Origin: Elioraea rosea
GTDB lineage: Bacteria > Pseudomonadota > Alphaproteobacteria > Acetobacterales > Acetobacteraceae
DNA: 64,000 bases
Assembly (NCBI RefSeq): GCF_007644105.1
Contig: NZ_VFAC01000008.1
Coordinates: 62,001-126,000 of the forward strand
Direction of reading: 5' to 3'
In this document: positions 1 to 64,000 of the stretch, piece after piece
Position numbering within the stretch: position 1 is the first letter of the stretch
How the letters are laid out: each line of letters opens with the position of its first letter
Notes under the pieces: model-generated
Database searches by the model: none
What the model saw: only the letters and a program-made list of their open reading frames with translations
What the model was told of the DNA's origin: nothing
Position numbers and translations under genes: made by a program

Positions 1-133
1 CATCCTGCCGAAGCACCGATTGCCAGATCGCCTGGCCTGCCGGCAGGAAGAAGAACACGGCGGTGATGACGAGCTGCGGCAGCAGAAGCGCGTAGGGAAG
101 CGCCTTGTCCTTGAAGATCACCCGCCGCTGCAT
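1..133 (-). CDS. ugpA: sn-glycerol-3-phosphate ABC transporter permease UgpA (partial)
   Basis: Only the first 44 codons are in the window; the gene runs off the left edge. The visible N-terminus (MQRRVIFKDKALPY, then LLLPQLVITAVFFFLPAGQA) has the short basic leader and first membrane helix typical of UgpA, one of the two inner-membrane permeases of the glycerol-3-phosphate importer. It lies 72 bases downstream of ugpB on the same strand, the usual ugpB-ugpA order. The call rests on the N-terminus plus the neighbour. Confidence 0.85.
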   Translation of the reverse strand, partial: MQRRVIFKDKALPYALLLPQLVITAVFFFLPAGQAIWQSVLRQD

Positions 134-205
134 CGTCCGCGCCCCTAGCTGGTCGGGGCCGCCGGCGCATCGCGCATGCCGGCGGCCCTTCCCTTTCCTA
201 CATGA

Positions 206-1534
206 TCACGAGCGGTTGGCGCGCTCGAAGTTGCGCAGCACCGCGTTGCCGCGCCGGTTGGCGTTCTCCAGGGCCTGTTGCGCGTTCTGCTGTCCCTGGA
301 ACGCCTTCTCGAGCTCCTCCTGGATGATGTTGCGGATCTCCACGAAGCCGCCGAGGCGGAAGCCCTGGCTCGCCGGCGTCGGCGAGGCGCGGTTGAGCTG
401 GATGATCGCTGCGTCGGCGCCGGGGTTCTGCGTGTAGAACCCTTCCGCCTTGGACTTCTCGTAGGCAGCGACGGTGATGGGCACGTAGCCCGTCACCTGG
501 TGCCACCACTGGTCCTGCTCGGGCCGGCTGATGAAGCGGAAGAACTCCGCCACCCCCTGATACTCCGCCGGGGTGCGGTTGCGCGCCGTCAGCGTCCAGA
601 GGCTCGCACCGCCGATCACGCCGTTGCGCGGGCTCTCGGTCACGTCGTGATGGTAGGGAAGCGGCACGGAGGCCCACTTGAACTTCGCGTCCGCCACGAT
701 GCGCGCGCGGCCGGCCGAGGAGTTGAAGCTGATCGCGCACTCGCCGTTCGGGAACAGCGGATCTGCGGCGTTGTCGCGCCCGGCGTAGCGGAACAGCCCT
801 TCCTTCTGCATGTCGAGCAGGAAGTTCACGTGCTTGACGAAGAACGGGTCGGTCAGGTTCAGCGTCGCGTCCATGCCTTCGAAGCCGTTCGCCTTGGTGG
901 CGAAAGCGACGTTGTGGATCGAGGACATCTGCTCGAACATCACCCAGGTCGGCCAAGCGGTGGTCATCGCACAGGCCTGCGGGTTCTGCGCGCGGATCTT
1001 GCGGGCGGCCTCGCGCACCTCGGCCCATGTCTTCGGCGGCTCGGTCACGCCGGCCCGCTCGAGCATGTCAAGGTTGAGCCACATCACCGCGGAGGAGGAG
1101 TTGTGCGGCATCGCGACGAGCCGGCCCTGCGTGTCGCTGTAGTAGCCGCGCACGCCCGCGAGATACTGCGCGGGGTCGATCGCCACGCCGGTCTCCGAGG
1201 AGAGCTGGTGCACCGGCTTGATGGCAGGGCCGGCCGCCATCATCGTCGCGGTGCCGACCTCGAACACCTGCGCGATGTGCGGCGGGTTGCCCGCGCGCCA
1301 GCCGGCGATCGCGCCGGTCATCGTCTCGACGTAGCTGCCCTTGAAGGTCGCCACCACCGTGAAGCGGTCCTGGCTCTCGTTGAAGCGGCGCACCTGCTCC
1401 TGCACCCGCTCCCCGAGCTGGCCGCCGAGGCCGTACCAGAACTGGATCTCGGTGCGCTGCTGCGCGCTGGCCGGTGCGGCGCTGAGCGATGCGGCGACCA
1501 GGCACGCACCCGTCAGCAATGTCCTGCGAAGCAT
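206..1534 (-). CDS. ugpB: sn-glycerol-3-phosphate-binding periplasmic protein UgpB
   Basis: This 442-residue extracellular solute-binding protein delivers glycerol-3-phosphate or glycerophosphodiesters to the UgpAE permease. A Sec signal peptide (MLRRTLLTGACLVAASLSA, probable cleavage after ASA) precedes a mature start containing EIQFWYGLGG, typical of UgpB. The region around residue 75 (AGNPPHIAQVFEVGTATMM) and the later YVPITVAAYE segment also fit the family, as does the length. The ATG at 1534 was chosen over the one at 1549 because it starts exactly at the signal peptide and follows a GGGGAG ribosome site. Regulation by phosphate is likely from family knowledge and from the repeats upstream. 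Confidence 0.93.
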   Translation of the reverse strand: MLRRTLLTGACLVAASLSAAPASAQQRTEIQFWYGLGGQLGERVQEQVRRFNESQDRFTVVATFKGSYVETMTGAIAGWRAGNPPHIAQVFEVGTATMMAAGPAIKPVHQLSSETGVAIDPAQYLAGVRGYYSDTQGRLVAMPHNSSSAVMWLNLDMLERAGVTEPPKTWAEVREAARKIRAQNPQACAMTTAWPTWVMFEQMSSIHNVAFATKANGFEGMDATLNLTDPFFVKHVNFLLDMQKEGLFRYAGRDNAADPLFPNGECAISFNSSAGRARIVADAKFKWASVPLPYHHDVTESPRNGVIGGASLWTLTARNRTPAEYQGVAEFFRFISRPEQDQWWHQVTGYVPITVAAYEKSKAEGFYTQNPGADAAIIQLNRASPTPASQGFRLGGFVEIRNIIQEELEKAFQGQQNAQQALENANRRGNAVLRNFERANRS

Positions 1535-1598
1535 GATGGCTCTCCCCATGGGTGGATCTTGGCTAGGCCCTGTGGCTTGGGGCGTGTAGCGGGCGCAT

Positions 1599-1627
1599 GT
1601 TACGCGACGGTGACGGAACGGTGAAGG
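1599..1627 (-). promoter_or_regulatory. PHO-box-like repeats upstream of ugpB
   Basis: Read on the minus strand, three related 7-base units (CCTTCAC, CCGTCAC, GCGTAAC) occur exactly 11 bases apart, the period of PhoB half-sites (consensus CTGTCAT with 4-base spacers). They end about 65 bases upstream of ugpB. The ugp operon belongs to the Pho regulon in other bacteria. Matches to consensus are imperfect. The same bases can also form a hairpin (GTGACGGAAC against GTTCCGGGTCAC), so this could instead be a terminator for the upstream DUF2842 gene. Confidence 0.35.
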
Positions 1628-1651
1628 TTCCGGGTCACGCCTTCCGCCCGG

Positions 1652-1846
1652 TCAGGTCCTGCCGTCCTGCACCCAGCGGATCAGCCGCGCCGCAGGCCAG
1701 GTCCAGACGATGCCGGCGACCGCGAAGCACATGAGATCGAGCGCCCAGTGATGCCCGGTGACATGGTCTGCGAGCTCAAGAACGCCCACAAGGTAGGCCA
1801 GCAAGGCCACGCCACCGCCGATGGCGGCGACCGCTCCGCGCCCCAT
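1652..1846 (-). CDS. DUF2842-like small membrane protein
   Basis: A 64-residue protein with two predicted membrane helices (about residues 5-26 and 34-52) and a basic tail. The second half, including HWALDLMCFAVAGIVWTWPA and then LIRWV, resembles DUF2842, a family of short membrane proteins of unknown role common in alphaproteobacteria. It starts 3 bases after the stop of the gene at 1850-2605 on the same strand, so the two are probably cotranscribed. No function can be assigned. Confidence 0.65.
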   Translation of the reverse strand: MGRGAVAAIGGGVALLAYLVGVLELADHVTGHHWALDLMCFAVAGIVWTWPAARLIRWVQDGRT

Positions 1847-1849
1847 GGC

Positions 1850-2605
1850 TCAGCGTGCCCGGGGAACGAGGGTGGTGCGGAGCGAGGCCAGCTGGGCCTC
1901 GACCGAGACGGCAACCGCGGAGGGCACCACGAGCGCCTCGTCCTCGAGCGCGTCGCAGCCGGGGAAGCGCCTGGCATGGGCGTCGATCGCCTCGTCACGC
2001 GCCAGGAGGAGGGCGAGGACCTGCGGCTGGAAGAGCTGGACCACCGCGGTGACCCAGATCGCCGCCGGCATCGAGGGCCGGGCGAGCTCGACCACGAACC
2101 GGTCGACCAGCCGCACGGCCTCCGGGGCGTCGACCCAGGTCTCGTCGGTCACCCACCGGTTGGTCGTGAACAGGCCCGACGGCATCCCCTGCCGGTCGAT
2201 CGAGATTCCAATGATGTGGGCGAGGCCCGAGCCGCGCCGAGGCCCGCGCGAGGCCGGCTCGGGGGCGGGCAGGAAGCAATGGAAATGCCCGGGTGCCGGC
2301 CCCGCCTCGCCGCCGATCCACGGCATCGGGTGGCGGTGGAAGAAGAAGCGCGCGCCGCTTTCGGGGTCCACGATGTCGGTCTGGGGGTAGTGCGCATAGT
2401 CGTGCATCCGCCCCTCTTCGCCGACCATCTCTTCGACGATCGAGCAGCCTGTCTTGGCCAGCAGCCGCGCCGTCGTGATCAGGCGCGTGCCGGCCTCGAC
2501 CATCCGGGCAAGTCGGGCCGGCGGCAGCGCCTCGAACGCCACAGGCGGCGGCATGAGCGGCGCGACCGGCTGGACGGGCGGCGGCAAAGGGGTTTCCTCC
2601 CGCAT
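1850..2605 (-). CDS. conserved protein of unknown function (possibly DUF6969)
   Basis: This is a 251-residue soluble protein without signal peptide or membrane helix. After a proline-rich start it has well-ordered blocks: DYAHYPQTDI, FFFHRHPMPW, HFHCFL, HIIGISIDRQGMP and FTTNRWVTDETW. The many His residues could bind a metal, but that is inference. I believe the pattern matches the DUF6969 family, without certainty. The start at 2605 was chosen because upstream in-frame codons run antisense into apt. It is divergent from apt and probably cotranscribed with the DUF2842-like gene. Confidence 0.7.
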   Translation of the reverse strand: MREETPLPPPVQPVAPLMPPPVAFEALPPARLARMVEAGTRLITTARLLAKTGCSIVEEMVGEEGRMHDYAHYPQTDIVDPESGARFFFHRHPMPWIGGEAGPAPGHFHCFLPAPEPASRGPRRGSGLAHIIGISIDRQGMPSGLFTTNRWVTDETWVDAPEAVRLVDRFVVELARPSMPAAIWVTAVVQLFQPQVLALLLARDEAIDAHARRFPGCDALEDEALVVPSAVAVSVEAQLASLRTTLVPRAR

Positions 2606-2720
2606 CGTTTCCGATGCTGGTCGCGTCGGCCAGCCCACGCATTGATCGACGTCAACCCACGCCGGGCGCGAAACTGCGCGCCCCGATATCCCGCCGGACG
2701 GTGGGTATGAGGGGAGGCGA

Positions 2721-2749
2721 TTCACCAGGCGCGGGGATTGCTCTAGCAT
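2721..2749 (+). promoter_or_regulatory. candidate sigma-70 promoter of apt
   Basis: TTCACC at 2721-2726 and TAGCAT at 2744-2749 are separated by 17 bases, 30 bases upstream of the apt ATG. This is an acceptable match to -35 and -10 elements in an otherwise GC-rich gap between divergent genes. There is no experimental support. Confidence 0.35.
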
Positions 2750-2779
2750 TTCAACCATGGTGGCAGAGATAGGTGGCTG

Positions 2780-3295
2780 ATGGACCTGCGCGAACATATT
2801 CGTGGCATTCCCGATTTTCCCAAGCCCGGGATCCTCTTCTATGACATCTCCACCCTGCTCGCGCATGGCGAGGCGTGGGCGGTGGCGATGGCGCGGATGG
2901 CCGCCGCCGTCCGGCGCCACCAGCCCGACCTCGTCGCCGGCGTGGAAAGCCGCGGCTTCCTGGTCGCCGCGCCGCTCGCCCTCAAGCTCGGCTGCGGCTT
3001 CGTCATGCTCCGCAAGCGCGGCAAGCTGCCAGGCCGGGTCATCGGGCATGACTACGCGCTCGAATACGGCACCGACAGGATCGAGGTGCAGGAAGGAATG
3101 GTCCCAGCGGGCGCCCGCGTCGTGGTGGTCGATGACCTGCTTGCCACGGGCGGCACGATGGCGGCCGGGATCGCGCTGCTTCGCGAGGTCGGCGCGGTCG
3201 TCCCGGCCGCAGCGGCGCTGATCGAGCTCTCCTTCCTCGGCGGGCGGAAGCGGCTCGACGTTCCGGTCGAGACCCTGATCGCCTACGACGAATGA
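2780..3295 (+). CDS. apt: adenine phosphoribosyltransferase
   Basis: Apt converts adenine and PRPP to AMP and pyrophosphate in cytosolic purine salvage. The 171 residues match the family length. The PRPP-binding loop [13 protein letters not shown] lies at residues 114-126. The Apt hallmarks [14 protein letters not shown] at the N-terminus, GVESRGF near residue 54 and RKRGKLPG near residue 79 are all intact. The stop overlaps the ATG of the following LOV histidine kinase by 4 bases, so the two are translationally coupled, an unusual partner for apt. Confidence 0.97.
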
Positions 3296-5298
3296 CGGCG
3301 CGCCGCGGCGCTGCAGCCGGGAAAGGCAGGGCCGACCCGCTGCTGCCGGGCCTTGCCGCGCTCGGCGGCCCCTCAGCCGCCGCCTCGCTGCTCGAGGCCG
3401 CGATCGCCGCCGCCCCGACCGGGCTCGTCATCTCCGACGCCAGGCAGCCCGACTGCCCGATCGTCTTCATGAACGCTGCCTTCACGGACATCACCGGCTA
3501 TCCGCCCGACGAGGTGCTCGGGCGGAACTGCCGGTTCCTCCAGGGCAAGGGAACCGACCCGAAGGCCGTGGCCAGGGTGCGGCGGGCAATCGCGGCGGCG
3601 CGGCCGGTGACGGTCGAGATGCTGAACTTCCGCCGCGACGGGACGCGGTTCTGGAACGAGCTCCGCATCGCGCCGGTGTTCGGCGAGGGCGGGGTGCTCA
3701 CCCATTTCATCGGCATCCAACACGACGTGACCGCCCGCCGGGCGGCTGAGCAGCGCGAGGCGCGGGCGCGTCGCGCCGCCGAGCGGGCAAGCCGCACGAA
3801 ATCGGACTTCCTCGCGACGATGAGCCACGAGATCCGCACGCCAATGAACGGGGTGATGGGCACGCTCTCGCTGCTTCTCGAGACGGAGATGACGCCCGAG
3901 CAGAGGAGCTTCGCAGAGACCGCGCGGCGCTGCGGCCAGGACCTGCTCGCCATCATCAACGACGTGCTCGACATCAGCCGCATCGAGGCCGGAATGCTCC
4001 GGCTCGACGATGCCGCCTTCGCCCTCGCCCCGACGCTTCGCGCCGTGCTCGACCTCGCCGCGCCCGCCGCCGCAGCGAAGGGCATCACCCTCTCCGCCGA
4101 GATCGACCCGGGCCTCCCCCCCGCACTTCGCGGCGACGCACAGAGGCTGCGCCAGGTCCTGACCAACCTGATCGACAACGCGGTGAAGTTCACAGGCATC
4201 GGCGGCGTCACGCTCACCGCCGCGAGCGAGGGGACGGGGCAGGACGGCCGCGTCCGGCTCAGGCTCTCGGTCGCCGATACCGGCATCGGCATCCCGGCGG
4301 AGGTTCAGGCGCGGCTGTTCCGGCGATGGACGCAGGCGGATGCGTCGATCACCGCCCGGTTCGGCGGTTCGGGGCTTGGGCTCACCATCTGCCGCAGGCT
4401 GGTGCGGCTGATGGGCGGGGAGATCGGCCTCGAGAGCGAGCCGGGGAAGGGCTCCACCTTCACGGTCAGGCTCGCCCTTCCCACCGCCCCCGCGGATGCG
4501 GTGGTCGCGCCCGAGGCAGAACGTGCCGTCCCCGCCGACGCCACGGTCCAGCCGGGCGCGCGCGGCCGGCGCATCCTGCTCGCCGAGGACAGCAGGGCAA
4601 ACCAGATCGTTGCCGCAGCCACGCTCCGCCGTGCGGGCTACGCCGTCGAGATCGCCGAGGACGGCGACCAGGCCGTCGCCCGCGCCGCCTCGGGCGGGTT
4701 CGACCTGGTGCTGATGGACATCCAGATGCCCAAGCGCACCGGCATCGAGGCGACGGTCGCGATCCGCCGCCTGCCCGGGCCTGAGGCGCAGGTGCCGATC
4801 GTGGCGATGACCGCCTCTGCCCTGCCGGGCGACCGGGAGGCCTGCCTTGAAGCGGGGATGGACGGATACCTCGCCAAGCCCGTTGAAGCGCGGGCGCTTC
4901 TCTCCACGGTCGCCGCGACGCTCGAGGGGCGCGAGGCGGCCCCGGCGCGCGAGGCCGCGGGCGCGGCGATGCTCGACCACGCGATGATCGAGGAGATGCG
5001 CGACGCCGTTGGCGAGGACCGGATGGCGCACCTGATGGGCATCTTCGCCGACGAGACCCGCTCCCGGCTCGACCAGCTGGCCGAGGCTGCGGCACGGCAC
5101 GACCTCGCCGCCATGGCCCATCTCTGCCACGGGCTGCGCAGCGCGGCCGGAACGTTCGGCGCGACGGCGCTGACCGAGGCCGCGCGCAGGCTCGAGAGGC
5201 ATTGCGTGGAAGGCGACGGCGCGGCGGCGGAGGAGGTCTACGCGACCATCCCCGCGCTCGCCCGCGCGAGCCTCGCCGCGCTCACCGCCCGCACGTAG
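3292..5298 (+). CDS. LOV-domain hybrid sensor histidine kinase (LOV-HisKA-HATPase-REC-HPt)
   Basis: This 668-residue soluble protein is a likely blue-light sensor. The LOV domain (about 35-148) carries the flavin motif GRNCRFLQ with the photoadduct cysteine at 80, followed by [11 protein letters not shown] and [10 protein letters not shown] short coiled coil leads to HisKA with phosphoacceptor His179 in [11 protein letters not shown]. The HATPase domain has N-box DNAVKF near 296, DTGIGIP at 329 and GGSGLGL at 358. A receiver domain (about 427-545) has Asp476 in LMDIQMP, and the C-terminal HPt domain has His613 in CHGLRSAAG. No membrane helix is seen. All phosphorelay residues are present; the downstream regulator is not in the window. 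Confidence 0.94.
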
Positions 5299-5332
5299 GG
5301 GTGAGGCACGCGCGGCGATTGCGCCCCCCGGC

Positions 5333-6325
5333 TCAGTCCGTCATCCGGTCGAGTGCGGGGTGCAGCCTGAACAGCATGAGCTTCACGATGATGGGGCCAA
5401 GCACGCCGGCGGCCATCAGCACGGGGAAGAACAGCAGGAAGTTCGCCCCGTCCCACGGCATCACCCGCAGCATCACCCCCTTGGCGACGCCGATGGCGAT
5501 GGTGTTGAGCAGGTAGATCGCGAAGGTGAACCGGCCGAACACGTGCGACCAGGCCGGGCGCTGGCCGTAAAGCGCGAGCACCGTGCCGTGGATCGCCGGG
5601 ATCGACAGAATGGCGGTCGCGAACGCGATGGCCGGGCGCCACGCCGCAGGCGCGAACTCGAAGCCCACGAGAAGGGCCGCGAAGACAGGCAGCAGGATCG
5701 GCCCGAAGCGCGCGAGCGGACCGTCGAGTGCGCGAGCCCGTTCGCCTGCGAGCGCACCGACGGCGAAGTAGAACGCCACCTCCGCCGCCTTGTTCAGGTA
5801 GAGCCTGTCCGGCAGCCCCGTCGCGAGGACGATCGCGCCCACCGCCAGGTGCGGCCAGTAGCCGAGCCGGAGCCAGGCGAGCGGCGGCGTGAGTGCGAGG
5901 AACAGGAACAGGCAGAACATGAACCACACCGACCCCGAGGGGCTCTGCCGCGTCGTCCAGAACAGGTCGACGAGCCCGTCGAGAAGGCCCGAGGGGCGAT
6001 TGTCGACATGGATGACGGAGGCCGCGACCATCTTGCCGACGAGAACGACGAGCCCGAAGGCGAAGAACGGCACCAGAAGCCGCACCGCGCGGGAACGGAG
6101 GAAGCCCGCATAGCGCGCGGGCGTGACGGATCCGATGCCGATATAGGCCGCCACGTATCCCGAGAGATACATGAAGAACGGCATGTGGAACCGGTAGACC
6201 GCCGCGCGGGCGTAGTCGTACCACGCGTTGTCGGCGGGGCTCTCGCGCGCGACGATGTGGCCGAACACCACGAGCAGGATCGCGATGCCCTTGGCGTTGT
6301 CGATGTCGAAGCGCCGCTCTGCCAT
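5333..6325 (-). CDS. acyltransferase family 3 membrane protein
   Basis: This 330-residue polytopic protein has about ten membrane helices. The N-terminus FDIDNAKGIAILLVVFGH, with its buried histidine, and the FHMPFFMYLSGY motif near residue 45 are typical of acyltransferase-3 / OatA-like enzymes, which O-acetylate sugars, lipids or peptidoglycan at the membrane. It is convergent with the histidine kinase gene. The acceptor cannot be told from the sequence. Confidence 0.85.
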   Translation of the reverse strand: MAERRFDIDNAKGIAILLVVFGHIVARESPADNAWYDYARAAVYRFHMPFFMYLSGYVAAYIGIGSVTPARYAGFLRSRAVRLLVPFFAFGLVVLVGKMVAASVIHVDNRPSGLLDGLVDLFWTTRQSPSGSVWFMFCLFLFLALTPPLAWLRLGYWPHLAVGAIVLATGLPDRLYLNKAAEVAFYFAVGALAGERARALDGPLARFGPILLPVFAALLVGFEFAPAAWRPAIAFATAILSIPAIHGTVLALYGQRPAWSHVFGRFTFAIYLLNTIAIGVAKGVMLRVMPWDGANFLLFFPVLMAAGVLGPIIVKLMLFRLHPALDRMTD

Positions 6326-6402
6326 GCCTTCCCTTCCCGGCCGGCGGGTCCTATCCCATCGGCGCCCGCGCTGTCACGCGCGGTGTCGCCGGCCGTTGCG
6401 GC

Positions 6403-7365
6403 TCAGGTCGAGGGAAGCCGGCGCGCGACGTGCAGCATGCCGGTCGCGTAGCTGATCCACACGCGATGGCGGAGCAGGAACGCCCCGCCGAGGATGGCAT
6501 CGGCGACCGCGAGCGGCGTCGGCCCGCCAGGGGCGGGAACGATCAGCGCGATCGGCACGCGCTCGGCGCGCATCGGGCCCATGACGACGCTCTGCGCGAC
6601 CCGCACGCGCACCTCCGCCTGCCTGCCCGACCAGTCGCGCAACCGCCCCATGCCGATCTCGCCTGGTGCGCCGGGAACGATGCCGAGCCGCTCCGCCCCA
6701 GGACGGAGCAGGGTGATCCCGCCATTCGAGCCGGTGTCGAGAAGCGCCATCAGCGGAACCCCATCGATGGCGATCGGCGCGAAGAGGAGGTTGCCGGGGC
6801 CGCGCCGCAACGGCACCGAAACGTACGGCTCGGCGAACGGAACGAGCCCCTGCTCGCAGCCCGATGCCGAGTGAAGCCGCATCGCCCGCGCCTCGGGGTC
6901 GATCTCGAGATCGAAGCGCGACAGAAGCCCCGCCCCGAGAATGCCGTCGACAGGCTGGTTGCCGGCGACATGGGCCTCCGTCGGCTGCACCGCCATCCAG
7001 GCAGCGACAGGCGGCAGCCCGCCGATGGAAAACCCCGGCAGCCGCACATGCACGACGGGAACCACGCCGCCGACGACCGTCGCTGCCTGCCGGCCGGTGC
7101 TGACGGGGTTGAGCGCGAGCTGGCGCACGGTCGCGCGGCTGAGCGAGCCCTGCTCGCTGTCGCCGGTATCGACCTGGAGGCGAAGCGGCGCACCGCCGCC
7201 CTCGGCAGGAATGACGAGCGTGTTCGAATCGAACCGCCCGGCCACCTCCGCCTCGAGGGTGACGGCACAGCCGGGCGGCTGGCGCGGCGCGCCGCCTGTG
7301 ACGGCGTCCGGCGTTGCCGCACAGGCGCCGGCAAGCAGCAGCGCGGCAAGCGCGAGATGGCGCAT
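6403..7365 (-). CDS. retropepsin-like aspartyl protease lipoprotein with two DTG domains
   Basis: The chosen ATG at 7365 begins a hydrophobic leader ending LLAGAC, a marginal lipobox with Cys15, giving a 320-residue envelope protein. Two retroviral-type aspartyl protease units follow, with DTG at residues 66-68 (LQVDTGDSEQG) and DTGS at 210-213 (ALLDTGSNGG). Each has a C-terminal strand of the ILGA/ILGG type (GILGAGLLSRFDLEID, AILGGAFLLRHR). Retropepsins normally need two DTG loops in a dimer, so the two halves may form one active site within a single chain. The substrate is unknown. Residues upstream of 7365 in the same frame look non-coding. Confidence 0.8.
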   Translation of the reverse strand: MRHLALAALLLAGACAATPDAVTGGAPRQPPGCAVTLEAEVAGRFDSNTLVIPAEGGGAPLRLQVDTGDSEQGSLSRATVRQLALNPVSTGRQAATVVGGVVPVVHVRLPGFSIGGLPPVAAWMAVQPTEAHVAGNQPVDGILGAGLLSRFDLEIDPEARAMRLHSASGCEQGLVPFAEPYVSVPLRRGPGNLLFAPIAIDGVPLMALLDTGSNGGITLLRPGAERLGIVPGAPGEIGMGRLRDWSGRQAEVRVRVAQSVVMGPMRAERVPIALIVPAPGGPTPLAVADAILGGAFLLRHRVWISYATGMLHVARRLPST

Positions 7366-7571
7366 GATCATGCGCCGCGCGCGCTCCCGCAAAGCGTTCC
7401 CGATGCTGTCGTCATCCTGTCCCGGCACCCGTCTCTGCATGCGCCATCCTGCCCTCGCGAGGCGGCGGAGCACAACGCAGCACGCGCCCCGCCCTTTCCA
7501 ATGGGGGAGTTTGGCGCGATCCTGCCCCGAGCCCGGACGACAGGGACAAGGCAAGGGAGGGACGCGCGGCA

Positions 7572-9260
7572 ATGACGGCCGAGCCAGGCAACACGGGCGC
7601 GGAGACGCTCGCGCAGATGATCGCGGGCTATGGCGCGACGCATGTCTTCTTCGTCGACGCCATCCTCCGCCGCACGCTCATCGCGCTCGAGGGGCACGGG
7701 GTGCGGCGCATCCTCGCGCACAGCGAGAAGGCCGCCGCCTACATGGCCGACGGCTACGCGCGCGCATCGGGGCGCGTCGGCGTCGTGATGGCGCAGAGCG
7801 TCGGCGCCGCGAATCTGGCTGCCGGGCTCCAGGATGCCTACCTGCATCGCGCACCGATCGTCGCGCTGACCGGCCGCAAGCCGCCCTTCGCGCAAGCGCG
7901 CAACGCCTACCAGGAGATCGAGCACCGACCGATGTTCCGGCCCGTCACCGTGTTCGATGCCGATGTCGATCACCCGGACGAACTCCCGCGCCTGCTTCGC
8001 CAGGCCTTCCGCGCCGCAACCGGGCCGACGCCGCGGCCGGCGCATCTCGACCTGCTCGGGCTCCAGGCCGAGGCAATCGAAACGGCGACGATCACGGCCG
8101 ATGCCTCCGTCGATCCGCGGCACGCGCGCGTGCCCGCACACCGCGCCCCGCCTGCGCACGCCGACATCGAGGCGGCGGTGGCGCGGCTTGCCGGCGCGCG
8201 CAGCGTCGCCATCGTTGCCGGCGCCGGAGCGATGCTGTCTGGCGCAGGCGAGGCACTTGCAGCACTCGCCCGCCGCCTCGCAGCGCCGGTTGCCACAAGC
8301 CTCGGCGCGCGCGGGATCATCGACACGCGCGACCCGCTCAGCATCGGCACCGTGGGCACCTACGGGGCGCCGCCGGCCAACCGCATCGTCCACGCAGCCG
8401 ACGTGGTTCTCTTCGTCGGCACCCATGCAGGCGACCAGCCGACGCTCGACTGGCGTGTGCCCACACCGGGCACCCCGATCGTGCAGATCGACGCCGACAC
8501 CGCCGAGATCGGCCGCGCCTATCCCGACACGGTCGCCGTGCCGGCCGATGCGCGCCTGGCGCTCGAGGCGCTGCTCGCCGCCCTTCCCGATGCCGCACCG
8601 GACGGTGCATTCGCCGACTGGGCCGCGGGCATCGTCGGTACCTGGCAAAGCACGATGGCGCCGCTGATGGCATCCGACGCAGCGCCCATCCGTGTCGAGC
8701 GGCTCTGCGCGGAGATCACCCGCGCGCTGCCGGAGGACGCGGTCCTCGTCGCCGACACGGGCTACTCGGGGATCTGGACCGCAACCTGCGTCGAGCTCAC
8801 GCCGCGGCAGCTCTATCTCCGCGCGGCAGGCTCGCTCGGCTGGTCGTTTCCGGCAGCGATCGGGGCAGCGCTCGCCTGCCCCGACCGGCCTGTGCTGTGC
8901 TTCTCCGGCGACGGTGCGATCTACTACCACCTGACCGAGCTCGAGACCGCACGGCGGCACAACGTTCCGGTCGTTCTCGTGATCAACAACAACTCCGCCT
9001 TCGGCCAGGGGCTGGTCAACATCCGCAGGATGCAGGGCAACCGCCCGGGTAATGTCGATGAGCTGATCCGCTTCGGGCCGACCGATTTCGCGGCGATCGC
9101 GCGGGCCTTTGGCGTCGAGGGGATCCGCGTGGAGAACCCGGCCGAGATCGGCCCCGCGCTCGCGCGCGCGCTCGCCGCGCGGCGGCCCGTTGTCGTCGAC
9201 GTGGTGACGGACGCGGAACCCCGCGCGCCAGAGCCATGGGTTCCGGGAATGGAGGGATGA
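7572..9260 (+). CDS. thiamine diphosphate-dependent enzyme, acetolactate-synthase-like
   Basis: A 562-residue ThDP enzyme with the three domains of the acetohydroxyacid synthase / decarboxylase superfamily. The catalytic glutamate that activates ThDP is Glu52 (AHSEKAAAYMADGYAR). The central domain spans about 190-330, and the ThDP/Mg motif starts at Gly446 (SGDGAIYY) and ends in VLVINNN. It is the first gene of a three-gene plus-strand operon and overlaps the next gene by 4 bases. Neither the partner genes nor the operon suggests valine or isoleucine synthesis; decarboxylation or carboligation of a 2-oxo acid in a catabolic route is more likely. The substrate is unknown. Confidence 0.88.
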   Translation: MTAEPGNTGAETLAQMIAGYGATHVFFVDAILRRTLIALEGHGVRRILAHSEKAAAYMADGYARASGRVGVVMAQSVGAANLAAGLQDAYLHRAPIVALTGRKPPFAQARNAYQEIEHRPMFRPVTVFDADVDHPDELPRLLRQAFRAATGPTPRPAHLDLLGLQAEAIETATITADASVDPRHARVPAHRAPPAHADIEAAVARLAGARSVAIVAGAGAMLSGAGEALAALARRLAAPVATSLGARGIIDTRDPLSIGTVGTYGAPPANRIVHAADVVLFVGTHAGDQPTLDWRVPTPGTPIVQIDADTAEIGRAYPDTVAVPADARLALEALLAALPDAAPDGAFADWAAGIVGTWQSTMAPLMASDAAPIRVERLCAEITRALPEDAVLVADTGYSGIWTATCVELTPRQLYLRAAGSLGWSFPAAIGAALACPDRPVLCFSGDGAIYYHLTELETARRHNVPVVLVINNNSAFGQGLVNIRRMQGNRPGNVDELIRFGPTDFAAIARAFGVEGIRVENPAEIGPALARALAARRPVVVDVVTDAEPRAPEPWVPGMEG

Positions 9261-10201
9261 GCATGCAGGTTGCCGTTCTTGGCGCGGGGCTGATGGGCCA
9301 CGCGCTTGCTCTCGTGCACGCGCTCGGCGGCTGCCGCGTGCGGCTGACCGACACGCACGCGCCGACGCTCGCACGCGCCCCTGCGCTGATGTCGGCAGCG
9401 CTCGCGACGCTGCGCGAGGCAGGCGAGACCGAGCATGGCGATGCCTGGCTCGCGGGCGCGGTGACGACGCATGCCGATCTCGGCGAGACGCTCAAGGGCG
9501 CCGAACTCGTCGTCGAGGCCATCACCGAGGATCCGGACGCCAAGTGCGCCCTGTTCGAGAAGGTAGATACGCTCGCCCCCGCTGGCGCGATCATCGCCTC
9601 CAACACCTCCTATCTCGACCCGTTCCCGCTCATCCCCGCCGCGCGCCAGGGAAGGGCTGCCATCGCGCACTGGTACACGCCGCCCTATCTGGTCGATCTC
9701 GTCGACATCGTCGCCGGCCCGCACTGCGCGCCATCGGTTCCGCTTCGCCTGCGCGATCTCTATGCCGGCATGGGCAAGCGGCCGATCGTGATGCGGAAAT
9801 TCGTCCCCGGCTTCATCGCCAACCGGATCCAGGCCGTCGTATCGATGGAGGTGTACGCGCTGCTCGATGAGGGCGTGGCCGACGCCTCCGAGATCGACGC
9901 GGCGATCATCCACGGCCTTTCCCTCCGCATGCCTCTTCTCGGGCACATGATGAAGGCCGATTTCACCGGTCTGCCGCTCACGCAGAAGGCGCTCGCCAAC
10001 GCCATGGTTCCGCCGCCTCCGCAGCGCAAACGCTCGGAGGCCATCGACAAGCTGATCGCCGAGGGCGCGACCGGCGTGGCCTCCGGCCGTGGCTTCTACG
10101 ACTACAAGGGCCGAAGCCCAGCCGAGCTGTTCGCCGAGCGGGACCGGAAGCTTCTCGCGCTCAAGCGCGCGCTGAAGCAGATCGGGAGCATGGTGCCATG
10201 A
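9257..10201 (+). CDS. 3-hydroxyacyl-CoA dehydrogenase family protein
   Basis: This 314-residue NAD-dependent dehydrogenase resembles 3-hydroxyacyl-CoA dehydrogenase / L-gulonate 3-dehydrogenase. The Rossmann motif VLGAGLMGHA starts at residue 5, IASNTSYL follows near 121, and the catalytic histidine is in AHWYTPPYLVDLVDIV. The glutamate that usually pairs with this histidine (LVEV) reads Asp here. The C-terminal domain includes GFIANRIQ and SGRGFYDY. The ATG at 9257 overlaps the stop of the ThDP gene, and the stop overlaps the next start, so translation is coupled. It could act on a free hydroxy acid rather than a CoA ester. Confidence 0.86.
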   Translation: MSMQVAVLGAGLMGHALALVHALGGCRVRLTDTHAPTLARAPALMSAALATLREAGETEHGDAWLAGAVTTHADLGETLKGAELVVEAITEDPDAKCALFEKVDTLAPAGAIIASNTSYLDPFPLIPAARQGRAAIAHWYTPPYLVDLVDIVAGPHCAPSVPLRLRDLYAGMGKRPIVMRKFVPGFIANRIQAVVSMEVYALLDEGVADASEIDAAIIHGLSLRMPLLGHMMKADFTGLPLTQKALANAMVPPPPQRKRSEAIDKLIAEGATGVASGRGFYDYKGRSPAELFAERDRKLLALKRALKQIGSMVP

Positions 10202-10956
10202 CCCACGCCGGCAAGACCGCGGTCGTCACGGGCGGCGCGTCGGGCATCGGGCTCGCGACCGTCGAGCGCCTCGCGCGGCTCGGCGTCACCGTCGCGCTCA
10301 ACCACCTTCCCGACGATCCGGCCGGGCCCGAGCAGGCCGCGCGCCTCCGCGCAGAGGGCTTCGCGGTCCTCTCCGCACCGGGAGACGTGTCTGACGCCGC
10401 CTCGATCGAGACGATGATGGCCGAAGCGCTGCGCCGCCTCGGCCGGCTCGACATCCTCGTCAACAACGCAGGCACGCCGGCGACGAAGGCGCCGATCGCC
10501 CCGGCAGAGCTCGAGGCGATGACTGATGCGTTCTGGGACCGGATCATCGCGACGAACCTGCTCGGACCGTTCCGGTGCACGAGCGCCGCCGCGCCAGCGC
10601 TTCGGCAGGCGAAGGGGGCGGTGGTGAACACGGCCTCGATCGCGGGCTTCACCGCGCTCGGCTCCTCGATCGCCTATGGCGCCTCGAAGGCGGGGTTGAT
10701 CAACATGACGGTCAACCTCGCCCGCGCGCTCGCCCCCGAGTGCCGCGTCAACGCCGTCGCCCCCGGCGCGGTCGACACGCCGTGGCAGAAGGACTGGCCG
10801 GAAAGCCGGCGCAAGGCCGCTGCGGAGAAGGCGCTCCTGAAGCGCCGCTGCACGGCGGACGACATCGCCGAGGCGATCGTGTTCCTCGCCACCACCGGCT
10901 CGCCCATTACGGGGCAGACGCTGGTGGTCGATGCCGGCCTGACGCTCGCGCCCTGA
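10198..10956 (+). CDS. short-chain dehydrogenase/reductase (SDR)
   Basis: A 252-residue classical SDR. The cofactor motif TGGASGIG is at residues 11-18, NNAG near 90, the catalytic Ser in NTASIAG, and the YxxxK pair in IAYGASKAG. The C-terminus ITGQTLVVDAGLTL fits the FabG-like subgroup. The likely job is NAD(P)-linked oxidation or reduction of an alcohol/ketone intermediate of the operon. It ends 3 bases before the end of the convergent minus-strand operon. Confidence 0.9.
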   Translation: MTHAGKTAVVTGGASGIGLATVERLARLGVTVALNHLPDDPAGPEQAARLRAEGFAVLSAPGDVSDAASIETMMAEALRRLGRLDILVNNAGTPATKAPIAPAELEAMTDAFWDRIIATNLLGPFRCTSAAAPALRQAKGAVVNTASIAGFTALGSSIAYGASKAGLINMTVNLARALAPECRVNAVAPGAVDTPWQKDWPESRRKAAAEKALLKRRCTADDIAEAIVFLATTGSPITGQTLVVDAGLTLAP

Positions 10957-10959
10957 GCG

Positions 10960-11820
10960 TCACCCCTCCCGGCGCAACGGCGCGGTGAGGCAGCGCGGGC
11001 CACCGCCGCCGCGCGTGAAGGTCGAGAGCTCTGGATCGAGCACCATGAGGCCTTCTGCCCGCAGCGCGGCGTTGATGCGGGTAGACCCACGCGCCGACAG
11101 AACGGCTCCGCCGCCGAGCGCGAGAACGTTGCCCGCAAGCCCCATCGCCTCGCGATAGGTGGAGGGGATCAGCCGCACGCCGCGCTCGCCGAGCCACGCG
11201 AGGAAGCCTTCGTCCAGCACCTCCGTGCAGGCGATGGCGACGCCTTCGGCGGCCATGGCGAACAGCAAGTCGAGATGCAGGAAATGCTCTGGGAACGGAA
11301 CGAGCCGCACCTCCCAGCCTTCGTGCTCGAGCCAGTGTGCGAGCTGCCCCGCGCCGGCAGCATCCGTCCGCCCTCCGGAGACGCCGATGGCACAGAGCCC
11401 CGGGCGGATGAAGTGGATGTCCCCGCCCTCGAGCGTGCCCGCGCTCGACATGTGCCAGATGGGAATGCCGAACGTGTCCATCGCGCGGAGGATGGCGGCG
11501 TACTCGCCGCGCCGTTCCGGGCGCGCGAGCTGGGCGAGCACCGCGCCGCGATGCGTCATCTGCACCGAATCGCGCGTGTACACCTGGTACGGAAGATGCC
11601 TCTCCGCAACGACGTGGCGGACCGACACGCCCGCCTGAACGAGGGCCGCCTCGAGCTCGCGATGCTCCGCAAGCGCGGCCTCCACATCGGCCTTTCCGCC
11701 GTGCTCGAGCGAGGCGCGAACGACGGTATTGGCGGGGATCCAACGATAATGCGAAGGCTTGCAGAGAAGCACCTCCGCCAGCACACCCGTATCGGAGGCC
11801 AGCCCCCAGGCGATCGTCAT
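10960..11820 (-). CDS. guanidine-modifying hydrolase (DDAH / arginine deiminase superfamily)
   Basis: This 286-residue pentein-fold protein has the complete catalytic set: Asp84 in YTRDS, Glu131-Asp134 in LEGGD, His182 and Asp184 in FLHLDLLF, and nucleophile Cys277 in GGGGPRCLT. Family members hydrolyse arginine, methylarginines, agmatine or peptidylarginine, or transfer amidino groups. It is the last gene of the ten-gene operon and overlaps the flavoprotein gene by 4 bases. With no arginine pathway genes nearby, the natural substrate is probably another guanidino or amidino compound handled by the operon; this is inference. Confidence 0.86.
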   Translation of the reverse strand: MTIAWGLASDTGVLAEVLLCKPSHYRWIPANTVVRASLEHGGKADVEAALAEHRELEAALVQAGVSVRHVVAERHLPYQVYTRDSVQMTHRGAVLAQLARPERRGEYAAILRAMDTFGIPIWHMSSAGTLEGGDIHFIRPGLCAIGVSGGRTDAAGAGQLAHWLEHEGWEVRLVPFPEHFLHLDLLFAMAAEGVAIACTEVLDEGFLAWLGERGVRLIPSTYREAMGLAGNVLALGGGAVLSARGSTRINAALRAEGLMVLDPELSTFTRGGGGPRCLTAPLRREG

Positions 11821-13196
11821 TGCCGCATCTCCCCCGCAACGCGCCCGGCGATGCGCCCGAGCGCCACCGCCGTGAGCAATCCGTTGCCGGAAAGATACCC
11901 CGACGCAACCGGTCCAGACAGCCCCGCGGCCGCACCGCCGGCGGCGAACAGGTTCGGCAGCGCCGGGCCGTCCTTGCGCAGCACGCGTGCCTCGGACGTG
12001 ACGGCGAGCCCTCCCTGGGTGTGGAAGAGCGCGCCGGTCACCCGTACGGCATGGAAGGGCGCGGCGAGCGGCCTGGCGGCGGACCAGTCGCGCCCGAACC
12101 GGTCGATGCCGCGCGCCGCGGCGGCCTCGGCCTCAAGCGCGGCAGCGGGAACCCGCATGGCCTCGGCGAGCGCGGCAAGGCTCGGCGCGGTGACGATCGC
12201 GCCGGCTGCCTCGGCGGCGCGGAAATCCTCGAACTGCCGGGCGATGGCGGCGATGCGCGCATCGAACACGTCCCACGCGATGCCGCCGGGCTGCGCCAGC
12301 ACCTTCTCGGCCTGCTCCGAATAGCCTTGCGTCTCGTTGCTGAACCGTTCTCCGCGCGTGTTGACCTGGAACCCGCCTTCCATGATCACCGCCCACGTGA
12401 TCAGGATGCCATGCGGATGGGCGACCGAGCCGTGCCCCTGGTGGCCGGAGAGATTGCCCGTCGCCGCGCCGAGCGCCTCGCCCCAGGCCAGCGCATCGCC
12501 CGTGTTGCCCGAGTGGCCGAACCAGAGCGCATCGGCCAGTGCGGGGATATGCCTGCGCACGAGCTCGGGGTTGCCGCCGTAGCCGTTGCAGGCAAGCACC
12601 AAGGCAGCGGCGCCGATCCTCTCCTCGCCGCCCGGACGCTCGGCCACCACACCGCGCAAGGTTCCGTCGGCGCGGGTCACCAGCGTCGTCACATGCGCTT
12701 CGGTCAGAATCGGAATGCCCTCGCGCTCGGCTGCCGCGAGCAGGCGGTCAACCAGCTCGGCGCCGGAGCGGGAGGGGAGGCCGTGCATCCGATGCGCGGA
12801 ATGGCCGGGATAGAGGAAATCGGTGATGACGTCGAAGGGGAGGCCATGACGGTCGGCGAGCCATTCCAGGGCGGGGCCGATCGCGTGCGTGACGGCAGCA
12901 AGGACCGCATGGTCGAGCTCGCCCTTCGCCTTGGCATCGATGTCGGTGGCGAAGCGGTCCGCGCTGTCCTCGATGCCGCGCGCGCGCTGGAACTGCGTGC
13001 CTGCGGCGGGGATCAGCCCCGCCGACAGCGCGGTCGAGCCGCGCGGCAGCGCATCGCGTTCGAGAACGACGACGGACGCGCCCTGCTCGGCGGCGGAGAG
13101 CGCGGCGACGAGCCCCGCGGCTCCGGCGCCGATCACCACGACATCGGCCCCCGCCTCGAAGGCAACGGCCTCATCCTGGACCACGCGGGCAGTCAT
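11817..13196 (-). CDS. FAD-dependent dehydrogenase, fumarate reductase flavoprotein family
   Basis: A 459-residue flavoprotein. The dinucleotide-binding motif VVVIGAGAAGLV is at residues 19-30, with the FAD ribose glutamate in VVVLERD. Later blocks (MHGLPSRSGAELVDRLL, then FHTQGGLAVTSEARVL, and GPVASGYLSGNGL at the C-terminus) are typical of the fumarate reductase / tricarballylate dehydrogenase / ketosteroid dehydrogenase group, which interconverts C-C single and double bonds. No signal peptide or haem domain is present, so it is probably cytoplasmic. It overlaps both neighbours by 4 bases within the operon. Confidence 0.87.
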   Translation of the reverse strand: MTARVVQDEAVAFEAGADVVVIGAGAAGLVAALSAAEQGASVVVLERDALPRGSTALSAGLIPAAGTQFQRARGIEDSADRFATDIDAKAKGELDHAVLAAVTHAIGPALEWLADRHGLPFDVITDFLYPGHSAHRMHGLPSRSGAELVDRLLAAAEREGIPILTEAHVTTLVTRADGTLRGVVAERPGGEERIGAAALVLACNGYGGNPELVRRHIPALADALWFGHSGNTGDALAWGEALGAATGNLSGHQGHGSVAHPHGILITWAVIMEGGFQVNTRGERFSNETQGYSEQAEKVLAQPGGIAWDVFDARIAAIARQFEDFRAAEAAGAIVTAPSLAALAEAMRVPAAALEAEAAAARGIDRFGRDWSAARPLAAPFHAVRVTGALFHTQGGLAVTSEARVLRKDGPALPNLFAAGGAAAGLSGPVASGYLSGNGLLTAVALGRIAGRVAGEMRQ

Positions 13197-15232
13197 GCGC
13201 TGCGCATCACGAGATTGCCGAATCGGTCGACCGTCGCGGCGAGGCCGGGGTCGACCACGATCGTCGCGTCCGCCTGCTCGAGGATGGCCGGGCCTTCGAC
13301 GCGCGCGCCGACGGGAAGAGAGAGGCGGTCATACACGGCGGCCTCGTGCCAGGACCCCTCGAACCATACGCGGCGCTGCCCCCTGCGCGCGGCTTCGAGC
13401 GTGCTCCCCTCGCTCGGCGCCAGCGCTGCGAGATCGACCGCGGGACGGCGGCCGACCGCGATGACCCGGACCGTGGCGAGGCGAACCGGAATGCCGGGCA
13501 GTAGCCGCGAGAAGGCTGCCGTGTAGGCCGTCTCGAAGGCGGCGCGGATGGCGGCCTCGCTCGCGTCCGCGGCTGCTAAGGGAAGCGGAACGGCGACGCT
13601 GTGCGTCTGCCCCGCATAATGCATGTCGGCCTCGAAACGGACATCGAGCCCGGTCAGCGCCAGGCCGGACGCTTCGACGACCTGCCGCGCCTCGCCCGCC
13701 ATCGTCTCGAGCCGCGCGCCGAGCGAGACAGCGTCGATGCCTTCGAGGGTGAGGTTCACCGTCTGCACCTGGTCGTGCCGGATGTCGGCGATGACGCAGC
13801 CGAGCGCGCTCGTCACACCGGGGAAACGCGGCACCAGCGCGGCGGCGAGGCCGAGGTCCTTGATCAGCGCGCCGGCGTGCAGCGCGCCGCCGCCGCCGAA
13901 GGGCATCAGCGCGAAGCGGGCGGGATCGTGCCCGCGCTCGATGGACAGGAGCCGGATCGCGCCTGCCATGCGCGCGTTCGCCACGCGCACGATCGCCTCT
14001 GCCGCCTCGACGGGACCGAGGCCGAGCCTTTCCCCGACATGGGCCGCGATCGCGCGCTCGGCCGCTTCGGCATCGAGCCGCGCGAGCCCGCCGCCGATGG
14101 GACGCTCGCGGTTGATGCGGCCGAGAACGAGATTGGCGTCGGTCAGCGTGGGCCGGTCATTGCCGCCGCCGTAGCAGACGGGGCCCGGCCGGCTTCCTGC
14201 GCTTTCGGGCCCGACCTGGAGAAGCCCGCCGGCATCGACCCGGCAGATGGAGCCGCCACCTGCACCGATCGTGGTGATCTCCACCATCGGCGTACGGATG
14301 ACGAGGCCGAAATCGACCGCGACCTGCGCGGCGAAGGATGGCCTGCCGCCGGCGATGAGCGAGACATCGAAGCTCGTCCCGCCGAGATCACCCGTGATGA
14401 CATCGGGGAACCCGGCCGCCTCGGCGATGGCTGCGGCAGCGATCACGCCCGCGGCGGGGCCGGAAAGGGCGGTGCGCACGGGCAGGCGACGCGCAGTCGC
14501 CGTGCTCATCACCCCGCCATTCGACTGCACGATGTGGAACGCGCCGCCGAACCGCGAACCGGCAAGCGCATCCTCGAGCCGCCCGAGATAGGCGCCGACG
14601 ACGGGCTGGAGATAGGCGTTGAGCGCCGTCGTCGAGGTGCGCTCGAACTCGCGGATCTCGGGCAGGATCTCGGAGGAGCAGCAGACGTCCTCGTTCGGCC
14701 AGAAGCGACGAAGAACCGACACCGCCGCGCGCTCGTTCGCTGGGTTCGCGTAGGCGTTGATGAAGGCGACCGCGACAGCCTCCGCCCCCGCGGCAAGAAG
14801 TGCGCGCCCGGCCGCCTCGATCTCGGCCTCGTCGATCCCCTGCTCGATCGTGCCATCGGCGAAGGTGCGCTCGGCGACCTCGAGGCGAAGGTCCCGCTCC
14901 ACCACCGGAACGAAATCACCCCACAGGCCCCAGGTGCGGCGCCGGTCGCGCCGGCGCATCTCGAGCACGTCGCGGAAGCCGCGCGTCGCGATCAGGCCGA
15001 TGCGCGCGCCCTTCCGCTCGAGCAGCGCATTGGTGCCGACGGTCGTGCCGTGCACCACGGCCGCGAGCGTTCCGACGCCACCCACCGCCTCGAGGCCTGC
15101 GAGGAAACCCGCGGCCTCGTCGCCACGCTGGCTCGGCACCTTGGCAACACGGAACGTTCCGCTCTTCGTATCCAGGGCGAAGAGGTCGGTGAAGGTGCCG
15201 CCGACATCGACGCCAACGATCGCCCCGCTCAC
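13193..15232 (-). CDS. hydantoinase/oxoprolinase family protein, A-type subunit (HyuA)
   Basis: This 679-residue ASKHA-fold ATPase subunit has the phosphate-binding start VGVDVGGTFTD at residues 6-16, TTVGTNALLE near 65 and GGTSFDVSLI in the middle, with the C-terminal hydantoinase domain. HyuA/HyuB pairs make ATP-dependent N-methylhydantoinases, 5-oxoprolinases, caprolactamases and some ketone carboxylases. The 4-base overlap with hyuB indicates a stoichiometric complex. The family cannot by itself distinguish lactam hydrolysis from carboxylation; the lack of a third carboxylase subunit gene favours hydrolysis. Confidence 0.9.
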   Translation of the reverse strand: MSGAIVGVDVGGTFTDLFALDTKSGTFRVAKVPSQRGDEAAGFLAGLEAVGGVGTLAAVVHGTTVGTNALLERKGARIGLIATRGFRDVLEMRRRDRRRTWGLWGDFVPVVERDLRLEVAERTFADGTIEQGIDEAEIEAAGRALLAAGAEAVAVAFINAYANPANERAAVSVLRRFWPNEDVCCSSEILPEIREFERTSTTALNAYLQPVVGAYLGRLEDALAGSRFGGAFHIVQSNGGVMSTATARRLPVRTALSGPAAGVIAAAAIAEAAGFPDVITGDLGGTSFDVSLIAGGRPSFAAQVAVDFGLVIRTPMVEITTIGAGGGSICRVDAGGLLQVGPESAGSRPGPVCYGGGNDRPTLTDANLVLGRINRERPIGGGLARLDAEAAERAIAAHVGERLGLGPVEAAEAIVRVANARMAGAIRLLSIERGHDPARFALMPFGGGGALHAGALIKDLGLAAALVPRFPGVTSALGCVIADIRHDQVQTVNLTLEGIDAVSLGARLETMAGEARQVVEASGLALTGLDVRFEADMHYAGQTHSVAVPLPLAAADASEAAIRAAFETAYTAAFSRLLPGIPVRLATVRVIAVGRRPAVDLAALAPSEGSTLEAARRGQRRVWFEGSWHEAAVYDRLSLPVGARVEGPAILEQADATIVVDPGLAATVDRFGNLVMRSA

Positions 15233-16965
15233 CGGCCCGCCCCCCGAAGCGCGGCCGTGGCGGCGGCATCGACGCTGCCGTCGGGCAGGAGGGCGACCGC
15301 ATAGTCGCGACGCGCGGCCTCGGCGCTGACATAGCCGCAGCGCACGTCACGCGCGACGGCCTCGGGTGTTCGTGCCCGCGGGTCACCCCATCCGCCGCCG
15401 CCTGGTGTCTCGAGGCGAACCGTCTCGCCGGGGCCGAGCGCGATGCCGAAGGCCTTGCTCGTCATCGGCGGCTCGTGGCGGTCGTCCGCACGCCCGTGGC
15501 TGAAGCGGTTCGGCGCTGCGTGGCCGCCGCCATTCGTGCCGAAGGGCGGGAAGCGTCCACGCTCGCCGAGCAAGAAGGCCTCGGCCGTGATCCCCTCGCG
15601 CAGCCCAATCTCGTAGATCGCCCCGCACCCGCCCCGGTGCAGGCCAGGGCCTCCGCTGTCGGGCCTGAGCGCCCATTGCCGGAAGGCAACGGGATAGGCG
15701 GCCTCGAGGATCTCCATCGGCGGGATGGTCGCCGTGCTGATCGGGTTGTTGCCGTGGTTCAGGCCGTCCGTCTCGGGGTTTCCGCCGAGCCCGCCGCCGA
15801 AGAAGCAGAACATCACCCAGCGATGCCCCGCGCCGCGCCAGCCAGAGATGGAGAGCGCGTTGATCGTGCCGAATGGCGCGGCGGTCGCGCGGTCGGGCGC
15901 GCCTTGAGCGAAGCAGCGGAACACGGTGTCGATCACGCGCAGGATCGTCTCGGTATAGCCGCCGACGGGCTTCGGCGCGGAGGCACCGAGGATCGAGCCG
16001 TCCGGCACGGTGAACGTGATGGGGTGGAGGCAGCCGCCGTTCGAGGGAACCTCGGGGAAGAGATGCTTCAGCGCGACATAGCAGCAGGCGATGGTGGTCG
16101 CGCGGCTGATGTTCAGCGGCCCCGCGCATCCATCGGCCGAGCCGGTGAAGTCGAGCGCCATCGTCTCGCCAGCGATCGTCATGCGCAGGCGGATCGGAAG
16201 CGGGGTATCGACGATGCCGTCATTGTCGAGGAAGTCCTCGGCCTCGTACACGCCGTCGGGAAGGGCGGCGATCTCGGCGCGCATCAGGCTCGCCGCGCGC
16301 TGCGTCAGCGCATCGAGGGCGGCGGCGATCGTCTGCTCGCCATATTCGTCGAGCAGCGCGGCAAGGCGCTTCTCGCCGAGATCGAGCGCGTTGATCTGCC
16401 CGTTCAGGTCGCCCCAGTTCGACTGCGCCACGCGGCTGTTCGCGGCAAGGATCGCGGTGATCGCGCCATCGACGACGCCGTCCCGCATCAGCCGCACAGG
16501 CGGGATTCGCACGCCCTCCTGGTGGCTGTCGGTCGCGCGCGGATTGTAGCCGCCAGGCACGTTGCCGCCGATGTCGAGCCAGTGCCCGACGGAGGCGATC
16601 CAGCAGAACAGCGTGCCCTTTCGGAACACCGGGCGGACGAGCCGGAAATCGTTCAGGTGCGTACCGCCATCGTAGGGATCGTTGAAGATCCAGGTCTCGC
16701 CCTCGCGCGGCCCGCCTTCCTTCGCGCAGGCCTCGATCACCGCCTTCACGGCGAAGGCCGTTGCGCCGACGAAGATTGGCAGGCCCGCCGTCCCCTGCAC
16801 CAGCGTTTCGCCCGTCTCGGCGTGGTAGAGCCCGTGCGAGAGGTCGCGCGCCTCGGCGATGATCGGATTGAAGGCCGATCGCGCGAGGGTGGCGTCCATC
16901 TCGTCCGCGATCTGCTCGAGCCGCCCCTTGAGAACGGCGAGGGTGACGGGGTCGAGCACGGTCAT
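15229..16965 (-). CDS. hydantoinase/oxoprolinase family protein, B-type subunit (HyuB)
   Basis: A 578-residue partner of HyuA. Family blocks include NPIIAEARDLSHGLY near the N-terminus, WIFNDPYDGGTHLNDF, GHWLDIGGNVPGG and the C-terminal LETPGGGGWGDP. The open frame extends upstream, but the start was set at 16965 because this ATG overlaps the stop of the preceding lyase gene (ATGA) and gives the canonical N-terminus VLDPVTLAVLKGRLEQIADE. Its stop overlaps hyuA by 4 bases. Together with HyuA it is expected to open a cyclic amide or imide with ATP. Confidence 0.92.
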   Translation of the reverse strand: MTVLDPVTLAVLKGRLEQIADEMDATLARSAFNPIIAEARDLSHGLYHAETGETLVQGTAGLPIFVGATAFAVKAVIEACAKEGGPREGETWIFNDPYDGGTHLNDFRLVRPVFRKGTLFCWIASVGHWLDIGGNVPGGYNPRATDSHQEGVRIPPVRLMRDGVVDGAITAILAANSRVAQSNWGDLNGQINALDLGEKRLAALLDEYGEQTIAAALDALTQRAASLMRAEIAALPDGVYEAEDFLDNDGIVDTPLPIRLRMTIAGETMALDFTGSADGCAGPLNISRATTIACCYVALKHLFPEVPSNGGCLHPITFTVPDGSILGASAPKPVGGYTETILRVIDTVFRCFAQGAPDRATAAPFGTINALSISGWRGAGHRWVMFCFFGGGLGGNPETDGLNHGNNPISTATIPPMEILEAAYPVAFRQWALRPDSGGPGLHRGGCGAIYEIGLREGITAEAFLLGERGRFPPFGTNGGGHAAPNRFSHGRADDRHEPPMTSKAFGIALGPGETVRLETPGGGGWGDPRARTPEAVARDVRCGYVSAEAARRDYAVALLPDGSVDAAATAALRGAGR

Positions 16966-17819
16966 TCGTAGCGCTTTCCGGCCTCGAGCATCGCGGGGGT
17001 TCCGATCACGTCGTTGAGGCCACCGAGGTCGAGCATGCGGTTGCGGAACGGTTCGGTGGTGCCGGCAGCGTGCAGCGAGGCGTAGTAGTCGCGCGCCGTG
17101 GCAGCGAGCGCGCGCACGATGCCGCCTGGGAAGATCACCAACGAGAAGCCGAGCGCCTCGAGCGTGGCGGCCGGAAGGACAGGCGTCTTGCCGCCCTCGA
17201 CCATGTTGGCCAGCAGCGGCAAGCCGCCGCCGAGGGAGGACGCGACCTTGGCCAGATCGTCTTCCGTGCGCGGCGCCTCGACGAAAAGCACGTCCGCCCC
17301 CGCCTCCGCGTAGAGGCGCGCTCGGTCGAGCGCCGCCTCGAGGCCTTCGATGGCCGCGGCATCGGTGCGCGCCACGAGCAGGAAGTTCTCCGACATCCGC
17401 GCATCGGCCGCCGCGCGGAGCTTGCCGACCATCTCCGGGGCGGGGATGACGCCCTTGCCGTCGAGATGGCCGCAGCGCTTGGGGAAGGTCTGGTCCTCGA
17501 GCTGGATCGCCGCCGCGCCCGCGCGCTCGAAGGCGCGCACGGTGCGCTGTACGTTCAGCGCGTTGCCGTAACCCGTGTCGCCATCGACGATCAGCGGCAC
17601 CGAAACCCGGTCGGCCAGGAGCGCGACGTGATCCGCCACCTCGGCCATGGAGACGAGGCCGATATCGGGTCGCCCGAGCTTCGTGTAGGCGATCGCGGCG
17701 CCGGAGACGTAGAGCGCCTCGAACCCGGCATCGGCGGCGATTGCTGCGGTCAGCGCGTCGCACACGCCCGGTGCGATGACGATGGGCTTCTTCGCGAGCC
17801 GCGCTCGAAGATCGGTCAT
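16962..17819 (-). CDS. isocitrate lyase / PEP mutase family enzyme, methylisocitrate-lyase-like
   Basis: This 285-residue TIM-barrel enzyme has the Mg-binding motif VDGDTGYGN (Asp79, Asp81) and the KRCGH active-site motif with Cys116, seen in true C-C lyases such as methylisocitrate and dimethylmalate lyase. That makes an aldol-type cleavage of a 2-hydroxy di- or tricarboxylate more likely than phosphonate chemistry. It begins 10 bases after livF ends and overlaps hyuB by 4 bases, so it links the importer and catabolic halves of the operon. The substrate is unknown. Confidence 0.88.
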   Translation of the reverse strand: MTDLRARLAKKPIVIAPGVCDALTAAIAADAGFEALYVSGAAIAYTKLGRPDIGLVSMAEVADHVALLADRVSVPLIVDGDTGYGNALNVQRTVRAFERAGAAAIQLEDQTFPKRCGHLDGKGVIPAPEMVGKLRAAADARMSENFLLVARTDAAAIEGLEAALDRARLYAEAGADVLFVEAPRTEDDLAKVASSLGGGLPLLANMVEGGKTPVLPAATLEALGFSLVIFPGGIVRALAATARDYYASLHAAGTTEPFRNRMLDLGGLNDVIGTPAMLEAGKRYE

Positions 17820-17829
17820 TCTGTGTTCC

Positions 17830-18531
17830 TCAGAGCCCCAGATAGGCCTTCTGCAGGGCAGGGTCAGCCGCGAGGGCCTCGGCAGCGCCCGACAGCACGA
17901 TCTCGCCCTGTTCGATGATGTAGGCACGGTGGGCGAGCGCAAGCGACTGCACGACATTCTGCTCGACGAGCATCACCGAGAGCCCCTCGGCGTTGATGCG
18001 GCCGATCAGAGCGAACATCTCCTCGACAAGCAGAGGTGAGAGGCCGAGCGAGGGCTCGTCGAGGATCAGGAGCCTCGGCTCGGCCATCAGGCCGCGGCCG
18101 ATCGCGAGCATCTGCTGCTCGCCGCCCGAAAGCGTGCCGGCGGCTTGGCGCGTGCGCTCGGCGAGCCGCGGGAAGGTTGCGAACACGCGGTCGAGGTTGC
18201 GGGCGCGGTTGGCGCGGGCACGCGCGTAGCTGCCCATCACCAGGTTCTCGCGCACGCTCATGTTCGGGAAGATGCGCCTGCCTTCGGGGACGTGGATCAG
18301 CCCGCGCGAGACGATGGCGGCGGGCCGGCTGCCAGCGATGTCCTCGTCGTCGAAGCGGATCGTCCCGCCACGCACAGCGATCACGCCGCTGATGGCGCGG
18401 TTCAGCGTCGTCTTGCCTGCCCCGTTGGCGCCGAGCACGGCGACGATCTCGCCCGCGCGCACGGTGAGGTCGATGCCGCGCAGCACCTCCGCGGGGCCAT
18501 AGCCTGCACGAAGGCCCGTAACGTCAAGCAT
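17830..18531 (-). CDS. livF: branched-chain-amino-acid-type ABC transporter ATP-binding protein LivF
   Basis: A 233-residue ABC ATPase with Walker A GANGAGKTT near residue 36, signature LSGGEQQML, Walker B LLILDEPSLGL and switch histidine region MLVEQN. The EGRRIFPNMSV stretch is characteristic of LivF. The ATG at 18531 follows LivG's stop by 8 bases; longer frames reach back into livG antisense-style and were rejected. It energises the LivHM permease encoded upstream. The transported compound is probably the substrate of the downstream catabolic enzymes rather than a branched-chain amino acid. Confidence 0.93.
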   Translation of the reverse strand: MLDVTGLRAGYGPAEVLRGIDLTVRAGEIVAVLGANGAGKTTLNRAISGVIAVRGGTIRFDDEDIAGSRPAAIVSRGLIHVPEGRRIFPNMSVRENLVMGSYARARANRARNLDRVFATFPRLAERTRQAAGTLSGGEQQMLAIGRGLMAEPRLLILDEPSLGLSPLLVEEMFALIGRINAEGLSVMLVEQNVVQSLALAHRAYIIEQGEIVLSGAAEALAADPALQKAYLGL

Positions 18532-18539
18532 GGGCGATC

Positions 18540-19292
18540 TCAAGCATGGGCGCCGCCTTGCAGCCGCGCCGCAGCGCCATGGCCGAGATAGGCCTCGACG
18601 ACGGCGGGGTCGCGCGCCACCTGCTCCGGCCCGCCGCGCGCGATGATGCGCCCGCCGGCGAGCACATGGATCTCCTCGGCGAGCGCCATCACCGCCTGCA
18701 TGACATGCTCGATCATCAGCACCGTCACGCCGCCGTCGCGGATCGCGCGGATGACGGGGATCATGTCGCGGATCTCGGAGGGGTTGAGGCCGGCGAGCAC
18801 CTCGTCGAGCAGCAGGAGCTGCGGCTCGGTCGCCAATGCCCGGGCGAGCTCGAGCCGCTTGCGGCCCGCGACGGTGAGCGAGGCAGCGGGCAGGTTGAGC
18901 AGCGGCGCAAGGCCCACCCGGTCCGCCACCGCTTCCGCGGCGGCGAGCGCATCGGCCCGGCCTGCGTGGCGGAGATGCGCGCCGACGGCGATGTTCTCGC
19001 GCACTGTGAGGCCGGCGAAGGGCTGCACGATCTGGAAGGTGCGGGCGATGCCGAGCGCGGCCCGGCGATGCGGGGGAAGCCGCGTGATGTCTGCGCCGCG
19101 GAAGCGGATGCTCCCGGCATTCGGCTTCTGGAAGCCAGCGATCGTCGCGAACAGCGTGGTCTTGCCGGCGCCGTTCGGGCCGATGAGCCCGACGATGCAC
19201 CCCTCCGGCACGGGCACCGACGCGTCATTCACGGCCACGAGCCCGCCGAAGCGGACGGTGATGCCCTCGGCTTCCGCCAGTAGCTCAGCCAC
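18540..19292 (-). CDS. livG: branched-chain-amino-acid-type ABC transporter ATP-binding protein LivG
   Basis: A 250-residue ABC ATPase with Walker A GPNGAGKTTLF, Walker B LLLLDEVLAGL and the LivG-type segment GIARTFQIVQPF. The signature region reads LTVAGRKRLELARAL, a degenerate LSGGQ of the kind found in part of the LivG family. It overlaps livM by 8 bases and is followed by livF, so the two ATPases probably form a heterodimer. Confidence 0.92.
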   Translation of the reverse strand: MAELLAEAEGITVRFGGLVAVNDASVPVPEGCIVGLIGPNGAGKTTLFATIAGFQKPNAGSIRFRGADITRLPPHRRAALGIARTFQIVQPFAGLTVRENIAVGAHLRHAGRADALAAAEAVADRVGLAPLLNLPAASLTVAGRKRLELARALATEPQLLLLDEVLAGLNPSEIRDMIPVIRAIRDGGVTVLMIEHVMQAVMALAEEIHVLAGGRIIARGGPEQVARDPAVVEAYLGHGAAARLQGGAHA

Positions 19293-20244
19293 GCGCGAGC
19301 CTCCTCGGGCGGAGCGAGCGTGCGAGCCCGACGATGCCGTTCGGCGCGAACCGCACGACGAGGATCAGAACCGCGCCGAACAGCACGAGGCCGAGGCCAG
19401 GCGCATCCCCGCCGAGATGCTTGCCGAGCTCCGACAGCGCCTGCAGCACGAGCGCGCCGAGCAGCGGGCCCCACACCGTGCCGATGCCCCCCACGATGGC
19501 GGTGAGCAGCGCCTCGACGCTGATCCACGGGCCGTAGGCGAGGCCGGCGTCAAGATAGAGGAAGGTCTGCGCATAGAAGGCGCCGGCCGAGGCGGTGATG
19601 CCGCCCGACAGCGCGATGGCGAGAAGCTTCACGCGCAATACGTCGACGCCGAGCGCGCGCGCGGCATCCTCGTTCTCCCGCACGGCGACAAGCTGCGCGC
19701 CGAAGCGGCGAACCTCGATCGCGCGAACGATCAGCATCGCGATGCCTAGAAGCGCGAGCACGAACCAATAGCCTTCCGCGCGGCTGCCGAACTGAAGCGT
19801 CAGGAACCCCTCGCGCAGGGGGATGAGGATTCCCGCGCCCGCGCCGGTGAGCGGCCAGACGGAGGCGATGATGCGCGCCACCTCTGCGAAGGCGAGTGTG
19901 ACGAGAGCGAAGTAGGACCCCCTCAGCCCCGCACGGAAGGTGAGCCAGCCGATCGCGAGCCCGAGCACGGCGCCGAGCACAATGCCTGCGCCGAACGCCG
20001 CCCAGGCATTGATGCCGAACCGCACCTGGAGCACGGCAACGGCATAGGCGCCGGTTCCGAAGAACACTGCATGGCCGAAGCTGAACTGCCCGCCATAGCC
20101 GCCGAGGAGGTTCCACCCCGTGCCAGCGAGCGCGAGCATCAGCGCCACTTTCAGGAAGTTCAGCACGACGTTGCTGTCGACCACCAGCGGCACGCCCGCG
20201 AGCAGGGCGAGGACGATGAGGACGGGGGCGAGATGGTCGCGCAT
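19285..20244 (-). CDS. livM: branched-chain-amino-acid-type ABC transporter permease LivM
   Basis: A 319-residue inner-membrane permease with 8-10 hydrophobic segments. Family markers are GGYGGQFSFGHAVFFGTGAY near residue 46 and the cytoplasmic EAA-like loop VRENEDAARALGVD that contacts the ATPases. The ATG at 20244 shares one base with the livH stop (TGATG), which fixes the start. It pairs with LivH. Confidence 0.93.
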   Translation of the reverse strand: MRDHLAPVLIVLALLAGVPLVVDSNVVLNFLKVALMLALAGTGWNLLGGYGGQFSFGHAVFFGTGAYAVAVLQVRFGINAWAAFGAGIVLGAVLGLAIGWLTFRAGLRGSYFALVTLAFAEVARIIASVWPLTGAGAGILIPLREGFLTLQFGSRAEGYWFVLALLGIAMLIVRAIEVRRFGAQLVAVRENEDAARALGVDVLRVKLLAIALSGGITASAGAFYAQTFLYLDAGLAYGPWISVEALLTAIVGGIGTVWGPLLGALVLQALSELGKHLGGDAPGLGLVLFGAVLILVVRFAPNGIVGLARSLRPRRLARG

Positions 20245-21119
20245 CAGGCCTTCGCCCCGAACAGGCCCTGCGGGCGGAACAGGAGAACGAGGATGAAGAT
20301 CAGGAAGATGCCGAGCTGCCCCAGCGTCTCGCCGTAAAGAAGGCCCGAGATGCTTTCGACCACGCCGATGAAGAGCCCGCCCGCAAGCGCGCCAGGCACG
20401 CTGCCCATGCCCCCCAGCACGACGATGGTGAAGGCCACCAGCACGAAGGCGTTGCCCACCTGCGGCGTCACATAATAGGACGGCAGGAGGAGACAGGCCG
20501 CGACGGCGAGGCACGCCGTGCCGAGGCCGAAAGTGACCGCGTAGATGTGCGGCACATCGACGCCCGAGAGCTCGGCGCCGAGCCGTTCCTTGGCCACAGC
20601 GCGGATCGCCCGGCCCGTGTCGGTCATCGCCAGGAACACGAACAGCGCGGCGGCGACGCCGATCGCGGCGAAAAAGGCGACGACGCGCGTGGTGGCGAGA
20701 AGCATCGTGCCGAGTTCGACCACGTCGAAGCCGAAGGGATGGTCGATCGTCCGCGTATCGCTGCGGAACTGGAACAGGAGCCCGTTCTCGATGATCACCG
20801 CGAGCCCGAGCGTGACGAGAAGGATCGCGCGGTCCTCGCCCCGGCTCGCGGGCCACACGACAAGGCGCTGCAGCAGGTAGCCGAGGGCGAAGAAGGCCGG
20901 GGCAAGCGCGAACACCGAGATCCAGGGGTCGATGCCGAGAACCCTGTCGGCGAAGAACGCCGCGAACAGCGCGGCGGTGAGCAGCGCGCCATGGGCGAAG
21001 TTGATGATGTGCAGGACGCCGTAGATCAGCGTCAGCCCGAGCGCGATCAGGGCGTAGATCGCGCCCGTCAGCAGGCCGTTGGCGACGGCCTGGATCAGGA
21101 TGTCGGAGCTGAGCAGCAT
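20244..21119 (-). CDS. livH: branched-chain-amino-acid-type ABC transporter permease LivH
   Basis: A 291-residue permease with about eight membrane segments. The N-terminal block GLLTGAIYALIALGLTLIYG followed by HIINFAHG is diagnostic for LivH, and the loop VAKERLGAELSGVD is the ATPase-coupling element. It starts 45 bases after the stop of the binding-protein gene and is directly coupled to livM. Confidence 0.94.
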   Translation of the reverse strand: MLLSSDILIQAVANGLLTGAIYALIALGLTLIYGVLHIINFAHGALLTAALFAAFFADRVLGIDPWISVFALAPAFFALGYLLQRLVVWPASRGEDRAILLVTLGLAVIIENGLLFQFRSDTRTIDHPFGFDVVELGTMLLATTRVVAFFAAIGVAAALFVFLAMTDTGRAIRAVAKERLGAELSGVDVPHIYAVTFGLGTACLAVAACLLLPSYYVTPQVGNAFVLVAFTIVVLGGMGSVPGALAGGLFIGVVESISGLLYGETLGQLGIFLIFILVLLFRPQGLFGAKA

Positions 21120-21164
21120 GGCACCTCGCGCGGGGCCGGGCGAACCCGGCCCCGGCAGACGGGT

Positions 21165-22385
21165 TCAGGCCGGAACAGGGAACACTGCCGGCGCCTCTGC
21201 CACCGAGGCGGGGAAGATCACCTTGATGTCGTTGTCGAGCACCTGCGTCACCACCGGTACGGCGCCGGAGTTCTGCCCGTTCTCGAACTTCGTCGGCCCG
21301 TAGGGCATGAAGTGGCCCGAGAAGGTGGAGGAGGCGAGCGCCTCGGTCAGCTTCGCCTTGTCGGCCGAGCCGGCTCGCTCGAGCGCGTCGGCCAGAAGCA
21401 TAATGTTAGCGTAGTTCAGGAACAGCTCGTAGGTGAAGAACTGGTTGGCCGCGTCCACCTTGCGGCGCAGCGCCTGAGCGCTCGGGTTCCGACCATCGAC
21501 CCAGTGGTTGCAGTCCATGATGAAGCGGGCCGCATCGGGGAATTCGCGCACGAAGCGGTAGTTCGAGGCAGCGCCGCCGAGCACCGAGAAGATCGCCTTC
21601 GGGCGGACGCGCTGCTGCTGCATGGTGCGGGCGAGAAGCACGTACTCGTTGTAGTAGCTCGCTGGGATCACGAGGTCGGGGTTGCGGCTGCGGATGCGCA
21701 GCGCGACGTTGGAGAAGTCGCGCGTCGGCGTCGGGTGCGCGATCGTCTCGAGAACCTCGAAGCCCTTGCCCGGCAGCTCGCGGTTCAGGAGGCCGGCGAG
21801 GCCAGAGCCGAACAGGCTGTCCTCGTGCACGATCATCACGGTGCGCGCGGGCTTGCCCGCGGCGTCGTTCATCGCCACCAGGTTCTCGATCGCCACGCGG
21901 CTGATCACGCCGAAGCCTGGCCCGAAGCGGAACGTATTCTTCAGGCCCCGCGTGACGATGTTGTCCGCCACACCGACATCGACGAGGTAGGGAATGTCGT
22001 AGCGCGCCGCCGCCTGGGTGGTGGCGAGGCAGATGCCGGAGGCGAAGCCGCCGACGAAGGCAGCGACATTGCCCGATGCCATCCGCTCGACCTCGGCAAC
22101 GCCGCCTTCGGGGGTGGAGCGGGCATCGCCGAGCACGGCCTCGAGCTTCGCCCCGCCCATCGCCTTGATGCCGCCCGCGGCGTTCACGTCGGCGATCGCC
22201 ATCTCCGCGCCGACGCGCCCCTGCGCGCCGGAGAAGGCGAGCGCCCCGGTGACGGGGTGGATCACGCCGATGCGGATCGGCCCTCCCTGGGCGCGCAGGG
22301 CCGGCGCCCCGAGCGGAAGAGCGGCCGCGGCGGCGCCGGCGGCGAGGACGGAACGCCGGCCGAAGCCCGGAACGGAACTGGTCAT
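21165..22385 (-). CDS. Liv-type ABC transporter substrate-binding protein (Tat-exported)
   Basis: A 406-residue type I periplasmic binding protein, first gene of the ten-gene operon. The N-terminus GFGRRSVLAAGAAAAALPLG is a twin-arginine signal with cleavage near ALRAQ. The mature part (PIRIGVIHPVTGALAFSGAQ onward) has the LivK/AmiC-like fold blocks. The ligand is unknown; the downstream HyuAB and guanidine hydrolase genes suggest a cyclic amide, hydantoin or guanidino compound, which is inference. Its gene lies 79 bases downstream of the haloperoxidase-like gene on the same strand. Confidence 0.9.
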   Translation of the reverse strand: MTSSVPGFGRRSVLAAGAAAAALPLGAPALRAQGGPIRIGVIHPVTGALAFSGAQGRVGAEMAIADVNAAGGIKAMGGAKLEAVLGDARSTPEGGVAEVERMASGNVAAFVGGFASGICLATTQAAARYDIPYLVDVGVADNIVTRGLKNTFRFGPGFGVISRVAIENLVAMNDAAGKPARTVMIVHEDSLFGSGLAGLLNRELPGKGFEVLETIAHPTPTRDFSNVALRIRSRNPDLVIPASYYNEYVLLARTMQQQRVRPKAIFSVLGGAASNYRFVREFPDAARFIMDCNHWVDGRNPSAQALRRKVDAANQFFTYELFLNYANIMLLADALERAGSADKAKLTEALASSTFSGHFMPYGPTKFENGQNSGAVPVVTQVLDNDIKVIFPASVAEAPAVFPVPA

Positions 22386-22464
22386 CGAAGCAACTCCCCG
22401 TGGTTTTCCCTGTCCTTAGCCTTCCGGCGCCCGCCAAGAAAGCCCCCGGGGAAGTGCACCCTCC

Positions 22465-23829
22465 TCAGCGCTGCCGCAAGCCCGCCGCCTGCCATTCCTG
22501 TGCGGGGCGCAGGAAATGCGAGAAGGCCCGCCGGCCGATCCTCTCGCCGAGCGCAACCCCGTCGACGCAGGCCGTCCGGAAATGCACGCCGGCGTAGACG
22601 CGGGAGTCGGCATTCTCCCGTGCCGCCTCGGAGAAGCTCTTGAAGCTGCGGGTCATGCCCGGGAAGGGCGGCCCGCTCGTCATGGTGAAGGCGACGGCAT
22701 CCTCGCCGAAGAATCGGGCGAGAACGACCGAAGCGGCCCCCCCAGCCACGCTGTGGGTGGAGGGGTAGTCCGGCAGCGGCGGCGTATTCAGGTAGCTGTT
22801 CCAGGAGGGATCGGGCACCGTGGCGTCGTTGCCATCGTCGGCCGCCTCCCGGATGGCGGTGACCGGCCGCCAGAAGTCGAAATGGTAGCGCGTGTCGGCG
22901 CCGGCGACGTAGCCGTCGGCGATCGTGGCATTCACGAGAGCAAGAAGCCGCGCGCTCTCCCAGGCATCGAGCCCGCGCTCGGCGGCGACGATCCGGGCGA
23001 TGCGGCTCCAGCCCTGCGGTGAGCCCTCGTACCAGTAGCGGGCGATTGCCGCCTGTTCCTCCGTCCTCTCCGTGCTTGCCGTGCCGCCGAGGCGCTTCAC
23101 CTCGTCGACGTCACGCGCATAGGCGGCGCTCGCGAGATCGGGCGGGCCGGGCAGGCGGAACTGCCAGGCCGTCACCATGGTGAAGGGCACGAGCGTTGCC
23201 CATTGCGGCTGGAGGGCCGGCCAGTTGCCGACGGCCAGCGTGGGATTGGGGATCGGCGGATTGGCGGGAACCGGGTTCGGGTGAGGCCGCCAGCGTCCCG
23301 CGCCCTGCCGCGACGCGTAGGTCGGACGCACGGCGGAGCCGTCGGCCTTGCGCGCCTCGAGCATCGCCCGCGCGGCCGCCATCCCCACGGCGAGGCCGCG
23401 CTGCCGCGCCTCACCCTCGGCGACCTTGCCGAGGGCCTGCGCATAGGCCTGCTCGAGCACGGCCATCGCCTGGCCACGCTGCTCGTCGGTGCCCCAGGAG
23501 GCGGCGACCCCAGCGAGGACCGTGTGTGCTGCGGCGGCGATCGCCGCATCCGCCGCTTCGGGGGCGGGCGGCTGGGCGGGATCGACATCATGCAGGTAGG
23601 GCTCGTAGCGGCGGTCGAGCGCGTTCAGCGCGTCATGCACGGCGAGATGCATCATCGCCACCGTGCGGCTCAGGACGATCGGGTTCTGGCCGCCGGCGAC
23701 CGTGACGCGGAACGCCGTCTCGTTCCACTCAAACACCGCGTTCGCCGCGGCGCGGAACGGCAGCGCCACGGCGGCAAGGCAGGCCACGGCCACGCAGGCG
23801 CGCAACAGGGTATTGGGTCGGCTCGACAT
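22465..23829 (-). CDS. vanadium-dependent haloperoxidase-like PAP2 superfamily protein (exported)
   Basis: A 454-residue secreted protein with signal peptide (MSSRPNTLLRACVAVACLAA, cleavage near AANA). The vanadate/phosphate pocket motifs are present in order: YHFDFWRPVTAIR, DYPSTHSVAGG and SRVYAGVHFRTAC. They match the vanadium chloroperoxidase / acid phosphatase superfamily. The start at 23829 was chosen over 23877 because it begins the signal peptide and has GAGGGAG upstream. It could be a haloperoxidase or a phosphatase; the motifs do not settle this. It is divergent from the winged-helix regulator gene. Confidence 0.83.
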   Translation of the reverse strand: MSSRPNTLLRACVAVACLAAVALPFRAAANAVFEWNETAFRVTVAGGQNPIVLSRTVAMMHLAVHDALNALDRRYEPYLHDVDPAQPPAPEAADAAIAAAAHTVLAGVAASWGTDEQRGQAMAVLEQAYAQALGKVAEGEARQRGLAVGMAAARAMLEARKADGSAVRPTYASRQGAGRWRPHPNPVPANPPIPNPTLAVGNWPALQPQWATLVPFTMVTAWQFRLPGPPDLASAAYARDVDEVKRLGGTASTERTEEQAAIARYWYEGSPQGWSRIARIVAAERGLDAWESARLLALVNATIADGYVAGADTRYHFDFWRPVTAIREAADDGNDATVPDPSWNSYLNTPPLPDYPSTHSVAGGAASVVLARFFGEDAVAFTMTSGPPFPGMTRSFKSFSEAARENADSRVYAGVHFRTACVDGVALGERIGRRAFSHFLRPAQEWQAAGLRQR

Positions 23830-24041
23830 CGGAATGCTCCCTCTCGCAGGGCCGCGGCCGAAAGGCACGGGCGGCACGATCCGCCCGGAGAGGCTAATCC
23901 GATGCGATGCCGCAATCTTGAAGGCGGCATGGAGGAAGCTTGCAGAAGACGCGATGAAGCGGGTCTAGCATCGGCCCAGGCAGCCGCGCGGCGCCATGCC
24001 GGGAGGCGCCTCGGGCCTAGCTGCCGTCGCGGAACCGAGGC

Positions 24042-24728
24042 ATGCGATATCGCGTCGGACCCTACGCGATCGACACCGCGGCGTACGAGCTGCGCCGGGA
24101 CGGCATCCTCGTGCCGATCGAGCCGCAGGTGTTCGAGCTTCTCGCCCTGCTGATCGCTGCCCGCGCCCGCGTGGTGGACAAGGACGAGATCATCCGCACC
24201 GTCTGGCAGGGGCGCCCCGTCTCCGACGCGACACTGAGCAGCCGCATCAAGGCGGCGCGGCGCGTGCTCGGCGACAGCGGCAGGGACCAGGGCATGATCA
24301 GGACCGTCTATCGCCGCGGCTTCCGGTTCGTGGCTTCGGTTTCGGAACACCCAGACCCCCGCGCGAAGGACCGCCGTCCGAAGCTCGCCGTGCGCTCCTT
24401 CGCCACGCATGGCCTGGGAGCCGACAGGAGGCTCGCCGCGGGGATCACCGAGGAGGTCATCGATGCCCTTGCCGGAAGCGGGGAGGTGATGCTCATCGCG
24501 GCGCACGCCGTCCCGGGGCGCGGCTTCGCGCCGACCCATGCGGTGGAAGGGCGGCTTCGCTGCGAAGGCCCAGCACTTCGGCTTTCGGCGCGTCTGCTCG
24601 ATGCCCGGAGCGGCGCTGCCCTCTGGTGCGGGCGCATCGATGGCGTGCGCGGCAGCGGCTTCGTGGCGGAGGAGCGCATCGGCTCGGCCCTGGCCGAGGC
24701 GGTGCTGGCGGCGCTGCGCGGCGGCTGA
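24042..24728 (+). CDS. winged-helix transcriptional regulator, CadC/OmpR-type DNA-binding domain
   Basis: A 228-residue protein. Residues 1-103 form an OmpR/CadC-type winged helix (YELRRDGILVPIEPQVFELL, then DEIIRTVWQGRPVSDATLSS, then IRTVYRRGFRFVA). The C-terminal half resembles the TolB-like segment found after such domains in CadC- and adenylate-cyclase-like proteins (LAVRSF near 125, VEGRLRCEGPALRLSARLLD), but there is no membrane helix and it is short. It is divergent from the haloperoxidase-like gene (212 bases apart) and a candidate regulator of it. Its signal is unknown. Confidence 0.8.
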   Translation: MRYRVGPYAIDTAAYELRRDGILVPIEPQVFELLALLIAARARVVDKDEIIRTVWQGRPVSDATLSSRIKAARRVLGDSGRDQGMIRTVYRRGFRFVASVSEHPDPRAKDRRPKLAVRSFATHGLGADRRLAAGITEEVIDALAGSGEVMLIAAHAVPGRGFAPTHAVEGRLRCEGPALRLSARLLDARSGAALWCGRIDGVRGSGFVAEERIGSALAEAVLAALRGG

Positions 24729-24735
24729 GTGGGGG

Positions 24736-25905
24736 CTACACGACGTTCCGTTCGACGAGCCGCTCCCCTGCCGCGAACCGAGCCGGCGATAGGGGCGAGA
24801 GGTCGAGCGAGAGGAACCGCCCATGCGCTGCGAGCTCGGCGAGCCCCCGCCCCACCGCGGGGGCCTGCTGCAGCCCGTGGCCGGAGAAGCCGCAGGCGAG
24901 GAGGAGCCCCTCGAGCCCAGGTGCGGCGCCGGCGAAGGCGTTGTGGTCGAATAGGTTCATGTCGTAGTGGCCGGCCCAGGCACGCTCCATCCGAAGCCGC
25001 TCGAAGGCGGGCACGCGGGCGGCGAGCGTCGGCCACACCGTCTCCTCGAACAGGGCGTGATCGACCTCGAAATCGTCCGGTGCGACATCCGGGTCGGCCT
25101 CCTCCGGCGGGGCGACGCCGCAGATGAACCCAGCCCCCTCCGGCCGCGCATAGACGCCCGTTGGGTCGATCAGCAGCGGGAAGCCCGGCAGCGCCTCCGG
25201 GCAGCGCACGTAGAAGATGCAACGCTTGCGCGGACGGACGGGGAGCGCGAGCCCCGCCGTCTCGAGAAGCGGCGCGGCCCCCGTGCCGGCGGTGACGATC
25301 ACCGTACCGGCCTCGATCCGCGACCCGTCCGCCAGCGCCACGCCGCGCGCCCTGCCAGCCTCGACGAGAATGCGCACGCCCTCCGCCTCGCGCCAGGTCA
25401 CGCCCGCCGCGCGGCTGGCCCGCCGCATCGCCTGCATCACGCCGAACCCGTCGAACCAGCCCTCGCCGCTCCGCCCCCAGGTGCCGGCGGCGACGCCCTC
25501 GGTGCTCATCCAGGGAAAGCGGGAGGCGAGCGCATCGGGCTCGAGCCAGAGGATGTCCGCACCCTCGTCCGTCTGAACGGCGTGGTTGGCGCGGAGGATC
25601 TCCCGCCCCGCCTCGCTGGCCAGGAACAGGTACCCGCCCTCGTGCAGCCCGGCATCGGCGCCGAGCAGGGCGCGCGCCTCGCGCAGGAGCGCGATGCCGT
25701 AGCCCGAGAGGCGCACGTTGATGGAGGTCGAGAACTGCCGGCGGATCGAGCTTGCTGACAGCGCCGTCGCCGCGCGGGCATAGCTCGCATCCTTCTCGAG
25801 CACGAGCACGGAACCGGCGAAGGCGGGATCGCGCGCAAGGTGCCAGGCGACGGAGGCGCCGACCGCTGCGCCGCCGACGATCACCACATCGAAGCGTTCG
25901 TTCAT
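24736..25905 (-). CDS. FAD-dependent amine/D-amino-acid oxidase family protein (DAO)
   Basis: A 389-residue flavoprotein. The FAD motif VVIVGGAAVGASVAWHLA lies at residues 7-24, with SASSIRRQFS near 52 and the C-terminal FAD loop ACGFSGHGLQQAPAVG. This arrangement is typical of sarcosine/glycine oxidase, D-amino-acid dehydrogenase and FOXRED1-like proteins. The ATG at 25905 was chosen because it directly starts the FAD fold. It is divergent, 54 bases apart, from an ornithine-cyclodeaminase/ketimine-reductase gene, suggesting an oxidation-to-imine then reduction pathway. The substrate is unknown. Confidence 0.88.
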   Translation of the reverse strand: MNERFDVVIVGGAAVGASVAWHLARDPAFAGSVLVLEKDASYARAATALSASSIRRQFSTSINVRLSGYGIALLREARALLGADAGLHEGGYLFLASEAGREILRANHAVQTDEGADILWLEPDALASRFPWMSTEGVAAGTWGRSGEGWFDGFGVMQAMRRASRAAGVTWREAEGVRILVEAGRARGVALADGSRIEAGTVIVTAGTGAAPLLETAGLALPVRPRKRCIFYVRCPEALPGFPLLIDPTGVYARPEGAGFICGVAPPEEADPDVAPDDFEVDHALFEETVWPTLAARVPAFERLRMERAWAGHYDMNLFDHNAFAGAAPGLEGLLLACGFSGHGLQQAPAVGRGLAELAAHGRFLSLDLSPLSPARFAAGERLVERNVV

Positions 25906-25959
25906 GCCGACAGGGTAGCGCGGGTTGAGCGGGGCGGAAGCCCCAGCCATCATCCGGGC

Positions 25960-26886
25960 ATGCGTGTCATCGACGCCGCCGCCCTCGCCGCCCTGACCCC
26001 CTACCCCGCCCTGATCGAAGCCCTGGCCAAAGGGCTGCAGAAGCCGGTGGCGAGCCCGCCACGCGGGCATCTCGACCCGACGGGGCGGGGCGACGCGCTG
26101 CTCCTCATGCCGGCCTGGCGGGAGGGGGGGCTCATGGGGGTGAAGCTCGTCACGGCCTATCCGGGCAACAGCGCGCGCGGCATTCCCGCGATCGCGGCGA
26201 GCTACACCGCCTTCGAGCAGGCGACGGGCGAGGTGCTCGCCGTTCTCGATGGAACCGAGCTCACCGCGCGGCGCACCGCCGCGGCCGCCGCACTCGGGGC
26301 GAGGCTTCTCGCCCGTATCGATGCGCGGCGGCTGCTCGTCATCGGCACCGGGGCGCTGTCGGCCCCGCTCGCGCGGGCCCATGTCGCTGCCCTGCCTGGC
26401 CTGCGCGAGATCACGGTGTGGGGCCGCAACCAGGCCAAGGCAGCCGACGTGGCCGCCGCGCTCACGGCAGAAGGCATGGCTGCCTCTCCTGCCTTCTCAC
26501 TCGAGGAAGCGGTGCGCGCGGCGGAGGTGATCGTCGCGGCGACCACCGCTACCGAGCCGATGATCCGCGAGGCCTGGGTGCGCGAGGGAACCCATCTCGG
26601 CCTCGTCGGCGCCTTCACCGCGACGATGGCGGAGGCAGAGCCGGCGCTGCTCCCCCGCGCGCTGGTCTATGCCGACGATCGCGAGGCCGTGCTCGCCAAG
26701 GGCGGAGAGGTGGTGCAGGCGATCGCCGCGGGGTTGATCGGTCCGGATGCGGTGCTCGGAGACCTCGCCTTGCTGCTTCGCGGCGGCGATGCGCCACGAC
26801 CGGCCGCGGCGATCACCGTGTTCAAGTCGGTCGGCTTCGCCGCCCTCGACCTGATCGCGGCCGAGCTCGCGCTCGGCCGGGCCTGA
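25960..26886 (+). CDS. ornithine cyclodeaminase / mu-crystallin family protein
   Basis: A 308-residue NAD(P)-dependent enzyme. The N-terminal substrate domain includes LMPAWREGGLMGVKLVTAYP, and the Rossmann motif LLVIGTGALSAPLARAHVAA lies near residue 126. Family members include ornithine cyclodeaminase, Δ1-pyrroline-2-carboxylate reductase and other ketimine reductases. The in-frame extension to 25840 lies inside the divergent oxidase gene and was rejected; the ATG at 25960 begins the family N-terminus. Its pairing with an amine oxidase favours imine reduction over ornithine cyclisation. Confidence 0.87.
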   Translation: MRVIDAAALAALTPYPALIEALAKGLQKPVASPPRGHLDPTGRGDALLLMPAWREGGLMGVKLVTAYPGNSARGIPAIAASYTAFEQATGEVLAVLDGTELTARRTAAAAALGARLLARIDARRLLVIGTGALSAPLARAHVAALPGLREITVWGRNQAKAADVAAALTAEGMAASPAFSLEEAVRAAEVIVAATTATEPMIREAWVREGTHLGLVGAFTATMAEAEPALLPRALVYADDREAVLAKGGEVVQAIAAGLIGPDAVLGDLALLLRGGDAPRPAAAITVFKSVGFAALDLIAAELALGRA

Positions 26887-26892
26887 CGCGGC

Positions 26893-28245
26893 TCAGGCCG
26901 AGCCGACCCACGCCGACGCCGCGGCCCAGCCGATGCGTCGGGCGGGAGGGGCGGAGAAGCGGCGGCGCGACCAGGCGAGCGCGAGCTGGGCGGCGTCACG
27001 GTCCTCCGCGTCGACGGCAGCGTCGAGGAACACCTCCCACAGCACCTCCTGTTGCGCGTGGCTGCCGCCAAGGCGATGCATCCGCCCCAGCACGGGGCGC
27101 ATGAGCGCCACGGCCCGCGCGGGCTCGCCGCGCGCATGATCGAGGATGGCCTCGCAGACCGGCAGGGCGACCTCGCGGACGAGCGTGGCATGCGCGCCCT
27201 CTCCCGCTGCCGCCTGCCGTGCGGCCTCGAGCCAGCGGCAGCCGGCTTCCCAGCGCCCCGAGGCGGTCAGCGCCATCATCCAGTGCGGCAGGGTGAAGGC
27301 GGAGAGGATGTCGCCCGACCGCGCCATCGCCTTGTCGGCCAGTTCCTCCCAGCGCGGCCCCGCGCCGATGCCGAGGCGGCGCAGGCGCCAGAGCATCGAG
27401 GCTGCGTTCTGCATGTCGATGTAGAGATCGGCGTGCGACTGCACGAGCGGAGAGGCGAGGTTACGGAACCGCTGGTCATACAGCGCGAGCACCATCTCCG
27501 TCTCGCCGCGCTGCAGGTGGTAGAGCGCGCGGTGCCACCAGAGATGGTGCACGAGCTGGCTGCCGCCCTCCCAGTGCGGCTCGAGCGCGCTCGTCCAGGC
27601 GATGCCTTCCTCCTCCCGCCCCGTCATCTCCAGCACATGCGCCACCGCATGCGCCGCCCAGAGATCGGACGGGTCGGCCGCGATCGCCGCACGCCCGTCC
27701 CGCTCCGCCGCCTGCTGGTCGCCGCTCTCCTCCGCGGCGAAGGCGAAGCAGCCGAGCATCGCGGAATGGGCCGGAACCTCCGGGTTCCAGGCTGGGCGGA
27801 CGGCTTCGGCCGAGGCGGCCATCTCCTCGGGGCGGCCCATCCAGAAGGCAAGGAAATGGTGCAGCCGGAAGGCAACGACATCGCGCGGGTGGTCGGCGAG
27901 GATGCCGCGCCAGGCAGCGAGCGCCGCCTCGGACGAGCCGCCGGCCCAGGCGGCGATGGCCTCGGCATGCGCGCGCTCGCGCGGGGTGGCCCGTGCGGCG
28001 AGACGGGCCGCCGCCTCCGCCGCCTCGCGGGCGGGCGGAACGAAGCTGCGGTTGAAGGCGAGCATGGCGAAGGCGCCGCGCATGACGTGCGCCATCGGCG
28101 CCTCGGCATCGGCAGCGAGCAGGGCCTTAAGCCGCTGCGGCGCGTCGGCGCGATAGCCGAGATAGCCCGACACGAGATGGTCCCATGCCGCGGCCGCCTC
28201 CTCCGAGGCCATCGTCACTGCGAGGCCCTGCGCATCACGCGGCAT
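26893..28245 (-). CDS. tetratricopeptide repeat protein, TTC38 family
   Basis: A 450-residue, mostly helical soluble protein. Repeated TPR-like helix pairs run through the protein. The blocks AWNPEVPAHSAMLGCFAFAAEE, WAAHAVAHVLEMTGR and LVHHLWWHRALYHL resemble the TTC38 (TPR-38) family, which has no known enzymatic role. GTG at 28248 is directly followed by ATG at 28245; ATG is preferred since GGGGAG sits 4 bases upstream. It is convergent with the ornithine-cyclodeaminase-like gene and divergent from the flavodoxin-like gene. Confidence 0.83.
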   Translation of the reverse strand: MPRDAQGLAVTMASEEAAAAWDHLVSGYLGYRADAPQRLKALLAADAEAPMAHVMRGAFAMLAFNRSFVPPAREAAEAAARLAARATPRERAHAEAIAAWAGGSSEAALAAWRGILADHPRDVVAFRLHHFLAFWMGRPEEMAASAEAVRPAWNPEVPAHSAMLGCFAFAAEESGDQQAAERDGRAAIAADPSDLWAAHAVAHVLEMTGREEEGIAWTSALEPHWEGGSQLVHHLWWHRALYHLQRGETEMVLALYDQRFRNLASPLVQSHADLYIDMQNAASMLWRLRRLGIGAGPRWEELADKAMARSGDILSAFTLPHWMMALTASGRWEAGCRWLEAARQAAAGEGAHATLVREVALPVCEAILDHARGEPARAVALMRPVLGRMHRLGGSHAQQEVLWEVFLDAAVDAEDRDAAQLALAWSRRRFSAPPARRIGWAAASAWVGSA

Positions 28246-28269
28246 CACGCTCCCCGTCGATCAATTAGA

Positions 28270-28297
28270 GTCGATTGGTTCGGGTCGATTGGTTCGG
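28270..28297. repeat. two tandem copies of a 14-bp repeat upstream of the flavodoxin-like gene
   Basis: The unit GTCGATTGGTTCGG is repeated perfectly at 28270-28283 and 28284-28297, in a locally AT-richer gap between divergent genes. It lies 25 bases from the TPR gene start and about 95 bases from the reductase start. A tandem operator for an unidentified regulator is the simplest reading; a simple sequence duplication is the alternative. Confidence 0.75.
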
Positions 28298-28392
28298 CCG
28301 ATGATCGTCATTCTCCAAAGCCTCGTTTCAAGATGATGTCCGCAGTGGCACATCACCGCCCACACCCGCACTCCAATGCGAAGGAACATGCC

Positions 28393-28971
28393 ATGGCATC
28401 GATCGCGATCGTCTTCCACAGCGGCTACGGCCACACCAAGGCGGTGGCGGAGTCCGTCCGCGCCGGCGCTGCCGCCGTCTCCGGCGCGAGCGTCGAGCTC
28501 ATCGCCGTCGGCGCTGACGGCACGATCCCGGATTCGGGGTGGGAGACGCTCGACAAGGCGGATGCGATCGTCTTCGGCGCGCCGACCTATATGGGCAGCG
28601 CGTCCGGCCCCTTCAAAGTCTTCATGGACGCGACCTCGAAGGTCTGGATGAAGCAGGGCTGGAAGGACAAGTTCGCCGCCGGCTTCTCCAACAGCGGGTC
28701 CTGGGCAGGCGACAAGCTCGCGACGCTGATCCAGTTCAGCCTGCTCGCCGCGCAGCACGGCATGATCTGGATCCCGTTCGGCATGTTCCCCGGCTACAAC
28801 AACAGCAAGGGCAGCGCGAACGACCTCAACCGCACCGGACACTTCCTCGGCCTCGGCACCCAGGCGAACGTGGACGAGGGCGCCGATGTCGCCCCCCCGG
28901 CCGCCGACCATGAGACGGCGAAGGCCTTCGGCCGACGCGTCGCCGAGACGGTGGTGAGGCTGCGCGGCTGA
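28393..28971 (+). CDS. flavodoxin-fold NAD(P)H:quinone oxidoreductase-like protein (WrbA/Fld type)
   Basis: A 192-residue flavodoxin-like protein. The FMN phosphate loop is IVFHSGYGHTKAVAESV at residues 6-22; DAIVFGAPTYMGSASGPFKV and the FSNSGSWAGDK loop complete the FMN site. This fits the NADPH-dependent FMN reductase / WrbA group, which reduces quinones or flavins in the cytosol. The ATG at 28393 follows AAGGA. The tandem repeat 95 bases upstream may be its control site. Confidence 0.88.
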   Translation: MASIAIVFHSGYGHTKAVAESVRAGAAAVSGASVELIAVGADGTIPDSGWETLDKADAIVFGAPTYMGSASGPFKVFMDATSKVWMKQGWKDKFAAGFSNSGSWAGDKLATLIQFSLLAAQHGMIWIPFGMFPGYNNSKGSANDLNRTGHFLGLGTQANVDEGADVAPPAADHETAKAFGRRVAETVVRLRG

Positions 28972-29051
28972 ATGTCGGGTCGGTCGCCGGGCCGCTCTGA
29001 CACGCCCCCCGTTTGACACGTTGCCGGGCCAGCGGCACAGACTGCGCGGCC

Positions 29052-30323
29052 ATGGACGCGATCACACCGGGCGGCGATGCCGCAGCGATCTTCGCCGCGC
29101 AGGCGCGGGCGGCGCGCGCAGCCGCGCACACGCTCGCCCGGCTCGCGCCTGAGCGGAAGGCGTCAGGGCTTCGCGCGGCCGGCGCGGCGATCCGCCGCCA
29201 CGCGGATGCCATCCTCTCCGCCAACGCCGACGACGTCGCTGCCACCACCGGCCGGCCCGCCTCCTTCCTCGACCGGCTGAGGCTCGACCCGCCCCGCGTC
29301 GCGGCGATGGCGCGGGGGGTGGACGAGGTCGCGGCGCTGCCGGATCCGGTGGGCACCGTGCTCGCGGAATGGACGCGCCCGAACGGGCTCCTGATACGCC
29401 GCGTGGCCACACCGCTCGGCGTCGTCGGCATGATCTTCGAGAGCCGGCCGAACGTGACCGCCGATGCCGGGGCGATCTGCGTCAAGAGCGGCAATGCGGT
29501 GATCCTGCGCGGCGGCTCGGAAAGCCTCGAGAGCACCCGCGCGATCCACGCGGCCATGCGGGAGGGGTTCATCGAGGCCGGGCTGCCGGAGGCCTCCGTC
29601 CAGGTCGCGCCGACGGCCGACCGCGCCTTCGTCGCCGCCATGCTCGCCGGCAACGGGATGATCGACGTGATGGTGCCGCGCGGCGGCAGAAGCCTGGTCG
29701 AGCGCGTTCAGGCAGAGGCCCGCGTTCCCGTGCTCGCCCACGCGGAGGGGCGCTGCCACACCTTCGTCCACGCCGCCGCCGACCTCGCCAAGGCGCGCGC
29801 CATCGTCGTCAACGCCAAGCTCCGCCGCACCGGCGTGTGTGGGGCCACCGAGACGCTTCTGATCGACCGTGCCGTGGCCGCGAGCCATCTGCCGCCGATC
29901 GTCGCCGACCTCGCCGCCAAGGGCTGCACGTTCCGCGCCGATGCGGCCGCGCGGGCCGTGTGCCCCGAGCTTCCCGCCGCGACGGAGGCCGATTTCGATA
30001 CCGAATGGCTCGATGCGGTGCTGTCCGTCGCCGTGGTCGATGGCGTCGACGGCGCTGTCGCGCACATCCTGCGCCACGGCTCCGAGCACACCGACGCGAT
30101 CATCACCGAGGATGACGCCGCTGCGGCGGCGTTCCTCGCGGGGATCGACAGCGCGATCGGCGTGGTGAACGCCTCGACGCAGTTCGCCGATGGCGGCGAG
30201 TTCGGCTTCGGCGCCGAGATCGGCATCGCGACGGGGCGCATCCATGCGCGCGGCCCGGTGGGGCCTGCGCAGCTCACCACCTTCCGCTATCACGTGATCG
30301 GAACGGGCCAGGTCAGGCCCTGA
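29052..30323 (+). CDS. proA: glutamate-5-semialdehyde dehydrogenase ProA
   Basis: A 423-residue enzyme reducing glutamyl-5-phosphate to glutamate-5-semialdehyde with NADPH in proline synthesis. Motifs include [18 protein letters not shown], the Rossmann-side [13 protein letters not shown], and the catalytic Cys263 in [11 protein letters not shown]. The C-terminal [19 protein letters not shown] is diagnostic. The in-frame codons before 29052 are not homologous. proB is not in the window; nearby genes suggest a single-gene unit. Confidence 0.97.
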
Positions 30324-30332
30324 ACGCGCGGT

Positions 30333-30914
30333 TCAGCGCGGCGCATACCGAAGGCGGACGAAGCCGAGACCGGCCAGCCCGGCAGCAAGCAGCGCGAGCG
30401 ATGCAGGTTCGGGGATCACGGCGAGGAAGCCACGGATCTCGCCGCCACCGAACGTGGTGCTGTGGATGTTGACATAAGCCGTTCCGGCGAGCATGGCGGC
30501 GACAAGCGCACTCTCCGCGCCCTCGATCGTTCCTCCACCGAAGTTCGTCACGAAGCCCGCGGTGTAGGTTGCGGGATCGGCGGTATCGAAGGTGTTGTCG
30601 TAGCTGCCGGCGGTCACCCCAACGGGAAAACCGGGGAAAGTACCGGGGGTCACGGCAACGCCCACCGTTCCCGCCCCTGGCACAAGGGTACAGCAGTGGA
30701 TGTGCGCGACCGTCGTCGTTCCGGAAAGACCGCTGAAGCTGACATCGAGGAAAAGGGTGTCGGCGACGGGGTCGACGATCACGAGCGCAGTTCCTGATCC
30801 GGTCGCTCCGGGCACTTCCGGGCCCAGGGTCGCCCCGAAGGTTATCGGGGCAGCGTTCGCTGGCACGGTCGCTGCCAGCAGACTTAGCGAGGCGGCCATC
30901 AGCGCCAGGCGCAT
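30333..30914 (-). CDS. CHRD-domain protein with PEP-CTERM sorting signal
   Basis: A 193-residue exported protein. The signal peptide (MRLALMAASLSLLAATVPANA) is followed by a CHRD domain (about 30-165) with AHIHCCT and YVNIHSTTFGGGEIRGFL, conserved in the family. The C-terminus is a PEP-CTERM tripartite signal: IPEPAS, a hydrophobic helix and a basic RLRYAPR tail. Such proteins are processed by an exosortase, not seen here, and often belong to the extracellular matrix. The ATG at 30914 follows GGGAGAGG. Confidence 0.88.
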   Translation of the reverse strand: MRLALMAASLSLLAATVPANAAPITFGATLGPEVPGATGSGTALVIVDPVADTLFLDVSFSGLSGTTTVAHIHCCTLVPGAGTVGVAVTPGTFPGFPVGVTAGSYDNTFDTADPATYTAGFVTNFGGGTIEGAESALVAAMLAGTAYVNIHSTTFGGGEIRGFLAVIPEPASLALLAAGLAGLGFVRLRYAPR

Positions 30915-31110
30915 CTGCCTCTCCCATTCCGGTACGGCCCCGCCGGCCGCGATGATTACGTGCTCGTACCTTATGACAGCCGCAGGAGCCGAACCATCCA
31001 TCCCAGGTTGAAACGTTGCCGGGAGGCGTCATCGCGTCGGACATCACATGCGCAGGACGAGGCCTGCCACGTATCCCGTCGCGTCGTCGCTGCCTCCCCT
31101 GCGTCCCCGG

Positions 31111-32682
31111 TCACTCCACCTTCACCGTCCGGCCGAAGATCAGGTTGTCGGCGCGGTGCGTCATCTGCACGTTCGCCTTCATCGCGAAGGGGATCATCAG
31201 GTGGTAGAGAGGGATGTGCCCGAACTCGTTGTTGTGCACGCGCTGCGCCTCGCGGATCAGCGCGGTGCGCTTCGCCGGGTCGGTCTCGGCCTCGACGGCG
31301 CGGACCATCCGGTCGACCTCCGCGTTGGAGTAGCCGCCCCAGTTCCATGAGCCGCCGCCCGCTTCCGCGCGCGTCATCATGATGCCGCGCAGCGTGTACA
31401 GTGCATCGAAGGTCGGCACGCCCCAGGTGAGGCCGTAGAAGCTCGAATCCTGCTGCTGCAGCTTCCGGAAGAACACGGCGTTCGGCATCGTCGACAGCCG
31501 GATCTGGATGCCGATCTGCGCGAGCATGCCGGAGATCGCCTGGCACGCCTCGTCATAGGCGCCGACGGGGCAGTCGAGCGTCACCTCGAAGCCCTGGGCG
31601 TAGCCGGCCTCCGTGAGAAGCCTGCGCGCGCGGTCGCGGTCGAGCGGTGGGCGGCGCGCATAGGCCTCGTCGTAGCCGGTGACGAACTGCGTCCACATGC
31701 TCGCCGTCGGCACCGCGTTGCCGCGCAGCACGCGGGTGCGGATCGCCTCGACATCGATGGAGATCGCGATCGCCTCGCGCACGCGCACGTCCTTGAACGG
31801 GTTCCGGCCGCGCACGTTCGAGTGCACGAGCTCGTCCCGCGCCTGGTCCATCGCGAGCCACATCGTGCGGTTCTCCTGGCCAATGAGAACCTTGAGCCTC
31901 TGGTCGCGCTGCAGGCGCACGACGTCCTGCGCTGGCACGGTATGGACGAAATCGACCTCGCCCGAGAGGAGGGCGGCGATCCGCGTGGGGTCGGAGGCGA
32001 TGGGAACGTGGTGCCACTCGCTCACGTCGTTCGGGCCCGCCGCCCCGCCCCACCAGCGCGGGTTGCGCACGAGCACGGTGCGCTGGTCCGGCTCGCGGGA
32101 GCGGAGGATGAAGGGGCCGGTGCCGTTGGCGTTGCGCGCCGCGTGCGTTTCCTCCCGGTCGCGCAGGTTCTGCGGCACGGCGGAGCGGTTCGCCTCCGAC
32201 CACTCCTTGTCCATGATCAGGATGCGCGTGAGCTTGTCGGGGATCACCGCATCGGGCACGCGGGTGACGATGTCCACGACGTGCGAGGACACCTTCTCCG
32301 CACCGCTCACGGTGTCGACGTAGATGGTGAAGTTCGATGTCGGCGCGAGGGTGCGGCCAATGCTGAACACCACGTCATCGGCGTCGAAGGCGTTGCCGTT
32401 GTGGAACGTCACCCCCTCGCGAAGCCAGAAGCGCCAGCGCGTCGGCTCCACCTGCTCCCAGCGGAGCGCGAGGGCGGGTTCGAGCCTCAGCTCGTCGTTT
32501 CGGTGGATGAGGCTCTCGTAGATCTGGCCGGTGACGAGGTAGGTGGTGAAGGCGTTGTTCGCGTGCGGGTCGAGCGTGCCGGCATCGGAGGTCGTTGCAA
32601 ACCGGAACTGCTTCGCCCCTGCATCCGTTGCATGAACCACGAAGGCGAGACCAGCCACGCCGAGCATCACCGGGATCCGCAT
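31111..32682 (-). CDS. ABC transporter substrate-binding protein, peptide/nickel family (SBP_bac_5)
   Basis: A 523-residue periplasmic binding protein. After a signal peptide (MRIPVMLGVAGLAFVVHATDA) come the family blocks ATTSDAGTLDPH, LALRWEQVEPTRWRFWLREG and VTFHNGNAFDADDVVFS. It resembles DppA/OppA-type proteins that feed peptide, opine or glutathione importers. No permease or ATPase gene is adjacent, so it is an orphan component or works with a distant transporter. The upstream in-frame extension runs antisense to the lipid kinase gene and was excluded. Confidence 0.92.
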   Translation of the reverse strand: MRIPVMLGVAGLAFVVHATDAGAKQFRFATTSDAGTLDPHANNAFTTYLVTGQIYESLIHRNDELRLEPALALRWEQVEPTRWRFWLREGVTFHNGNAFDADDVVFSIGRTLAPTSNFTIYVDTVSGAEKVSSHVVDIVTRVPDAVIPDKLTRILIMDKEWSEANRSAVPQNLRDREETHAARNANGTGPFILRSREPDQRTVLVRNPRWWGGAAGPNDVSEWHHVPIASDPTRIAALLSGEVDFVHTVPAQDVVRLQRDQRLKVLIGQENRTMWLAMDQARDELVHSNVRGRNPFKDVRVREAIAISIDVEAIRTRVLRGNAVPTASMWTQFVTGYDEAYARRPPLDRDRARRLLTEAGYAQGFEVTLDCPVGAYDEACQAISGMLAQIGIQIRLSTMPNAVFFRKLQQQDSSFYGLTWGVPTFDALYTLRGIMMTRAEAGGGSWNWGGYSNAEVDRMVRAVEAETDPAKRTALIREAQRVHNNEFGHIPLYHLMIPFAMKANVQMTHRADNLIFGRTVKVE

Positions 32683-32768
32683 ACGAGCCCCCTCGTTCCC
32701 TGTCCTTCGCCTTCGCAACATCCTGTGGCCTGGCCGGGCAGCCCGCAAGGGGGAAGCAGGCGATTTTC

Positions 32769-33647
32769 TTATGGGGTCGGAACGATGACGGGAAGCGGCG
32801 CGGGAGCATCCGACAGCGCGACCGGCGTGACGCCGACGAGGTCCCCATCGGCCTGGACGGGAAGTCCGGGCGGCGCGTCGATGCCCAGGGTGGCAACACG
32901 GCGCGCCGAGAAGCCGCCGAGGCGCGACACCAGGCCGAGCGGCAGGGCAAGGCCCGCGATCGCCGCAGCGCCAAGGCCGCCGCGCTCGAACACGCAGGCG
33001 GTGATGCCGGCCGCATCGGGCATCGCGCCGGGGGCGAGCAGGAACCGTCCTCCGTAGAAGCGTCCCTTCGTCGCGATGACCTGTGCCGCCTCGATCGTCG
33101 CGCCACCGATCGTGACCGACAGGCGCGGGAACGGCCATGAGGCAAGCTGCCGCAGCGTCTCGACCACGTAGGCGCCCTTGCCGATGCGCCGCTTCAGCGC
33201 GGCATCGAGGGCCGCGACCACCGCGGCATCGAAGCCGACGCCGAGCATCTGCAGGAAAAGCCGCTCGCGCCCGCAGCCGAACAGGGCGCGGCCCGGGATC
33301 ACCCGCCGCGTCACGCCGGCGCGGAGCATCGTGGCGATCGCCTCGGCCCGGAAGGGAAGGCCGAGCTCATGCGCGAACACGTTCGCCGTCCCCGTCGGAA
33401 TCACGCCGAGCGCGGCGTCGGTGCCGGCGATGCCGTTCGCCACCTCGGCGATCGTTCCGTCGCCTCCTGCGGCGACGACGACGCGCTCGCCCGCGCCAGC
33501 CGCCTCGCGCGCAAGACGCTCGGCATCGCCCGAACGTGCGGTGTCCGCGACGGTGAAGCGGACGCCCGCTTCGGCCAGGGCGCCGGCCACGCGCTCGAAC
33601 CGGCGGCGCCGGCGACGCCCGGCCGCGGGATTGAAGATGAGGAGCAT
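32769..33647 (-). CDS. diacylglycerol/lipid kinase family protein (YegS-like)
   Basis: A 292-residue soluble lipid kinase. The N-terminus MLLIFNPAAGRRRRRRFE and the nucleotide loop AAGGDGTIAEVANGI near residue 58 are diagnostic for the DAGK catalytic domain; GVIPTGTANVFAHELG follows. Substrates in this family are diacylglycerol, phosphatidylglycerol or sphingoid bases. The ATG at 33647 begins directly at the conserved strand. It is divergent from the LpxH-like gene across an AT-rich gap. Confidence 0.92.
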   Translation of the reverse strand: MLLIFNPAAGRRRRRRFERVAGALAEAGVRFTVADTARSGDAERLAREAAGAGERVVVAAGGDGTIAEVANGIAGTDAALGVIPTGTANVFAHELGLPFRAEAIATMLRAGVTRRVIPGRALFGCGRERLFLQMLGVGFDAAVVAALDAALKRRIGKGAYVVETLRQLASWPFPRLSVTIGGATIEAAQVIATKGRFYGGRFLLAPGAMPDAAGITACVFERGGLGAAAIAGLALPLGLVSRLGGFSARRVATLGIDAPPGLPVQADGDLVGVTPVALSDAPAPLPVIVPTP

Positions 33648-33750
33648 GAAGCGGGGCGACCGGAACCGGGAGCAGGTGCGAAGAGAACAAGATAGCGCAC
33701 CCGCGTTACACGACGATGACAGCGCAACGTCCAAACGATTACATGGTTTT

Positions 33751-33769
33751 TTTCATGTGTTTAATGAAA
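33751..33769. promoter_or_regulatory. AT-rich inverted repeat between divergent lipid kinase and LpxH-like genes
   Basis: TTTCAT at 33751-33756 and ATGAAA at 33764-33769 form an inverted repeat around a 7-base spacer. They sit in an AT-rich patch (about 33733-33772) that stands out in this GC-rich window, 71 bases before the LpxH-like start. It may contain promoter elements and a protein-binding site for one or both divergent genes. Confidence 0.4.
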
Positions 33770-33839
33770 CGGTCATGGCAACCCCGGGCATTCGCCGCGT
33801 AGAGGAACTCACCGGAGACGGAGCGAGGCCAGAACCCGC

Positions 33840-34649
33840 ATGACGATCCAGACTCTCTCGCGACGCTACCGAGCCATCTTCATCAGCGACGTCCATCTCG
33901 GAACTCGAGGCTGCCGCTCCGACTTCCTGGCCGACTTCCTCCGCCGCACCGAATGCCGCCACCTCTATCTCGTCGGCGACATCGTCGATGGCTGGCGGCT
34001 GAAGCGCTCCTGGTACTGGGACGAGACGCATGACGAGGTGCTTCGCCTGATCCTCGCCAAAGCGCGCGGCGGCACCGAGGTCACCTACATCCCCGGCAAC
34101 CACGACGAGCTGTTCCGCGCCTGGATGCCGATGGAGTTCGCCGGCGTGAAGCTGCGCGAAAGCGCCGAGCACGTGACCGCGGACGGCAGGCGCCTGCTCA
34201 TCACCCATGGCGACGAGTTCGACAGCGTGGTCCGCTATGCCCGCTTCCTCGCCATCCTCGGCGACTGGGCCTACACCGTCGCGCTCGCGGTGAACCGCTG
34301 GTTCAACGCCGTCCGCCGCCGCCTCGGCTACCCCTACTGGTCGCTCTCACAGTGGCTAAAGCGCCAGGTGAAGGAGGCCGTGAAGGCAATCGACCGGTTC
34401 GAGCGTGCACTGGCCCAGGAAGCCCGTCGTCGCGGCTTCGACGGCGTCGTGTGCGGCCACATCCACCACGCAGAGATGCGCGAGGTCGACGGCGTGCTCT
34501 ACCTCAACGACGGAGACTGGGTGGAGAGCTGCACCGCGCTCGTCGAGCACCAGGACGGGCGGCTCGAGCTGATTGACTGGGCGGAGCTCAACCGCCTCTC
34601 GCACTGGCGCGACGCCGCACCCCGCCGCGCCGTGGCGGCAGCGGCGTGA
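33840..34649 (+). CDS. UDP-2,3-diacylglucosamine diphosphatase-like metallophosphoesterase (LpxH family)
   Basis: A 269-residue calcineurin-like phosphoesterase. Metal-binding motifs appear in order: FISDVHLG (14-21), LVGDIVDGW, GNHDE, THGDEFD and GHIHH. This family includes LpxH/LpxI-type enzymes cleaving UDP-2,3-diacylglucosamine in lipid A synthesis, and the lipid A genes lie 3 kb downstream. Many alphaproteobacteria have this LpxH2-like paralogue beside a glycosyltransferase, so the exact substrate is uncertain. Its stop overlaps the next GTG start by 4 bases. Confidence 0.88.
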   Translation: MTIQTLSRRYRAIFISDVHLGTRGCRSDFLADFLRRTECRHLYLVGDIVDGWRLKRSWYWDETHDEVLRLILAKARGGTEVTYIPGNHDELFRAWMPMEFAGVKLRESAEHVTADGRRLLITHGDEFDSVVRYARFLAILGDWAYTVALAVNRWFNAVRRRLGYPYWSLSQWLKRQVKEAVKAIDRFERALAQEARRRGFDGVVCGHIHHAEMREVDGVLYLNDGDWVESCTALVEHQDGRLELIDWAELNRLSHWRDAAPRRAVAAAA

Positions 34650-35716
34650 TCGGCGCGAGCCGGGACGCGCACGGCCTCCCCTTCTTCACCCCGCCGGGCC
34701 CCGTGAGGATCCTCATCGTCTCCGACGCCTGGAAGCCGCAGGTCAACGGCGTCGTCCGCACGCTCGCGACCGTGCGCGACGAGCTTGCCGCGATGGGCCA
34801 CATCGTCGAGGTCGTGGGGCCTGACCGGTTCCTGACCCTGCCCGCCCCCTCCGAGCCGGATGTGCGGCTTGCGGTGATGCCGGGGCGGAAGCTCCGCCGC
34901 ATCATCGACGCCTTCGCCCCCGACGCGATCCACATCTCCACGGAAGGGCCGCTCGGCCTCGCCGCGCGGCGGCTCTGCCTCCGCCGCGGCTGGCCCTTCA
35001 CCACCGCGTTCCACACCCGCTTCCCCGAGTACCTCAAGGCCCGGCTCGGCGTTCCCGAGCGGATGACCTGGGCGCTGATGCGCCGCTTCCACAGGCCCTC
35101 TGCCGCGGTGCTGACCGCCACGGCCTCGTTGCGCGAGGAGCTTGTCGCGAAGGGCTTCGCCAATGTCGCGGCCTGGACGCGGGGCGTCGATCTCGGGCTG
35201 TTCCGGCCACGCGAGCGGGGTGTGGCGAACCTGCCGAGGCCGGTGTTCCTCTATGTCGGCCGCGTCGCGGTCGAGAAGAACATCGAGGCCTTCCTCTCGC
35301 TCGACCTGCCCGGCTCGAAGGTGGTCGTCGGAGACGGGCCGCAGCGGGCGGCGCTCGAGAAGCGATTTCCGGAGGCGCATTTCCTCGGCGCCAAGTTCGG
35401 CGAGGAACTGTCCGCCGCCTACGGCGAGGCAGACGTGTTCGTGTTCCCCTCGCTCACCGACACGTTCGGCCTCGTCATCGTCGAGGCGCTCGCCTGCGGC
35501 ACGCCCGTCGCGGCCTATCCCGTCACCGGTCCGAAGGACGTGATCGACGGCGCGCCCGTCGGCGCGCTCGATGCCGATCTGCGCACCGCCGCCCTCGCCG
35601 CCCTCGGGCTTGACCGGGAGGCCTGCCGACGTTTCGCCGAAGGCTTCTCGTGGCGCTGGTCCGCCGAGATCCTGCTCGAGCGTCTCGCGCCGATCGAGCG
35701 CGCCTCTACCAGGTGA
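34646..35716 (+). CDS. glycosyltransferase family 4 protein
   Basis: A 356-residue GT-B glycosyltransferase. The N-terminal domain starts ILIVSDAWKPQVNGVVRTL and has FHTRFPEYLKAR; the C-terminal nucleotide-sugar domain has LYVGRVAVEKNIEAF and the E-x7-E segment SLTDTFGLVIVEALACG. It resembles the mannosyl/glucosyl transferases that act on glycolipids. The GTG start gives the GTGA overlap with the upstream phosphatase, so both act together, probably on an envelope lipid. The last 11 bases overlap the convergent MipA-like gene. Confidence 0.9.
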   Translation: MIGASRDAHGLPFFTPPGPVRILIVSDAWKPQVNGVVRTLATVRDELAAMGHIVEVVGPDRFLTLPAPSEPDVRLAVMPGRKLRRIIDAFAPDAIHISTEGPLGLAARRLCLRRGWPFTTAFHTRFPEYLKARLGVPERMTWALMRRFHRPSAAVLTATASLREELVAKGFANVAAWTRGVDLGLFRPRERGVANLPRPVFLYVGRVAVEKNIEAFLSLDLPGSKVVVGDGPQRAALEKRFPEAHFLGAKFGEELSAAYGEADVFVFPSLTDTFGLVIVEALACGTPVAAYPVTGPKDVIDGAPVGALDADLRTAALAALGLDREACRRFAEGFSWRWSAEILLERLAPIERASTR

Positions 35717-36527
35717 AGCGGTAGCTGAGGGCGAGGCCGACGAAGGCCTGGGTGGAGGAGCCCGCCTGGTCGACGATCGGGCTGTCAGCCGCATCGCCGA
35801 GCAGTTCCTTCACCTCCGCGATGGCGGTGACGGCGGCCCTGTCCCAGAAGCGCCAGGTCAGCGTGCCGCCGAAGCCGACATCCTTGAACCCGGCATCGGC
35901 GTCGTATACCGCGTAGCCCGACCGGGCCGACTGCGTGGCATCGATGCCGAAGAAGCTCTGCATGTAGTTGCCGCTCGCCCAGGTGACGGAGGGGCCGAGC
36001 GAGTAGCTCCACGCCTCGCCGAGCCGCCCGCCATAGCCGAGTGTGGCATGCACCGTCGCGCCGCGATGGCCACCGCCGTTGAGCCCCTGCGCGGCGTTGA
36101 CGGCAGCGACCCAGGGGCCCGCCTGGTAGCGCGCGAAGAGGCCGCCCTCGACCGTGCCACCGACGTCGCCGAGGCCGCGCAGCGCGTCGTTGTCGTCCTG
36201 GTCCCGGCCGAAGCGGTAGCGGAGCAGGGGGCCAGCCGAGAACCCGCCGACGCGGATCAGCGACACGCCGAGACCGTCGCGCGAGGAGAGGAAGAACAGG
36301 TCGCGGTAGCGCAGGTCGATCAGCGGCGCTCCGAGAAAGCCGTAGTCGTTCGAACCCTCGTAGTCCGGGTTGGCGGCGCCGAGCGCGCCGACGGTGAGAG
36401 ACCAGGCCGTGGTCGGCCGCACGGCGATCGTGTCGCCGCGGTCGATCAGCTCCTGCGCAGCCAGGCGGACCGGCGCGGCAAGGCAAAGGAGGCCGAGTGC
36501 AACCGCGGCCGCTCGGGAAGAACGCAT
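35706..36527 (-). CDS. MipA/OmpV family outer membrane protein
   Basis: A 273-residue outer-membrane beta-barrel with signal peptide (MRSSRAAAVALGLLCLAAPV, cleavage near LAAQE). Alternating hydrophobic strands, the GAANPDYEGSNDYG start of the mature barrel and the terminal aromatic residue (SYRFTW) are typical of MipA/OmpV, proteins linked to peptidoglycan synthesis scaffolds or stress response. The start at 36527 is the only one that gives the signal peptide. It overlaps the end of the glycosyltransferase gene by 11 bases tail to tail. Confidence 0.88.
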   Translation of the reverse strand: MRSSRAAAVALGLLCLAAPVRLAAQELIDRGDTIAVRPTTAWSLTVGALGAANPDYEGSNDYGFLGAPLIDLRYRDLFFLSSRDGLGVSLIRVGGFSAGPLLRYRFGRDQDDNDALRGLGDVGGTVEGGLFARYQAGPWVAAVNAAQGLNGGGHRGATVHATLGYGGRLGEAWSYSLGPSVTWASGNYMQSFFGIDATQSARSGYAVYDADAGFKDVGFGGTLTWRFWDRAAVTAIAEVKELLGDAADSPIVDQAGSSTQAFVGLALSYRFTW

Positions 36528-36645
36528 TGGATGTCCTTGAAAGACTTTGGAACGGTCCCGGTCAGATGGACCATCCCGCCCCGCGCCGCAAGGCGCGGGC
36601 CGGTCACATTTGGCGCGCTCACGCCGCCGTGCTAACCGCGCCGGC

Positions 36646-37323
36646 GTGTTCAAGCGCCTGCTTCGCCATCCCCGCACCCTCGCCCTCGGTGCCGCGCTGC
36701 TCGCGCGCCACCTCCGCCTCGTCGCGGCGACGACGCGCTGGCAGGTCGTCGGCCGGGAGGCGCTCGCGCCGCTCGCGGGCAGGCCGCTGATCGGCGCCTT
36801 CTGGCACGAGCAGCTCGCGCTTGCCCCCTCCGTCGCCTGGAACTGGTCGGGCCGGCATGACGACACCGGGTTCACGGTGCTCGTCTCGCAGCACCGCGAC
36901 GGCAGGCTGATCGGCGACGTCGTCGCCCGGCTCGGCATCGGCGCGGCGCACGGCTCCTCGCGCCGCGGCGGCGTCGCGGTGTTCCGCGAGGCGCAGCGCG
37001 TGATCGCAGAGGGCCGCTCGGTGGCCATCACGCCGGACGGGCCGCGCGGCCCCCGGCGCGTCGCCCAGCCAGGCGTGGCGCGGCTTGCGCGGCTCGCCTC
37101 GGTCATGGTCGTCCCGGTCGGCGTCGCCGTCTCGCGCGCCCGCCGCCTCGGCTCGTGGGACAGGCTGATCTTCCCCCTGCCCTTCGGCCGCGGCGCGATC
37201 GTCTACGGTGCGGCGATCGATCCTGCTTCGGCCGAGACCGAGGAGGCGCTCCTGGCGGTGATCGCAGCGGGGATGACGGAAGCGGCCGATGACGCCGCAC
37301 GCCGCGTCGGGCTCGCGCCGTGA
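36646..37323 (+). CDS. DUF374 lysophospholipid-acyltransferase-like protein
   Basis: A 225-residue DUF374 protein. The HX4-type motif appears as GAFWHEQL and the later block as ITPDGPRGPRR, both characteristic. DUF374 genes are regularly found beside waaA in alphaproteobacteria and are thought to modify lipid A or lipopolysaccharide precursors. GTG at 36646 is preferred to the ATG at 36547, which would add a non-conserved arginine-rich leader overlapping the mipA promoter region. Its stop overlaps waaA by 4 bases. Confidence 0.85.
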   Translation: MFKRLLRHPRTLALGAALLARHLRLVAATTRWQVVGREALAPLAGRPLIGAFWHEQLALAPSVAWNWSGRHDDTGFTVLVSQHRDGRLIGDVVARLGIGAAHGSSRRGGVAVFREAQRVIAEGRSVAITPDGPRGPRRVAQPGVARLARLASVMVVPVGVAVSRARRLGSWDRLIFPLPFGRGAIVYGAAIDPASAETEEALLAVIAAGMTEAADDAARRVGLAP

Positions 37324-38645
37324 CCCTGGCGCTCGCGCTCTGGCGCGCCGGCGGGCTCGCCGCAGCCCCGCTTCTGCCGCTGTGGCTTGCCAGGCGCGCG
37401 GCGCGCGGCAAGGAGTTCCCTGCGCGGCTCGCCGAACGCCGCGGCATCGCGAGCCTGCCGCGCCCGAACGGCACGCTTCTGTGGCTGCACGCAGCGAGCG
37501 TCGGCGAGAGCCTCTCCGCCCTGCCCCTGATCGAGGCGCTGCGCCGGGCTCGTCCCGCCCTGTCGGTGCTGGTCACGACAGGGACAGTCACCTCGGCCGA
37601 ACTCCTTGCGCGCCGTCTTGGCGGCGCCGCTGCGGAGCCGTCCCGCTCGGGTGCGATGCCAGACTCCCCCTGGCTGGTCCACCAGGTCGCGCCGCTCGAC
37701 ATCCCTGCCTGGGTCGAGCGGTTCCTCGACCATTGGCGCCCGGATGCCGCCGTGTTCGTCGAGAGCGAGCTGTGGCCGGCGACGCTCGCTGCGCTGCGCC
37801 GGCGCGGCATCCGCGCCGCCCTCGTCAACGCCAGGCTCTCTCCGCGCTCGGCGGCGCGCTGGGCCCGTGCCCGCGGCGCAGCGGCCGAGGCGCTCTCCAC
37901 CTTCGAGGTGCTTCTCGCCCAGACACGGGCCGATGCCGAGCGCCTCTCGTCCCTGGCCGGCCGCCAGGTCGACACGCCGGGCAACCTCAAGCACGCATCC
38001 GCCCCGCTTCCGGCCGACGCCGCCGAGCTTGCCAGGCTGTCGGCGCTGCTCGGGGGGCGACCTGCCTGGGTCGCTGCGTCGACGCATCCCGGAGAGGAGC
38101 AGCAGGTCCTCGCCGCGCATCGCGCCGCCCTGGCAGCCCACCCGGACCTCCTGCTCATCCTCGCCCCGCGCCATCCCGAGCGCGGCGAGGCGGTGGCCGC
38201 ACTCGTCGCCGAAGCCGGGTTCCCCGCACGCCGCCGGTCACAGAGGCAGGACCCGGACGGGCCAGTCTGGGTCGCCGATACGCTGGGCGAGCTCGGCCTC
38301 TGGTACAGGCTTGCACGCGGGGCGTTTCTCGGCGGCTCGCTCATCGCCCATGGCGGGCAGAACCCGCTCGAGCCCGCACGCCTGCGCCTGCCGGTTGCAT
38401 TCGGCCCTCATACTGCCAATTTTGCCGAAGTCGTGGAGGAGTTGCTCGCCGCTGGCGCGGCGATGCGGGTGGCGGATGCCGAGGCCCTTGCCGCCTGGGC
38501 GACCAGGATCGCCGCGGAACCGGGCTGGGCAGAGGCGTCGGGCCGGGCCGCGCAGGCGGCCGCCGGCCGGGGCAGCGCGGCGCTGGACCGGACCCTGGCC
38601 GCCCTGCTACCCCTTCTCCCCGAGGAAGGCTACACGGCAGGGTAG
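37320..38645 (+). CDS. waaA: 3-deoxy-D-manno-octulosonic acid (Kdo) transferase WaaA
   Basis: A 441-residue GT-B enzyme that attaches Kdo to lipid IVA at the inner membrane. The N-terminal anchor is followed by GKEFPARLAERRGI, containing the likely catalytic glutamate; LLWLHAASVGES, VFVESELWPATL and the C-terminal HGGQNPLEPARL are hallmark segments. The GTG start overlaps the DUF374 stop. It forms an operon with lpxK and the late acyltransferase gene. Confidence 0.95.
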   Translation: MTLALALWRAGGLAAAPLLPLWLARRAARGKEFPARLAERRGIASLPRPNGTLLWLHAASVGESLSALPLIEALRRARPALSVLVTTGTVTSAELLARRLGGAAAEPSRSGAMPDSPWLVHQVAPLDIPAWVERFLDHWRPDAAVFVESELWPATLAALRRRGIRAALVNARLSPRSAARWARARGAAAEALSTFEVLLAQTRADAERLSSLAGRQVDTPGNLKHASAPLPADAAELARLSALLGGRPAWVAASTHPGEEQQVLAAHRAALAAHPDLLLILAPRHPERGEAVAALVAEAGFPARRRSQRQDPDGPVWVADTLGELGLWYRLARGAFLGGSLIAHGGQNPLEPARLRLPVAFGPHTANFAEVVEELLAAGAAMRVADAEALAAWATRIAAEPGWAEASGRAAQAAAGRGSAALDRTLAALLPLLPEEGYTAG

Positions 38646-38653
38646 AGAACGAG

Positions 38654-39679
38654 ATGCTTCGCGCACCTGGCTTCTGGCTCCCTGGCGGCGGCGGCCTGAC
38701 GCCGCTCCTCCTGAGCCCCGTCTCTGCGATCTATGCCCGCGCGACCGCCCGGCGCGTCTCCCGTCCGGGCTGGGCCGCGCCCGTGCCGGTGATCTGCTGC
38801 GGCAACGTCACGGCGGGCGGCGCCGGCAAGACCACCGTCGCGCTCGACCTGCTTGCGCGCCTCAGCCGCCGCGGCATCGCCACGCATGCGCTTCTGCGCG
38901 GCTATGGCGGGTCGGCCAAGGGACCGCTCCGCGTCGACCCCGCTCGGCACGAGTGCCGGACGGTGGGGGATGAGGCCCTGCTTCTGGCTTCCGTCGCGCC
39001 CACCTGGGTCGGCGCTGACCGTGCCGCCACCGCGCGGCTCGCGATCGAGGACGGTGCCGGCGCGCTCGTGCTCGATGACGGGCTGCAGAACCCCACCCTG
39101 CAGAAGACGCTCGCGCTCCTGGTGATCGACGGCACGTTCGGCTTCGGCAACGGCCGCGTCATCCCGGCCGGGCCGCTGCGCGAGCCGGTCTCCGCCGCGG
39201 CCGCCCGCGCGCATGCCGCGGTGCTGATCGGCGAGGACGAGACGGGCGCGCAGCACCTCCTGCCACCGACGCTGCCGCTGCTCCGTGCGCGCCTCGTGCC
39301 CGGCCCCGGCGCGGCGGCGCTTGCCCGCCGACCTGTCTTCGCCTTCGCCGGCATCGGCAATCCGCGCAAGTTCTTCGACACGCTCTCGGAGGCCGGCGCC
39401 ATCGTCGTTGGCCGCCAGACCTTCGCCGATCACTATCCCTATGACGATGACGACATGCGCCACATCCTCGCAGAGGCCGAGCGCCTTGCCGCGCTGCCGG
39501 TGACGACGCGCAAGGACATCGTTCGCGTGCCGGCTCGCTTCCGCGACGAGATCGCGGTCGCCGATGTCGGGCTAGCCTGGGAGGAGGAGGACGCGCTCGA
39601 GGCGCTTCTCGCACCCCTCTTCCCGCCGCACCAGGCAGAGATCTTCTCCCCCCCAGACACGGCGCACTGCACGGCATGA
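38654..39679 (+). CDS. lpxK: tetraacyldisaccharide 4'-kinase LpxK
   Basis: A 341-residue kinase that phosphorylates the 4' position of the lipid A disaccharide. The Walker A loop AGGAGKTT is at residues 54-61 (NVTAGGAGKTTVAL); LLRGYGG, VGDEALLLA and LDDGLQNP follow in the family order, as does FAGIGNPRKFF. The ATG at 38654 is 8 bases after the waaA stop. Its own stop overlaps the next start by 4 bases. Confidence 0.96.
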   Translation: MLRAPGFWLPGGGGLTPLLLSPVSAIYARATARRVSRPGWAAPVPVICCGNVTAGGAGKTTVALDLLARLSRRGIATHALLRGYGGSAKGPLRVDPARHECRTVGDEALLLASVAPTWVGADRAATARLAIEDGAGALVLDDGLQNPTLQKTLALLVIDGTFGFGNGRVIPAGPLREPVSAAAARAHAAVLIGEDETGAQHLLPPTLPLLRARLVPGPGAAALARRPVFAFAGIGNPRKFFDTLSEAGAIVVGRQTFADHYPYDDDDMRHILAEAERLAALPVTTRKDIVRVPARFRDEIAVADVGLAWEEEDALEALLAPLFPPHQAEIFSPPDTAHCTA

Positions 39680-40596
39680 ATTCGCCTGGCTTCGGGATGC
39701 GCCTCCGCTGGGCGGCGGAGGCGGCTCTCGCGCGCGCCGTGTTCGCCCTGTTCCGCGCCCTCGGGCCGGAGCGCGCCTCGAATGTCGGCGGCGCTGCCGC
39801 GCGCGCGGTCGGTCCCCTCATCCCCGTCTCGCGCGTCGCGCTGCGCAATCTCGAGATCGCGTTCCCGGACCGCGATGCTTCCTGGCGTCGCGAGACGATG
39901 CGCGCGGCGTGGGAGAATCTCGGCCGCGTCGTCGCCGAATATCCGCACCTGTCCGGCCTGAAGCGCACGACGTCGGGCCCAGGGTGGGAGCTCGCGAATC
40001 CCGAGATCCTGGAGGCGATCGCCGAGAGGGGCGGGCCGGCGATCTTCGTCTCCGGCCACATCGCGAATTGGGAACTGCTTCCGCCCGTCGCCGCCGCCTA
40101 CGGCATCGCGATGTCGTCGGTCTATCGCGCACCGACCAACCCGGCGATCGATGCCATCATCCTCAGGTTCCGCGAGCAGGCGCTGAAGCCCCTCGTCGCG
40201 CCGCTGTTCCCGAAGGGCTCCGACGGCGCGCGCGCCGCGCTCATGCATCTGAGGCGCGGCGGGTTCCTCGGCATGCTGCTCGACCAGAAGATGAATGACG
40301 GGATCGAGGCGCGGCTGTTCGGCCGCCCGGCGATGACTGCCCCGGCGCTCGCCCAGCTCGCGCTCCGCCATCGCTGCCCGGTGGTGATGGGACGGGCGAT
40401 GCGGATCGGCCCGGCCCGATATCGTTTCGTAGCGGGTCCGACCCTGCCGCTTCCCGACAGCGGCGACCGCTCAGCCGATGTCGCTGCGCTGACCCAGGCG
40501 GTGAACGATGCGCTCGAGGGCTGGATCCGCGACCGCCCCGCCGAATGGCTGTGGTTCCACCGCCGATTCCCGAAGGAAACGTACCGGCGCGCGTAA
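39676..40596 (+). CDS. lpxL: lipid A late acyltransferase, LpxL/HtrB family
   Basis: A 306-residue membrane-anchored acyltransferase. The catalytic HX4E motif is HIANWE (His128, Glu133); RNLEIAFPD near residue 57 and MLLDQKMNDG are also family blocks. It transfers a secondary acyl chain onto lipid A. Position after lpxK with an ATGA overlap supports this. It could be LpxL or LpxM in specificity; the symbol denotes the family. Confidence 0.88.
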   Translation: MNSPGFGMRLRWAAEAALARAVFALFRALGPERASNVGGAAARAVGPLIPVSRVALRNLEIAFPDRDASWRRETMRAAWENLGRVVAEYPHLSGLKRTTSGPGWELANPEILEAIAERGGPAIFVSGHIANWELLPPVAAAYGIAMSSVYRAPTNPAIDAIILRFREQALKPLVAPLFPKGSDGARAALMHLRRGGFLGMLLDQKMNDGIEARLFGRPAMTAPALAQLALRHRCPVVMGRAMRIGPARYRFVAGPTLPLPDSGDRSADVAALTQAVNDALEGWIRDRPAEWLWFHRRFPKETYRRA

Positions 40597-40608
40597 GTCT
40601 CTTGGGGG

Positions 40609-40651
40609 CCGTTCGAGAAGGCGCTGCCGCGGCAGTTGCGTCGTCGAACGG
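40609..40651. terminator. probable bidirectional terminator / cruciform
   Basis: CCGTTCGA at 40609-40616 and TCGAACGG at 40644-40651 form a perfect 8-bp inverted repeat. A second palindrome (CTGCCGCGGCAG) is nested inside. It lies between the convergent lpxL and chemoreceptor genes. There is no clear T run on either strand, so termination activity is a guess from position and structure. Confidence 0.45.
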
Positions 40652-40655
40652 TCTC

Positions 40656-42128
40656 TCAGGCGGAGCGGACGCGCGCGAGGAACCCGTCGAGACGCTCGGT
40701 GAGCTGCCGAGAGGTCGCGGACAGCATCTCCGCGCTCTCGCGCGTGCGCGCGGCAACGACGGCGTTCTCCGCGGCGGCATCGGAGACGGCGCCGATCGCG
40801 CGGGTGCTGTCCTCGGTGCCCGATGCGGCACCCTGCACCGCACGGCCGATCTCGGAGATCGCCGCGGCCTGCTGGTCCATCGCCGCGGCGATCGCCGTCG
40901 CGATGCCATCGATCCTGCGCACCACGGCGATGATGTCGGTCACCGCCGTGCCCGTCTCTGTGGTGGCGGACTGCATCGCGGCGATCTCGCGCGCGATGTC
41001 CTCCGTCGCCTTCGCCGTCTGCGCGGCAAGCCCCTTCACCTCATTGGCCACCACCGCGAAGCCTTTGCCGGCCTCTCCCGCCCGCGCCGCCTCGATCGTG
41101 GCATTGAGCGCGAGCAGGTTGGTCTGTCCCGCCACGCCGCCGATCATGTCGGCGACGGTGCCTATGCGCTGTGCAGCCTCCGCGAGAGCCGCGACGGTGC
41201 CTTCCACCCGGCCGGCCTGGCGGGCAGCGTCGCCCGAGACGGTCGCGGCCTCGCCGATGCGGCGCGTGATCTCGGCGATCGAGGCCGTCATCTCCTCGAC
41301 CGCAGCGGAGGCTGCCTGCACGGCCATCGAGGAGCGCGCGGCTGCGTCGGCCGCTTCCGCGGCATCGGCGCCGGTGCGGGCCGCGGCGTCGGCGAGCGAG
41401 CGGGAGGTTGCGTCCATCGTCCGCGCCGTCTCGGCGACACGCGCCGTCACGCCGCCCATCTCGACCTCGAACCCGTTGGCGAGGGCAAGCGTCGCCTCGC
41501 GCTTCCCTGCCTCTGCCCGCGCAGCCTCGGCCTCGTGCTCGGCCGTCATCGCCCGCAGCGCAGCCTCGCTCGCGGCTGAGTCGCGCGCGGCCTTCTCGGC
41601 TGCGGGCAGGATCGCCTCGATGCGCTCTGCGATCCAGATCAGCGCACCTGTCTCTGCGACCACGATCACCGCATGCACGACCACGCGCCCGAAATCCGCC
41701 CCGCCCGGGAACACGAGCGCAGGGACGAGGAAGTTCAGCGCCAGATGGTGGACGGCCGTGACGGCCGAAGCGAGCAGGATCACCCGCCAGTCGGCATAGA
41801 CGGCGAGGATTGCGAGCATGGCGAAAAACGCCATGTGCATGTCGATCTGCCAGGGGTGGCCGGCGAACTCGGCGACGAGGAGTGCGGGCATGGCGACGGC
41901 GGAGACGGCGACCGTCGCGCGCGTGGCCTGTCCCGCCGGGTCGCGCCAGACGGCGAGGCTCGCAAGCGCGGCGAAGGCCCCGGCAATCGCAACCGGGAAG
42001 AGGATCGGCGCGCCGAGAAGCGCGGTGAGGATTCCCGTCAGCACCACGTTGGCCCAGAGGATGGCGAGCAGGATCCTGCTCGCGGCGACCCGCAAGGCCG
42101 TCAGGGCGTCCTGTGCCGGGATGGTCAT
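40656..42128 (-). CDS. methyl-accepting chemotaxis protein
   Basis: A 490-residue chemoreceptor. The first 165 residues hold about six membrane helices with little periplasmic domain and no HAMP, followed by coiled coil. The signalling tip [35 protein letters not shown] is split here only by description and is intact around residues 332-366. Sensing is probably through the membrane module. It overlaps the small upstream gene by 4 bases. No che genes are in the window. Confidence 0.93.
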
Positions 42129-42430
42129 GACGTCTGTCCTTTGGATTGCGACATCAGGCAGCCGCCGAGCGCGTCGGCGCGCAGAACGAGCCAGGCACCG
42201 GAAGCGGAAAGCCGCGCCGCAAGGTCACCCTCGCCGCGCAGGAGGAGCGACCCGAGCGGCCCCGGCGCCACCGGCAACGCATCGGCCGACACGGCGCGCG
42301 CGAGCCCATCGGCTCCGAACCAGGCGAGAAGCGGCGCACCGGGAACCGGCCGCAGAGCGACGGCGAGCACAGCGACGACGGAGAGAACCGTCGCTCCGGC
42401 GGGAGCCAGGAAAGCGGAGAGCCGGTGCAT
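42125..42430 (-). CDS. small membrane protein of unknown function, coupled to chemoreceptor gene
   Basis: A 101-residue protein with one or two N-terminal hydrophobic segments ([18 protein letters not shown]) and no family I recognise. Its stop overlaps the chemoreceptor ATG (ATGA), which supports it being real. The C-terminal part ([18 protein letters not shown]) looks soluble. It may be an accessory of the receptor; this is inference. Confidence 0.55.
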
Positions 42431-42489
42431 GACCGGCTCTTCCTACAGGGCAGGACTTAAGCTTCCCTTTCGGGAAGACGGAGGCAGGT

Positions 42490-42861
42490 TCAGGCGGTGC
42501 CGAAGCCCTTGCCCGCCACGCGGTACTCGGGCCGCGGCGGGCTGAAGATGTCGAGCACCTTCGCGCCCTCTGGCCCCGCCCGCATCGTGTGCGGCACGCC
42601 GCCGGGGGTGCGCCAGAAATCCCCCTTCTTCACGGCGATCTCCTCGCCACCCTGGATGCGCACGGCAGAGCCTTCGAGCAGCACGCCCCACTGCTCCTCC
42701 GGGTGGTGGTGCATCTTGCCCTGCTGGTTCGGCGCGATGCTGACGATCGAGAGCATCGCCTGCTCGCCGGCGAAGATGCGCGTCGTCACGCCATCGGCGA
42801 GCTCGCGGAACAGCCCGTCCTCCGGATTGTCGAGGTTGTGGAACTCCTTGGCCTGGCTCAT
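42490..42861 (-). CDS. cupin-domain protein
   Basis: A 123-residue single-domain cupin. Motif 1 is KMHHHPEEQWGVLLEG with metal-binding histidines and glutamate; motif 2 is RTPGGVPHTMR. The fold usually binds a metal or small effector; no specific activity can be assigned. The ATG at 42861 has GGAG 6 bases upstream, so it was preferred over the ATG at 42876. It lies 49 bases from the M23 peptidase gene on the same strand. Confidence 0.87.
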   Translation of the reverse strand: MSQAKEFHNLDNPEDGLFRELADGVTTRIFAGEQAMLSIVSIAPNQQGKMHHHPEEQWGVLLEGSAVRIQGGEEIAVKKGDFWRTPGGVPHTMRAGPEGAKVLDIFSPPRPEYRVAGKGFGTA

Positions 42862-42910
42862 GGCAGTCTCCGGCATCGATGGGGCAACGGTGGTATCGGC
42901 CGCGTCGGTA

Positions 42911-43735
42911 TCAGCTTTCCGGCATCGGCGGCAGGGCCGTCTGCGGATCGACGGGTATGCCGAGCCAGCCGATCTCGAAATGCAGGTGCGGACCGGTGAC
43001 GCGCCCCGTCGCGCCGATCGCTGCGATCGGCTGGCTCTGATCCACGCGCTGCCCCAGGGCCACGTCGATCCGCGAGAGGTGGAGGTAGGAGGAGGAGACG
43101 CCGTGGCCATGGTCGAGGATCACGGTGCCGCCCTGGAAGTAGAGGTCCGGCTCGGCGAGGCGGACGATGCCCGGCGCGGCGGCGAGCACCGGCGTGCCCG
43201 TCGGGCGCGCGACATCGACGCCGAGATGCGGCGCGCGCGGCTGGCCGTTCAGGATGCGCCGCGAGCCGTAGACGCCGCTGATCCGCCCTGTCGCCGGCCA
43301 GATGAAGCCCTTGGCGAACAGCGGCTCGTCCGTGTCGTGCCGGCGCGCGGCGCGCACCCGCTCGCGCTCCTGGCCGATGCGCTCGAGCGTCTCCGGCGGC
43401 GGCGTCACCATGCCCTGGGGCAGGCCGCTGATCGGCTGCTCGAGCCAGGCGCGCTTGGCGACGGAGAGCTTGCGCGTCTCTGCCTTGCCGCGCGGTGGGG
43501 TGACGACGAGCGCGCTCTCGGGCCTCGCGTCACGGCCGAACCCGAAGGCGAACTCGCCGCCTCGCCCGACGCGCACGGCCGTGCCGTCAAGGCTGATCCG
43601 CGTGCCGGGAACGGCGCGGCCACTGACGAACCCGCCCTGGGCGATGGGACCGGTCCACTCGAGCGCGCGTGCCGCCGGGGCGGCAAGAAGGCAGAGAGCG
43701 CAGCCGAGCACGCCCCGTCGCGCCAGGAGGATCAT
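42911..43735 (-). CDS. M23-family metallopeptidase (LytM-type)
   Basis: A 274-residue exported peptidase. A signal peptide ([20 protein letters not shown]) precedes a beta-rich region and the LytM domain. Zinc ligands are in [10 protein letters not shown] (HxxxD) and GPHLHFEIG (HxH), both intact, so it is likely an active peptidoglycan endopeptidase. The ATG at 43735 overlaps the xseA stop, which sets the start. The operon xseA-M23 is common in related genomes. Confidence 0.92.
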
Positions 43736-45207
43736 AGCAGGCTCCCTTGCTCGGGCTTCGCGGGCGACGCCTTGCGCGGGGCGACGCCATCGGCCGTGGC
43801 ACGCACCGGGCCATCGGCGAAGCGGAGATCGAGCCTCGCGCCCGGAGCGACCGAGGCCGCGCGCGTCACCGCGTGGCCATCGGCGTCGGTCACCAGAGCG
43901 AAGCCGCGCGACAGAACCGCCTGGTAGGATGCGCCCTCGAGCCTGGCCGAAAGCGCCTCGAGCCGCGTGCGGCCCTGCGCGAGCGCGGCGCGGACCGGCT
44001 GGTCGGACAGGCGGATGCGCGCGAGCGCGAGGTGCCGCCGCTCCGCAAGCCTCGACAGGGCGGTGGGAAGCCGCTGCGCGAGAAGGGAGAGCGCGTTCCG
44101 GCGTGCGGCGACGCCCTCGCGCGGGTGCGGTAGCCGGCCTGCGAGAGAGGCAAGCGTCAGCCGCCGGCGCTGCACGAAGCCGGGCAGCGCCGCGTCGAGC
44201 CGGGCGGAGCGATCGTCGAGCCGCTGCCGGGCGGTTGCGAGAAGCGAGGGCAGATCGGGCACCGCACGGGCGGCACGCTCGAGCCTGAGCCGCCGCTCGT
44301 TCATCGTGCGCGCGAGCCCGCCTGCGAGGCGTGCGTCGAGCCCCTTCACCTCGCGAAGCACGTCGAGCCGCACGGGAACCGCCATCTCGGCGGCAGCCGT
44401 CGGCGTGGGCGCGCGGCGGTCGGACACGAAATCGATCAGGGTCGTGTCGGTCTCGTGCCCCACGGCGCTGATGAGAGGGATCGCCGACGCGGCTGCGGCG
44501 CGCACCACCGCCTCCTCGTTGAAGGCCATCAGGTCCTCGAGCGAGCCGCCGCCGCGCGCGACGATCAGCACATCCGGCCGCGGCACGGCGCCGCCAGGCT
44601 CGAGTGCGTTGAACCCGGCGATCGCCGCCGCCACCTGCTCGGCCGCGCCCTGGCCCTGCACGGCGACGGGCCAGACGAGCACATGGCGGGGAAAGCGCTC
44701 GGCGAGCCTGTGCAGGATGTCGCGGATCACCGCCCCGCGCGGCGAGGTGACGACGCCGATGACGCGCGGCAGGCGGGGGATCGGCCGCTTGCGCTCTGCC
44801 GCGAACAGCCCCTCGGCGGCAAGACGCTGCTTCAGCATCTCGATGCGCGCCAGAAGCGCGCCTGCGCCGGCATAGTCCAGCCTGTCGATCTGCAGCTGGT
44901 AGCTCGAGCGGTCCGCGTAGGTGGTGAGCTTGCCCGTCGCGACCACCTCGACGCCGTTCTCCGGGTCGAGCCCGAGCCGTGGCACCACGCTCTTCCAGAT
45001 CACCGCGGCGAGCTTGGCGTTCTCGTCCTTGAGCGAGAGATAGATGTGGCCGGAGGGGTAGCGCTTGCACTCGGTGATCTCGCCGCGCACGCGCACGCGG
45101 CCGAACCGGTCCTCGAGCGCCCGCTTGACCGCGCCGGCGATCTCGGAGACCGAGAATTCCGGGATGTTCGGGCGTTCTGCCGCGGCAGGGGGGGCGATCT
45201 CTTGCAT
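43732..45207 (-). CDS. xseA: exodeoxyribonuclease VII large subunit XseA
   Basis: A 491-residue nuclease subunit acting with XseB on single-stranded DNA. The N-terminal OB fold ([20 protein letters not shown]) is followed by the catalytic core with [34 protein letters not shown] and [20 protein letters not shown]. The long C-terminal coiled-coil region is present. It is divergent from purD with 55 bases between starts. Confidence 0.95.
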
Positions 45208-45262
45208 GCCCGCCGATCCTATGCGATCCGCCGACAGGGTTTAAGCGGGAGGGCGGTCACTC

Positions 45263-46528
45263 ATGCGCGTTCTGCTCGTCGGGGGCGGCGGCCGCGAACA
45301 CGCGCTTGCCTCCGCCATCGCCGCCTCGCCGAAGCTCACCATGCTTTGGTGCGCGCCAGGCAATGCCGGCATCGCCGATCTCTGCGCCTGCGTGCCGATC
45401 GCGGCGGAGGACGTCGCCGGGCTCGTCGCCTTCGCGCGAGAGCATGCCGTCGATCTCGTCGTCGTCGGGCCGGAGGCGCCGCTCGTCGCGGGGCTCGCCG
45501 ATGCGTGCGCGGAGGCCGGCATCGCCTGCTTCGGGCCATCGGCCGCGGCCGCGCGGCTCGAGGGCAGCAAGGCCTTCACCAAGGAGATCTGCGCCGAGGC
45601 AGGCATCCCGACCGCCGCCTCCGCCACCTTCGACGACGAGGCCGCAGCGCTTGCCCATGTGCGGGCAAAGGGCGCTCCGATCGTGGTGAAGGCCGATGGG
45701 CTCGCCGCAGGCAAGGGCGTCGTCGTCGCCGCCACCGTCGCCGAGGCGGAGGCGGCCGTGACGGCGATGATGCGCGAGCGCGTGCATGGCGCGGCGGGCA
45801 CGCGGCTTGTCATCGAGGAGTGCCTCGTCGGCCGGGAGGTCAGCTTCTTCGCGCTCTGCGATGGCGCGCACGCGGTTCCCTTCGGTGCGGCGCAGGACCA
45901 CAAGCGCGCAGGCGACGGCGACACGGGGCCGAACACGGGCGGCATGGGCGCCTACTCTCCGCCGAAGGGCTTCGACAGCGCGCTAGAGGAGGAGGTGATG
46001 GCGCGCATCGTGCGCCCGACCCTCGCCGCGATGGCCGCGCGCGGCACCCCGTTTCGCGGCGTGCTGTTCTGCGGGCTGATGCTCACCGCATCGGGGCCGA
46101 AACTGATCGAGTTCAACGTGCGCTTCGGTGACCCGGAATGCCAGGCGCTGATGCTGCGCGCCGAAGGCGACATGCTTGCCGCCCTCGATGGCGCGGCGCG
46201 CGGCGCGCTAGACCGCGTGCGGGTGCGGATGCGCGAGGCCGCCTCGGTCGTGGTAGTGATGGCGACGCGCGGCTATCCGGGCGCCTACGCCAAGGGCAGC
46301 GTCATTGAAGGGCTCGACGAGGCGGCGGCGGTGCCGGGGGTGCGGGTTTTCCATGCCGGCACCAGGCTCGCCGAGGGCAGGTTCACCGCCGAGGGCGGGC
46401 GCGTGCTCGGCATCGGCGCGGTGGGCAGGAACGTGGCCGAGGCGCGCGCTTCGGCCTACGCGGCCGTCGATCGCGTTCGCTGGCCGGAAGGGTTCTGCCG
46501 ACGCGACATCGCCGCAAGCGCTGCTTGA
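45263..46528 (+). CDS. purD: phosphoribosylamine-glycine ligase PurD
   Basis: A 421-residue ATP-grasp ligase of de novo purine synthesis. VLLVGGGGREHAL starts the N-domain at residue 3; the ATP-grasp part has VVKADGLAAGKGVVVA; NTGGMGAYSP and FNVRFGDPECQ provide the metal and GAR-synthetase signatures. Length is normal. It is followed closely by the FkbM-like gene. Confidence 0.97.
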   Translation: MRVLLVGGGGREHALASAIAASPKLTMLWCAPGNAGIADLCACVPIAAEDVAGLVAFAREHAVDLVVVGPEAPLVAGLADACAEAGIACFGPSAAAARLEGSKAFTKEICAEAGIPTAASATFDDEAAALAHVRAKGAPIVVKADGLAAGKGVVVAATVAEAEAAVTAMMRERVHGAAGTRLVIEECLVGREVSFFALCDGAHAVPFGAAQDHKRAGDGDTGPNTGGMGAYSPPKGFDSALEEEVMARIVRPTLAAMAARGTPFRGVLFCGLMLTASGPKLIEFNVRFGDPECQALMLRAEGDMLAALDGAARGALDRVRVRMREAASVVVVMATRGYPGAYAKGSVIEGLDEAAAVPGVRVFHAGTRLAEGRFTAEGGRVLGIGAVGRNVAEARASAYAAVDRVRWPEGFCRRDIAASAA

Positions 46529-46583
46529 CAGGGGCCGCCCCGACCGCGCACCTGCCGCCGTCCGAACCGGCAGGGAGCGGGCC

Positions 46584-47623
46584 GTGGCAGTCCTTCGATC
46601 GTCCTTCTTCGCGACGCTTCCGGTCCGCTTCCGCGCCGAGACGGTTCCCGCAAGCGCACGCTTCTACCGCGACGGCTACCGCCCGATGCGCTCGTTTGCC
46701 GAGAAGCTCGCGGTCAAGGCACCTTCCCGCCTCGGCTATCACCTGCTGCGCTCTCTCGACCGCTGCGGCTCGGGCGAGGCGAGCGTGATCACGGGCGGGC
46801 GCACGCTCCGCTTTCCGTTCCGCGCAGCGAACACGCAGTTCCATTCGATCTACCTGCCGCAATTCGCCTCCGGCTTCGAGACGGAGACAGGCCTTCTCCT
46901 GCACATCCTCGCCGGTACGCGCGGCACCTTCTTCGACATCGGCTCGAACTGGGGCCACTACAGCGTCACGATCGGGCTGTACGAGGGGTTCGAGGGCACG
47001 ATCCACGCCTTCGAGCCTGCCGCCGCGACCTATAGCGACCTCGTCTCCGTCACGACCGCGCTCGGGCTCGCCGGCCGCGTGACGTGCCACAACCTGGCGA
47101 CGGGAAGCACCAACGCGGGCGGGTCGCTCACGGTTCCCGACAAGGTTCATTCCGGCATCGCGCGCGTCTCGGCCACGGGCGGGGGCGAGACGATCCGCAT
47201 CGCCCGGCTCGATGATCTCGGCCTGCCCGCGCCGACGGCGATGAAGATCGACGTGGAGGGGAGCGAGCACGACACGCTGCTCGGCGCCGAGGCCACGCTC
47301 CGCACGGCCCGGCCCTTCATCGTGATGGAGAGCACGCTCGAGCAGACGGTACGCGATGCCGGTGCACGCCCTGCACTCGCAGTGCTTGAGTCGCATCGCT
47401 ATCGCCTGTTCCAGCCCTATCTCATCCTCGAGGGCGGAGCGGAGGACGATCCCTACCCATTCAACCCGACCATTCCCGAGGGCACGGCGTCGCGGCTCTG
47501 CCTCCTGCCTTTCGAGGCGTCCTGGCGCATTTCAACGTCTTCGCCTGCCCCGAAGAGAAGCTCCCGCTGCTCGAGCGAAAGCTCGCCGCGCCGAGCTTCG
47601 CTGCGTCGGTGGCGACCGAGTAG
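46584..47623 (+). pseudogene. FkbM-family SAM-dependent methyltransferase, frameshifted near the 3' end
   Basis: From GTG at 46584 (GGGAG upstream) the frame encodes an FkbM methyltransferase with SAM loop FFDIGSNWGHYS at residues 116-127, HAFEPAAATY and MKIDVEGSEHDTL. At LCLLPFEA (about 47514) the frame continues into arginine/serine-rich nonsense for over 500 codons. A different frame from 47528 reads HFNVFACPEEKLPLLERK and ends at TAG 47621-47623, a natural C-terminus. Restoring one base at the GG of 47516-47517 joins the two into a 346-residue protein. This may be a real mutation or a sequencing error. Confidence 0.78.
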
Positions 47624-47645
47624 GCGCTCGGGACGAGCGGCGCGC

Positions 47646-48518
47646 TCAGCCTCGAGCCGGGCGCAGGCGGACGAGCCCGAGCATCGCGAGCCCGGCGGCG
47701 AGGAGGCCGAGCGGCGCGGGTGCGGGAACCCCGACGGGGTTGACGTCGAACGTCGCGAAAAGGTCGAGCCTGTCGCCGCCGCCGCTGGCAGTGAACGCGA
47801 AGGTCATGGCCAGGAGATCGCAGGACGCGCAGGTCCCCGCGCCCGAGACGTCTGCCGCCGTGTAGGGATAGACGAAGGGCGGGATGCCGCCTGTCGCAGG
47901 TGGCGGGAACGAGGCGGAGGTGCCGGTCGATGCCACAAGCGCGCCATCGACCTGGCCGAACAGCACGGCGGTTTCGCCGAACGCCGAGCCGGCCCCGAGC
48001 CCGACGCGATCTCCATTCATGTCGGTCAGCGTCCCCCCGCCCGACAGGCTGTAGCTGTAGCCAGGCCCGGCGAGGTTCATCACCGTCCCGAAGGTGATGA
48101 GGAAGCTCGTTGGATCGCCATTGTCGATGACGCCGACCGTCGCGGCGATCATCGGGAAGGGAATGAACGAGACGGCGGGGAGAAGCAGGCCGTTCTCCGT
48201 CGCGGGAACGACCGAGGTGTCGACGAGGCGGACCGATCCGTCGCCGAGCATGACGAGCGGGGTGAGAAGGCGGACCGACCCGTCGCCGGCGACCGCCGCC
48301 TGGGCCCCCCGGACGGGCACGGGCACGACGGAGCCATCGCAGGCGACGCTAACCGACCCGTCGCACGCGACGAGCACCGACCCGTCGCCCATGAACTGAA
48401 GCGCCTGGCTGAGAGACCCGATCGAGTACTGCATCGTCGCAAGCGGCGCGGCTTCCGCGCCCTGCCCCAGCATTGCAGCGGCCACGCCGAGGAAAGCCAA
48501 CCGAGCCCCGTTCGCCAT
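47646..48518 (-). CDS. exported PEP-CTERM-like protein with DGSV repeats
   Basis: A 290-residue secreted protein with signal peptide (MANGARLAFLGVAAAMLGQG). Residues 45-96 contain five copies of DGSV (at 45, 53, 61, 79 and 93). The rest is glycine-rich beta structure. The C-terminus VPAPAPLGLLAAGLAMLGLV followed by RLR is a PEP-CTERM-type sorting signal in a variant form (PAPAP). I do not recognise a catalytic domain. It is probably an extracellular or matrix protein. Confidence 0.75.
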   Translation of the reverse strand: MANGARLAFLGVAAAMLGQGAEAAPLATMQYSIGSLSQALQFMGDGSVLVACDGSVSVACDGSVVPVPVRGAQAAVAGDGSVRLLTPLVMLGDGSVRLVDTSVVPATENGLLLPAVSFIPFPMIAATVGVIDNGDPTSFLITFGTVMNLAGPGYSYSLSGGGTLTDMNGDRVGLGAGSAFGETAVLFGQVDGALVASTGTSASFPPPATGGIPPFVYPYTAADVSGAGTCASCDLLAMTFAFTASGGGDRLDLFATFDVNPVGVPAPAPLGLLAAGLAMLGLVRLRPARG

Positions 48519-48632
48519 CGCACGCACCCTCCCGCGCCGGAGCAAACCGTCCTTCGCGGTTCGCCTCCGCCTCAAGTCAATTCGCTTCGGGATCGAACTG
48601 TCAAGCGAGCCGCGGTTGCAGGGCGACCGAAT

Positions 48633-49094
48633 TCAGAGGTGCTTCTCGAAGAACACACGTTCGTAGGCATCGGCGCCATGCGGCGGCAGGCCGCGATGCG
48701 TCTCGCGGTAGCCCGCCGCGGTGTAGAGGCGAAGGAGATGAGCGAACATCGCCGCCGTGTGCAACTCGAGCCGTATAAAGCCGCCAGCGCGTGCCTGGGC
48801 CTCGGCATCGGCGAGAAGCATGCGCCCGAGGCCGCGCCGCTGCGCCTTGGGCGCGACCCCGAGGAGATCGACCTCGAGCGCATCACCACGCGGCAGCAGC
48901 GCGGCGAAGCCGAGGATCGCCGCTCCGTCGACCGCCACGCGGACGCCGCCGCGCGCGAGCGCCTCGGAAAGCCGCGCATGCGCCGTGGGCGTCACCTCAC
49001 GGCCGAGGGCTCCGACATAGGGCGTGAAGGAGGCCCGCAGCAGGGCGTGCAGCGCCTTCTCGTCCTCCGCCGCGGCGGTGCGGATCTCCGGCAC
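48633..49094 (-). CDS. GNAT-family N-acetyltransferase
   Basis: A 153-residue GNAT protein. The acetyl-CoA loop is VDLLGVAPKAQRRGLGRML (QRRGLG), followed by a helix and GFIRLELHTAAMF. The GTG start lies one base after the gyrB stop, so it is likely the distal gene of the gyrB unit. The acceptor is unknown. Confidence 0.87.
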   Translation of the reverse strand: MPEIRTAAAEDEKALHALLRASFTPYVGALGREVTPTAHARLSEALARGGVRVAVDGAAILGFAALLPRGDALEVDLLGVAPKAQRRGLGRMLLADAEAQARAGGFIRLELHTAAMFAHLLRLYTAAGYRETHRGLPPHGADAYERVFFEKHL

Positions 49095-49095
49095 C

Positions 49096-52789
<3,694 letters not shown>

Positions 52790-52850
52790 CGCCTCGATAT
52801 GGGGCTCAGGCGGCATCCGTGCCGGCCCTGCCCCGCGCAGCGCCGCTGCG

Positions 52851-53987
52851 TCAGACTCGCATCGGCATCAGCACGTAGACCGCACGCGGGTCGCCTTCCG
52901 CGCGGATCAGCGTCGGTGCCGCGCCATCGTGGAACTTGAACTCCACGCGCACGCTGTCTGCCATCTGGTCGGTGATGTCGCGCAGATAGCGCGCCTGGAA
53001 GCCGATCTCCATCGGCGTGGCGTCGTACTCCAGCCGGTCGGCGTCGATCTCCTCGCTCGCCGTGCCCTGCTCGGGGCTCGCGGCGGAGAGGGTCAGCCCC
53101 TGCTTGGCGATCGCCATCTTCACTGGGCGGGAGCGCTCGGAGCTGATCGCTGCCACCCGGTCCACCGCCTCCGCGAAGTCCTTCTTGGCGATGCGGAGAA
53201 GCTTGTCGTTGTCGCGCGGGATCACCCGGTCATAGTCGGGGAAGGTGCCGTCGATCAGCTTCGAGGTCAGCGTGACGGCGCCGAAGCCGAACCGGATCTT
53301 GGTGTCGGAGAGCGCGATCTCGACCAGGTCCTGCGCCGGCACGTCGTCAAGCAGCTTGCGGAGCTCGAGCACCGCCTTGCGCGGCACGATCACGCCTGGC
53401 ATGCCGGAAGCACCGTCAGGGAGGTCCTCCTCAACCCGCGCGAGCCGGTGACCGTCGGTCGCGACGGCGCGCAGAACCGGGGCGCCCTCGCTTTCGGCGA
53501 TGTGGAGGTAGATGCCGTTGAGGTAGTAGCGCGTCTCCTCGGTGGAGATCGCAAACCGCGTGCGGTCGACAAGGTCACGCAGCACGCCGGCCTTGAGGCT
53601 GAACTTGTGCGGCAGCGCGCCTTCCTGCAGCGCTGGGAAATCCTCCACCGGCAGGCACACGAGCGAGGTCGCGTAGCGCCCGGCGCGGAGCGCGAGCTGG
53701 CTGTCGCCTCCCGGATGGTCGAGCTCGATTACCGCACCCTCTGGCAGCTTGCGGACGATCTCGTAGAGCGTGCCGGCCGGCGCCGTGGTCGCGCCGTTGC
53801 GCACCACCTCTGCCGCCACCTGCTCGACCGCCGCGATCTCCATGTCGGTCGCGGCGAGGGTCAGCGCACCATCCTTGGCGCGGATCAGCACGTTGGCGAG
53901 GATGGGAATGGTGTTCCGCCGTTCCACCACGTTTTGCACATGCGAGAGCGCCTTCATCAGGGCGGAGCGTTCGACCTTGATCTTCAT
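52851..53987 (-). CDS. dnaN: DNA polymerase III sliding clamp (beta subunit)
   Basis: A 378-residue clamp subunit. The N-terminus MKIKVERSALMKALSHVQNV, the ERRNTIPILANVLI segment and the C-terminal ALYVLMPMRV-like end (RAVYVLMPMRV) fit DnaN, as does the length. It is followed by recF and gyrB. dnaA is on the same strand but separated by four intervening genes. Confidence 0.98.
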   Translation of the reverse strand: MKIKVERSALMKALSHVQNVVERRNTIPILANVLIRAKDGALTLAATDMEIAAVEQVAAEVVRNGATTAPAGTLYEIVRKLPEGAVIELDHPGGDSQLALRAGRYATSLVCLPVEDFPALQEGALPHKFSLKAGVLRDLVDRTRFAISTEETRYYLNGIYLHIAESEGAPVLRAVATDGHRLARVEEDLPDGASGMPGVIVPRKAVLELRKLLDDVPAQDLVEIALSDTKIRFGFGAVTLTSKLIDGTFPDYDRVIPRDNDKLLRIAKKDFAEAVDRVAAISSERSRPVKMAIAKQGLTLSAASPEQGTASEEIDADRLEYDATPMEIGFQARYLRDITDQMADSVRVEFKFHDGAAPTLIRAEGDPRAVYVLMPMRV

Positions 53988-54073
53988 GTCTGATCCCGAG
54001 GGCTCGTTCTCGTCTGGGTGAAGTCTCGCGGGGCGGAAAGCGTCCCGGGCCGGGGGGCGACTCGGGGGGCGTG

Positions 54074-54083
54074 ACTATAGCAC
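54074..54083 (-). promoter_or_regulatory. extended -10 promoter element for dnaN
   Basis: On the minus strand the sequence reads GTGCTATAGT, an extended -10 (TGnTATAGT), about 87 bases upstream of the dnaN ATG. The -35 region is weak (TTACGT about 16 bases upstream), as allowed for extended -10 promoters. dnaN would therefore have its own promoter rather than depending on dnaA, in line with their separation. Confidence 0.4.
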
Positions 54084-54140
54084 CGCAACCGCGGAACGTA
54101 AGGGAATCGGCACGGTTCCGGGCGCTCCGGAGTGAAGCGT

Positions 54141-55304
54141 TCAGGCGTTGGCGGCGCGCAGCGCCCTGTCGAGATCGGCGTAGAGGTCGGCCGGGTCCTC
54201 GATGCCGGTCGAGAGCCGCAACAGGTCCGGCGGGCAGGGCGAGCCCGCGCCCTCGATCGAGGCACGATGCTCGATCAGGCTCTCGACGCCCCCCAGCGAC
54301 GTCGCCCGCTTCCAGAGCTCGACCCGCGCCGCAGTGGCGATGGCGGCGCGCTCGCCGCCCTTGAGCCGGATGCTGAGCATGCCGCCGAACCCGCCCTCCA
54401 TCTGCCGCCGCGCGACCTCGTGGCCGGGATGCGCGGCAAGCCCCGGATAGAGCACCTCCGACACCGCTGCGTGCCCGGAAAGCCGCTCTGCCAGCGTCAT
54501 CGCCGAGCCGCAGGCGGCGGCGACGCGCACGGGAAGGGTGCGCATGCCGCGGATCAACAGGAAGGCTTCCAGAGGGGCGAGCACCTGGCCGAGGGTCGAG
54601 CGGTTGCGCCGCACCCTCTCCCACAGCCCATCCTCGCGTGCAGAGGCGAGCGCGCCGGCGAGAACGTCGGAATGCCCGTTCAGGTACTTCGTCGCCGAGT
54701 GCATCACGATGTCGGCGCCGAGCGAGAGGGGGCGGGTCAGGATGGGCGTGGCGCAGGTGCTGTCGACTGCGAGCACTGCCCCGGCCTGGTGGGCGATCGC
54801 GGCAGTCTCGGCGATGTCGGTGACCGACCAGAGCGGGTTCGACGGCGTCTCCGCCCAGACGAGCCTCGTCCGCCCCGGCACGATGGCGGCACGCAGCGCG
54901 GCAAGATCGGTCATGTCCACGAGGGTGACGGTGAGGCCCCAGCGCGTCGCCTCCGTCATCAGCCAGTTGCGGAGCGACCAGTACATCACCTCCGGAGCCA
55001 CCACGTGATCGCCAGGCGACAGCGCCAGGAACAGCGCGGTGGCGGCCGACATGCCCGAGCCGAACATCATGGCCGAGGCCGCTCCCTCGAGCGCGGCGAT
55101 CACCGCCTCCGCCTCGCGGACGGTGACGTTGTCGGGGCGGGAGTAGATGTTGCCCGAGCGGTACTGGTTGTCGGGGTCGCGGATGAAGGTCGTCGAGAGA
55201 TGGATCGGCGGCACGACGGCGCGGCTCGCCTCGTCGATATGGCCGAGCGCCTGGGCGGCAAGCGTGCGGGAGGTCCAGCCGCGCTGGCCTGGGTCGGTCG
55301 TCAT
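54141..55304 (-). CDS. cystathionine gamma-synthase/beta-lyase family PLP enzyme
   Basis: A 387-residue transsulfuration enzyme. The PLP lysine is Lys206 in HSATKYLNGHSD, with SGMSAATALFLAL near 84 and AETPSNPLWSVTD before it; YSRPDNVTVREAE matches the N-terminal active-site segment. Members are cystathionine gamma-synthase, beta-lyase or methionine gamma-lyase, which sequence alone does not separate. It lies between dnaN and dnaA on the same strand as both. Confidence 0.9.
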   Translation of the reverse strand: MTTDPGQRGWTSRTLAAQALGHIDEASRAVVPPIHLSTTFIRDPDNQYRSGNIYSRPDNVTVREAEAVIAALEGAASAMMFGSGMSAATALFLALSPGDHVVAPEVMYWSLRNWLMTEATRWGLTVTLVDMTDLAALRAAIVPGRTRLVWAETPSNPLWSVTDIAETAAIAHQAGAVLAVDSTCATPILTRPLSLGADIVMHSATKYLNGHSDVLAGALASAREDGLWERVRRNRSTLGQVLAPLEAFLLIRGMRTLPVRVAAACGSAMTLAERLSGHAAVSEVLYPGLAAHPGHEVARRQMEGGFGGMLSIRLKGGERAAIATAARVELWKRATSLGGVESLIEHRASIEGAGSPCPPDLLRLSTGIEDPADLYADLDRALRAANA

Positions 55305-55329
55305 TGCCGTGCTCCGGAAGACTGGTCGG

Positions 55330-55572
55330 TCAGAGGTAGCGGCCGCGCTCGAGAATCTCGAGCTGGTACGCCCGGTAGGTCATGCCGAGTTCCTCGGCCC
55401 GCGCCAAGCGCCTGAGAGCGATTTCGCGCGGCGGCGTCTTCCAGGCCTTCCTGTGCGCCCGCTTCCAGCACCAGTGGCGCCAGCTCTCGTTCGGGTCAGG
55501 CTCCTCCAGGGGCGGTCCACCATTGTGGCCGAGGCCGGGAGAAGGCAGAGGTGGGAGACGTGGCGCATCCAT
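55330..55572 (-). CDS. small GHNGGPPL-motif protein of unknown function
   Basis: An 80-residue protein. LGHNGGPPLE at residues 14-23 is a motif common to many small alphaproteobacterial proteins. The rest is basic and tryptophan-rich (SWRHWCWKRAHRKAWKTP), suggesting nucleic-acid or protein binding, though no role is known. It lies 25 bases upstream of the transsulfuration gene on the same strand and is divergent from the XRE-cupin regulator with only 23 bases between starts. Confidence 0.72.
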   Translation of the reverse strand: MDAPRLPPLPSPGLGHNGGPPLEEPDPNESWRHWCWKRAHRKAWKTPPREIALRRLARAEELGMTYRAYQLEILERGRYL

Positions 55573-55593
55573 AGGCTAGACACTATGGTGGAC
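55515..55593. repeat. inverted repeat flanking the start of the GHNGGPPL gene
   Basis: GTCCACCATTGTG at 55515-55527 and CACTATGGTGGAC at 55581-55593 match as an inverted repeat in 12 of 13 positions. One arm is inside the small gene and encodes part of its GHNGGPPL motif; the other sits just before the XRE-cupin regulator. It could be an autoregulatory operator pair or a chance match to the coding motif. Confidence 0.45.
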
Positions 55594-55595
55594 AC

Positions 55596-56168
55596 ATGAG
55601 CACGATACAAGACGACTCGACGCTCGACCCGCTTGCCGCGCGACTGAAGGCGGAGCGCGAGGCGCGCGGCTGGTCGATCACCGTCCTCGCCGAGCGCTCG
55701 GGCGTCTCGCGGGCGATGATCAGCAAGGTCGAGCGCGGCGAGGCGAGCCCGACCGCAGCCCTGCTCGGGCGCCTTTCCGGCGCATTCGGGCTGACCGTGT
55801 CTGCGCTGCTTGCGCGCGCGGAAGGGCCTGGCGCAGGCCTCTCGCGCGCGGAGGACCAGACCACCTGGCGCGACCCCGAGACGGGGCTCGCCCGCCGCGC
55901 CCTGACGCCGCCTGGGGCCGACCCCGAGCTCGTGCTCGCGTCCCTTCCGCCGGGCGCGCGCATCGCCTATCCCGCGGCGTCCTACGCGCTTCTGCGCGGC
56001 CAGTGCATCTGGGTGATCTCGGGTGCGCTCCTCTTCCACGAGGGCGAGGCGGTGCACAGCCTGAAGGAGGGAGACTGCCTGGCCCTCGGCGCGCCGGCCG
56101 ACTGCGCCTTCGAGAACCCGTCCGAGACGGAAACGGCAAGCTACATCGTCGCCCTCTCCCGCCGTTGA
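55596..56168 (+). CDS. XRE-family transcriptional regulator with C-terminal cupin domain
   Basis: A 190-residue HTH-cupin regulator. The helix-turn-helix (about 13-66) contains RGWSITVLAERSGVSRAMIS and KVERGEASPTAALLGRLSGA. The cupin domain (about 110-185) has the SGALLFHEGEAVHSLKEGD segment. Such regulators bind a small metabolite through the cupin and often control the adjacent gene, here the quinone-reductase-like gene 46 bases downstream. Confidence 0.9.
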   Translation: MSTIQDDSTLDPLAARLKAEREARGWSITVLAERSGVSRAMISKVERGEASPTAALLGRLSGAFGLTVSALLARAEGPGAGLSRAEDQTTWRDPETGLARRALTPPGADPELVLASLPPGARIAYPAASYALLRGQCIWVISGALLFHEGEAVHSLKEGDCLALGAPADCAFENPSETETASYIVALSRR

Positions 56169-56214
56169 GCCCGACGTGCCATTGCTTGCCCGTTCGGGCA
56201 CGGGGGAGAACGAC

Positions 56215-57204
56215 GTGAAGGCGATGGTGATCGATCGGTTCGGCGGGCCCGAGCTGTTCCGCGAAGCGACGCTGCCCGACCCGGTGGCAGGCCCTGGCGA
56301 AGTGCTGGTCGCGATCGAGGCGGCGAGCGTGAACCCGGTCGACTGGAAGATCCGCTCGCGGGGCCCCGGTATCGCACCCGCGCTTCCCGCCGTGCTCGGC
56401 TGCGACTTCGCGGGCCGTGTCACCGAGCTCGGCGACGGCGTGCATGGCTTCGCGGTCGGCGATCGCGTGTTCGGCTGCGCCGGCGGGGTGAAGGGCATGC
56501 CCGGAACCTACGCGACGATGATCGCGGCCGATGCGCGGCTGATCGCCAAGGCGCCCGCGACCCTCGATGCGCACGCGGCCGCCGCCCTGCCACTCGTGAC
56601 CATCACCGCCTGGGAAGGGCTGTTCGACCGCGCGCGCATCCATGAGGGCGCGACGGTTCTCGTCCATGGCGGCACAGGCGGGGTCGGGCATGTGGCGGTG
56701 CAGCTTGCGGCCGCCGCCGGAGCGAAGGTGACCGCGACCGTCTCGAGCCCCGAGAAGGCCACGCTCGCGCGCTCCCTCGGCGCGGCGGAGACGATCGACT
56801 ACCGGAACGAGACGGTCGAGGCCTATGTCGCGCGGCTGACCGGCGGGCGCGGCTTCGACGTGGTGTTCGACGCGACGGGCGGCTCGGACATCGCCACGAG
56901 CTTCGCAGCGGCCCGCACCAACGGCCAGGTCGTGACGATCGTGTCGCAGTACACAGCCGACCTGACACTGATGCACACGAAGGGGCTGTCGCTGCACGTC
57001 GTGTTCATGCTTCTGCCGATGCTGACCGGCGCGGGCCGCGAGAGGCAAGGCGAGATCCTTTCCGCCGCCGCCCGCCTCGCCGAGGAAGGCAAGCTCCGCC
57101 CCGTTCTGGACAAGACCCGGTTCGGTCTCGCCGACGTGGCCGCCGCCCACACCCGCCTCGAGAGCGGCAAGGCCATCGGCAAGGTCGTCATCGACATCGC
57201 CTGA
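56215..57204 (+). CDS. zinc-independent alcohol dehydrogenase / quinone oxidoreductase (MDR family)
   Basis: A 329-residue medium-chain dehydrogenase of the quinone oxidoreductase branch. The N-terminus VKAMVIDRFGGPELF, the GroES-like core and the NADPH motif VHGGTGGVGHVAVQLA fit the family; zinc-ligand cysteines are absent. The GTG at 56215 was chosen because GGGGGAG lies 7 bases upstream and it gives the family N-terminus. It is probably controlled by the preceding XRE-cupin regulator. Confidence 0.9.
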   Translation: MKAMVIDRFGGPELFREATLPDPVAGPGEVLVAIEAASVNPVDWKIRSRGPGIAPALPAVLGCDFAGRVTELGDGVHGFAVGDRVFGCAGGVKGMPGTYATMIAADARLIAKAPATLDAHAAAALPLVTITAWEGLFDRARIHEGATVLVHGGTGGVGHVAVQLAAAAGAKVTATVSSPEKATLARSLGAAETIDYRNETVEAYVARLTGGRGFDVVFDATGGSDIATSFAAARTNGQVVTIVSQYTADLTLMHTKGLSLHVVFMLLPMLTGAGRERQGEILSAAARLAEEGKLRPVLDKTRFGLADVAAAHTRLESGKAIGKVVIDIA

Positions 57205-57223
57205 TCCGCTGGCCACCAGCGAC

Positions 57224-57369
57224 GAGAGACGGCCCGAGACGTCGCTGCCGTGAGTCGGTTGGCGCGGTTGCCGAGAATCGGAGCGGAGTGGCCTCATGGC
57301 CGTGAGCACCGGAAGCGCAGGCAACCGATGCCAGACGGCCACGGCAGTAGACGTATCGGGCCGTCTCTC
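57224..57369. repeat. 146-bp imperfect inverted-repeat element at the 3' end of dnaA
   Basis: GAGAGACGGCCCGA at 57224-57237 and its exact reverse complement TCGGGCCGTCTCTC at 57356-57369 bound the element. The similarity continues inward: (G/T)ACGTC, a short mismatch, then CTGCCGTG, and later TCGGTTG, are also shared in inverted orientation. The centre has a near-palindromic GGCCTCATGGCC. It overlaps the dnaA stop codon by two bases. A MITE-like or IS-derived remnant is likely; no clear target duplication was found. A structured 3' RNA is the alternative. Confidence 0.65.
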
Positions 57370-58900
57370 AGCTTTCGAGCATGCGGCGGAGAAGCTCCAC
57401 ATCCTCGGCGAAGGCGGCGTCGCGCTGCATCAGGTCGGCGATGCGCGAGCAGGCATGCATCACCGTCGTGTGGTCGCGGTTGCCGAACTTCCGGCCGATC
57501 TCGGGAAGCGAGCGCGAGGTGAGCTGCTTGGCGAGGTACATCGCCACCTGGCGGGGCCGCGCCACAGCACGGGCACGGCGGGCGGAGGACATGTCGGTGA
57601 GGCGGATGTTGTAGTGCTCCGCGACGCGCTTCTGGATCTCCTCGATCGTCACGCGCCGGTCCTGCGCGCGGAGCACGTCGTGCAGCACCTCCTGGGTGCT
57701 CTCGAGCGTGATCGGGCGGCCGACGAGCTGGCCGTGCGCGACGACGCGGTTCAGCGCGCCCTCGAGCTCGCGCACGTTCGTCGTGATCTTGTGGGCGAGG
57801 AACTCCATCACCTTCTGCGGCACGATCATGCCCGCGAGCGCGGCCTTGGCCTGCAGGATGCCGATGCGCAGCTCGTAGGTGGTGGCGTGGATGTCGGCCA
57901 CCATGCCGCAGCCGAGGCGTGTGCGCAGCCGTGCGTCGAGCTCGGAGAGGTCGGACGGCGACTTGTCCGCCGAGACGACGATCTGCTTGCCCGCATCCAC
58001 GAGCGCGTTGAAGGTGTGGAAGAACTCCTCCTGCGTGTTGTCCTTGCCGATGAGGAACTGCAGGTCGTCGACCATCAGCACGTCGACGGAGCGGAGCTGC
58101 TCCTTGAACTCGACGGTGTTCTGGCTGCGGATCGCGGAGATGAACCGGTACATGAACCGCTCGGCCGACATGTAGGCGACGACGCGCTTCGGGCTGCGCT
58201 CGCGGATCGCCCAGGCGATCGCGTGCATGAGGTGCGTCTTGCCCAGGCCGACGCCGCCATAGAGGAAAAGCGGGTTGAAGCCCGGCTGCGCGCGGTCGCT
58301 CTCTGCCACGCGGCGGGCGCAGGCGTAGGCGAACTCGTTCGGCTTGCCGACGACGAATGTCGCGAACGTGAAGCGCGGATCGACGGTACCGGCGAATTCC
58401 GTGCGCACGAGGTCGGTGCGCGCGTCGCTGCGCGCCTCGAGAAGCGGCGAGGCAGGATCGTGACCGTTCGCGGCAGGCGCGACCGGCGCCGCGGCGGGCG
58501 TGGCGGACAGCGCGGAGCTTGCGGCGGCGGGGCTCACCTCGCCGGCGAGCCCTTCGGGCATCGAAGCACCGATGCGCAGAGCGACGCGCCGGATGCGCGG
58601 GTTCTCCGCGCCCCACAGGGAGCGGATGCGGTCGCCGTAGTGGCTCCTTACCCAATCGCGCAGGAAGCGCGTCGGCAGGATGATGGTGACCTCGTCCTCG
58701 TCGACCTCGGAGAGCGTCATCTGCTTGAGCCAGGTGCGGTATTCGACCTCGCCGACTTCTTCGCGAAGGCGGCCACGCACGCGTGCCCACTGGGCTCCCA
58801 GCTCTCCGTCCAAACGACGCACCAGCCTCAGCCCCGCCTCTCCTGAGCGCCCCCGATCGGCTTTGCGGCCGTCAGCCGCGCATCGCACGCGGGCGGCCAT
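57368..58900 (-). CDS. dnaA: chromosomal replication initiator protein DnaA
   Basis: A 510-residue initiator. Domain I (about 35-110), a proline/alanine linker and the AAA+ domain with Walker A GGVGLGKT at 215-222 and Walker B VLMVDDLQF are present. Domain IV carries the DnaA-box recognition signature RAVARPRQVAMYLAKQLT and NRDHTTVMHA. The ATG at 58900 has GGAGG only 2 bases upstream, so a GTG start about 27 codons in is possible; domain I begins after that point. It is preceded by rpsT on the same strand. Confidence 0.96.
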   Translation of the reverse strand: MAARVRCAADGRKADRGRSGEAGLRLVRRLDGELGAQWARVRGRLREEVGEVEYRTWLKQMTLSEVDEDEVTIILPTRFLRDWVRSHYGDRIRSLWGAENPRIRRVALRIGASMPEGLAGEVSPAAASSALSATPAAAPVAPAANGHDPASPLLEARSDARTDLVRTEFAGTVDPRFTFATFVVGKPNEFAYACARRVAESDRAQPGFNPLFLYGGVGLGKTHLMHAIAWAIRERSPKRVVAYMSAERFMYRFISAIRSQNTVEFKEQLRSVDVLMVDDLQFLIGKDNTQEEFFHTFNALVDAGKQIVVSADKSPSDLSELDARLRTRLGCGMVADIHATTYELRIGILQAKAALAGMIVPQKVMEFLAHKITTNVRELEGALNRVVAHGQLVGRPITLESTQEVLHDVLRAQDRRVTIEEIQKRVAEHYNIRLTDMSSARRARAVARPRQVAMYLAKQLTSRSLPEIGRKFGNRDHTTVMHACSRIADLMQRDAAFAEDVELLRRMLES

Positions 58901-59059
58901 CGCCTCCGCATGTTTTACGAAGGAGGCCGGGGTGATTGCAAATCATTATTTGCGGTGATGTTACGGATAAACGACAAAGCCTAAGCTGTTGTTAGCCTAT
59001 ACTTGGCTTTGACTTATCACGCAGTTTCGCACCGACGAAGGTATCGGCACGGGAACGTC
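58901..59059 (-). promoter_or_regulatory. AT-rich upstream region of dnaA (promoter, DnaA-box-like site)
   Basis: The gap between dnaA and rpsT is AT-rich from about 58935 to 59025. An inverted repeat GCAAAT-CATT-ATTTGC occupies 58938-58953. At 58961-58970 the minus strand reads TTATCCGTAA, two mismatches from the DnaA-box TTATCCACA. This is the likely dnaA promoter with possible autoregulation. There are too few boxes to call an origin of replication with confidence. Confidence 0.5.
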
Positions 59060-59081
59060 CCTGCGCGCCTCCGCGCGCAGG
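59060..59081 (-). terminator. hairpin downstream of rpsT
   Basis: CCTGCGCGC at 59060-59068 and GCGCGCAGG at 59073-59081 form a perfect 9-bp stem with a CTCC loop, beginning 2 bases after the rpsT stop. No T run follows on the minus strand. It probably ends or stabilises the rpsT transcript. Confidence 0.55.
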
Positions 59082-59083
59082 TG

Positions 59084-59359
59084 TCAGGCCTGCGCTGCGC
59101 CTGTCGCCTTCACGCGCTTGGAAAGCCGCGAGAGCTTCCGCGCAACGAGGTTGCGATGCACGAGACCCTTCGTCGCCGCACGCGCGAGTTCTGGCTGCAG
59201 CGCCTTCAGCGCGGCGCGCGCATCCGTCTCCGAGCCCGACCCGATCGCCTGCTCGACCTTCTTCACGAAGCTGCGCAGCCGCGACATGTCCGAGCGGTTG
59301 CGCGCGGTGCGGCGTGCGGTCTGGCGAATGCGCTTCTTCGCCGATGCGGTGTTGGCCAT
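59084..59359 (-). CDS. rpsT: 30S ribosomal protein S20
   Basis: A 91-residue basic protein of the small ribosomal subunit. The N-terminus [20 protein letters not shown] is typical of S20, as are the all-helical composition and [20 protein letters not shown]. Its place next to dnaA is conserved in many alphaproteobacteria. Confidence 0.97.
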
Positions 59360-59517
59360 GTCAGGTCACGTCCCAGGTCGAAACAGGATAACGGATCGCG
59401 GCGCACGGGAGCCCGGGCGCCGAAGGGCCGGACAGGTACACCCCGCCCCCTGGCCCGTCAAGCCGCGCGATGCGCGCGGCCGGCGTGCAAGCGGGACGCG
59501 AACCGCCGGCATCGGCA

Positions 59518-60291
59518 TCAGCGGTGCTTGAACGCCGCCTTGCGCTTCTCCGCGAACGCCGTCATGCCCTCGGACTGGTCCTCGAGCGCGAAGCAGGACT
59601 GGAACACGCGGCGCTCGAAGCGCACGCCCTCCGTAAGCGTCGTCTCGAAGGCGCGGTTGACGGCATCCTTCGCCATCGCGACGACCGGGCGCGAGAGCGA
59701 GGCGATCTTCTCCGCCGTCTTGATCGCCTCGGCGACGAGATCGGCCGCGGGCACGATGCGCGCGACGAGGCCAGAGCGCTCCGCCTCCGCCGCATCCATC
59801 ATCCGCCCCGTCAGGATCATTTCCATCGCCTTGGACTTGCCCACCGCGCGGGTGAGCCTCTGCGTGCCGCCCGCGCCGGGGATGATGCCGAGATTGATCT
59901 CTGGCTGGCCGAACTTCGCCGTGTCGGCGGCGATGATCAGGTCACACATCATCGCCAACTCGCAGCCGCCGCCGAGAGCGAAGCCGCCCACCGCGGCGAT
60001 CACGGGCTTGCGGATGGCGAGCACCGTCTCCCACCGATTGCCGATGAAGTCGTCTGCCGCGACATCGGCGAAGGACTTGTCCTTCATCTCCTTGATGTCC
60101 GCGCCCGCGGCGAAGGCCTTCTCGCTTCCCGTCAGCACGATCGCGCCCACGGCGTCATCGGCGTCGAAGGCCTTCAGAGCAGCGCCGAGCTCGACCATCA
60201 GTGCGTCGCACAGCGCGTTCAGCGCCTGCGGCCGGTTGAGCGTGATGAGGCCGACCGCCCCGCGTGTCTCGACAAGGATGTGCTCAGCCAT
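59518..60291 (-). CDS. enoyl-CoA hydratase
   Basis: A 257-residue crotonase. The oxyanion and catalytic residues are in [24 protein letters not shown] (first catalytic Glu) and [20 protein letters not shown] (second Glu), both intact. It hydrates 2-enoyl-CoAs in beta-oxidation; sequence is close to the mitochondrial short-chain enzyme. It lies between rpsT and mutM on the same strand, as in related genomes. Confidence 0.95.
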
Positions 60292-60342
60292 CTCGTTCCT
60301 TCCTCACGCGCGCCTCGTGCTGCGCCGCAGCAGAAGCACTAC

Positions 60343-61185
60343 TCAACGCTGCAGGCGCGGGCAAGAGAAGCTCGTCCGACCGGATTGGACGTAGCTCGCG
60401 ATGCCAGGGCAGGCGGGCGGGCCGGGGCAGAGCTCGCATCGCTCGCCTGCGCGGCCATAGACCTTCCACGCATGCTGGAAATAGCCAAGCTCGCCATTCG
60501 CCTGGCGGTAGTCGCGCAAGGACGACCCGCCCGCCGCGATCGCCTCGGCAAGCGTTGCCTTGATCGCGGGAACGAGGCGCGCGGCGCGCGCCCCGGCAAC
60601 CGTATGCGCCGAGCGCCGGGGAGAGATGCGCGCGCGGAAGAGCGCCTCGCACACATAGATGTTCCCGAGCCCCGCCACCGTGCGCTGGTCGAGGAGCGCG
60701 GCCTTGATCGGCGTGTGCCGCCCGGCGAGCGCGGCAGACAGGACCGCTCCGGTGAAGCCGTCGTCGAGCGGTTCGGGGCCGAGGCAGGCAAGCCTCGGAT
60801 GCGCGGCTTCCTCCGCCGTGAGCGCGAGGTCGATGCTGCCGAAGCGGCGCGGGTCGACGAAGCCGGCGCGCCAGCCCTCGTCGGTCTCGAACACGACATG
60901 CTCGTGCAGCGGCGGCGGCTCGTTGGCTCCGGGCGGGGCAAGGACGATGCGCCCGCTCATGCCGAGATGCAGGATCAGCGTCTCGCCGCCCTCGAGCCGC
61001 ATCAGGATGTACTTCGCCCGCCGCGCGAAGCCGGTGACGCGCCGGCCCGACGCACGCCCGGCCAGCCCAGGCGGGAGCGCCCAGCGGAGATCGGGGCGCG
61101 CGACGCTGACGCGCGCGAGCACGCGGCCCTCGAGCCGCGCGGCGAGGCCGCGCATCACCGTCTCCACCTCGGGCAGTTCGGGCAT
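60343..61185 (-). CDS. mutM: formamidopyrimidine-DNA glycosylase (Fpg)
   Basis: A 280-residue bifunctional glycosylase/AP lyase for oxidised purines. The N-terminus [14 protein letters not shown] supplies catalytic Pro2 and Glu3; the H2TH domain holds [12 protein letters not shown]. The C-terminal zinc finger has Cys250, Cys253 and Cys275 but ends CPRLQR, with Leu278 where the fourth Cys normally stands. An extra Cys259 is nearby and might replace it. It is divergent from ubiE. Confidence 0.95.
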
Positions 61186-61235
61186 GGGGTGTGGTCTCTC
61201 GCGCCGGAAGAGCGGAGAAGCTAGTCTCGCCCCGC

Positions 61236-62033
61236 ATGAGCGACAACACCGCCCCCCAGAGCGCCCCCGGGAGCGCCACCGGAAGCGCCGCGCCCGGCGA
61301 GGACACCACGCATTTCGGCTTCCGCACCGTCCGCCGCGGCGAGAAGAAGGCGCTGGTGCGCAGCGTGTTCGAGGGCGTGGCCAGCCGCTACGACCTGATG
61401 AACGACCTGATGTCGTTCGGCGTGCACCGCCTCTGGAAGCGCGCCTTCCTCGCCCAGCTCGCCCCCCGCCCCTCGATGCGGCTTCTCGACCTTGCCGGCG
61501 GAACGGGCGACATCGCCTTCGGCGCGCTCGAGCGCGGCTGCGGCTTCGTCGTTCTGTCCGACATCAACCCCGCCATGCTCTCCGTCGCGCAGGACCGTGC
61601 GATGGAGGAGGCGCTGGCGGGCAAGCTCGCCTTTCTCTGCGCCGACGCCGAGGCACTTCCCATCCCCGATGGCTCCGTCGATGCCGTCACCATCGCCTTC
61701 GGCCTGCGCAACTGCACAGACATTCCGGCCGTGCTCGCAGAAGCCCACCGCGTGCTTCGCCCGGGTGGGAAGTTCCTCTGCCTCGAGTTCAGCCGCGTCA
61801 CCGTCGCCCCCCTCGCGCCGGTCTATGACGCCTATTCCTTCCGCGTGCTGCCCGCGCTCGGCCGCACCGTAGCGCGCGACGAGGAGGCCTATCGCTACCT
61901 CGCCGAGAGCATCCGCAGGTTCCCGCCGCAGGAGGAGCTCGCAACGCTGATGCGCCGCGCGGGGTTCGCCCGCGTTTCCTGGCGCGACCTCTCGGGCGGG
62001 ATCGCGGCGATCCATTCCGGCTGGCGCCTCTGA
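61236..62033 (+). CDS. ubiE: ubiquinone/menaquinone biosynthesis C-methyltransferase UbiE
   Basis: A 265-residue SAM-dependent methyltransferase. [19 protein letters not shown] is the N-terminal block, SAM binding is [14 protein letters not shown], and the UbiE signature [20 protein letters not shown] follows ([23 protein letters not shown]). It C-methylates the quinone ring. ATG at 61236 is preferred over 61191. coaBC starts 3 bases after it; ubiB, which often sits between them, is absent. Confidence 0.96.
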
Positions 62034-62036
62034 CGC

Positions 62037-63230
62037 ATGACGCTCTCCGCCAGGCGCATCCTTCTGATCGTGTCGGGCTCGATTGCCGCCTACAAGGCGC
62101 TCGAGCTCGCCCGGCTGCTGCGCAAGGAGGGAGCTGCCGTCACAGGACTGCTCACCGAGGCAGGCGCCCGTTTCGTCACGCCGCACGCCATGGCCGCGAT
62201 CACCGGCGGGCGGGTGCATGGCGATCTCTGGTCGCTCGAGGACGAAACGCATGCGGGGCACATCCGTCTCGCGCGCGAGCATGATGCGATCGTCGTCGCC
62301 CCTGCCTCGGCAGACCTGATCGCGAAGATGGCGTCAGGGCTTGCCGATGACCTCGCGAGCACCGTGCTTCTCGCCACCACGAAACCGATCCTCGTCGCAC
62401 CGGCGATGAACCCGACCATGTGGGCCCACCCGGCGACGGTCGCGAATGTCGCGACGCTCGCCGCGCGCGGCGTGCACTTCGCCGGGCCCGACAGCGGCGC
62501 GATGGCTGAACCGGAGGACGGGCCCGGCCGCCTCGTCGAACCGCCAGCGCTTCTCGCCGCGATCGCTGGCCTGTTCGCCGGCGGGCCTCTCGCGGGCCGG
62601 CACGCGCTGGTGACAAGCGGGCCGACCTGGGAGGCACTCGACCCCGTGCGCTACATCGCCAACCGTTCCTCCGGCCGGCAGGGCCACGCCATCGCCGCGG
62701 CCCTCGCGCAGCGCGGCGCGCGCGTCACCCTCGTCTCCGGCCCGGTCGCGCTCGCCGACCCGCCGGGCGTGATCGTTGCGAAAGTGGAATCTGCACGCGA
62801 GATGCTCGATGCCTGCCGTGCCGCGCTGCCGGCCGACATCGCCGTCTGCGCCGCTGCGGTGGCCGATTGGCGACCTGCCGAGGCAGGCGAGCGCAAGATC
62901 AAGAAGGAGGCCGGCGCGCCGCCGCCAACGCTCGCGCTTGCGGAGAATCCCGACATCCTCGCCACGCTCTCGCTTCCGGGCCCTTCGCGGCCGAGGCTGG
63001 TGATCGGATTTGCTGCCGAAACGAATGACGTGGTCGCGCACGCCACCGCCAAGCGCGCGCGCAAGGGCTGCGACTGGATCGTCGCCAACGACGTGTCGGG
63101 AGACGTGATGGGCGGGGAGGAGAACAGGGTGCAGATCGTCACCGAGGCAGGGGTGGAGGACTGGCCGCGGCTTGCGAAGTCGGAGGTCGCCGCGCGGCTC
63201 GCCGAGCGGATCGCGAGGGTGTTCGCATGA
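62037..63230 (+). CDS. coaBC: bifunctional CoA biosynthesis protein CoaBC
   Basis: A 397-residue fusion of phosphopantothenoylcysteine decarboxylase (CoaC, 1 to about 185) and synthetase (CoaB). The FMN part has [15 protein letters not shown], catalytic His75 in AGHIRLARE and APAMNPTMW with Asn125. The Cys corresponding to E. coli Cys158 is Glu158 here ([12 protein letters not shown]). The CoaB part has [20 protein letters not shown] and IVANDVSG. It overlaps dut by 4 bases. Confidence 0.95.
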
Positions 63231-63673
63231 TCCGCATTGCCATCACCCGCCTGCCGCATGGGGCCGATCTCGCGCTGCCCAGCTATGCGACGGAGCACGC
63301 CGCGGGAATGGACCTTCTCGCCGCCGTCCCCGCGCCCGTCACGCTCGCGCCGGGCAGGCGCGCATTGATCCCGACGGGCATCGCCATCGCGCTGCCTCCC
63401 GGCTACGAGGCGCAGGTGCGCGCGCGCTCGGGGCTGGCGCTGCGGCACGGCGTGACGGTCGCCAACGGCGTGGGCACGATCGATGCCGATTACCGGGGCG
63501 AGGTTGGCGTGATCCTCGTCAATCTCGGAGAGGAGGCCTTCACGGTCGAGCGCGGCGCGCGCATTGCCCAGATGGTCATCGCGCGGCACGAGACGGCTGA
63601 CTGGGAGGAGGTCGCGGCACTGCCAGAGAGCGGTCGCGGCGCGGGCGGGTTCGGCAGTACCGGGGCTCGTTGA
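63227..63673 (+). CDS. dut: deoxyuridine 5'-triphosphate nucleotidohydrolase
   Basis: A 148-residue trimeric dUTPase. All five motifs are present: AGMDLLAA (1), [11 protein letters not shown] (2), [14 protein letters not shown] (3), [12 protein letters not shown] (4) and the C-terminal arm [11 protein letters not shown] (5). It hydrolyses dUTP to dUMP. It is coupled to coaBC by an ATGA overlap. Confidence 0.97.
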
Positions 63674-63707
63674 CGTCCAGGTTGGTGCTGCCCCCCTTGC
63701 GTGCCAT

Positions 63708-64000
63708 ATGAGCCGGATGGACTTCACCGAGGACCAGATCCAGCGCTACGCCCGCCACATCCTGCTGCCCGAGGTGGGCGGCGAGGGGCAGGCGAAGCTC
63801 GCCGCGGCGCGCGTCCTGGTGATCGGCGCGGGAGGGCTCGGCTCGCCCGTCGCGCTGTACCTCGCCGCGGCCGGCGTCGGCACGATCGGCATCGTCGACG
63901 ACGACCGTGTCGATCTCTCCAACCTGCAGCGGCAGATCGCCCACACCACCGCACGGATCGGCCAGCCGAAGGTGCACTCTGCGGCAGAGGCGATGCGCGC
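63708..64000 (+). CDS. HesA/MoeB/ThiF family adenylyltransferase (partial)
   Basis: The first 97 codons are in the window and the gene runs off the right edge. YARHILLPEVGGEGQ is the family N-terminus, and the nucleotide loop VLVIGAGGLGSPVALYLAA is intact, followed by DDDRVDLSNLQRQ. It activates the C-terminus of a sulfur-carrier protein (MoaD or ThiS). Start could be 63708 or the ATG at 63717. Confidence 0.92.
   Translation, partial: MSRMDFTEDQIQRYARHILLPEVGGEGQAKLAAARVLVIGAGGLGSPVALYLAAAGVGTIGIVDDDRVDLSNLQRQIAHTTARIGQPKVHSAAEAMR

Follow-up and report, generated by a model that had tools for sequence, protein, structure and literature searches.

A probable IS5-type miniature element with a covarying core behind dnaA of Elioraea rosea and behind gene stops in other Alphaproteobacteria

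Introduction

The systems closest to the element reported here are the REP/RAYT repeats, the CIR and RIME repeats, the Br-REP sequences of Bradyrhizobium and the MITEs of the IS5 family. REP/RAYT repeats of the GTAG and CGTC families form hairpins near gene 3' ends and are able to supply a stop codon; REPs are reported to lie close to ORF 3' ends, with GTAG termini that often provide the TAG stop (Di Nocera 2013, PMC3733652). The length given for REPs is 20-40 bp. CIR (CcrM-associated) repeats have GANTC and RNA-like folds, measure about 110 bp, and consist of two arms joined by a linker with no terminal inverted repeat (Delihas 2007, PMC2229807). Br-REP1 and Br-REP2 are likewise 3'-UTR repeats, one of them between convergent genes, and complementary sRNAs have been suggested for them; by eye, the consensus sequences printed there are other palindromes than our element (PMC5082802).

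MITEs of the IS5 family are short and are marked by GAG-starting inverted ends and a 3-bp TNA duplication. These traits recur in the family described here, in which no coding frame of its own was recognised and which differs from such MITEs in its covarying one-strand core, its variable outer ends and its strong orientation bias at stops. What lies between the ends of a MITE is usually regarded as mere filler. In this family the interior is the best-conserved part, with one-strand covariation in several alphaproteobacterial groups, while the ends change. Exact strings of this core were found in none of the open-licence papers searched, and the related repeats among the matches listed there did not include this family.

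The copy from which the analysis started is a 146-bp element at positions 57224-57369 of the window, the whole 64,000-nt stretch of DNA that was analysed, and is oriented (+) by the strand with the conserved structure. The original prediction was of a MITE or IS remnant that may have altered the end of dnaA; the results presented below uphold its MITE-like nature and speak against any alteration of dnaA.

Results and Discussion

The element behind dnaA

Exact 14-bp terminal inverted repeats were confirmed at 57224-57237 and 57356-57369, with 19/20 positions agreeing over 20 bp. The left repeat (57224-57243, + strand) and the right repeat (57350-57369, + strand), which adjoins the dnaA stop, form the 5' and 3' sides of an outer stem. 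The inverted similarity reported further inward was also recovered: CTGCCGTG is matched by CACGGCAG, and for TCGGTTG the reverse complement CAACCGA is present inward. In the 64-kb window, a single further exact 14-bp inverted pair no more than 200 bp apart was found (18929-19107); it lies inside long reading frames and, after inspection, was set aside.

By predicted folding, the whole element forms one long hairpin on both strands, at -103.1 kcal/mol on the + strand (z = -10.8; equalled by none of 200 shuffles) and -89 kcal/mol on the - strand (z -8.8). A conserved 110-nt core at 57239-57348 (+) matches the covariance model R1 with 107.7 bits, a score to be read with the window copy being one of the 48 R1 training sequences. 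The core contains an inner, covarying long stem (57244-57272 paired with 57320-57348, +), a conserved internal loop with GAGAA on its 5' side (57273-57277, +) and GAAGCGCA on its 3' side (57312-57319, +), and a terminal hairpin, GTGGCC-TCAT-GGCCGT (57288-57303, +). The ends of the copy are GAG...CTC, and the GTAG that it contains is internal, not terminal. Two GANTC sites are present, at 57252-57256 and 57275-57279; the first (+) reads GAGTC, a CcrM site found in many members at the same position. Across window positions 1-64000, GANTC was seen 37 times against 302 expected by shuffles, and two of the 37 fall within the 146-bp element.

The reported overlap with dnaA was reproduced, as the element ends on the first two bases (+ strand) of TCA at 57368-57370, the stop of a 510-aa dnaA with DnaA domains in Pfam (57368-58900, - strand). 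On the other side, a convergent 342-aa ORF with zinc-binding dehydrogenase domains (56176-57204, +) ends 19 bp before the element. The end of dnaA was not altered by the element: in G002, a genome of the same genus without the element at this site, DnaA terminates at the same point with ...LLRRMLES*. The C-terminus LLRRMLES is common to the window genome (G000), G001 and G002, with the same or similar residues in other close relatives; the end of DnaA was legible in 26 of 30 fetched loci, one of these being a second match within one genome. By eye, the element follows the dnaA stop in G000 and G001 and in no other of the 26 legible loci, and a short hairpin without the core lies behind the stop in G003. 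The dnaA copy is old: of three genomes examined in the genus, two have it. A role as rho-independent terminator was rejected, because no U-tract pattern occurs at or near the window copy; T runs after the stem (gene sense) were seen by eye at a few other copies. As a guess, the long hairpin between the convergent genes could act as a passive 3'-end barrier.

Distribution of the family

The search for further copies, which the original prediction had called for, revealed a dispersed family with 12 copies in G000 by model R1, and the region is not ordinary conserved intergenic sequence. At E 1e-5 or better, 14 places in G000 match, including the self-inverted match and a split copy. The element is carried (R1) by 23 of 120 genomes sampled from the Acetobacteraceae, the family of the window, and by 12 of 192 genomes drawn across the class under stricter filters than the family draw, G000 being included in both counts. 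Its distribution is patchy. In eight genomes or records picked as known carriers, with at most 150 candidates scored in each, R1 counted at least 25, 20, 36, 50, 78, 33, 47 and 3 copies. The record with at least 33 (L172, NZ_VCCH02000140.1) is titled Mycobacterium sp. KBS0706; its copies are very like those of Inquilinus, and the name may be wrong.

A degenerate core pattern was found in at least 118 stretches of named genomes, several of which, from other phyla, look like chance; hosts among the 80 matches listed include Mesorhizobium, Phyllobacterium, Bosea, Inquilinus, Gluconacetobacter, Sphingomonadales, Pleomorphomonas and others. Viral contigs contain the pattern in 25 stretches, of which one or more look like chance. 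A search with a single Mesorhizobium element gave matches at E 1 or better in 38 of 72,556 plasmid records; several of these span just 25-29 bases, and many lie on replicons of very large size. None of 50,697 phage records matched at E 0.1. Tandem copies with a period of mostly about 166 bp were seen at L147, L231, L109 and L133, in Gluconacetobacter and one viral contig.

Evidence for transposition

Target duplications were examined in 91 elements with GAG...CTC ends, drawn from 273 distinct ones. Equal flanking triplets were present in 30 of the 91, compared with a mean of 10.3 and a maximum of 19 in 5000 shuffles; these were TCA in 22 cases, TAA in three, TGA in two and other triplets in three, so that 27 are TNA. 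Where both flanks are TNA they are equal in 27/31 (shuffled mean 18.2; 0/5000 as high). A test without the GAG...CTC condition gave 18/104, which is not significant against a shuffled mean of 13.1 and maximum of 19. The window copy itself has no target duplication, its flanks being CGA or GAC on the left and TCA or AGC on the right, depending on the placement of the ends.

Empty sites were sought at nine gene ends beside G000 copies; G001 has a counterpart for six of them, and G002 for four of the same six. By eye, the element is missing in G001 at five of the six (L037, L041, L042, L044, L045) and present at L043, and it is missing in G002 at all four (L041, L043, L044, L045). At L037, L041 and L042, TCA stands on both sides of the element in G000, and G001 has a single stop triplet (TTA, CTA and CTA, respectively); the match of L037 to G001 is the weakest, with 77% over about 130 bases. 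No duplication is seen in G000 at L044 and L045, though the G001 site is without the element.

The original prediction also pointed to a full insertion sequence with these ends. Similar ends do occur in other carriers, and no intact partner was seen in G000, where a search with the L512 transposase gave only a fragment with an internal stop, besides two weak DDE matches. In G065, L512/L526 is a 904-bp IS5-family insertion sequence with GAGNCCTTTTGGAAA ends and a TTA duplication, which matches NF033580 (243 bits), DUF4096 and DDE_Tnp_1. L543 of G003 matches the same families (NF033580 with 114 and 154 bits on two overlapping frames) and is 864 bp long, with GAGCGCCTTTCAAAA ends and a TAA duplication. 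The match between the ends of the element and those of the insertion sequences extends over about 15 bp. Relatives of the L512 transposase were found in 10 of 14 carrier genomes searched, and none in G001, G061, G063 and G064. Additionally, GGG-starting ends with TA duplications were found in L509/L554 of G095 (family tested), in L517/L528 of G095 (DUF4096 match only) and, less clearly, in L519 of G065; by eye, such GGG-ended insertion sequences resemble the second end type of the elements, seen in Sphingomonadales and some phages.

The dispersed copies, the terminal inverted repeats, the target duplications, the sister sites without the element and the similar IS5-family ends make the element MITE-like, and we regard its origin as a miniature, non-autonomous transposable element of IS5 type as probable and well supported. 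The TNA target presumably places it with the IS1031-like group of the IS5 family. An IS5-type transposase would then move the element in trans. Since the stop triplets TGA and TAA are themselves TNA targets, insertion there would duplicate the stop and leave the gene intact.

The folded core and its strand

Conservation of the fold was assessed in an alignment of 48 sequences, hand-chosen from the type without an extra hairpin, for which 37 consensus pairs were predicted, 20 of them with double changes. Paired cells made up 96.0% against 83.4 in shuffled alignments, double-change cells numbered 217 against 58.2, and the covariation was 0.382 against 0.158 (0.036-0.074 for slid versions), in a test that favours the structure because it was derived from the same 48 sequences. 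The core of about 110 nt shows strong covariation, and its structure is maintained. The loops GAGAA, GTGA and GAAGCGCA are nearly invariant. A second subtype has an extra hairpin, and core-less forms were recognised by eye in phages (L404, L426, L418, L325) and at the G003 dnaA. Around the same core the outer ends vary, being of the GAG type or of a type like GGGTGTGTTGAGATTC.

The two kinds of mispair that distinguish the strands were then compared in the outer arms of 144 elements, the remainder of 200 hits after removal of duplicates, N-containing stretches and poorly pairing arms. G-T mispairs outnumbered A-C mispairs by 463 to 108, with the G-T side in excess in 125 elements and the other in 7; the same arms had 1018 gap positions and 666 mismatches of other kinds. 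Later loci, with 39 elements, gave counts of 162 and 28 (38 elements versus 0), and within the core, outside five pairs where G-U is commonest, they were 68 and 6; many of these cells reflect common descent and do not stand for separate events. The excess of G-T over A-C shows that the pairing is kept on one strand, the + strand of the window, antisense to the abutting gene.

Position and orientation relative to stop codons

Of 200 core hits, which include some chance ones, 123 have the stop of their longest convergent reading frame at +55 to +80 relative to the anchor. By a symmetric test, a gene stop abuts the right end in 81 of 120 elements, the left end in 15 and both in 8, with 0-4 (right) and 2-10 (left) in displaced windows used as control. 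In 66 of 94 gene-called loci, the gene on the right is convergent and has its stop at the edge. At those 66, the gene on the left has the same direction as its right-hand counterpart in 44 cases and is convergent in the remaining 22; the folded strand is thus more often antisense to both neighbours. A weaker bias was observed in one Phyllobacterium genome, where 12/37 copies abut a stop on the right and 3/37 on the left (at least 78 copies found, 40 fetched and 37 anchored, with a gene filter made for GC-rich genomes). Cases in reverse orientation exist, such as L136 and L185. Among copies with a TNA duplication, a stop abuts the right end in 20/25 and the left in 2/25, and for the other GAG...CTC copies these values are 42/58 and 6/58. 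The bias is thus strong even where the duplications are intact, and an insertion bias may contribute to it.

A one-strand structure and an orientation bias are more than a plain MITE needs, and they count against the MITE explanation. The most economical account would combine the choice of TNA targets with the loss of harmful insertions, which would leave stop codons as seats, and a folded strand that is harmful or inactive in one orientation. The folded strand may work as folded RNA or as single-stranded DNA, and copies with the core in mRNA sense may be lost or rarely made. A further step, which we put forward only tentatively, is that the core acts as a folded module, of RNA or of single-stranded DNA, which has a function, has travelled with two or more kinds of IS5-type ends and actively sets the place and orientation that are kept, directly behind stops with the folded strand antisense to the gene. 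If true, the element would not be passive MITE filler but a mobile 3'-end module that reads orientation and serves the host or itself. The family is a clean data set for asking why small elements gather exactly at stops in one orientation, and the covariance model R1 offers a means of annotating them.

Alternative explanations

A non-mobile, inherited 3'-UTR element (a terminator, mRNA stabiliser or RNA regulator) under selection behind certain genes is an unlikely explanation. In its favour are the strong covariation and the seat behind stops, mostly in one orientation; the element is also common to G000 and G001 behind dnaA and behind the L043 gene, and some copies follow phage structural genes, one a capsid gene by Pfam. 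The patchy presence, the target duplications and the same-genus sites without the element argue against it, as do the missing U-tract terminator pattern at the window copy and the pairing kept antisense to the gene. A 3'-UTR function may be a secondary role of the element, not its origin.

It is similarly improbable that the element is a known CIR or RIME repeat under another description. Like those, it is multicopy, intergenic and alphaproteobacterial, and GANTC occurs in 74 of 144 elements, at 4.0 per kb inside against 1.3 in the flanks. GANTC was nevertheless rejected as the defining feature of the family, being present in just these 74. The element is a single stem closed by its ends and not the two arms described for CIR; it is by this description, rather than by sequence comparison, that the element is set apart from CIR. 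In Rfam 15, no family exceeded its curated threshold in the 26 stretches or loci tested, and the highest-scoring overlapping match, which reached 34.3 bits where the threshold is 40, lay only partly over the element of L070.

Movement of a REP-like repeat as single-stranded DNA by a Y1 (RAYT) transposase would account for the one-strand structure and the seat at stop codons, and the window copy does contain a GTAG. Y1_Tnp matches (cut-off 23) occurred in 13 of the 120 family genomes, apparently the same draw as for the element, and in just four of the 23 carriers (G021, G033, G035 and G081, at 25-36 bits); the 19 carriers without a match include the copy-rich G000, G001, G003, G006, G009, G075, G076, G110 and G148. 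To our knowledge, a 3-bp target duplication is not expected of these enzymes. We consider this explanation very improbable, because Y1 transposases do not track the element across genomes, and the element, unlike REP/RAYT repeats, has a target duplication and at 146 bp is several times longer than the REP unit, which measures 20-40 bp and has a GTAG or CGTC end.

Phage loci and other repeats at the same stop

The space behind one phage gene was compared across 58 loci; this gene has no Pfam family and is called scaffold-like from its place only. In 57 printable loci, the spacer behind its stop measures 23-53 nt in 29. The 28 longer spacers comprise 10 with the element and its core (one cut off), three with the core-less form and 15 with other sequence, much of it made up of palindromic repeats that are unrelated to the element and lie at or near the same stop. 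It thus seems that this phage stop attracts small repeats in general. Other repeats, mostly palindromic, take the place that the element has in sister phages at L391, L392, L398, L405, L425, L424, L428 and L400, and further ones at L412, L414-L417, L419 and L423.

The outer arms differ between loci yet still pair. The idea that they are copies of the target was rejected as a general rule, GAG-type arms being common to different genomes. In the phage copy at L241 (9441-9600), the outer stem appears by eye to enter the last codons of a capsid-like gene, and one arm would therefore be an inverted near-copy of coding sequence. At L438 and L393, the terminal loop of the element holds a different repeat nested within it.
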